Assembly: GCA_030844625.1 (NCBI GenBank)
Contig: JAUUNJ010000006.1
Span: 1-28,415, forward strand
Length of the DNA stretch: 28,415 nt
Direction of reading: 5' to 3'
Source: Roseburia sp.
Lineage (GTDB): Bacteria > Bacillota > Clostridia > Lachnospirales > Lachnospiraceae
Notes under the pieces: model-generated
Databases searched by the model: none
What the model saw: the letters and a program-made list of their open reading frames with translations, nothing else
Told to the model about the DNA's origin: nothing
Program-made: the position numbers and the translations under genes
Part shown: piece by piece, positions 1-28,415 of the stretch
Numbering within the stretch: the first letter of the stretch is position 1
How the letters are laid out: every line of letters begins with the position of its first letter

Positions 1-57
1 TATATATCTGATATACTAAAAAGGTATATTCTAATAATAACAAAGGAGGGAATCGAG

Positions 58-396
58 ATGCAGCAGAGAAATATCGGCGTTAGCATTATTTTATCAATTG
101 TAACATGTGGTATTTATGCACTTTACTGGTTTGTAGTACTTACAGATGATGCTAACAGATTAGATGAAGGTACACAGCATACATCGGGAGGAATGGCACT
201 TCTTCTTTCAATTGTAACGTGTAACATCTACGGATTATACTGGATGTATAAGCAGGGTGAAAAACTTGATAATGCTAAGACAAAAAGAGGAATACCTGCA
301 AGTAATTCGGGTATCGTATATCTTTTACTTGGTGTTTTTGGATTGGGTATTGTATCTTATGCATTAATGCAGAGTGAAATCAATAAACTTGTTTAA
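58..396 (+). CDS. DUF4234 small membrane protein
   Basis: A 112-residue, very hydrophobic protein built of two similar halves. The segment SIVTCGIYALYW near residue 15 recurs as SIVTCNIYGLYW near residue 55, and a third hydrophobic stretch lies at about residues 88-105. The duplicated I-x-T-C-x-I-Y-x-x-Y-W motif is characteristic of the DUF4234 family, whose function is not known. A strong ribosome site (AAAGGAGGG) sits 8 bases before the ATG. The gene converges on the polysaccharide deacetylase gene and ends just before a hairpin terminator. Only 57 bases of upstream sequence are present, so its promoter cannot be judged. The family call is confident; the role is unknown. Confidence 0.85.
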   Translation: MQQRNIGVSIILSIVTCGIYALYWFVVLTDDANRLDEGTQHTSGGMALLLSIVTCNIYGLYWMYKQGEKLDNAKTKRGIPASNSGIVYLLLGVFGLGIVSYALMQSEINKLV

Positions 397-410
397 TCGG
401 ATTAACAAGG

Positions 411-442
411 AAGGCAGGATTAATTTCCTGCCTTTGTTTTTT
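411..442 (+). terminator. Rho-independent terminator after the DUF4234 gene
   Basis: A perfect 9-bp stem, AAGGCAGGA (411-419) with TCCTGCCTT (426-434), has a 6-base loop and is followed by TGTTTTTT. The loop and right arm overlap the last codons of the convergent deacetylase gene, so this short spacer may serve both transcripts. Confidence 0.85.
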
Positions 443-1292
443 CCGGGATTGATGTTTCGTTATCGTCTGCAATAGATTCTTTATCATTGTCATCGGATTT
501 ATCTCTGACCTGACTTCCGTCAGGTTCCATGTGATAATTATCTTTATAGATCAGTTTTGAGATCGGTACAATTTCATAGCCTTTTTCCTGTAATCCCTCA
601 ATTATCTTAGGCAGTGCCTGAGCAGTATACTTTGCACCATTGTGCATAAGAATTATGGCGCCGTTTTTTAAGTCTTTGTGGTTTAGTACGGTATCAATGA
701 TGCTGTCCACACCATAGTTTTTCCAGTCAAGGGAATCCACGGACCATTGTATTGAATAATAACCACAGGATTTTGCCTGAGTTATAACCTGATTATCGTA
801 GTCGCCATATGGCGGTCGAAAAAGGCACATTGTACATCCCGTAAGGGAATTTACTTTTTCAGTAACCTGATTAAGTTCATCATTTATTTCACTATTACTT
901 AACTGGCTCATCTGTTTATGATTTTCACTGTGATTGCCCAAGTCGTGACCTGCATTGTAGATTGCTTTTACATCATCAGGATATTCTTTTACCCAGCCTC
1001 CTGTCATAAAAAAAGTTACATGTATATTATATTTTTTTAATGTTTCAAGAATTTTGGAAGTATCTTCATCACCCCAGGCAGCATCAAAACTTAATGCCAC
1101 TTGTGGCTGATCAGTCTGTACACAGTAGATAGGAAGTTCCTTTGTTGATGCAGAAGAAGTTATGATATCAATTCCGTCCTGAAAAAGACTCTTTTCATAA
1201 GAATATGTAATGCCGACCACAGCAAGCAAAATCATCAGCCAGAAAATGCTTCGCCGAAAAAGATTGGTTTGTTCTGAATTACGTTTGGACAT
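420..1292 (-). CDS. Membrane-anchored polysaccharide deacetylase (NodB domain, PdaB-like)
   Basis: A 290-residue protein with an N-terminal membrane anchor (about residues 15-31) and an outward-facing NodB homology domain (about 64-250). Visible family motifs are SFDAAWGDED (residues 68-77, motif 1 with the variant Asp-Ala-Ala-Trp-Gly form), HSENH (121-125, metal-binding His pair), RPPYGDYD (159-166), DSLDW (about 186-190) and LMHN near the end of the domain. NodB enzymes remove N-acetyl groups from peptidoglycan or chitin-like sugars; the membrane anchor and motif 1 resemble PdaB-type proteins of spore formers, but the substrate cannot be fixed from sequence. The C-terminal tail of about 40 residues is acidic and low in complexity. 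GGAG precedes the ATG at 1292. The gene stands alone, converging on the DUF4234 gene. Confidence 0.88.
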   Translation of the reverse strand: MSKRNSEQTNLFRRSIFWLMILLAVVGITYSYEKSLFQDGIDIITSSASTKELPIYCVQTDQPQVALSFDAAWGDEDTSKILETLKKYNIHVTFFMTGGWVKEYPDDVKAIYNAGHDLGNHSENHKQMSQLSNSEINDELNQVTEKVNSLTGCTMCLFRPPYGDYDNQVITQAKSCGYYSIQWSVDSLDWKNYGVDSIIDTVLNHKDLKNGAIILMHNGAKYTAQALPKIIEGLQEKGYEIVPISKLIYKDNYHMEPDGSQVRDKSDDNDKESIADDNETSIPEKTKAGN

Positions 1293-1389
1293 AAATACTC
1301 CAGAAAGTGCTTTGTAAAAGTATATGAATATTAACAGGAAAAATGAAAAATAATAAAGGAAAACTTAGGAATCTTTACAGTTTATAAGT

Positions 1390-1419
1390 TTGCACAATTA
1401 ATGTGAAAAGGATTATACT
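1390..1419 (+). promoter_or_regulatory. Candidate promoter of deoC
   Basis: TTGCAC (1390-1395) and TATACT (1414-1419) are 18 bases apart. The -10 is good and the -35 weak. Transcription from here would start near 1426, which rules out the in-frame start at 1425 and supports the ATG at 1515. Confidence 0.45.
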
Positions 1420-1514
1420 TCAATTTGTTAGGTATAAATGATAAGATATCGATGTATAAAAAGTTTTTATTTGAAGTAATAGGGTTTTTAAATATCAAGG
1501 AAGGAGTAAAGGCT

Positions 1515-2168
1515 ATGGACATTAATATAATTTTATCAAAGGTGGATCACACGTTATTAAAACCGGAAGCGACATGGGAGCAGATTAAAGAAATTTGTGA
1601 TGACGGATTAAAGTATAAGACGGCATCCGTATGTATTCCTCCAAGTTTTGTAAAGCAGGCGGCAGAATATGTTGAGGGAGAATTACCAATTTGTACCGTG
1701 ATTGGATTTCCGAATGGCTATAATGCAACAGAAATAAAATGCGCAGAGGCATCCCTTGCAGTGAAAGAGGGAGCATCGGAGATTGATATGGTTATCAATA
1801 TCGGATGGGTAAAGGAGCAGAGATGGGATGAACTGTTTAATGAAATTAATAAAGTAAAGGATTCCTGTGATGGCAGACTTTTGAAAGTAATTGTGGAGAC
1901 CTGTCTTCTGACAGACGAAGAAATAGAGAAAATAACAGAGATAGTATCTCTTTCAAAGGCAGAGTTCATTAAGACATCTACCGGATTTTCTACAGAGGGA
2001 GCAACTTTTCATGCGGTAAAACTTTTTGCTGATAATGTTTTTAATGGAACAAAAATAAAAGCGGCAGGTGGAATCAGTACCATTGAAGATGCAGAGAGAT
2101 TTATTGAATTAGGTGCGGATAGACTTGGGACAAGCAGAATTGTTAAGATCGTAAAAAGTCAGGAGTGA
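1515..2168 (+). CDS. deoC: Deoxyribose-phosphate aldolase
   Basis: A cytoplasmic class I aldolase of 217 residues that cleaves 2-deoxyribose 5-phosphate to glyceraldehyde 3-phosphate and acetaldehyde in deoxynucleoside breakdown. Visible hallmarks are DHTLLKP at residues 11-17, the EIDMVIN strand (Asp91), the Schiff-base Lys153 in FIKTSTGF, and the proton-relay Lys182 in KAAGGIST. The length matches the family. The reading frame is open back to 1425, but the ATG at 1515 is preceded by AAGGAAGGAG and starts the usual family N-terminus; the extra 30 residues upstream look non-coding and begin too close to the likely promoter. The gene is not beside other nucleoside-catabolism genes here. Identification is firm. 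Confidence 0.95.
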   Translation: MDINIILSKVDHTLLKPEATWEQIKEICDDGLKYKTASVCIPPSFVKQAAEYVEGELPICTVIGFPNGYNATEIKCAEASLAVKEGASEIDMVINIGWVKEQRWDELFNEINKVKDSCDGRLLKVIVETCLLTDEEIEKITEIVSLSKAEFIKTSTGFSTEGATFHAVKLFADNVFNGTKIKAAGGISTIEDAERFIELGADRLGTSRIVKIVKSQE

Positions 2169-2228
2169 GAAAAAAGTAAAAGGTTCTTATAATCGGATAT
2201 GAACTAAAATTGTGGCAAAAAAGTCATG

Positions 2229-2257
2229 TTGACAACGAAAATATCATATTATATAAT
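2229..2257 (+). promoter_or_regulatory. Consensus promoter of the T-box/aspS transcript
   Basis: TTGACA (2229-2234) and TATAAT (2252-2257) are separated by exactly 17 bases, a perfect vegetative (sigma-A type) promoter. It would start transcription near 2264, giving a leader of about 440 bases before aspS. Confidence 0.9.
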
Positions 2258-2263
2258 CACAAT

Positions 2264-2665
2264 GATATAAGGCATTGTACACTATTCTAATGCGTTTTGT
2301 ATAGGTGTGCAGGCAGGTAATCAATCTTTTATGGTTGGTTACAAGTAATGGCGAAGACGAAGAGAAGTAACTTTGATTATCGCTCACAGAGAGCAGGCGT
2401 TGGTGGGAGTCCTGCAGAATGAATCAATGTGAATAACACTTCCGAGCCGCAAGCTGAAAGTCGGAATTTTATTTAGTACATATTGTGAGGCTGAATAATA
2501 AGTTTGATTAGTAGGTGAGCCGTAGCTGAACGACAAACAGAAGGTTTTTGAACCGGTGAGTGGCTGCTGAGGCAGTAAATCAGGTGGTACCGCGGACTAG
2601 ATGAATCTTGTATTTCACTGTTCGTCCTGAGACAGTAAGTTTCAGGATGAATGGTGTTTTTTATT
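2264..2665 (+). ncRNA. T-box riboswitch leader of aspS, specifier AAC (Asn)
   Basis: A complete T-box leader. Stem I holds the GAAGAGAAGTAA element (about 2359-2370), the distal AGAGAGC and GTTGGTGGGAG elements (about 2388-2409), and the 3' specifier strand GAATAACACTTCCGAGC (2431-2447). Aligned on the glyQS-type pattern GAAA-GGC-ATTCTTGAGC, the specifier codon is AAC at 2435-2437, which reads tRNA-Asn rather than tRNA-Asp. The T-box sequence AGGTGGTACCGCGG is at 2582-2595, followed by the competing terminator. Uncharged tRNA pairing at the specifier and at the TGG of the T-box bulge would stabilise the antiterminator. An additional hairpin (GTAATCAATC with GTTGGTTAC, about 2317-2342) precedes Stem I. 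The T-box call is certain; the specifier assignment rests on alignment by eye. Confidence 0.95.
2616..2662 (+). terminator. T-box-controlled terminator
   Basis: Stem of about 15 bp: CACTGTTCGTCCTGA (2616-2630) pairs with TTCAGGATGAATGGTG (2641-2656), allowing G-U pairs, followed by TTTTTT (2657-2662). The left arm contains the TTCGTCC that also pairs with the T-box sequence in the antiterminator. Confidence 0.9.
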
Positions 2666-2707
2666 TCCTGAAGCATATCACTCGTATTTATAGAAGGGAG
2701 AAAACAA

Positions 2708-4465
2708 ATGGACACAAACACAAATAACATTTACCGTGATGTGACAATGGATCAGGTTTCTGAGGCAAACGTGGGTCAGACTATGAAGATTTCCGGATGG
2801 ATTGAAAATATCAGAGATCACGGTGGCGTTTCATTTATTGATTTAAGAGATATGTATGGAGTTATGCAGGTTGTTATGCGTGACACTACACTGCTTGAGG
2901 GACTGAGCAAGGAAGATTGTATTTCCGTTGAAGGTCCTATTGAACACAGGGATGAGGAAACATATAATCCGAAGATTCCAACAGGGACAATTGAGTTAGA
3001 GGCAAGGAAAGTCAGTGTTTTAGGAAAGGTTTACAAACAGCTTCCGTTTGAAATTGTCACTTCAAAAGAGACAAGAGAAGATGTTAGATTAAAATACCGT
3101 TACCTTGATTTGAGAAATACAAAAGTTAGAGATAATATGATTTTTCGATCAAAGGTTATTTCATATTTGAGAGAAAAGATGACAGATATGGGATTCTTAG
3201 AGATTCAGACACCTATTCTCTGCGCATCATCACCGGAAGGAGCAAGAGATTACATTGTTCCTTCAAGAAAATTTAAGGGAAAGTTTTATGCACTTCCACA
3301 GGCACCACAGCAGTATAAGCAGTTATTAATGGTGTCAGGTTTTGATAAATATTTTCAGATTGCACCATGTTTTAGAGACGAGGATGCAAGAGCAGACCGT
3401 TCCCCGGGAGAATTTTATCAGCTAGACTTTGAGATGAGTTTTGCAACACAGGAAGACGTGTTCAGAGTTGGTGAGGAAGTGCTTGCAGATACATTTAACA
3501 AATTTGCACCGGAAGGATATGAGGTGACACAGGCTCCGTTCCCGGTTATCAGCTATAAAGAAGCAATGCTGAAATATGGTACAGATAAACCGGATCTTCG
3601 AAATCCGTTGGAAATTATTGATGTTACAGATTTCTTCCAGAGATGTACATTCAAGCCATTCCACGGCAAGACAGTCCGTGCCATCAAGATAGAACAGAAG
3701 TTGTCAAAGGGACAGCATGAAAAATTGTTGAAATTTGCTCAGGGTATTGGTATGGGCGGATTAGGATATCTGGAAGTATTAGAAGACGGTTCCTACAAAG
3801 GACCAATAGACAAATTTATTCCGGATGATATGAAAGATGAAATCAGAAATCAGGCAGGATTAAAACCAATTGATACCATTTTCTTCATTGCTGACAATGA
3901 AAAGAATGCTGCATTATATGCAGGTCAGATTCGTACAGAATTAGGCACAAGACTTGACCTTATTGACAAGAAGGCATACAAGTTCTGCTACATTAATGAT
4001 TTCCCAATGTATGAATATGACAACGAGACAAAGCAGATGATTTTTACCCACAATCCATTCTCAATGCCACAGGGAGGACTGGAAGCATTAGAGACAAAGA
4101 ATCCGGAGGAGATTCTTGCTTATCAGTATGATATTGTGTGTAATGGTGTAGAACTTTCATCAGGTGCTGTCAGAAACCATGACATGAAGATTATGGTGAA
4201 AGCATTTGAGATTGCAGGATACACAGAGGAAGACTTGAAAGAGAAGTTTGGTGCTCTCTATAATGCATTTCAGTTTGGAGCACCTCCGCATGCCGGCATG
4301 GCACCGGGAGTTGATAGAATGATTATGCTTCTTCGTGATGAGGAAAACATCCGCGAGGTAATTCCGTTCCCAATGAACGGAAATGCACAGGATCTTATGT
4401 GTGGAGCTCCGGGAGAAGTGACGGAACAGCAGTTGAGAGAAGTTCATATTAAAGTCAGACAATAG
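2708..4465 (+). CDS. aspS: Aspartyl-tRNA synthetase, probably non-discriminating
   Basis: A class II synthetase of 585 residues, the normal bacterial length. Order: N-terminal OB-fold anticodon-binding domain (about 20-110), catalytic core with motif 1, flipping-loop region (SSPEGARDYIVPSR) and motif 2 (FRDEDARADRSPGEFYQLDFEM), an inserted GAD domain (about 290-410), and motif 3 near the end (GMAPGVDRMIMLLR). His38 in NIRDHGG occupies the place where discriminating E. coli AspRS has Leu30; His here is associated with non-discriminating enzymes that also charge tRNA-Asn. With an Asn-type T-box upstream this suggests that Asp-tRNA-Asn is made and then amidated by GatCAB, which is not in the window. 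Ribosome site AGAAGGGAG precedes the ATG. Confidence 0.95.
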   Translation: MDTNTNNIYRDVTMDQVSEANVGQTMKISGWIENIRDHGGVSFIDLRDMYGVMQVVMRDTTLLEGLSKEDCISVEGPIEHRDEETYNPKIPTGTIELEARKVSVLGKVYKQLPFEIVTSKETREDVRLKYRYLDLRNTKVRDNMIFRSKVISYLREKMTDMGFLEIQTPILCASSPEGARDYIVPSRKFKGKFYALPQAPQQYKQLLMVSGFDKYFQIAPCFRDEDARADRSPGEFYQLDFEMSFATQEDVFRVGEEVLADTFNKFAPEGYEVTQAPFPVISYKEAMLKYGTDKPDLRNPLEIIDVTDFFQRCTFKPFHGKTVRAIKIEQKLSKGQHEKLLKFAQGIGMGGLGYLEVLEDGSYKGPIDKFIPDDMKDEIRNQAGLKPIDTIFFIADNEKNAALYAGQIRTELGTRLDLIDKKAYKFCYINDFPMYEYDNETKQMIFTHNPFSMPQGGLEALETKNPEEILAYQYDIVCNGVELSSGAVRNHDMKIMVKAFEIAGYTEEDLKEKFGALYNAFQFGAPPHAGMAPGVDRMIMLLRDEENIREVIPFPMNGNAQDLMCGAPGEVTEQQLREVHIKVRQ

Positions 4466-4474
4466 GAGGTGTGT

Positions 4475-4582
4475 ATGGTAGCAATGAATTTATTGGCACT
4501 TATTGTATTGGGACTTGTAGTAGTAGGATTAATCATTACAGGGATTGTTATAGCGATTCATTATGATAAAAAAGATGATTAG
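4475..4582 (+). CDS. 35-residue single-helix membrane peptide
   Basis: ATG at 4475 follows a strong ribosome site (AGGAGG, 4464-4469) that overlaps the aspS stop region; only 9 bases separate the two genes. The product is one hydrophobic helix (ALIVLGLVVVGLIITGIVIA, about residues 8-27) with a short charged tail HYDKKDD. It ends 5 bases before a terminator, so it is the last gene of the T-box-controlled transcript and would respond to tRNA charging. I do not recognise a family. The ribosome site, position and clean helix-plus-tail design argue for a real gene. Confidence 0.6.
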   Translation: MVAMNLLALIVLGLVVVGLIITGIVIAIHYDKKDD

Positions 4583-4587
4583 TAAAA

Positions 4588-4613
4588 AGCAGGGATATTT
4601 CCCTGCTTTTTTT
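4588..4613 (+). terminator. Rho-independent terminator of the aspS operon
   Basis: AGCAGGGA (4588-4595) pairs perfectly with TCCCTGCT (4600-4607) across a 4-base loop and runs into TTTTTTT. Confidence 0.9.
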
Positions 4614-4720
4614 GTGTCAGTATTATACTATAATTGATAGATTAACTGTTATGTGAATGAACAACCCCTTGAAATCAGTGATTGCAACTGCTGGTTGACA
4701 AATTGAAAAGGCAACTTGGT

Positions 4721-4765
4721 GTTGCGCAACCATTAAAAGTGCTATATTCTTTCTATCGATCGATA
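4721..4765 (+). promoter_or_regulatory. Two short palindromes upstream of the XRE regulator, possible operators
   Basis: The 249-bp spacer between the terminator region and the XRE gene holds two perfect palindromes: GTTGCGCAAC (4721-4730) and TATCGATCGATA (4754-4765), about 34 bp centre to centre. TATATT at 4743-4748 between them could be a -10, but no convincing -35 is seen. Placement suits autoregulation by the HTH protein; nothing else is recognisable in this spacer. Confidence 0.3.
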
Positions 4766-4831
4766 AAATAAGAAACTTGTTCAAAGGTTACTTATCATTT
4801 ATAATATAAAATGAAAATCGGAGGAAATAGA

Positions 4832-5830
4832 ATGAAATTAGCAGATAAAATTATTTTACTACGAAAACAGAAGGGATGGTCTCAGGAGGAATTGGCGGCG
4901 CAGATGGATGTATCACGACAGTCGGTATCCAAATGGGAGAGTGGTGCAAGTATTCCTGACATTGATAAGATTTTATTATTAAGTCAGATTTTTGGAACAA
5001 CCACAGATTTTTTACTAAAGGATGATGTTGAAGTTTTCGGAGAATTGGATGATAAAGCAGAAGATAATGGGGTGAAAGAAACACCGAAACGTCATGTTAC
5101 AAGGCAGGAAGCAATGGATTTTCTGGCGGCAAGAAAAGAGGCATCTCCCAGAGTGGCGCTGGGGGTAGCACTTTGTATTATATCTCCGGTCATAATGGTG
5201 GTGTTATGTGGACTGGCAGAGGGGAAGCTGTATGGAATGACAGAGAATCTTGCATGCGCTATTGGACTGGGAGCATTATTGGTGATTGTTACAATTGCAG
5301 TTTCTATTCTCATTACGACAGGAATGTCTTTGAATCGGTATGAATATATAGAAAAAGAAATTGTGTTGATTGATACGGATTTGGCGGAGGAAATAAAAAA
5401 AGAGAGTGACGGATATATGCCTATTTTCTCAAAAAATATTGTCATTGGAGTTGTACTCTGTATTATATCAGCCATTCCGTTGCTGACATTTCCCATTATT
5501 ATGGAAGGCAAAGACTATGTAGCACTTTTTTTAGTTGGTGTACTTCTTTTGATTGTGGCATGTGGCGTATGGTGTTTTGTCAGAGTCGGAATGATAAAGG
5601 GAGCTTATGATCAGATATTACAAAAAGAAGATTATACTGCGGAAAAGAAAATTGCCAAAAAGAAACTGAATCCTATTGCCCCGGTCTATTGGATGCTGGT
5701 AACGATTCTCTATCTGGTCATCAGTTTCTTGACAAATCGTTGGGAAATTACATGGCTTATATGGGCAGTGGCAGGAATTATGTTTGGAATCATAGCAGTC
5801 ATTGTGGAAAATAAAAATCTGCCGGAGTAA
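4832..5830 (+). CDS. XRE-family HTH regulator with six-helix membrane domain
   Basis: A 332-residue protein. Residues 1-62 form a Cro/CI-type helix-turn-helix: LADKIILLRKQKGWSQEEL, then VSRQSVSKWESG as recognition helix, and IPDIDKILLLSQIFGTTTDFLL. A charged linker (about 63-105) leads to a membrane region of about six helices. The first and second helix pairs resemble each other (LGVALCIISPVI and IGVVLCIISAIP, each followed by a long helix and a charged loop), pointing to internal duplication. This puts a DNA-binding domain at the membrane; such proteins are common in Firmicutes and mostly uncharacterised. The frame is open from 4811, but GGAGG lies just before the ATG at 4832. Its 3' end lies in the large palindrome shared with the ROK gene. 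Confidence 0.85.
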   Translation: MKLADKIILLRKQKGWSQEELAAQMDVSRQSVSKWESGASIPDIDKILLLSQIFGTTTDFLLKDDVEVFGELDDKAEDNGVKETPKRHVTRQEAMDFLAARKEASPRVALGVALCIISPVIMVVLCGLAEGKLYGMTENLACAIGLGALLVIVTIAVSILITTGMSLNRYEYIEKEIVLIDTDLAEEIKKESDGYMPIFSKNIVIGVVLCIISAIPLLTFPIIMEGKDYVALFLVGVLLLIVACGVWCFVRVGMIKGAYDQILQKEDYTAEKKIAKKKLNPIAPVYWMLVTILYLVISFLTNRWEITWLIWAVAGIMFGIIAVIVENKNLPE

Positions 5831-5977
5831 TTGTGTATCCCATAAACAGGCTGCAGCGAGAAGCATTATTGACAATAGATATAACTCAAAGTCAGTTTGG
5901 TTATATCTATTGTCAATAATGCTTCTCATTGCGGCTTGTTTACGAAACGAACAATTACTCCGGCAACTTTTTATTTT
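5808..5977. repeat. 170-bp imperfect palindrome spanning two convergent gene ends
   Basis: Ungapped inverted repeat with arms 5808-5885 and 5900-5977 and a 14-base centre. The inner 28 bp (5858-5885 against 5900-5927) are perfect; the outer 50 positions have 12 mismatches, mainly transitions, several able to form G-U pairs. It includes the last codons and stop of the XRE gene and the stop codon of the ROK gene. Both strands therefore encode similar frame-shadow peptides (RSIIDNRYN and LYLLSIMLL). It can act as a long hairpin terminating both transcripts, although neither side has a clean run of T. Confidence 0.9.
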
Positions 5978-6861
5978 GAAAATGCCAGATATGCAGCACC
6001 AATCAGCCCGGAATCCTCATTTAAAGTGGATTTGCGCACCCTTATAAATGGTTTCACATTGTCGTAAACTTTGGTTTTCACAAGTGCTTCCACTTCCTCT
6101 ACAAATCCATCTATTTTGAGAGCGACAGAGCCGCCCAAAATAACAATTTCAGGGTCTGCAAAGGCATAAATAAAAGCAATAAAATTGGCGAGATAATTTT
6201 TGGCATCATCCATAATGGATTTTGCAATTTCATTGCCGGCAGCAGCCAGAGCGTTGACCTCACCTGCATGTTTTACATCAAGACCTGCCTTTAATGCACG
6301 GCTTGTAATTGCAGTGCCGCTGCTGATGGCTTCAATGCCTCCCGGTATGATAGAGCCGTGGGACGGACCATCCTGGACCATGATACAGTTGGCGACTTCG
6401 TTGGCATAGCCGTGAGCACCCAGATAAATTTCTTTGTCGATGACAAATCCTGCACCAAGTCCGGTAGATACCGTAAGAAACTGAACAAAGCGGTAATCTT
6501 TTCCTTCTCCGGCAACTGCTTCGGCAAGACCGGCAAGGTTGGCATCATTATCCAGATATACCGGAATGTCTGCCATTTTACTCAGTTCTTTTGCCACAAA
6601 CAGATTATGCCATTTACCATTTAAGTTGGGCGGAGTCAGTATCTGCCCTTTTATTAAATCCAGAGGTCCCGGGCAGGACATTCCTGCGCCTACAATATCA
6701 TAATCATAGGCCCTTATAATGTCTGCTATTGCACTTAAGGTAACCTCAGGATTGGATGAATCTGTGGTAAACTGCTGTCTGTCAATTATATTTAATTTTT
6801 CATCTACTAGGGCGACACGGGTATTTGTGCCGCCGATATCTATTGCAATCGCGTATTTCAT
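5971..6861 (-). CDS. ROK-family sugar kinase lacking the usual zinc cysteines
   Basis: A 296-residue ROK-family kinase (sugar + ATP to sugar 6-phosphate). Seen: phosphate-binding DIGGTNTRVALV at residues 8-19, catalytic Asp106 in LDNDANLAGLAEA, and the ROK signature VSTGLGAGF at 131-139. The zinc site of most ROK proteins is absent: the His of the usual E-x-G-H is Asn158, and the C-x-C-G-x-x-G-C-x-E cluster is replaced by SHGSIIPGGIE (about 167-177). The start codon overlaps the glycosidase stop by one base (TAATG), so the two are translationally coupled. As the last gene of the PTS/GH38 operon it may phosphorylate the unphosphorylated sugar released by the glycosidase, such as mannose or glucose; the substrate is inference. 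There is no HTH domain, so it is an enzyme and not a ROK repressor. Confidence 0.85.
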   Translation of the reverse strand: MKYAIAIDIGGTNTRVALVDEKLNIIDRQQFTTDSSNPEVTLSAIADIIRAYDYDIVGAGMSCPGPLDLIKGQILTPPNLNGKWHNLFVAKELSKMADIPVYLDNDANLAGLAEAVAGEGKDYRFVQFLTVSTGLGAGFVIDKEIYLGAHGYANEVANCIMVQDGPSHGSIIPGGIEAISSGTAITSRALKAGLDVKHAGEVNALAAAGNEIAKSIMDDAKNYLANFIAFIYAFADPEIVILGGSVALKIDGFVEEVEALVKTKVYDNVKPFIRVRKSTLNEDSGLIGAAYLAFSK

Positions 6862-9572
6862 TAGTTTACATAAATTGTCACAAACTTACAGTGTGACAGC
6901 TCCTTTACTTTTATTGTGTTGTTATAAATCTCAATGGCTTCCGTTTTTTCTTCTTTTAAGTTAGTATAATAAGCCTGAGAAATATCAAAGTTAAATTTAA
7001 TTGTATCACTTATATTTTTGTGGTCTTTTCCGTTGAATAGACGGAGAATCAGACCTTGGTCATCTTCCGCTTTCTTAATTGCGGAAACAACAAGCTTGTT
7101 TTCCGTTTCAAAAAGAGAAGCTCTGGAAGGTTTTGTTCCTTCAATTTCTCTCTGGGAGAAAATTAATCTGCCATTCAGGAATTCTGCATAAGTGTAAACT
7201 TCAACTGGTGTATTGTAGGCTTTTGCCAGAGTGTCCACATTGGAATCATTGATATCAGAATTGTAAGTCATAAATCCAAAGGAAAAATCCATTTCTTTCA
7301 GTAACTGTGCATCAGGAGTTTCGATAATTCTCTCTCCACTGGCTCTGCCCGGACGGTAAATCAGGTTCTCTTTTCCCATAAATCCGTAAGTACGGAATAA
7401 AGTCAGACGGATTCTGCTGTCATCTAAGACTTCATATTCTCTCACACCCTGTGGAATCACTGCAATTCCGCTGTTTCCATCAGTCAGGGACACATAGGAC
7501 TGTGCAGGCTCAATGGAGATAGGAGGTTCCTGCCAGGATGACTGGTCATTTGCCCAGTTGGCAAGCTCCTGAATGCCGGCTTTCTTTTCTGTACGGTTTT
7601 CCAGATCCTCCATATACAGATTCATTTCTTTTTCGTAATAGTTCGGACGTTTTATTAAACCAAACTGTTGGTCAGCATAATTGAACTTACTTGTAATCTG
7701 GCTGTCAAAAATAACGCACAGGCGATGGGATAATCCGTTATTATCCACATGAACATTAAAATCAATAACTTTGGAACCTTTTCTTAATCCAACTTCCAAA
7801 GTAACTGGCAGAGTAGTAGAAGCTGCACCCTCTGCACGCTCTTCCAAATCTTTTGGAACAATCATAGTAAAGTCAATTTTGGTTTTGCTGTAGAGGTCAT
7901 TTCCACAAATCTTATATTCAAACTTTGAATCAGTGGAATAGATTTCCATATCCTCTCTTGGAGGAGAGTAGTTAAAACTGTCCCCGTCATCTCCGTTTTC
8001 CACAAGCACAGCCTGATTTTTGTAAGTTACATTATTTTCTTTATCCAAAATTGTCAGCGAACCGTTTTCAGCCACAGAAATAGAGTAGAACTCATTTTCT
8101 AATGTATCATTATTTTTCATTGGAACAGAACTGTTATCATTTATGTCAAGAGAATACTGCACATATCCAAGAGCAGGAACATCCTCTGTCTTAATGGCAA
8201 GAACAGCTTCCAACACCTTCTCTGGAATATAGAACTTTCTGGATGGGTCAAGCTTAATTGTCTGGGAGAGAACGTAATCGGTCAGGTCTCTCGATTCTAT
8301 AATTGTGTAATCAATCTTATTTCCTTTTTCGTCAACGATTGCAAAATCACCGCCCGGAATATATGTCTTAACAAGAATGGTGTCATTCCGTCTCTGAGGC
8401 AGAGTATTAATTAACGTAAATGTCATGTCAGCTTTGTTTTTGATGCTTGTTGCAATCAGTCTGGAATGGAGTTCCACAATATTTACAGCAATATCCCGTG
8501 CCTGTTTATAACGCATATAAACATCTTCGTTTGCAGTATCGGAAATACAGGAGCCGATGGAATCATGGGCTGCATTTTCAAATAACAGCTTCCAGATTTC
8601 CTCCACCACCTTGTGAGGATAATCATTGCCCAGCTTGTAAGATAAGGCAAGAAGAGGTTCCATTACATTCGTGACATAGTTTTGTACCTGTGTGTTTAAA
8701 ACTTTTAAATCCGAACGTGATGAGAAGATGGATTTGTGTATTCTCATATGCTTTGCAATAACCAGTTCGCCCTGGACCTGTTCCAATGTTGGATTTTCAC
8801 TTTTAACATCTTTGATATAGTCTTCAATACAGCTGATAACATATTCGTTGTCAGGGTCTTTTGCGTTTCTTTCTCTGATAATTTCAGGAAGATTTGTGCG
8901 GATTGGTGCCTGATCAAAGCCGTTAGGAAAATAAATATTCTTAGTGGAGCTTCCCTTTCCTGCCTTTTCAAAACATTCTTTCTGCCAAAACTCTTCACTT
9001 TTTTCAGAATCTTCAGGAATATTACCGCCAATATAGTAACCGAATGGTATCTGGGTGGTAAACACGATGCTTCCGTCATCACCTCTCCAGTTGAAATCAG
9101 TGTGATTTACCATATCATCACTGACACCGCGCCAGAATAAAGTATCGTCTATGCCAAATTCTTTATAGATCTGTGGCATATTTCCTGACTGGCCAAAGGA
9201 ATCGGGAACATATCCCACATTCATATAACCGCCAAATTCTTCACATCGCTTCATTCCATAGTACATGTTTCTGACAATGCTTTCGCCGGAAATCACCAGC
9301 TGGTCACTTTGTGTATACCAGGGACCGATAATCAATCTTTTTTCTTTGACCAGTCTTGTAATGCGTTCCTGATCCTGAGGCATCCATTTGATATAATCAT
9401 CTAACAGGGAACCCTGTGCATCCAGCATAAAATATTTAAAATCTTTGTCTTTCTCTAATGTGTCCAGTACGTCTTTTAAATCTTTCATCAAATAAATTTT
9501 AGAACGGGATGTTGTAAAATACCATTCTCTGTCCCAGTGTGAATGGGGTACAACATGTATTTTATGTTTCAT
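6861..9572 (-). CDS. mngB: GH38 alpha-mannosidase, MngB-like (phospho-mannosylglycerate hydrolase type)
   Basis: A 903-residue cytoplasmic glycosidase (no signal peptide). The N-terminal catalytic domain has the GH38 zinc ligands His12 and Asp14 (PHSHWDREWYFTT), the nucleophile Asp124 (GYVPDSFGQSG) and the ligand His336 (AAHDSIG). Long stretches match E. coli MngB, which hydrolyses 2-O-(6-phospho-mannosyl)-glycerate to mannose 6-phosphate and glycerate, for example LIIGPWYTQ and ESIVRN. The C-terminal half is the usual GH38 beta-sandwich. Genes for EIIA, EIIB and EIIC lie upstream in the same operon, so the substrate probably arrives phosphorylated. AAGGAGGA precedes the ATG. GH38 is certain; mannosylglycerate is the best guess, and other alpha-mannosides such as mannobiose are possible. 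Confidence 0.9.
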   Translation of the reverse strand: MKHKIHVVPHSHWDREWYFTTSRSKIYLMKDLKDVLDTLEKDKDFKYFMLDAQGSLLDDYIKWMPQDQERITRLVKEKRLIIGPWYTQSDQLVISGESIVRNMYYGMKRCEEFGGYMNVGYVPDSFGQSGNMPQIYKEFGIDDTLFWRGVSDDMVNHTDFNWRGDDGSIVFTTQIPFGYYIGGNIPEDSEKSEEFWQKECFEKAGKGSSTKNIYFPNGFDQAPIRTNLPEIIRERNAKDPDNEYVISCIEDYIKDVKSENPTLEQVQGELVIAKHMRIHKSIFSSRSDLKVLNTQVQNYVTNVMEPLLALSYKLGNDYPHKVVEEIWKLLFENAAHDSIGSCISDTANEDVYMRYKQARDIAVNIVELHSRLIATSIKNKADMTFTLINTLPQRRNDTILVKTYIPGGDFAIVDEKGNKIDYTIIESRDLTDYVLSQTIKLDPSRKFYIPEKVLEAVLAIKTEDVPALGYVQYSLDINDNSSVPMKNNDTLENEFYSISVAENGSLTILDKENNVTYKNQAVLVENGDDGDSFNYSPPREDMEIYSTDSKFEYKICGNDLYSKTKIDFTMIVPKDLEERAEGAASTTLPVTLEVGLRKGSKVIDFNVHVDNNGLSHRLCVIFDSQITSKFNYADQQFGLIKRPNYYEKEMNLYMEDLENRTEKKAGIQELANWANDQSSWQEPPISIEPAQSYVSLTDGNSGIAVIPQGVREYEVLDDSRIRLTLFRTYGFMGKENLIYRPGRASGERIIETPDAQLLKEMDFSFGFMTYNSDINDSNVDTLAKAYNTPVEVYTYAEFLNGRLIFSQREIEGTKPSRASLFETENKLVVSAIKKAEDDQGLILRLFNGKDHKNISDTIKFNFDISQAYYTNLKEEKTEAIEIYNNTIKVKELSHCKFVTIYVN

Positions 9573-9593
9573 ACGAAATCCTCCTTATATTAT

Positions 9594-9664
9594 GCATAAA
9601 CGACAGAGAAGTTTTTTCGTTTATGCTGAATTGAGAAAGGCAGGGGCAAATATAAGCCCCTGCC
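9594..9664 (-). promoter_or_regulatory. Two intercistronic hairpins between EIIC and GH38 genes
   Basis: In the 132-bp spacer are two perfect hairpins: GGCAGGGGC (9639-9647) with GCCCCTGCC (9656-9664), and GCATAAACGA (9594-9603) with TCGTTTATGC (9617-9626). Read on the minus strand, the GC-rich one comes first, just after the EIIC stop, and is followed only by TTTCTC. It is more likely an mRNA-processing, stability or partial-attenuation element than a full terminator. The second lies directly upstream of the GH38 ribosome site. Confidence 0.6.
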
Positions 9665-9704
9665 CATGTCTCTTAATCATTATGAATTACTTAATATTGT
9701 TTAT

Positions 9705-10814
9705 TTATTCAACATCTTCAAAGGAAAGTTCAATTTCATCTACATCAACATCCTCTGAAACATTGTCTGTATTCTGATTGAAATCAACAAGTAAAGTAGC
9801 AAGTACAGCGATTACAATTGCGCCAACTAAAATACCAACAAGGTAAGCCCATCCGTTTGTGACAGATACAAAACCGTAGATACCACCAACAGGAGGGATA
9901 TCACCTTTGGCACCCAGTAAGCAGGCAATTGCTGTACCGATGGCACCACCTAACATATTCACCGGAATTAATACCTGAGGTTTCACCAGAGTGAAAGGAA
10001 TGGCACCTTCCGTAATACCGATGAATCCCATTACCCAGTTACCTTTACCTGTTTCTCTGAAAGAATCAGAAAATCTCTTTTTTCTGATTACAGTTGCAAT
10101 CGCATAAGCTAAAGGTGGAATACAAATAGCACAGTTAATAAATACGTTTGGCTGATAAATGCCTTCTGCTAATAACACGTTACCTGCCATCCATGCGGAT
10201 TTGTTAATCGGACCACCCATATCGGATGCAATCATGGCACCTAAGATGAGAGCCATAATTAACTGGGATGTACCGCTCTTGCTCATTGCACTTAACCAGT
10301 CGACTAACCAGTTGTTAATTGCAGCCAGAGGGTCGGCAAGAATAGCGCCCATTATAATTGCCACAATACCGGTTGCAAGGAAAGGTAAAATTACAAGGGG
10401 CATCATTGTCTGCATGGATTCCGGAAGATGAATATGTTTCTTTGCCCATTTAACAGTGTAACCTGCTATAAATGCTGCTATTACGGCACCTAAGAAACCT
10501 GCCTGAGTGTTGGAGGCAAGAGCCCCACCGATTAAACCTGCACCGATTGCCGGTTTATCTGCAATACTGTATGCGATAAATCCTGCCAACACTGTATTAA
10601 TTAATCCGATACCTGTCCAACCTACGTTTTCAATTAATTTCAGGATGTGTAAAAATCCTGTTCCATCTGCATATGGGTCTAATGAAGTGATACCCATACA
10701 TAAAGCTATAATTTTTGGAATTGCTACGACTAAGGATGCTCCGATAATAAGTGGAAGCATATAGCCGATACCGGTCATCAAATGACCTTTTGCTTCTTTA
10801 AGAAAATTTTTCAT
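9705..10814 (-). CDS. PTS fructose-family EIIC permease
   Basis: A 369-residue polytopic membrane protein of the PTS Fru family: about nine to ten hydrophobic helices and the conserved GITEGAIPF motif near residue 270, part of the sugar-binding re-entrant region. It translocates the sugar while EIIB phosphorylates it. Unlike E. coli MngA, which fuses A, B and C domains, this system has three separate proteins. The C-terminus ends in an unusual acidic tail (DVDVDEIELSFEDVE). The ribosome site AAAGGAGACAC precedes the ATG. Sixty-four bases separate it from the EIIB gene. Family confident; substrate inferred from the adjacent glycosidase. Confidence 0.9.
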   Translation of the reverse strand: MKNFLKEAKGHLMTGIGYMLPLIIGASLVVAIPKIIALCMGITSLDPYADGTGFLHILKLIENVGWTGIGLINTVLAGFIAYSIADKPAIGAGLIGGALASNTQAGFLGAVIAAFIAGYTVKWAKKHIHLPESMQTMMPLVILPFLATGIVAIIMGAILADPLAAINNWLVDWLSAMSKSGTSQLIMALILGAMIASDMGGPINKSAWMAGNVLLAEGIYQPNVFINCAICIPPLAYAIATVIRKKRFSDSFRETGKGNWVMGFIGITEGAIPFTLVKPQVLIPVNMLGGAIGTAIACLLGAKGDIPPVGGIYGFVSVTNGWAYLVGILVGAIVIAVLATLLVDFNQNTDNVSEDVDVDEIELSFEDVE

Positions 10815-10878
10815 TTTTTAGTGTCTCCTTTTGTTAATCAATTTTGTTATAATGTTTTATCTATAGTATATAGAGTAA

Positions 10879-11190
10879 CTATTTATTTACTGCAGCCACG
10901 CATTTTTTAATAACTGCTTCAGGTGCCTTGATACAAATATTGATATCAACGCGGATTACCTTTTTTCCGGAAAAGCGTTCCATATCGGTAATCTTCTGAT
11001 CTGAAGCAATAATAACCAAATCAGCAGCCTGTGCTTCTTCCGGGGTAATGGTGTTAACCTGTCCCATACTGCCCTGTTGTTCGATTTTAATGTCATAGCC
11101 CAATTCTTTTCCCGCTTTTTCCAAAGCCTTTGCTGCCATCGGTGTGTGTGCAAGTCCTGCCGGACAAGCGGAGATACCTACAATCTTCAT
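10879..11190 (-). CDS. PTS fructose-family EIIB
   Basis: A 103-residue soluble EIIB of the fructose/mannitol-like superfamily. It begins MKIVGISACPAGLAHTPMA, with the phosphocysteine at Cys9 in the C-P-x-G-x-A-H-T loop, and carries phosphate from EIIA to the incoming sugar. The length is the usual single-domain size. The start codon is 1 base from the EIIA stop codon and its ribosome site (AAAGGAGGA) lies inside the end of the EIIA gene, so the two are translationally coupled. Confidence 0.92.
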   Translation of the reverse strand: MKIVGISACPAGLAHTPMAAKALEKAGKELGYDIKIEQQGSMGQVNTITPEEAQAADLVIIASDQKITDMERFSGKKVIRVDINICIKAPEAVIKKCVAAVNK

Positions 11191-11191
11191 A

Positions 11192-11647
11192 TTAATTATC
11201 CTCCTTTATAATTTTTGATATATACTCTGCCAGTTCAGATTTATTGACAGATGATTTTACTGTATTTTTAAATTCATCTTCCAATAAATTGGTTGCCAGT
11301 TTTGAAATCATCATTAAATGTTCGTTGCCGGCGTTTTCTTTTGGAACAATTAATGCAAATAAATTTGTTACGGATGAATCATCTAAAGTTTCCCATTCTT
11401 CAATTGGGTTTTTACAGCGTACATATATAATTGCAATTTCTTTGGCGTGAAACGACTTCGCATGAGGTATTGCAAATCCATCCTGCAAGCCTGTAGAAAA
11501 CTCTTCCTCTCTTTTGAGAAAATCTTTCAGAAGTCCATCTCTGTTATCAGTAAGTCCAAGTTTCAGTGCCTGGTTACTGATAAATTCTAAAGCCTCTGTT
11601 TTAGTGTTAACATTAATGTCAAAAAATATATATTCTTCTTTAAACAA
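11192..11647 (-). CDS. PTS fructose/mannitol-type EIIA
   Basis: A 151-residue EIIA domain protein. The phosphohistidine is His62 in GFAIPHAKS, within the family signature. It takes phosphate from HPr and passes it to Cys9 of the adjacent EIIB. First gene of the minus-strand operon EIIA-EIIB-EIIC-GH38-ROK. The ATG at 11647 follows AAGGAGG. It probably also phosphorylates the divergent PRD regulator, as in MtlR- and LicR-type systems (family knowledge). Confidence 0.92.
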   Translation of the reverse strand: MFKEEYIFFDINVNTKTEALEFISNQALKLGLTDNRDGLLKDFLKREEEFSTGLQDGFAIPHAKSFHAKEIAIIYVRCKNPIEEWETLDDSSVTNLFALIVPKENAGNEHLMMISKLATNLLEDEFKNTVKSSVNKSELAEYISKIIKEDN

Positions 11648-11675
11648 TTGTTTACCTCCTTATATTCAGCCATGT

Positions 11676-11875
11676 TACCCACCCATTAAAGTTTAAAACT
11701 TATGGGTGATGTGTTTTGCTTATGTGTCAAGTATATTGGGAAAGAGATTTAATTTCAATTGATGCAATTTCCGGTTTAAAGTGGAAAAATTAATTATGAA
11801 TATCATAATGTTTCCAAAAGAAAGTGGAAAGTAGAGTGACTATATAACAAGTTGTTTCCACTTTTTTCCGGAAAA
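11676..11875. promoter_or_regulatory. Divergent control region with AAAGTGGAAA boxes
   Basis: The 343-bp spacer between the PTS operon and its regulator has three copies of a 10-mer: AAAGTGGAAA at 11778-11787 and 11821-11830, and its complement TTTCCACTTT at 11855-11864. The outer two are part of a longer inverted repeat (11767-11787 against 11855-11875, 17 of 21 positions). A separate inverted repeat, CACCCAT with ATGGGTG (about 11676-11706), lies in the probable 5' leader of the PTS mRNA. A TTGACA on the minus strand (11730-11725) has no good -10, as expected for an activator-dependent promoter. Confidence 0.55.
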
Positions 11876-11883
11876 TACCATGA

Positions 11884-11913
11884 TTGTAATTTTCTTAAAA
11901 TGTACCTTATAAT
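11884..11913 (+). promoter_or_regulatory. Candidate promoter of the PRD regulator
   Basis: TTGTAA (11884-11889) and TATAAT (11908-11913) are 18 bases apart. The -10 sits in an 18-bp inverted repeat with arms TACCTT and AAGGTA (11903-11920), a possible site of autoregulation. Confidence 0.5.
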
Positions 11914-11990
11914 AAAGGTAAATTTATTTCGAACAAAAATTGTGGACTGATTATAAAAAAATCGGACATAATACCACGGGAGGGAAAGTA

Positions 11991-13907
11991 ATGTTTCAGT
12001 ACGGAAGGTTAAATGAAATATTTAATTACATTAGAAAGCATGATTATATTTCTTCTGAACGGCTGGCTTCAAGATTTGATGTAACAGACAGAACAATAAG
12101 AAATGACATTCAGGAAATAAATTCTGTTCTGCCGGAGTATGGGGCGGTGATAAAATTAAAAAGAAAATTTGGATACTTTATAGAAGTAACCGATGATATG
12201 TCCTATCAAAATTTTTTGAGAGAATTGGAAAATAGTTTTCAGGATAATATGGAGTTAGATACATCTAAAGATAGAATCAGATATATTCTTAGTTTACTAT
12301 TGGAGGCAGATGACTATATCTCTTTGGATGAAATCATGGACAAAGTATATATCTCTAAAAATACTCTGAATAACTATATAAAGACAATTAAAAAAATTGT
12401 GGATCAGTATGATCTGGAATATATTGCGAAGCCGAATGCCGGAATAAAGATTATTGGTGCGGAAGATGGCAAGCGAAAATGTATTATGGATCATGTTATA
12501 ACTTATAATTTTGATAATTATATTACAGGATTTACAAAAGAAGAACGTGCATTATTTAAAGGAATTAATCTTGACTATTTAAAAAAGATTACATTGTCAC
12601 AGCTAAACAGACGAAATATTGAAACCAGTGATTATAATACAAAGAATTTGATTATTCATCTTGCTCTGATGATTTCCCGTGTGAAAAGTAATAATTATAT
12701 AAATGTTTTAGAAATCGAAACAGACTATTCTATTATGTGCATTGTTGAAAGTTTATGCAAAGAGATAGAAGAATACTATGATATTGCTGTTTCGAAAGGA
12801 GAAAAAATATACATTTATCTCCATTTTGTTGCCAATACACACCTGGAGGCAACAGACATTGATGATGAATGGTTAGAGAAATCTATTGATAATATTTTGG
12901 AGATTATATACGAAAATTACAATTTTGATTTGCGAAATGATCAGATTTTAATAGGGGACTTGTTTCGACACATGAAGTCGATTTTTACAAGCAAAACCTT
13001 TGGATTAAATATAAGAAATCCATTGATTAACACAATTAAAACCAATTATCCTCTTGCGTTTGAAATTACATTGACTGCTGTAACAAAGGTGTTTTCAAAG
13101 CAGCCCTTTGTATTGAATGAAGAAGATGTGGGATATGTATCGGTGCATATTGGAGCTGCAATAGAGAGATATTTTGCAAAAAAACTGAAGAAGAAAAATG
13201 TTATTTTAGTGTGCGGAAGTGGGCAGGCAACCACAAGAATGCTGGAAGCAAGGCTGAATTTGTATTTTCCGGACAAAATTAATATTGTAAGATGTGCATC
13301 CTATAATGAGTACAATAATTATAGAGGAAAAGACTTTAACAACATTGATTTTGTGATTTCTACAGTTCCTCTTGAAAGTAAAATTGTTCCCTCAATTACA
13401 GTAAATTTTGCATTAAAAAATAAAGATATTGAATTAATTTCAAGATTTTTAAATGTTATAAATGTTAAAAAAAGTAATAGAGAATCAGCATTTTTTGATG
13501 AGGAATTATTTTTTCAATTGAAAGAAGTGTCAAGTAAGGAAACGCTGCTTCGGATTTTATATGATAAATTAAAAGAAAAAGGTATTGTGGAAGAAAATTT
13601 TATAGATTCTGTTTTTGAACGGGAAGAATTGGGAAAGACAAATATGAATGACATATTTGCATTGGCGCACCCTATGAAATTGTGCGCAAAAGAAACAAAA
13701 GTTGCGGTGGCAATACTGGACAAGCCTGTTTTATGGAATGATGATGAGACAGTGCAGATCGTTTTTCTTTTAGCCATTAAACAGGGAGTACAAAAAGACA
13801 TAGAGCATTTATACGACAGCTTTATTGAAATCGTAAATGATACTAAGTTACAGCAGAAAATCATTCATTGCAGAAATTATAAGGAATTCATTTCAGTCTT
13901 ATATTAG
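11991..13907 (+). CDS. PRD-containing transcriptional activator (MtlR/LicR-type, BglG superfamily)
   Basis: A 638-residue regulator. Order: N-terminal HTH (about 1-60, LASRFDVTDRTIRNDI), a second Mga-like HTH (about 85-145), two PTS regulation domains (about 165-390), an EIIB-like domain beginning NVILVCGSGQATTRML (about 400-485), and an EIIA-like domain (about 495-638) with a candidate His in ALAHPM. Two HTH domains and no RNA-binding CAT domain indicate a DNA-binding activator and not an antiterminator. Phosphorylation of the PRD and EII domains by HPr and the neighbouring EII proteins would couple activity to substrate uptake. A TTG start at 11940 is possible, but GGGAGGG precedes the ATG at 11991. 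It is divergent from the operon it presumably controls. Confidence 0.88.
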   Translation: MFQYGRLNEIFNYIRKHDYISSERLASRFDVTDRTIRNDIQEINSVLPEYGAVIKLKRKFGYFIEVTDDMSYQNFLRELENSFQDNMELDTSKDRIRYILSLLLEADDYISLDEIMDKVYISKNTLNNYIKTIKKIVDQYDLEYIAKPNAGIKIIGAEDGKRKCIMDHVITYNFDNYITGFTKEERALFKGINLDYLKKITLSQLNRRNIETSDYNTKNLIIHLALMISRVKSNNYINVLEIETDYSIMCIVESLCKEIEEYYDIAVSKGEKIYIYLHFVANTHLEATDIDDEWLEKSIDNILEIIYENYNFDLRNDQILIGDLFRHMKSIFTSKTFGLNIRNPLINTIKTNYPLAFEITLTAVTKVFSKQPFVLNEEDVGYVSVHIGAAIERYFAKKLKKKNVILVCGSGQATTRMLEARLNLYFPDKINIVRCASYNEYNNYRGKDFNNIDFVISTVPLESKIVPSITVNFALKNKDIELISRFLNVINVKKSNRESAFFDEELFFQLKEVSSKETLLRILYDKLKEKGIVEENFIDSVFEREELGKTNMNDIFALAHPMKLCAKETKVAVAILDKPVLWNDDETVQIVFLLAIKQGVQKDIEHLYDSFIEIVNDTKLQQKIIHCRNYKEFISVLY

Positions 13908-13936
13908 GCGGAATATAGAGATCTTACTGTTGAATC

Positions 13937-13964
13937 TTGAACTTCATGGAATTTGTGCTATGAT
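13937..13964 (+). promoter_or_regulatory. Candidate promoter of the HAD phosphatase gene
   Basis: TTGAAC (13937-13942) and TATGAT (13959-13964), 16 bases apart, lie 33 bases before the HAD start codon. Confidence 0.45.
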
Positions 13965-13996
13965 AACAATGACATTAAGAAAAAGGAAGAATAAAA

Positions 13997-14650
13997 ATGT
14001 ACAATACAGTAATTTTTGACTTGGATGGAACCTTATTAAATACATTGGAAGATTTGGCAGATGCAGTTAACTTTGTGCTGAAAAAATTTGGCTGGCAGGA
14101 ACATACAATTGATCAGGTGCGCAGTCATGTTGGTAATGGAATCCGTAATTTGATGAAGCGCTCTGTACCTGACGGATTTGCCAATCCACAGTTTGAAGAT
14201 GCATTTGAGACTTTTAAAGAGTATTATCAGGCACATTGTCAGGTAAAGACAGATGCCTATCCGGGAATTATGGAGTTGTTAAAGGTGCTTTATGATAAAG
14301 GCTATAAAATGGCAATCGTATCAAACAAAGCACACAAGGCAGTTGTGGAATTAAATGAAATCTATTTCAAAGATTACATTCAGGTGGCAATGGGAGAAAA
14401 TGAAGATGCAGGAATCAAGAAAAAACCTGCACCGGAGATGGTTTACAAAGCCCTTGAAAGACTGGGTAGCAGTAAAGAAGAGGCAATATATGTAGGGGAT
14501 TCAGATGTAGATAAAGCCACAGCAGACAACGCAGGAATGGAATGCGTATTGTGTCAGTGGGGATTCCGGGAACTGGAACTGTTACAATCTTTGAAGCCAA
14601 AGGCTATTATTGCAGAACCAATGGAGTTAATTGAAATTATATCGGATTAA
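13997..14650 (+). CDS. HAD-superfamily phosphatase (phosphoglycolate phosphatase-like)
   Basis: A 217-residue haloacid dehalogenase subfamily IA hydrolase. Motif I is FDLDGTLLNT (residues 7-16, nucleophile Asp8), motif II is VSNKAH (Ser near 99), motif III is the Lys in KKPAPEM, and motif IV is YVGDSDVDKATADNAG. The alpha-helical C1 cap lies at about 17-80. Such proteins remove phosphate from small metabolites (phosphoglycolate, sugar phosphates, PPi); the substrate is not readable from sequence. GGAAG precedes the ATG weakly. The gene has its own candidate promoter and ends at a bidirectional terminator, so it is probably monocistronic. Confidence 0.88.
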   Translation: MYNTVIFDLDGTLLNTLEDLADAVNFVLKKFGWQEHTIDQVRSHVGNGIRNLMKRSVPDGFANPQFEDAFETFKEYYQAHCQVKTDAYPGIMELLKVLYDKGYKMAIVSNKAHKAVVELNEIYFKDYIQVAMGENEDAGIKKKPAPEMVYKALERLGSSKEEAIYVGDSDVDKATADNAGMECVLCQWGFRELELLQSLKPKAIIAEPMELIEIISD

Positions 14651-14655
14651 ATGTT

Positions 14656-14692
14656 AAAGTGGGCATTCAATATTGGAACGCCCACTTTTTGA
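14656..14692. terminator. Bidirectional terminator between HAD and ABC transporter genes
   Basis: AAAGTGGGC (14656-14664) pairs perfectly with GCCCACTTT (14680-14688), with TTC/GAA able to pair inside the loop. T runs on both strands suit the two convergent genes. Confidence 0.85.
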
Positions 14693-14713
14693 TTTGATTT
14701 TGTAACAAGCTTT

Positions 14714-16525
14714 TTAATCTGTCTGGAGTTTTCTCATATGGTAAAACTCCCCGTGTTTCGCCATAAGTTCATCATAAGTGCCAAATTCAGTACAACCTCC
14801 GTTTCCGATAACTGCAATTTTGTCAGCATTCCGGATGGTTGACAAACGATGGGCTACAATAAATGTAGTTCTGGTATTTGCCATATTTTCGATAGCTTTT
14901 TGAATTTCGTATTCGGATGTACTGTCAAGGGCAGAGGTCGCTTCATCAAAAATAATAACTTTCGGGTTACGAACCAAAGCTCTTGCGATGGCAAGACGCT
15001 GACGCTGACCGCCGGAAAGTTTGCCGCCGTTTTCTCCGATTTTTGTGTCCAGTCCTTCGGGAAGTTCACTTACAAATTTGCTCAGGTTTGCTGCTTTTAG
15101 GGCAGATTGTAATTGTTCTTCTGTCACGTCGGGCATACCATAGGTAATGTTATCCCGTATGCTTCCCGAAAATAAAATTGTATTTTGCGGGACAACAGAA
15201 ACAAAGTTTCTATAACTTCTCAAATTGATATCTTTTAAATTGTTTCCGTCCAAATAAATATCTCCGCTTACAGGTTTAATAAAACCAATTAAAAGATTCA
15301 GAATGGTAGTTTTTCCGGCACCGGATTCTCCTACCAGAGCAACCGTCTCACCGCATTTTACTGAAAGATTAAATTTATATAATATTTCTTTGGAATTATT
15401 ATAGTGAAAAATTACATTTTTAAATTCAAAATCGCCTACAATATGATTAAGTTTCTTTTTGCCTTTGTACTGTTCAATATCATCGGATAATAGGATTTCC
15501 CCGATACTGTTAATGGCTTCTGTGCCTTTTGCCATATTAGGAAGCATCATGATAATAGCAGCTACCTGATTGACAATAGTGGTAAAGTAGCTTTGGTACA
15601 TGGCAATTTCGCCTACAGAAATTTTCTTCTTATATGCCATATAGCCGGTGAAGGCAAGGCATATGACCTGAAATGCCTGAAAAACACACCAACTGATAGC
15701 ACCAAAATTGGCATGAAGAATATCCAATTTAAATCCCTTTTGAGCAACACCGTTTAGGAATCTGCCCATTTTCTTAATTTCCTGATTTTCAAGAGCATGG
15801 GCACGGGTAACCGGAATCAGGTCAACCATTTCTACAACTCTTGTTGAGGTTTCTTCCATCTGTTTGCGAAACTCCCGATTGCACTTGCGGATTCCTTTTC
15901 GAAAGAAACCTATGGTAGCCCCGGCAATCGGAACTGTAATCAGGAAGAATGTAAATACAATAAGACTTTTGGTGATGGTAACAGAAAGGGCAACAATAAT
16001 ATTTAAGCCGATTGTAAGCATATGGGTAAAAATCTGTGAAGATAGTGCCTGTATTGCTTCAACATCACGAATAATCTTAGATTGAAGTCTGCCAGACTCT
16101 GTTTCCGTGTGAAAGGAGATAGATAACTGTTGTAGCTTTCTGACTAAAGAACTTCTCAGATGTGCCTCAACAGCTCTGATTGCAGTGCTTTGGCACACAT
16201 TAAACAGATAATTCAGTGGAAAATTAAATGCGATCAGCGTAATAATTACTGCAATATTAATAATAATTTCCGTAGTAGTGTGTGCCGCAGGGTTTGTTGC
16301 AATGTTAATAATATTTGAAGTTACAATTGGCAGAACCCAAACAGGACTGTTTTTTAATACAAAGAAAAAACCAGCCAACAAGAATCTCCAGTAGGTTCCT
16401 TTGTATAACCTAAAAAAAGTTCTTATTGGGTGGCCCTGACTTTTACTAAAGATTTTAATATATTCATCATCATTTTCAACCGGGTTATCTTCGACCCATT
16501 CTTCTTCTTTAAAGAAAAAACTCAT
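14714..16525 (-). CDS. ABC exporter, fused permease and ATPase
   Basis: A 603-residue half-transporter of the MsbA/LmrA/multidrug type. A charged N-terminal extension (1-45) precedes a six-helix transmembrane domain (about 46-335) and a nucleotide-binding domain with Walker A GESGAGKTT (399-407), Q-loop Gln447, signature LSGGQ (503-507), Walker B VIIFDEA (523-529) and H-loop VAHRLST. All catalytic motifs are intact. It presumably works as a homodimer, since no partner half-transporter gene is adjacent. AGAGGAAA precedes the ATG. It is the last of a minus-strand set after L,D-transpeptidase and RNase H. The exported substrate is unknown. Confidence 0.9.
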   Translation of the reverse strand: MSFFFKEEEWVEDNPVENDDEYIKIFSKSQGHPIRTFFRLYKGTYWRFLLAGFFFVLKNSPVWVLPIVTSNIINIATNPAAHTTTEIIINIAVIITLIAFNFPLNYLFNVCQSTAIRAVEAHLRSSLVRKLQQLSISFHTETESGRLQSKIIRDVEAIQALSSQIFTHMLTIGLNIIVALSVTITKSLIVFTFFLITVPIAGATIGFFRKGIRKCNREFRKQMEETSTRVVEMVDLIPVTRAHALENQEIKKMGRFLNGVAQKGFKLDILHANFGAISWCVFQAFQVICLAFTGYMAYKKKISVGEIAMYQSYFTTIVNQVAAIIMMLPNMAKGTEAINSIGEILLSDDIEQYKGKKKLNHIVGDFEFKNVIFHYNNSKEILYKFNLSVKCGETVALVGESGAGKTTILNLLIGFIKPVSGDIYLDGNNLKDINLRSYRNFVSVVPQNTILFSGSIRDNITYGMPDVTEEQLQSALKAANLSKFVSELPEGLDTKIGENGGKLSGGQRQRLAIARALVRNPKVIIFDEATSALDSTSEYEIQKAIENMANTRTTFIVAHRLSTIRNADKIAVIGNGGCTEFGTYDELMAKHGEFYHMRKLQTD

Positions 16526-16560
16526 GGTAAATATTTCCTCTTTCTATGTGTTTCAATAAA

Positions 16561-17265
16561 TTAGTCAACTTTACAGGCTTTGCGCGCAAGGGAGTCAGCC
16601 AAATCATTATATTTGTCTCCGGAATGCCCCTTGACTTTTTCAAAAGAAATGTTTACTTTCTTTTTTATCTGATCGTAATACTTTTTATATAAAATTGTGC
16701 CTTTTTTATTGGTCTTCCATTCTCCGGTACACCATTTTGAAATTCCCATATAATCATAATAGATTGTAAGGGTGCTTATATTATTTTTAACAGCATATTC
16801 CATTGCCGCCATAGAGCCGTATATTTCTCCGGCAACATTTCGCATTGCTGCCATTTCTTCATCTTGAAAAGAATCAGATAAATGAATCTGTTTTCCGTTA
16901 TGGAACATGACCGCTCCATAACCAAATTCTTTTGTAGCAACATTGTAACTTCCGTCCACATAAGCCACTGCTTTGACAGAGTTGGAAAATGGCATATCAG
17001 TGTCAGGAAATTCTTCGTTGGCAATAGGAGTATCTGAATCTGATGAGTCCATATCAAGTATATTCAAATGATTATCAGTGGAATCCGGGTCAAACAGACT
17101 TAATTGTTTTCCGCTCCATCCCATATAAGCATATGCATCGGATAAACTTTTAAAACTCTTATATAGAGCACCGGGATATCCATCAACGCTGGCTTTACAT
17201 TCTTCCCATGTCTCAAAAACACCGGTTGTCATTCCAACTTTAACTGCATAATATTTTTGTGCCAT
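16561..17265 (-). CDS. Viroplasmin-domain ribonuclease H
   Basis: A 234-residue protein. Residues 3-48 are a caulimovirus viroplasmin-type domain (YYAVKVGMTTGVFETWEEC and YPGALYKSFKSLSDAYAYM), which in other RNase HI proteins binds RNA-DNA hybrid or duplex RNA. An acidic linker (about 55-95) leads to the RNase H fold (98-230), with candidate catalytic residues Asp104 (AYVDGS), Glu147 (AGEIYG), Asp171 (YYDYMG) and Asp221 (YNDLADSLAR). It degrades RNA in RNA-DNA hybrids, such as R-loops and primers. The arrangement matches viroplasmin-RNase HI enzymes of Clostridia. It lies 24 bases after the L,D-transpeptidase gene and 35 before the ABC gene, probably co-transcribed. The ribosome site (GAAAGGAAATAG) is good. 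Confidence 0.9.
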   Translation of the reverse strand: MAQKYYAVKVGMTTGVFETWEECKASVDGYPGALYKSFKSLSDAYAYMGWSGKQLSLFDPDSTDNHLNILDMDSSDSDTPIANEEFPDTDMPFSNSVKAVAYVDGSYNVATKEFGYGAVMFHNGKQIHLSDSFQDEEMAAMRNVAGEIYGSMAAMEYAVKNNISTLTIYYDYMGISKWCTGEWKTNKKGTILYKKYYDQIKKKVNISFEKVKGHSGDKYNDLADSLARKACKVD

Positions 17266-17289
17266 CTCTATTTCCTTTCATAACATTCA

Positions 17290-18126
17290 TTAATTTTTTT
17301 CAGTAGTTTGTTCCTGTTTCTTCTTTTTATATTTTTGACTCTTTTTCGTTTTCTTTTCTTTCCACGGATTGCCTTCAACAGGGTCTGTTGGATCCCATCC
17401 GGATTTAGGATTTGACTTCTTGATTTTTTTGACTGTTGGCAGGGTGATTGGTGGAATTTCTCCGGGTTCACTGTAAATATTAACTTTGGTACCTGCCTTA
17501 CAATGATCGTAGATCCATTTAATGGCAGCTACTCTGAAACGAACGCAGCCCAGAGAAGCCGGTTTTCCCAACTTATTGTATTCCCAGAATTCCAGTGAAT
17601 CGTTATCAGGTTCCGTATAAGGTACAGAGTGTAACATAATCTGACCTTGGATTCTTATTGCGTATTGTGCGTAAGTACCGTCCACCATAAGTCTCCAACG
17701 GTATTTATCGGACATTTCAAAAACACCTAGAGGAGTATCATCTTCTTCCAGACCGGTGGAGCAGATAAATGCTTTGTAAGGGATAGAATGATGCCCTTTC
17801 TTATCCATTCCGTAAACAATCCCAAAATTTTCGGCTCTGTTTATTCTGATTAAATAAGGATATTCCGCATCAAAATCAATCTGTTTTTTGACATTTTCTT
17901 TGGTTTCGGGTTCTTCTGTAACTTCTTCTGTTATTTTTTCTCTTTGAAAAATATTTGTTGTGGATTCTTCCGGCTTTGGGGAAGTAGTTTCGTTAACAAA
18001 AGATTCCTTTTGAGCATTCGTATTATTATTTGAAGTTATTATTATGAAAAATGCAATAACAAGTAAAAGCATACCTGCGATTATACTCCATTGCATATTG
18101 TGATCTGATTTCTTTAAGTTTATCAT
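17290..18126 (-). CDS. Membrane-anchored L,D-transpeptidase (YkuD domain)
   Basis: A 278-residue cell-wall enzyme. An N-terminal membrane anchor (about 12-31) is followed by a Thr/Glu-rich linker (about 40-90) and a YkuD domain (about 92-215) with His166 (MLHSVPY) and the catalytic Cys194 in SLGCVRF. It would form 3-3 cross-links in peptidoglycan or attach proteins to it. The C-terminal 60 residues are Pro- and Lys-rich (many KK pairs), probably contacting wall polymers. The frame is open to an ATG at 18162, but ACGGAGA lies correctly before the ATG at 18126 and the longer form would precede the ribosome site. A promoter pair (TTGCAA at 18191-18186, 17 bases, TAAAAT at 18168-18163 on the minus strand) lies just upstream. 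Confidence 0.88.
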   Translation of the reverse strand: MINLKKSDHNMQWSIIAGMLLLVIAFFIIITSNNNTNAQKESFVNETTSPKPEESTTNIFQREKITEEVTEEPETKENVKKQIDFDAEYPYLIRINRAENFGIVYGMDKKGHHSIPYKAFICSTGLEEDDTPLGVFEMSDKYRWRLMVDGTYAQYAIRIQGQIMLHSVPYTEPDNDSLEFWEYNKLGKPASLGCVRFRVAAIKWIYDHCKAGTKVNIYSEPGEIPPITLPTVKKIKKSNPKSGWDPTDPVEGNPWKEKKTKKSQKYKKKKQEQTTEKN

Positions 18127-18162
18127 TTTGTATCTCCGTAATAGTTTCCTAAGTATATGCAT

Positions 18163-18191
18163 ATTTTATATTCTAACGGAATTAATTGCAA
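18163..18191 (-). promoter_or_regulatory. Candidate promoter of the L,D-transpeptidase operon
   Basis: Minus-strand TTGCAA (18191-18186), 17-base spacer, TAAAAT (18168-18163). It would start transcription near 18156, about 30 bases before the chosen ATG. Confidence 0.5.
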
Positions 18192-18236
18192 TAGGTGTAA
18201 TATACCATTTTAACAACTTTCGAAAAATCATATTTG

Positions 18237-18265
18237 TTGACGTGATGAATGTGATTTGTTATTAT
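18237..18265 (+). promoter_or_regulatory. Promoter of glnA
   Basis: TTGACG (18237-18242) and TATTAT (18260-18265) with a 17-base spacer, each one base from consensus. The predicted 5' leader is only about 30 bases, too short to hold the paired hairpins that ANTAR proteins bind. Confidence 0.7.
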
Positions 18266-18303
18266 TTTTATTATACAATTTCATTTTTGGAAGGAGAACA
18301 AGT

Positions 18304-19632
18304 ATGGGGTACACAAAACAGAGAATTTTAAATATGGCAGAGACAGAGGATGTGGAGTTTATCCGTCTTCAGTTTACTGACCTTTTTGGAACATTAAAAA
18401 ATGTGGCGATTACAAAAAGCCAGTTAGCAAAAGCGTTAGACAACAAGATTATGTTTGATGGTTCTTCCATCGAAGGATTTGCCAGAATTGAAGAATCAGA
18501 TATGTATCTTTATCCGGATTATGATACTTTTGAAATATTACCGTTCAGACCACATCAGGGAAAAGTTGCAAGAATGATTTGTGATGTCTATAAGCCGGAT
18601 GGAACACAGCTTGAAAATGATCCAAGATACATATTAAAAAAGGTTATCAAAGAAGCTGCCGATATGGGATATACCTTTAATGTAGGTCCGGAATGTGAAT
18701 TTTTCTTATTTCATACTGATGACAATGGAAATCCTACAACAATCAGCCATGAAAAAGGAAGTTATTTTGATTTGGGACCAACAGATTTAGGAGAGAATGC
18801 CCGCCGTGACATTATATTGAATCTGGAAGACATGGGGTTTGAAGTAGAGGCATCCCACCACGAAGTTGCTCCGGCACAGCACGAAATCGATTTTAAATAT
18901 GGTGAAGCATTGAAGACCGCAGATAGAATTATGACCTATAAACTTACTGTAAAGACAATTGCAAAACGTCACGGATTATATGCTTCTTTTATGCCAAAGC
19001 CAAAATACGGAGTATGTGGTTCCGGTATGCATATTAATATGTCATTGTTTAAGGATGGGGAAAATGCTTTTGTAAATGCGGATGACGAAAGAGGATTAAG
19101 TGATATTGCGTATAGCTTTATTGCCGGACTTATGGAACATGCCAAGCCGATTACAGCAATTACCAATCCTATCGTAAATTCTTATAAGAGATTAGTACCG
19201 GGATATGAAGCACCTACATATATTGCATGGTCAGGTACAAATAGAAGTCCGTTGATCAGAGTTCCGGCAGCAAGAGGTGCCGGAACAAGAGTGGAACTTA
19301 GAAGTCCGGATTGCGCAGCGAATCCTTACCTTGCAATTGCAGTGTGTCTTGCAGCAGGACTTGACGGAATTAAGCGTGGATTAAAACCTGTTGAAGGTGT
19401 TCAGAAAGATATTTATGCTATGACAGATGAAGAAAGAAGAGCAGAAGGGATTCACAGTCTTCCCAAAAATCTTTATGAGGCAATCAAAGAAATGAGAGAA
19501 TCTGATTTTATGAAAGAAGTCCTTGGAGAAGAAGTATTTAAGAAATATATACGTGCAAAGAAAGAGGAATGGATGGAATATACGTCTCAGGTTACCGACT
19601 GGGAGCTGGAAAGATATTTAGGACGTATTTAG
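18304..19632 (+). CDS. glnA: Type I glutamine synthetase
   Basis: A 442-residue GSI that makes glutamine from glutamate, ammonia and ATP. Seen are the N-terminal beta-grasp with [17 protein letters not shown] (latch and D50-like loop), the metal-binding [20 protein letters not shown], the glutamate flap region [17 protein letters not shown], and RIPAARG-like [18 protein letters not shown]. The length corresponds to the shorter GSI-alpha class of Firmicutes, and no adenylylation-type insertion is seen. The chosen ATG follows GGAAGGAG; the upstream open frame from 18256 would overlap the promoter. The gene is followed 12 bases later by an ANTAR regulator, the arrangement seen for glnA-nitR in clostridia. 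Confidence 0.96.
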
Positions 19633-19644
19633 TCGGAGGTAAAA

Positions 19645-20193
19645 TTGGCAGGAATTATAGTTGCATTTCCCAAACAGGAAGATAGTAAAGCAATCAAAGG
19701 TCTTTTAGTCCGAAATGGATATGATGTGGTATCCAGTTGCACAACTGGAGCAAAGGCAATCCATTTAGCAGATCATCTTGGTGAGGGAATCATAATTAGT
19801 GGATACAGACTTCCGGATATGCTATACAGCGAAATTTTTGAGAATGTGCAGGGAAGATTTGAAATGCTGCTTGTGGCATCGAGACAAAAACTTCTTGAGG
19901 ATGATTCGGGTGTGGCAATGCTGGAGATGCCTATAAAAGTAAGGGATTTCCTTAATTCTGTTGAAATGATGGAAAGTAATCTGTATGCGAAAGCGCGCAA
20001 AGGCAAACATAAACCGGGACAGCGCACAGAGGAAGAGAAATCCATTATTAATCAGGCAAAGGCAGTTTTAATGGAAAAGAATAATTTGTCAGAAAATGAA
20101 GCTCATAGATACATACAGAAAACGGCTATGGACAGTGGAAGAACCATGGTTGACACAGCGGACATGATTCTGGCAATTATGTATAAAGAGTGA
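19645..20193 (+). CDS. ANTAR-domain RNA-binding antiterminator with degenerate receiver (NitR-like)
   Basis: A 182-residue protein starting at TTG, preceded by CGGAGGTAAAA. Residues 1-115 have a receiver-like fold, but the phosphorylated Asp is missing: where receivers have an L-D-I-R-M-P strand this has ISGYRLPDM (Gly at the Asp position), and the acidic pair at the N-terminus is replaced by PKQED. Residues 127-182 are an ANTAR domain (EEKSIINQAKAVLMEKNNLSE, then EAHRYIQKTAMDSG), which binds paired RNA hairpins and prevents termination. It probably forms an operon with glnA. Without a phosphorylation site, it is likely controlled by protein contact or constitutively active. The target RNAs are not visible in this window. 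Confidence 0.88.
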   Translation: MAGIIVAFPKQEDSKAIKGLLVRNGYDVVSSCTTGAKAIHLADHLGEGIIISGYRLPDMLYSEIFENVQGRFEMLLVASRQKLLEDDSGVAMLEMPIKVRDFLNSVEMMESNLYAKARKGKHKPGQRTEEEKSIINQAKAVLMEKNNLSENEAHRYIQKTAMDSGRTMVDTADMILAIMYKE

Positions 20194-20237
20194 ATTTAGA
20201 GGAAGAAAAACAAATTTAAAGAAAGAAGGATTGAAAA

Positions 20238-21452
20238 ATGTACAAGATTAATGAAAACTACTTAAAGTTACAGGGAAGCTATTTATTTTCAAACATTGCA
20301 AAAAAAGTAGCTGCTTACAAGGAGGCAAATCCGGACAAGGATGTAATCAGCCTTGGAATTGGTGATGTCACACAGCCTCTTGCACCTGCAGTGATTGATG
20401 CCCTTCATAAAGCGGTTGATGAGATGGCAGTTGCAGAAACCTTTCATGGATATGCACCGGACCTTGGATATGAATTTTTAAGAAGTGCAATCAGGGATAA
20501 TGACTATAAGGCGAGAGGTGTAGATATTGCGCTGGATGAAATTTTTGTCAGCGATGGTGCAAAGTCAGATTCCGGTAATATCGGTGATATTTTTGCTGAA
20601 AATAACAGAATTGCAGTTTGCGATCCTGTTTATCCTGTATATGTTGATACGAACGTTATGGCAGGAAGAACAGGCGAATATATTAAAGAAACAGAAAGCT
20701 GGAGCAATGTGATTTACATGCCATGTACAGCAGCAACAAATTTTGCTCCTGAAATTCCAAAGGAAACGCCGGATATCATCTACCTTTGTTTTCCAAACAA
20801 CCCAACGGGTTCTACAATCACAAAGAATCAGTTACAGGAATGGGTTGATTATGCCAATAAAGCAGGAGCAGTTATTATTTATGATGCTGCATATGAAGCA
20901 TATATTTCAGAGGATAACGTACCTCACACAATTTATGAATGTGATGGCGCAAAGACATGTGCAATCGAACTTAGAAGTTTTTCAAAGAATGCAGGATTTA
21001 CAGGAACCCGTCTCGGTTTCACAGTAATTCCTAAGGAATTAGAATCCAATGGAGTGAAGTTGAACGCGCTTTGGGCAAGAAGACATGGAACAAAATTTAA
21101 TGGTGCTCCATACATTATCCAGAAAGCAGGAGAGGCAGTTTACTCCCAGGAGGGACAGAAGCAGACAAAAGAGCAGGTTGCTTACTACATGAACAATGCA
21201 AAGATTATCATGGATGGACTGAAAAACGCAGGATTTTCAGTAAGCGGTGGTGTAAACGCTCCTTATGTATGGCTTCAGACACCAAACAATATGACTTCAT
21301 GGGATTTCTTTGATTATCTTCTTGAAAATGCAAACATTGTTGGTACTCCAGGTTCCGGTTTCGGACCAAGCGGTGAAGGTTACTTCAGACTGACAGCATT
21401 TGGAACATATGAGAATACACTGAAGGCAATTGAGAGAATTAAAGCACTGTAA
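20238..21452 (+). CDS. dapL: LL-diaminopimelate aminotransferase
   Basis: A 404-residue fold-type I PLP enzyme that converts tetrahydrodipicolinate directly to LL-diaminopimelate in the one-step DapL route to lysine and peptidoglycan. The sequence has the DapL-specific opening (YLKLQGSYLFSNIAKKV), LGIGDVTQPLAPAV, the cofactor region CFPNNPTGS, and the Schiff-base Lys in LRSFSKNAGFTGTRLG. The length matches characterised DapL proteins. The ribosome site GAAAGAAGGA precedes the ATG. It starts 44 bases after the ANTAR gene, so it may share the glnA transcript, linking nitrogen assimilation to wall precursor supply (inference). Ends before a terminator. Confidence 0.95.
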   Translation: MYKINENYLKLQGSYLFSNIAKKVAAYKEANPDKDVISLGIGDVTQPLAPAVIDALHKAVDEMAVAETFHGYAPDLGYEFLRSAIRDNDYKARGVDIALDEIFVSDGAKSDSGNIGDIFAENNRIAVCDPVYPVYVDTNVMAGRTGEYIKETESWSNVIYMPCTAATNFAPEIPKETPDIIYLCFPNNPTGSTITKNQLQEWVDYANKAGAVIIYDAAYEAYISEDNVPHTIYECDGAKTCAIELRSFSKNAGFTGTRLGFTVIPKELESNGVKLNALWARRHGTKFNGAPYIIQKAGEAVYSQEGQKQTKEQVAYYMNNAKIIMDGLKNAGFSVSGGVNAPYVWLQTPNNMTSWDFFDYLLENANIVGTPGSGFGPSGEGYFRLTAFGTYENTLKAIERIKAL

Positions 21453-21514
21453 TTAGTGAAGAAAGTATTTATTGAGGAGGATATTCTTTACATAGATTAT
21501 ATATAGTGGGACGG

Positions 21515-21560
21515 AAGTTGGTATGACAGTCTGATTGTTGTGCCAACTTTTATTTTTTTT
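21515..21560 (+). terminator. Rho-independent terminator after dapL
   Basis: Hairpin AAGTTGGTATGACA (21515-21528) with TTGTTGTGCCAACTT (21535-21549), including G-U pairs, followed by TTATTTTTTTT. It separates the glnA-dapL group from the two-component operon. Confidence 0.85.
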
Positions 21561-21646
21561 ATGATTTAAAATAAGATATAATAAAATTAAAAATTCATAT
21601 ACATAGTGATAATATATATGCTGATGAGTAAACGGGGGATAAAAAT

Positions 21647-22357
21647 ATGAGATTAAGTGTAGCAATATGTGATGATGAAAAAATAATAAGAAGTGAGATT
21701 AAAAGGATATTATTGGAAATCAGACCAGAATATGATGTTTCAATCTATGGTTCCGGTAGAGAGTTGATAAAATCAAAGAAAGTTTATGATTTAATATTTT
21801 TAGATATTGAAATGCCGGAATTGGATGGAATGAAAACTGCTGAAATACTAAGAAAAAACGAAAATGATGAATATATAATTTTTCTTACCAGCCATGTAGA
21901 GCTAATGCCCGAGGCGTTTAAGGTAAAGGCTTTTCGCTTTTTAAACAAGCCCATTGAATCAGAAAAATTTTGTGAGGCAGTCACAGAGGCAGAAAAAGAA
22001 ATATTGAGTAATGAAAAGCTGGCAGTTTCAATCAAAGGTGAAATGAAATTGATTGGTTTAAAGGATATCGTATATCTGGAAGCATTTGGTGACGGTACAT
22101 ATATTTATACAAATAAGGAAGTTATTGAGAGTGGCAATACTCTAAAATATTGGAGCCAAAGACTTGGGACAAAATATTTTTTCCAGACTCATAAGTCTTA
22201 TATTGTGGCATTGAGACATGTTGAAAATATAGACGCAACAAGAGTAAAAATGAAATTTAACTGTAAAGAAGAAGAAGTTCCTGTATCCAGAAGAAAACGT
22301 ACACAATTAAAGCAGGCAGTTTTTGAATTTGTAAGAGGAAACTCTAAGTTTGTATAG
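21647..22357 (+). CDS. LytTR-family response regulator (AgrA-like)
   Basis: A 236-residue two-component regulator. The receiver domain (1-120) has the acidic pair Asp9-Asp10, phospho-acceptor Asp53 in FLDIEMPELDG, Thr in FLTSH and Lys in LNKPIES. The LytTR DNA-binding domain (about 128-232) contains the typical KDIVYLEAFGDGTYIY and FFQTHKSYIVALRHVENI. LytTR proteins bind two direct repeats about 21 bp apart upstream of -35; such a pair lies at 23659-23688 downstream of the partner kinase. GGGGG precedes the ATG. It starts the pair with the GHKL kinase 8 bases downstream. The region is visibly more AT-rich than the housekeeping genes to the left. Confidence 0.93.
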   Translation: MRLSVAICDDEKIIRSEIKRILLEIRPEYDVSIYGSGRELIKSKKVYDLIFLDIEMPELDGMKTAEILRKNENDEYIIFLTSHVELMPEAFKVKAFRFLNKPIESEKFCEAVTEAEKEILSNEKLAVSIKGEMKLIGLKDIVYLEAFGDGTYIYTNKEVIESGNTLKYWSQRLGTKYFFQTHKSYIVALRHVENIDATRVKMKFNCKEEEVPVSRRKRTQLKQAVFEFVRGNSKFV

Positions 22358-22365
22358 GGGGGAAA

Positions 22366-23655
22366 ATGAACGATATAATTTTTAATGTAATCTCTTATTT
22401 AATTGAATTTGCAAGAGTATTATTGGTAAGCATTTATTTATTGGATATTAAAATAGACTATAAAAGGAGAATGTTAGTCGGTTGTGTAATATCAACATTA
22501 GCTATTTCTATTATATCTGCGCGTATATTTTTATATGATTTTTCTGCTGTATTTAATATCATAGCAATAATTATATTGTTTATATCTACATCGGAAAAAG
22601 GAAAAATTAAATTAAGTATAGTGGTCAATATCGGTCTTATTATATTTGATATGTGTATAGGATCAGTAATTATGTTTATTTTGGAGTTACAACCGGAGAA
22701 TTTCATAGATAATTATTGGTTATATATACCTGTTAATTGTGTCACTTTTGCTATAGTTATAATTTTATTACTGCTTTATGTTAAATGGTCTGATAAGACA
22801 ATAGAATATAATATTTCTAAGCGGTATATATTAATATTTATTGTAGGAGTATTATTTATTGGCAGTTTTATATCCTGTGTACAATATATAGGTTTTGCGA
22901 AGGATAATGATTTGGTTTCAAGATTTGCTACATTAGGATTGACTGTTAGCAGTATTGTATTTGTGGTAATAGCTTTTTTACTTATACTTAATAAAAATAA
23001 AAATGAACATTTGAGAAAAGAAATGGAAATCAATGAAAAGTTAATAAAGTCACAGGAAGAATATTATACAATGCTGCTTGAAAAAGAAGAGGAAACTAAA
23101 AAATTCAGACATGATATTCAAAACCATATATATTGTATGCATACTCTTTTGAAAGATAAAGAATATGATGAACTGAACCGTTATTTCGCAAAAATGGATT
23201 CCGAGTTTAAGAATTTAAAAGGAGGGATTCATACAGGCAATAATCTGGTAAATGCGATTGTAAATAATATTAAAAATAAATATGAAGATGTAAAAATTTG
23301 CTGGACAGGGAACATACCTGCAAATATTAATCTTTCGTCTATGGATTTATGTACGATTTTTTCTAATTTGTTAAGTAATGCCTTTGAGGCTGCATGCCAG
23401 GCAGACAAAAAAGAAATAAATGTTTCTATAAAAATAATGGAAGCAAAATTGTTGATTACAATAACAAATTATGTAAAGGTGCAGCCTTATATTGTTGATG
23501 GTAATTTAGTCTCTTCAAAGAAAGAGAAGAACCATGGGTATGGAATAAAAAATATAAGGAAATGTGTAGAGGAGAATAATGGAATGCTGAATATTTCATA
23601 TCAAAAAAATGTTTTTACAGCAGAAGTGCTGTTTTACGATATGATAAGAGTATAA
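22366..23655 (+). CDS. GHKL sensor histidine kinase (AgrC-like)
   Basis: A 429-residue membrane kinase. About six transmembrane helices fill residues 5-208, with almost no extracytoplasmic domain, the AgrC design for sensing peptides at the membrane. A coiled-coil linker (212-246) leads to the dimerisation helix with phospho-acceptor His249 (KFRHDIQNH), then a GHKL ATPase with N-box NLLSNAFEAA (334-343) and G-box HGYGIKNI (390-397). It autophosphorylates and passes phosphate to the upstream LytTR regulator. It starts 8 bases after that gene, with GGGGGGAAA as ribosome site. No agrB-type processing protease or agrD-type precursor is in the window, so the signal is unidentified; the 17-codon ORF downstream is one candidate. 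Confidence 0.93.
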   Translation: MNDIIFNVISYLIEFARVLLVSIYLLDIKIDYKRRMLVGCVISTLAISIISARIFLYDFSAVFNIIAIIILFISTSEKGKIKLSIVVNIGLIIFDMCIGSVIMFILELQPENFIDNYWLYIPVNCVTFAIVIILLLLYVKWSDKTIEYNISKRYILIFIVGVLFIGSFISCVQYIGFAKDNDLVSRFATLGLTVSSIVFVVIAFLLILNKNKNEHLRKEMEINEKLIKSQEEYYTMLLEKEEETKKFRHDIQNHIYCMHTLLKDKEYDELNRYFAKMDSEFKNLKGGIHTGNNLVNAIVNNIKNKYEDVKICWTGNIPANINLSSMDLCTIFSNLLSNAFEAACQADKKEINVSIKIMEAKLLITITNYVKVQPYIVDGNLVSSKKEKNHGYGIKNIRKCVEENNGMLNISYQKNVFTAEVLFYDMIRV

Positions 23656-23658
23656 ATG

Positions 23659-23688
23659 ACCATTCGCCGTCTTTAGTTGACCGTTTAC
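23659..23688 (+). promoter_or_regulatory. Predicted LytTR-binding direct repeats
   Basis: ACCATTCGC (23659-23667) and ACCGTTTAC (23680-23688) are 12 bases apart, 21 bp start to start, the geometry of LytTR sites. The second copy fits the general pattern (W-M-M-G-T-T-N-R-K) except at the last base; the first fits less well. The second copy ends 10 bases before a -35 box. Confidence 0.5.
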
Positions 23689-23698
23689 CGGAAAACTA

Positions 23699-23727
23699 TT
23701 GAAAACTTAATATTTATAAATTATAAA
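23699..23727 (+). promoter_or_regulatory. Candidate LytTR-activated promoter
   Basis: TTGAAA (23699-23704), 17 bases, TATAAA (23722-23727). Transcription would start near 23734, inside the left arm of the adjacent terminator hairpin. The new transcript would therefore lack the full hairpin and escape termination, while readthrough from the kinase gene would be stopped. Confidence 0.55.
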
Positions 23728-23765
23728 AGTTTAGAAGTTAAGAATTCTAAACTTTTATTTTTTTT
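23725..23765 (+). terminator. Terminator of the two-component operon
   Basis: Perfect 12-bp stem AAAAGTTTAGAA (23725-23736) with TTCTAAACTTTT (23745-23756), loop of 8, followed by ATTTTTTTT. Its left arm overlaps the -10 of the candidate promoter. Confidence 0.85.
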
Positions 23766-23783
23766 GAAAGGGGGGGAAAAGTA

Positions 23784-23837
23784 ATGTATATTTGTGGCTT
23801 TGGAATGTTTTGGAGATTATTTAAAAGGTTTTCATAA
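23784..23837 (+). CDS. Candidate 17-residue cationic amphipathic peptide
   Basis: ATG at 23784 follows an exceptionally G-rich ribosome site (GAAAGGGGGGG, ending 7 bases before the ATG). The predicted product is MYICGFGMFWRLFKRFS: one Cys, five aromatic residues in addition to the Trp, and three basic residues in the C-terminal half, so a helix would be amphipathic and cationic. It is the first ORF after the predicted LytTR-controlled promoter and precedes the lysozyme-like gene by 87 bases. No leader or export sequence is apparent. Possible roles are a signal for the AgrC-like kinase, a delta-toxin or PSM-like membrane-active peptide, or a leader peptide. I recognise no family; it could also be chance, but the ribosome site argues for translation. 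Confidence 0.4.
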   Translation: MYICGFGMFWRLFKRFS

Positions 23838-23924
23838 AGAGTAAGGAAAAAGTTTCTATTGGTAATTTATGATAGTTAGTTTAAAGAACATTAAAATCTA
23901 ATAATTGATATAAGGAGAAGATAA

Positions 23925-25235
23925 ATGAAAACAATGAAGCAAACGATTATAGGAGTATTTGCGTTTTTAATGCTCATGACAGTGATATCCGTAGGTGGTT
24001 TAGATGTAACGGTTGAAGCAGCATGTTCGCATAAAGCGACAGGAAAATGGCAGACTACTAAAAATGCAACTTGTGATTCATATGGTACAAAGGTGATGAA
24101 ATGTAAATATTGTGGATATGTTTTACAAACATCCAAAATAGAAAAGTTGGGACATAATTGGGGAACTTATAAAACAACAGTTTCACCAACATGTACATCA
24201 TCAGGAAAGAAAACAAGCAAATGTACAAGGTGTCCTGCAACACGAACAGCAAAAGTATCAGCAACAGGGCATAATGCATCAAGTTCATACATAGTGACAA
24301 AGAATCCAACCTGCGATCAGAAAGGAACCAAGGTAAGAAAATGTACAAAGTGTAGTGCAAATTTGGAAACAAAAAGTATAGCAGTGTTGGGACATGATTG
24401 GGGAACTTATACGGTAACAAAAAAGAAAACATGTACAACAGACGGAACAAAGACAAGAAAATGTTCCAGATGTAAAAAGAAAGATACAGCAAGGATTCCG
24501 ACAACAGGGCATAATTGGGGAAAATATAAAACAACAAAAAAAGCAACATGTACGACAGAAGGAAGCAAGAAAAGAACATGTTCTGCATGTAATAAAAGTG
24601 AGACAACTAAGATTTCAGCATTGGGACATGATTGGGGAAAATATACTGTAATAAAAGAGGCAACATGTACAACAGATGGAAGCATGTCAAGAAGATGTTC
24701 AAGATGTCCTGCGGTACAGCCAAAAACAATCCCGGCATTCTTGGAACCAGCAGTGTTGAAGCATAAAAAGACAATGGAGAAATATGCAAAAGAAAACGGT
24801 ATTTCAGGATATGTTGATGTTCTGCTGGCAATTATGCAGGTGGAAACTGGTGGTAATGAAAAAAAATATAAGGATGTTATGCAGAGCTCTGAAAGCCTGG
24901 GACTGGCACGCAATTCTTTAGATACAGAAAGTTCAATCAAACAGGGATGTGTATATTTTGCAGGATTACTTCAGGAATGCAAAAATAAGAATATTTTAGA
25001 TTTGAATGTTGCCATACAAAGCTACAATTATGGTCCTGAATATATCAATTATGTAAATTCCAATGGGCAAAAACATACTTTTGATCTTGCAAAGAAATTT
25101 GCCTGTAAAAAATCAGGAGGAAAGACCAAACAATACGATAATGCGATAGCTAAAGCTCATAACTATACATGGAGATATGATTACGGAAATATGTTCTATG
25201 TGGAACTTGTAAATCAGTGTATGACAGCTAAATAA
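23925..25235 (+). CDS. Secreted lysozyme-like hydrolase with six Cys/His repeats
   Basis: A 436-residue exported protein. The signal peptide covers residues 1-32 (cut after VEA). Residues 34-268 hold six repeats of about 40 residues, each T-C-x9-C-x2-C followed by G-H-x-W-G (Cys triplets at 50/60/63, 90/100/103, 130/140/143, 170/180/183, 209/219/222, 248/258/261), basic and Thr-rich, looking like small zinc ribbons. Residues about 275-430 form a lysozyme-like domain of the CwlT/Tn916 Orf14 muramidase type, with VDVLLAIMQVETGG (catalytic Glu307), DVMQSSESLG and VAIQSYNYG. It probably cleaves peptidoglycan glycan strands, with the repeats as wall-binding arm. AAGGAG precedes the ATG. It lies upstream of a second secreted protein in the same direction. 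Confidence 0.85.
   Translation: MKTMKQTIIGVFAFLMLMTVISVGGLDVTVEAACSHKATGKWQTTKNATCDSYGTKVMKCKYCGYVLQTSKIEKLGHNWGTYKTTVSPTCTSSGKKTSKCTRCPATRTAKVSATGHNASSSYIVTKNPTCDQKGTKVRKCTKCSANLETKSIAVLGHDWGTYTVTKKKTCTTDGTKTRKCSRCKKKDTARIPTTGHNWGKYKTTKKATCTTEGSKKRTCSACNKSETTKISALGHDWGKYTVIKEATCTTDGSMSRRCSRCPAVQPKTIPAFLEPAVLKHKKTMEKYAKENGISGYVDVLLAIMQVETGGNEKKYKDVMQSSESLGLARNSLDTESSIKQGCVYFAGLLQECKNKNILDLNVAIQSYNYGPEYINYVNSNGQKHTFDLAKKFACKKSGGKTKQYDNAIAKAHNYTWRYDYGNMFYVELVNQCMTAK
24070..24715 (+). repeat. Near-identical 117-120 bp coding repeats
   Basis: DNA-level tandem repeats inside the lysozyme-like gene, with periods of 120, 120, 120, 117 and 117 bp. Recurrent blocks include GGGACATGATTGGGGAA and AACATGTACAACAGA. 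The high nucleotide similarity suggests recent expansion, so copy number may vary between strains. The repeats also create long spurious minus-strand reading frames. Confidence 0.85.
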
Positions 25236-25269
25236 AATGTATTTACTAATTTATGAAGGGGTAATTAAA

Positions 25270-26088
25270 ATGAAAGAAATAAAAAAATACAATAAAGGGA
25301 TAATGTCATTACTTTTAGTATTTTCAATGACATTAACTATATTTTCCAATGGTGTAAAGGCGGAAACAAAAAGTGTGAATGCATCAAGTTATACTTTTAC
25401 ATATAAATGTGCTGGTGCGACAGATATTAAGGTAACTACCAGTAGTAATTCAGATATTTTAATAGAAAAAAAGGGGATAATATTAAAAAAGAAATTAAGT
25501 GAGAAAAAGAAAACAAAAAGTTATAATTATACAGCAAAATTGTCAAATACAAATACATATTGTGTAACAGTAAAAACTAATTCAAAGAAAAAGGCCAACA
25601 TCAAATGTGAAATAAAACAACATTTAGATAAAAAACAGTCAAGCAAAGGTGGAATTTGGACAGCCAAAGGAAATTCCCCGGTTCCTGGTTCTTCAATTAT
25701 TTACAGGAGAAAAATATATTTTACAAAGAGTCAGTGTAGTGAGGCTCTTACATATGTTACAGATGCCAAATATTTAGATTATCAATCTAAATTAGTAAAT
25801 GGTACTATTACTGTATCAGGTTTGATTCTTAGTGGTACCGGTATAAAAACATTAACTGTTGCTTCTACATTTTTAACAATAGGATCAATAGGTTATTCTT
25901 TTGATTTTAAATCTGATACAATTAATAAAATTAAGTTAAAAGGAAATTACAATAAAAAAACTAAAAAATTTGGAAATGGAGTAGTTCTTACAGAATATAT
26001 GTATAATGGAATATCATTTATAGAAGTTGACTCATGGAAAAATAATACAATGCAGGGCGTAGGCGGATATATTGGTTCATGGTCTTAG
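25270..26088 (+). CDS. Secreted protein of unknown family with Gly-rich hydrophobic segment
   Basis: A 272-residue protein. A signal peptide covers residues 1-31 (IMSLLLVFSMTLTIFSNGVKA, then ETK). The next 100 residues are beta-rich and full of Lys, Ser and Thr. A hydrophobic Gly/Ser/Thr-rich stretch at 178-212 (TITVSGLILSGTGIKTL and VASTFLTIGSIGYSF) could insert in a membrane, followed by a Lys-rich and then a Gly/Tyr-rich tail ending GGYIGSWS. I do not recognise the family. The frame opens at 25237, but GAAGGGG precedes the ATG at 25270, and the signal peptide begins there. It starts 34 bases after the lysozyme-like gene, so is probably co-expressed. A pore-forming or bacteriocin-like role is speculation from the hydrophobic segment alone. 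Confidence 0.75.
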   Translation: MKEIKKYNKGIMSLLLVFSMTLTIFSNGVKAETKSVNASSYTFTYKCAGATDIKVTTSSNSDILIEKKGIILKKKLSEKKKTKSYNYTAKLSNTNTYCVTVKTNSKKKANIKCEIKQHLDKKQSSKGGIWTAKGNSPVPGSSIIYRRKIYFTKSQCSEALTYVTDAKYLDYQSKLVNGTITVSGLILSGTGIKTLTVASTFLTIGSIGYSFDFKSDTINKIKLKGNYNKKTKKFGNGVVLTEYMYNGISFIEVDSWKNNTMQGVGGYIGSWS

Positions 26089-26115
26089 AATATTCTGTAT
26101 TTTTACTCTGACACG

Positions 26116-26124
26116 TGTTATAAT
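26116..26124 (+). promoter_or_regulatory. Extended -10 promoter of the small membrane-protein gene
   Basis: TGTTATAAT (26116-26124) is a perfect extended -10. No clear -35 is present, as is usual with this class. It is preceded by the palindrome ACACGTGT (26111-26118). Confidence 0.5.
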
Positions 26125-26190
26125 GCAAAAAGTATATATAAGATATATTGTCTGTGATAAGTGATTTGGAAGAAAGAATGGAGACCAGGT

Positions 26191-26397
26191 ATGAAACCAA
26201 AATATAAACAACCTAAAGATTATATCATTATGGGAATATTATCATTGATTTGTTCAGTGGCAGTATTGGTGGCTTTTTATATAAATAAAAATTTGCATTT
26301 TTCATTTTTAACTTATTTAATCGCTTTTTTATGGCTTTGTATTGCCATTCGGAACTTTTGGTACTTTATTAAAGCAAGAAAAAATGATTTGCGATAA
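26191..26397 (+). CDS. Small two-helix membrane protein
   Basis: A 68-residue protein with a basic N-terminus (MKPKYKQPKDY), two hydrophobic helices (about 12-31 and 37-58) joined by a short NKNLHF loop, and a basic tail (KARKNDLR). The positive-inside rule places both ends in the cytoplasm. The frame is open from a GTG at 26161, but the ATG at 26191 has a better though modest ribosome site (GGAGA). It follows the two secreted proteins and has its own promoter. Size and topology resemble immunity or self-protection proteins found beside secreted toxins and hydrolases, but no family is recognised and this is only context. Confidence 0.6.
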   Translation: MKPKYKQPKDYIIMGILSLICSVAVLVAFYINKNLHFSFLTYLIAFLWLCIAIRNFWYFIKARKNDLR

Positions 26398-26418
26398 AAT
26401 AATTGAGAGGTTATTCCA

Positions 26419-26463
26419 ATGAAGGCAGTATTGGTAATATTACGTTGTTTATATCAGGGATAA
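26419..26463 (+). CDS. Possible 14-residue hydrophobic peptide ORF
   Basis: ATG at 26419 lies 8 bases after GAGAGG and encodes MKAVLVILRCLYQG, ending 17 bases before a strong terminator. It has one Cys and a hydrophobic core like the 17-residue ORF at 23784. It is too short to distinguish from chance. Confidence 0.2.
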   Translation: MKAVLVILRCLYQG

Positions 26464-26480
26464 AAATATAAATCGATGGT

Positions 26481-26510
26481 AACAGAGGGATTTGATGTCC
26501 CTCTGTTTTT
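26481..26510 (+). terminator. Rho-independent terminator ending the secreted-protein region
   Basis: Perfect 10-bp stem AACAGAGGGA (26481-26490) with TCCCTCTGTT (26498-26507), 7-base loop, followed by TTT. Confidence 0.88.
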
Positions 26511-26579
26511 CATATATTATAAAATTTATTTGCAATATATTTTGTTTTCTGTGTGTCTAATAAGTGAAAGGAGTTGAAA

Positions 26580-27146
26580 ATGAAAAACCTGCTGATATCA
26601 GAAAGAGAAAAAAAGATGAATGAACCTGCAAAATTAAATGAAACAGAACTCAGGCATATGATTGATTCCTATGGCAATGACATTTTAAGACTCTGTACAC
26701 TTTACTTAAAAGACAGCCAATTGGCTGAAGATGCAACGCAGGAAACTTTTATTAAGGTCTGGCAGAAATATGATACATATAAGGGTCAGGCAGATGAAAA
26801 AACATGGATTACAAGGATAGCCATAAATATTTGTAAGAACTATTTAAGAACGACATGGTTTAAGCGGATGCATCCAACAGATGTTTTTGACATTGTGGTA
26901 AGCAATGAAAAGCAATACAAACAGATTGATGAGTCCGTGGATTTAATTAATGCTATTTTGGAATTAAAGGATAAGTACAGAGGAGTTTTACTTCTTTATT
27001 ATTATCAGGAATTTTCTGTTAAAGAGATTTCAGATATTTTGGGAATGAAACAGTCTACGGTTTTGTCATTACTTAGCAGAGGAAGAAATCAGTTAAAGCA
27101 AAAATTAAATACAGATTATATGGAAGGAGAAGTTTATGAATTTTAG
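26580..27146 (+). CDS. ECF-family RNA polymerase sigma factor
   Basis: A 188-residue sigma-70 family protein with only regions 2 and 4, as in extracytoplasmic-function sigma factors. Region 2 (about 25-95) includes DSYGNDILRLCTLYLKDSQLAEDATQETFIKVW and the promoter-melting part DEKTWITRIAINICKNYLR. Region 4 (about 125-180) has the HTH YRGVLLLYYYQEFSVKEIS followed by LGMKQSTVLSLLSRGRNQLKQKL. The frame is open from a TTG at 26574, but AAAGGAG fits the ATG at 26580. Its last 11 bases overlap the start of the DUF4179 protein, the usual layout for a sigma and anti-sigma pair. No typical ECF autoregulatory promoter (AAC then CGT) is seen upstream. The inducing stress is unknown. Confidence 0.92.
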   Translation: MKNLLISEREKKMNEPAKLNETELRHMIDSYGNDILRLCTLYLKDSQLAEDATQETFIKVWQKYDTYKGQADEKTWITRIAINICKNYLRTTWFKRMHPTDVFDIVVSNEKQYKQIDESVDLINAILELKDKYRGVLLLYYYQEFSVKEISDILGMKQSTVLSLLSRGRNQLKQKLNTDYMEGEVYEF

Positions 27147-28137
27147 AAATGATGTAAATAAAATTATGAAAAATGTTCAGGTAGATGAAAAAATGACGAA
27201 TGAAATACTGAATCAGACCACAAGAAGAAACAAAGCACATGCTTTTGGGAAAAAGAGAGTTGCGGTGGTGGCAATGGCAGCAGTTTTGTGTATCGGTAGT
27301 GTGGCGGTAGCAGCAAATGAAGTGACAGGTTTCTGGAATAACATTGTTGACAGGTTTATGCAAGTGGAGGAGCAGGAGAAAACAGAACTGATAGAAAAAG
27401 GCTATGTTGATACGGGAGATGAAAAAAATGTTTCGGCAACGGCGGAGGGGATTACAGTTTCCTTGTTGCAGACTGTGGCAGATAAAAAGGGTATGTATAT
27501 TTACCTTAATGTTAAATCCGATAAAATAAAACTTGAGGAAAATATGTTTTTTAATATTTGCTATGTGAGCTTGGAAGGAAAAGGCAGAATAGAAAAACGT
27601 GTTGATGGGATAAATCTTATATCGGAGAATGAAGGAGTTGTGGAACTCTATGCAGGAGCAGATATAGATGATTTTGGATTGGATATTGAAGGTAAGAAAA
27701 TAGAGGTGATATTGAGTGATTTGCAGAATATCTCGATGCAGAATGATGAAATAGACTACAGGACTGTTACCAATTCAAAGTGGGAACTTAGATGGATTGG
27801 AAAGAATTCTGGTGACAGTAAGGTGATTCCGCTAAACAACAGCATCGTTCAGGACAATGTAACAATTAAACTTAAAAAAATGGAAATTACACCGTTATCC
27901 GTGAAGATAGAATATAATACTTCCAAATGGGATCCAATGGAAGGACCGGATTGGCTGGATATTCCATTTACAATTGTGATGAAGGATGGATCAATATTTG
28001 AACTTCCGGAAGATGGTTCTGGTGAAAAAGGTGCTGAACAGGGTGGAAGTTGTGAGGTGATTGATTTTGCAAAAGTGTTAAACATTTATAGTATCGACCA
28101 TGTAATCGTAGGCGGAACAAGTTATGATGTAAACTAA
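27136..28137 (+). CDS. DUF4179-type membrane anti-sigma factor
   Basis: A 333-residue protein. The cytoplasmic N-terminus (1-40, MNFRNDVNKIMKNVQVDEKM) would bind the sigma factor. One membrane helix (about 42-60, VAVVAMAAVLCIGSVAVAA) is followed by a large extracytoplasmic domain of beta-rich DUF4179 type (VSATAEGITVSLLQTVADKKGMYIY and the downstream immunoglobulin-like region). Its ATG lies inside the sigma gene (overlap of 11 bases), with GGAAGGAG as ribosome site, which couples synthesis of the two proteins. By analogy with related pairs it sequesters the sigma factor until an envelope signal triggers release; no regulated-proteolysis site was identified by eye. Confidence 0.85.
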   Translation: MNFRNDVNKIMKNVQVDEKMTNEILNQTTRRNKAHAFGKKRVAVVAMAAVLCIGSVAVAANEVTGFWNNIVDRFMQVEEQEKTELIEKGYVDTGDEKNVSATAEGITVSLLQTVADKKGMYIYLNVKSDKIKLEENMFFNICYVSLEGKGRIEKRVDGINLISENEGVVELYAGADIDDFGLDIEGKKIEVILSDLQNISMQNDEIDYRTVTNSKWELRWIGKNSGDSKVIPLNNSIVQDNVTIKLKKMEITPLSVKIEYNTSKWDPMEGPDWLDIPFTIVMKDGSIFELPEDGSGEKGAEQGGSCEVIDFAKVLNIYSIDHVIVGGTSYDVN

Positions 28138-28187
28138 GATTGATGAAAAGATATTGGGGAAAAGAGTAATTTAAATAGATAATGAAT

Positions 28188-28222
28188 AAAAAGGAGTATC
28201 GTATAGACGGTGCTCCTTTTTA
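28188..28222 (+). terminator. Rho-independent terminator after the sigma/anti-sigma operon
   Basis: AAAAAGGAGTATCG (28188-28201) pairs with CGGTGCTCCTTTTT (28208-28221), allowing G-U pairs, with the T run built into the right arm. Confidence 0.85.
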
Positions 28223-28243
28223 ATATCAGTCAAAAATTTTTTA

Positions 28244-28271
28244 ATGACATATCTTTAAAGTCTGATATAAT
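28244..28271 (+). promoter_or_regulatory. Candidate promoter reading into the terminal repeats
   Basis: ATGACA (28244-28249), 16 bases, TATAAT (28266-28271). Transcription would start near 28278, at the base of the first hairpin repeat, so the repeats may be the 5' end of an RNA that continues past the window. Confidence 0.5.
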
Positions 28272-28273
28272 AT

Positions 28274-28415
28274 AACCTGTCGGAAGGAAAATGAGCGCGA
28301 AGGAAGAGAGCATTCATTTTCACCCGACAGGTTAGCGAAAAAGCTCTGCTTTTGAGCTTGCGGAAGGAAAATGAGCGCGAAGGAAGAGAGCATTCATTTT
28401 CACCCGACAGGTTAG
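28274..28415 (+). repeat. Tandem hairpin repeat, two exact 55-bp copies, 80-bp period
   Basis: Copies at 28281-28335 and 28361-28415 are identical. The first, with its flank, folds into a long hairpin: AACCTGTCGG (28274-28283) with CCGACAGGTT (28324-28333), then GAAAATGA (28287-28294) with TCATTTTC (28314-28321). The outer left arm is not conserved at the second copy. The 25-bp spacer contains another small hairpin (AAGCTC with GAGCTT). Each copy also contains a ribosome-like GGAAGGAAA followed by a 14-codon ORF (MSAKEESIHFHPTG, at 28291-28335 and 28371-28415). The window ends exactly at the end of copy two. Not a CRISPR: the repeat is longer than the spacer and only two copies are visible. 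Confidence 0.85.

What the first reader, a model, noticed from the sequence alone, without database searches (positions are those of the whole stretch)
23641..23930. Nested LytTR switch: operator, promoter and terminator packed into about 110 bp
Between the AgrC-like kinase and the lysozyme-like gene, two LytTR-type repeats (23659-23667, 23680-23688; 21-bp phase) end 10 bases before a TTGAAA/TATAAA promoter with ideal spacing. The -10 overlaps the left arm of a perfect 12-bp terminator. Readthrough from the two-component operon is stopped, but RNA started at this promoter lacks most of the left arm and so escapes. This isolates a regulator-controlled output operon from its own regulator genes. 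Repeats, boxes and hairpin are seen; their function is inferred from AgrA and PlnC-type systems.
Basis: partly seen in the sequence, partly recalled or inferred. Interest (0 to 1): 0.72.

Follow-up and report, generated by a model that had tools for sequence, protein, structure and literature searches.

The report
LytTR promoter buried in a terminator
A bacterial two-component regulator appears to switch on a tiny aromatic peptide gene and a lysozyme-like gene from a promoter buried inside the stop signal of its own operon, a layout that recurs in distantly related bacteria beside similar kinases.

Summary
The sequence observation is confirmed base for base. The half-sites extend to 11-mers, ACCATTCGCCG and ACCGTTTACCG, in 21-bp phase. 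Distantly related kinases (best full-length match 41% identical) often carry the same rigid module directly downstream: ACCGTTYACCG-N10-ACCGTTYACCG-N8-TTG-N20-TATAAT.

The nested terminator recurs: 14 of 26 operator promoters directly after such a kinase (0.48 expected from shuffles), 2 of 19 elsewhere. Arms of unrelated sequence covary: 7 of 10 pairs change on both sides. This supports an insulator: read-through RNA from the kinase operon terminates, while RNA started at the promoter lacks the left arm.

Many relatives have tiny Trp/Phe-rich ORFs there, for example MRCHYRWLWWFFGR and MQKMILIDWLWWLFQ. I think these are leaderless peptides, probably signals for the adjacent AgrC-like kinase, resembling streptococcal leaderless communication peptides but beside a membrane kinase. 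Their role is inferred. Escape is only approximate: the window's nascent RNA keeps a weak stem, L013's a strong one.

The parts
21647..22357 (+). LytTR response regulator (Response_reg + LytTR)
   Evidence: Pfam
22366..23655 (+). AgrC-like GHKL sensor kinase (HATPase_c_5)
   Evidence: Pfam; NCBIfam AgrC model matched over residues 16-409 at 35 bits, far below its cut-off of 500
23659..23669 (+). LytTR half-site 1, ACCATTCGCCG
   Evidence: sequence; conserved in relatives
23680..23690 (+). LytTR half-site 2, ACCGTTTACCG, 21-bp phase
   Evidence: sequence
23699..23704 (+). -35 TTGAAA, 8 bases after half-site 2
   Evidence: the 8-base gap is kept in relatives
23722..23727 (+). -10 TATAAA, spacer 17
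23723..23758 (+). terminator hairpin, 14 pairs (arms 23723-23736 / 23745-23758), left arm overlaps the -10
23758..23765 (+). T-tract of the terminator
23734..23734 (+). predicted transcription start (7th base after the -10)
   Evidence: inferred from the promoter
23770..23776 (+). GGGGGGG, likely ribosome-binding site (pairs with CCUCC using one G-U)
   Evidence: sequence, inference
23784..23837 (+). 17-codon ORF MYICGFGMFWRLFKRFS, candidate leaderless peptide
   Evidence: translation; equivalents in relatives
23925..25235 (+). secreted Lysozyme_like protein (PF13702) with Cys-rich repeats, second gene of the output operon
   Evidence: Pfam; starts 87 bases after the tiny ORF, no strong terminator between
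25237..26088 (+). secreted protein of unknown family, probably the last gene of the output operon
   Evidence: no Pfam match
26481..26507 (+). terminator-like site that may close the output operon

Best explanation
Positions 23656-23765 are a combined operator, promoter and terminator that ends the regulator-kinase operon and starts its output operon. The phosphorylated LytTR regulator binds the two half-sites centred at about -60 and activates the TTGAAA/TATAAA promoter. RNA polymerase arriving from the kinase gene transcribes both arms and stops at the T-tract. RNA begun near 23734 has only the last three bases of the left arm and mostly reads on into the tiny ORF, the lysozyme-like gene and the 283-codon gene. 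Most likely the 17-aa Trp/Phe-rich peptide is exported without a leader and acts on the adjacent AgrC-like kinase, giving positive feedback; the terminator prevents basal expression of signal and lysozyme by read-through. Shown: sequence elements, their conservation and covariation. Inferred: binding, start site, termination and escape, translation, export and signalling.
For: Operator rarity: 12 of 26 genomes chosen for a kinase relative (up to 2 mismatches), 5 of 297 and 2 of 397 genomes of two families (up to 1 mismatch; the 297 include two genomes already known); the pattern read backwards gave 0 in every genome.
Nested hairpin: 14 of 26 promoters directly downstream of such a kinase (0.48 expected from shuffles) against 2 of 19 elsewhere, Fisher p = 0.004. 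Two kinase-downstream promoters without it (L113, L016) have a separate strong terminator upstream of the operator.
Covariation in 11 of the 13 loop-type promoters: 91.8% of cells paired against 24-38% with partners slid; 7 of 10 pairs changed on both sides.
Repeated gain or loss: 8 changes on the kinase tree, at least 5 forced by well-supported branches.
Escape: in 12 of 16 nested promoters the nascent RNA has no stem, in L114 -1.3 kcal/mol.
Peptide: a tiny ORF with ribosome site follows 29 of 45 operator promoters (14.6% at random positions); Trp in 25 of 29 against 28% of controls; aromatic content 28.8% against 11.8%, p = 1e-11. L014 and L017 differ at 3 synonymous and 0 other codons. In 6 of 22 loci a terminator-like hairpin of -16.5 kcal/mol or better follows within 160 bases of the tiny ORF (L004, L007, L008, L009, L099, L111), so there the peptide seems to be the only product.
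No AgrB above cut-off in 12 of 21 genomes that carry the module.
Against: Nothing was measured. The window's stem has only 2 G-C pairs, and its nascent RNA can form a weaker stem beside the T-tract (-3.1). L013, and partly L003, keep stems in the nascent RNA (-10.7 and -4.9), so escape is not general. 12 of 26 kinase-downstream promoters have no nested hairpin, and splitting the promoters by any upstream gene rather than by the kinase gave no significant difference (14 of 32 against 1 of 8, p = 0.22). Near-copies (L012/L018, L014/L017/L117, L126/L129) inflate the counts; about 10 nested cases are independent. Sites were picked by eye. The peptide is not universal: L012, L015, L018 and L098 start a long ORF instead, and L013's ORF stops after 6 codons. 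In one search, 64 of 94 kinase loci had no Trp-rich tiny ORF within 350 bases downstream, and about 6 of the 30 positives are expected by chance. The strict rule misses the window's own ORF because of its poly-G ribosome site and accepts some doubtful ones. L126 and L129 differ at 4 synonymous and 6 other codons, no sign of purifying selection. No link between peptide and kinase sequence was tested.
Confidence: 0.65

Rival explanations
1. The operator-promoter and the terminator are real, but the overlap is only compaction: a terminator that ends the kinase operon happens to share bases with the next promoter, with no selected insulation.
For: 12 of 26 kinase-downstream promoters do without it; only 3 bases lie between the window's kinase stop codon and the operator, so space is short; on the kinase tree the nested state is not clustered (199 of 500 shuffles need as few changes).
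Against: Similar geometry in the loop type (left arm ends near the first T of the -10 in most), covariation and enrichment after kinases.
Confidence: 0.2
2. The inverted repeat around the -10 is a DNA operator for a dimeric repressor rather than an RNA terminator.
For: Symmetry flanking the -10 also fits a repressor site, and covariation does not tell the two apart; L015 has a long palindrome there without a T-tract.
Against: Arm sequences differ between loci while the LytTR half-sites stay constant; a hairpin plus T-tract of this strength is rare in shuffles (0.48 expected in 26).
Confidence: 0.1
3. The tiny peptides are not signals but secreted or membrane-active effectors (like phenol-soluble modulins, which AgrA also controls) or small antimicrobials.
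For: No leader, aromatic, some with cationic C-terminus (KRRR, RRRR); LytTR-controlled; some other genes under the operator look like membrane proteases (Rce1-like in L024, DUF3267 in L098, M48/M56 in L028) that could be immunity or processing factors; the window's operon encodes a lysozyme.
Against: The constant neighbour is the kinase, whereas the following genes differ from locus to locus; most are 11-22 aa, short for modulins (recalled: 20-45).
Confidence: 0.25
4. The tiny ORF is a translated leader that tunes expression of the next gene, with no function as a peptide.
For: In the window the lysozyme-like gene starts 87 bases after it, and in several other loci a larger gene follows within about 100 bases.
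Against: In 6 of 22 loci a strong terminator-like hairpin follows the tiny ORF within 160 bases; residues are aromatic and alike in type.
Confidence: 0.1
5. The lysozyme-like gene is driven by the second promoter-like site at 23764-23792 (TTGAAA-17-TATATT), independent of the LytTR site.
For: 10 of 12 consensus match.
Against: It lies over the ribosome site and start of the tiny ORF; such sites are common by chance here (37 found, 41.3 expected in 20000-28415).
Confidence: 0.1

Closest known systems
AgrA / PlnC / ComE-type LytTR promoters
   Same: LytTR regulator, two direct repeats in 21-bp phase, pair centred about -60 (PMC4227749 for AgrA, passage seen), next to their own two-component genes
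   Different: Half-site is ACCGTTYACCG; optimal 17-bp spacer (agr P2 and P3 have 18 and 20, same passage); terminator nested in the promoter
agr quorum sensing (AgrBDCA)
   Same: AgrC-like GHKL kinase plus LytTR regulator, candidate peptide gene beside them
   Different: No AgrB found beside the module (19 window ORFs scanned; in the 9 relatives with AgrB it lies on another contig or, in G790, about 130 kb away); the peptide has no AgrD layout (recalled: cyclised core plus acidic tail)
Leaderless communication peptides (SIP and relatives, RopB receptors)
   Same: Tiny leaderless hydrophobic, aromatic peptides encoded next to their regulator (PMC10518010, passages seen)
   Different: The examples seen there are 8-9 aa with a cytosolic RopB-clan receptor; these are mostly 11-22 aa beside a membrane kinase and LytTR regulator. 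The main text of PMC10518010 has 0 occurrences of 'two-component' and of 'histidine kinase'
Phenol-soluble modulins (recalled)
   Same: Leaderless peptides under direct AgrA control
   Different: Mostly shorter, Trp-rich, encoded directly beside the kinase
Promoters protected from outside transcripts, e.g. IS10/IS50 fold-back RNA; frd terminator/ampC promoter overlap (recalled)
   Same: RNA entering from upstream folds differently from RNA started at the internal promoter, or terminator and promoter overlap
   Different: Here the -10 itself sits in the terminator, and the promoter is the target of the operon being terminated

Membership tests
LytTR-activated promoter (AgrA type) | Neighbouring regulator with LytTR DNA-binding domain | tested here: met
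   Pfam LytTR 77 bits
LytTR-activated promoter (AgrA type) | Two direct repeats about two helical turns apart, upstream of -35 | tested here: met
   21-bp phase, 0.01 expected by chance; conserved
LytTR-activated promoter (AgrA type) | Match to the AgrA consensus [TA][AC][CA]GTTN[AG][TG] | tested here: inconclusive
   8 of 9 and 7 of 9 by eye; the consensus is recalled and comes from no call
LytTR-activated promoter (AgrA type) | Repeat pair centred near -60 | tested here: met
   -60.5 to the predicted start; about -60 for AgrA
LytTR-activated promoter (AgrA type) | Regulator binds and activates | not testable with these tools
   no binding or expression data
Intrinsic terminator | Stem-loop directly followed by a T-tract | tested here: met
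   14 pairs, -13.1 kcal/mol, T8
Intrinsic terminator | G+C-rich stem | tested here: not met
   2 G-C pairs in the window; most nested stems of relatives are more stable
agr system | AgrB processing protein in the locus | tested here: not met
   no AgrB among 19 window ORFs scanned; none above cut-off in 12 of 21 relatives' genomes (the genomes may be incomplete)
agr system | Kinase is AgrC, regulator is AgrA by NCBI's models | tested here: not met
   35 of 500 and 31 of 400 bits: homologous, below cut-off
Leaderless communication peptide (RopB) system | Tiny leaderless hydrophobic/aromatic peptide beside its receptor gene | tested here: inconclusive
   ORF of this kind beside the kinase; that the kinase is its receptor is not tested; definition from PMC10518010 passages
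Leaderless communication peptide (RopB) system | Cytosolic RopB-clan receptor gene as partner | tested here: not met
   the adjacent regulators are a LytTR regulator and a GHKL kinase
Peptide pheromone | Secreted peptide changes activity of the kinase | not testable with these tools
   needs culture work

The most novel reading that the evidence does not exclude
An undescribed class of peptide signalling in Lachnospiraceae and Oscillospiraceae: leaderless, mostly 11-22-residue Trp/Phe-rich peptides, made without AgrB or a leader, sensed by AgrC-like membrane kinases, and autoinduced through a rigid LytTR promoter whose -10 is often buried in the terminator of the receptor operon, so that only signal-driven initiation, not read-through, expresses the signal.
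Probability: 0.42. Interest if true: 0.85.

Novelty: new variant of a known kind. Interest (0 to 1): 0.66.

Why it matters
If right, it gives a ready family of candidate peptide signals in gut and rumen bacteria, and each can be made synthetically and tested. It also shows a compact, evolvable way to isolate a regulator operon from the operon it controls: the terminator is built over the promoter so that only RNA begun there escapes. That is testable in a simple reporter. The operator is specific enough (0 matches of the backwards pattern) to predict regulons from sequence.

Tried and rejected
No genome is held for the window, and the closest kinases (70-79% identity, P0002-P0005) come without DNA, so conservation at close range could not be tested. 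A viral-contig scan with the kinase alignment found no relative; plasmids matched only within the aminotransferase and lysozyme-like genes; phages gave no match; Rfam none at gathering score in 20000-28415. Of 59 genomes from L003's family only L003's own had a match. Considered and rejected: the peptide as an AgrD (no AgrB beside it, no AgrD layout); the hairpin as a conserved repressor site (arms differ).

Corrections along the way: L018 was not found by its anchor; L026 was read at a wrong site; L093 was taken at the first of its two sites, and at that site the contig begins inside the operator, so only one half-site is seen; the 'non-codirectional' label was wrong for L088, L094 and L098a, which have other genes upstream, and perhaps for L022-L024. 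An automatic split by any upstream ORF gave 14 of 32 against 1 of 8, p = 0.22, not significant. One search uses the corrected sites and the question 'directly after a kinase of this family or not'. Sites were chosen by eye; kinase loci without a recognisable operator, and L122, are not in the 26; L020's more distant site is among the 19. The consensus is partly by construction, since sites were selected by half-site match. The covariation alignment used 11 of 13 loop-type promoters (L093's second site and L021 left out).

Literature: ten searches (in only 15 of 116 and 12 of 31 papers were listed) showed no paper describing this operator, the peptides or the nested arrangement; only open-licence PubMed Central papers are held. 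Of PMC10518010, PMC3673130, PMC4227749, PMC8895600 and PMC10838665 I saw passages only; of the rest search listings with the starts of abstracts.
Full report
OBSERVATION. Three bases separate the kinase stop codon from the first repeat; both repeats extend to 11-mers (ACCATTCGCCG 23659-23669, ACCGTTTACCG 23680-23690). With up to 3 mismatches the pair occurs once in the window, 0.01 expected. The hairpin (14 pairs with its A-U ends) is far more stable than shuffles (z = -4.10; p = 0.003 with the U-tract required). The generic scanner missed promoter and terminator for formal reasons (TATAAA without final T; only 2 G-C pairs).

GENES. Upstream: response regulator with LytTR domain (21647-22357) and GHKL kinase (22366-23655). 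The kinase matches the staphylococcal AgrC model over its length but at 35 bits against a cut-off of 500. Between terminator and lysozyme lies a 17-codon ORF, 23784-23837, MYICGFGMFWRLFKRFS, with GGGGGGG seven bases before its ATG; no strong terminator separates it from the lysozyme gene. A secreted unknown (25237-26088) and a terminator-like site (26481-26507) follow.

RELATIVES. The kinase search returned 258 proteins, 120 listed, the closest other than the window's own at 70-79% identity but without DNA; the identical one is named as from a Eubacterium sp. MAG. From genome contigs 80 of 184 loci were kept, best full-length match 41% identical, one partial match 46%. Of the 28 loci printed downstream of the kinase, I recognise an operator by eye in 15: ACCGTTYACCG-N10-ACCGTTYACCG-N8-TTG, a 17-base spacer, a -10, and in most a strong ribosome site and a tiny ORF. 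As a whole-genome pattern it is rare and specific: 12 of 26 genomes chosen for a kinase relative (up to 2 mismatches), 5 of 297 and 2 of 397 genomes from two families (up to 1 mismatch; two of the 5 were already known, and L102, one of the 2, lacks a proper TTG), with 0 matches of the backwards control throughout. In one part of the kinase tree (L003, L010, L013, L026) the repeats are inverted and abut the -35.

NESTED TERMINATOR. For 45 operator promoters I asked whether a hairpin followed by a U-tract has at least half its left arm upstream of the predicted start, with -10 kcal/mol or better and p of 0.05 or less against 300 dinucleotide shuffles. Directly after a kinase of this family: 14 of 26, 0.48 expected. 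Elsewhere: 2 of 19 (both in L093; one lies at the start of the contig with half its operator missing, the other follows a 265-codon ORF without Pfam match). Fisher p = 0.004. An earlier automatic split by any upstream ORF was not significant (14 of 32 against 1 of 8). Near-copies reduce the 14 to about 10 independent cases. Two kinase-downstream promoters without the nested hairpin have a separate strong terminator before the operator (L113 -19.3, L016 -21.0 kcal/mol). In the loop type the -10 lies in or near the loop and transcription would start in the right arm; in the window, L003 and L013 the hairpin lies further downstream and the -10 overlaps or borders its base. An alignment of 11 of the 13 loop-type promoters, not fitted to structure, has 91.8% of cells paired, 24-38% when partners are slid, and 7 of 10 pairs with changes on both sides. 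On the kinase tree the nested state needs 8 changes, at least 5 by well-supported branches, so it has been gained or lost repeatedly; it is not clustered on the tree (199 of 500 shuffles as low).

ESCAPE. Folding RNA from the predicted start up to the U-tract: no stem in 12 of 16 nested promoters, -1.3 kcal/mol in L114, -1.8 in the window (-4.3 if the start is two bases earlier; cut after 23757 an 8-pair stem of -3.1 is possible), but -4.9 in L003 and -10.7 in L013. So the escape argument is good for the loop type, fair for the window and poor for L013.

PEPTIDES. Tiny ORFs after the operator: L003 MRCHYRWLWWFFGR, L009 MQKMILIDWLWWLFQ, L010 MVQCDLRWLWWLLRRR, L001 MLTKLNWLWRLFF, L004 MKGLVDWFWWIFG, L014 MILCDFDIFWFWKRRR, L021 MNILLWSGFWGWFFG, L099 MKCDMFAWIWKWFM, L112 MISVCIINFFAWLFG, L126 MFGMLCHWDFFRFLRRYYG and others. 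By a fixed rule 29 of 45 promoters are followed by an ORF of 8-40 codons with a ribosome site (14.6% of random positions); 25 of 29 contain Trp (28% of control ORFs); aromatic content 28.8% against 11.8%. That rule accepts some doubtful ORFs (L004c, L007c, L008c, L026, L093a, L098b) and misses the window's (poly-G site), L006's and L112's; near-copies are counted separately. Among 94 distinct kinase loci 30 have a Trp-rich tiny ORF within 350 bases downstream, against 6.6% of random windows; some more distant kinases have one upstream instead, e.g. L043 MSFASAFCEWLKYIVGVH, for which I ran no control. L014 and L017 differ in 3 codons, all synonymous; L126 and L129 in 4 synonymous and 6 other codons. 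L012, L015, L018 and L098 have a long ORF in place of the peptide, and L013's stops after 6 codons. In 6 of 22 loci with a listed peptide a terminator-like hairpin of -16.5 kcal/mol or better follows within 160 bases (L004, L007, L008, L009, L099, L111; the first three are near kin). Where a gene follows it varies: thioredoxin-like (L003), radical SAM (L016), M48/M56 peptidase-like (L028), VWA surface protein (L014), FtsX-like (L101), a second LytTR regulator (L011), lysozyme (window). Membrane-protease-like proteins recur under the operator (L024, L028, L098).

INTERPRETATION. The added point is that the most regular output is a tiny aromatic peptide, which suggests a signalling loop through the adjacent kinase. 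AgrB is missing above cut-off in 12 of 21 genomes with the module (genomes may be incomplete), so AgrB processing does not seem required. The nearest known idea is the leaderless communication peptide class, whose receptors are cytosolic RopB proteins (PMC10518010, passages). Whether these peptides are signals, membrane-active effectors or leaders cannot be settled from sequence. The odds given for rivals are not exclusive of one another.

Noticed in passing
L132 (IMG/VR contig, 50.9 kb), 2801-2843 minus strand: A viral contig carries one exact operator with a TTG and a TAAAAT at 17 bases: a phage promoter that may listen to the host's LytTR regulator.
   Followed up: partly
L131 (IMG/VR contig), around 5447: Tandem array of ACCGTTCACCGATT-type units on a 140-kb viral contig.
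   Followed up: no
L003, L010, L013, L026 just after the kinase gene: The half-sites are inverted and abut the -35 (GAACGGTATTG), a different operator geometry in one part of the kinase tree.
   Followed up: partly
L122, about 10-80 bases after the kinase stop: Two TGTCGTTC(A/G)TGG repeats sit inside the loop of a terminator-like hairpin, by eye another way of nesting operator and terminator.
   Followed up: no
L093, 17 and 1403: Two nested operator-terminator copies on one 2.9-kb contig, the second before a tiny peptide ORF.
   Followed up: partly
L011, 3925-4638: A second LytTR response regulator follows the peptide ORF, possibly a cascade.
   Followed up: no
window 26574-28137: ECF-type sigma factor (26574-27146) followed by a DUF4179 protein (27136-28137), probably sigma and anti-sigma.
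   Followed up: no
window 21513-21551: Terminator-like stem between the aminotransferase gene and the regulator.
   Followed up: no
window 23925-25235: The N-terminal half of the lysozyme-like protein is, by eye, a row of Cys-rich repeats without a Pfam match.
   Followed up: no
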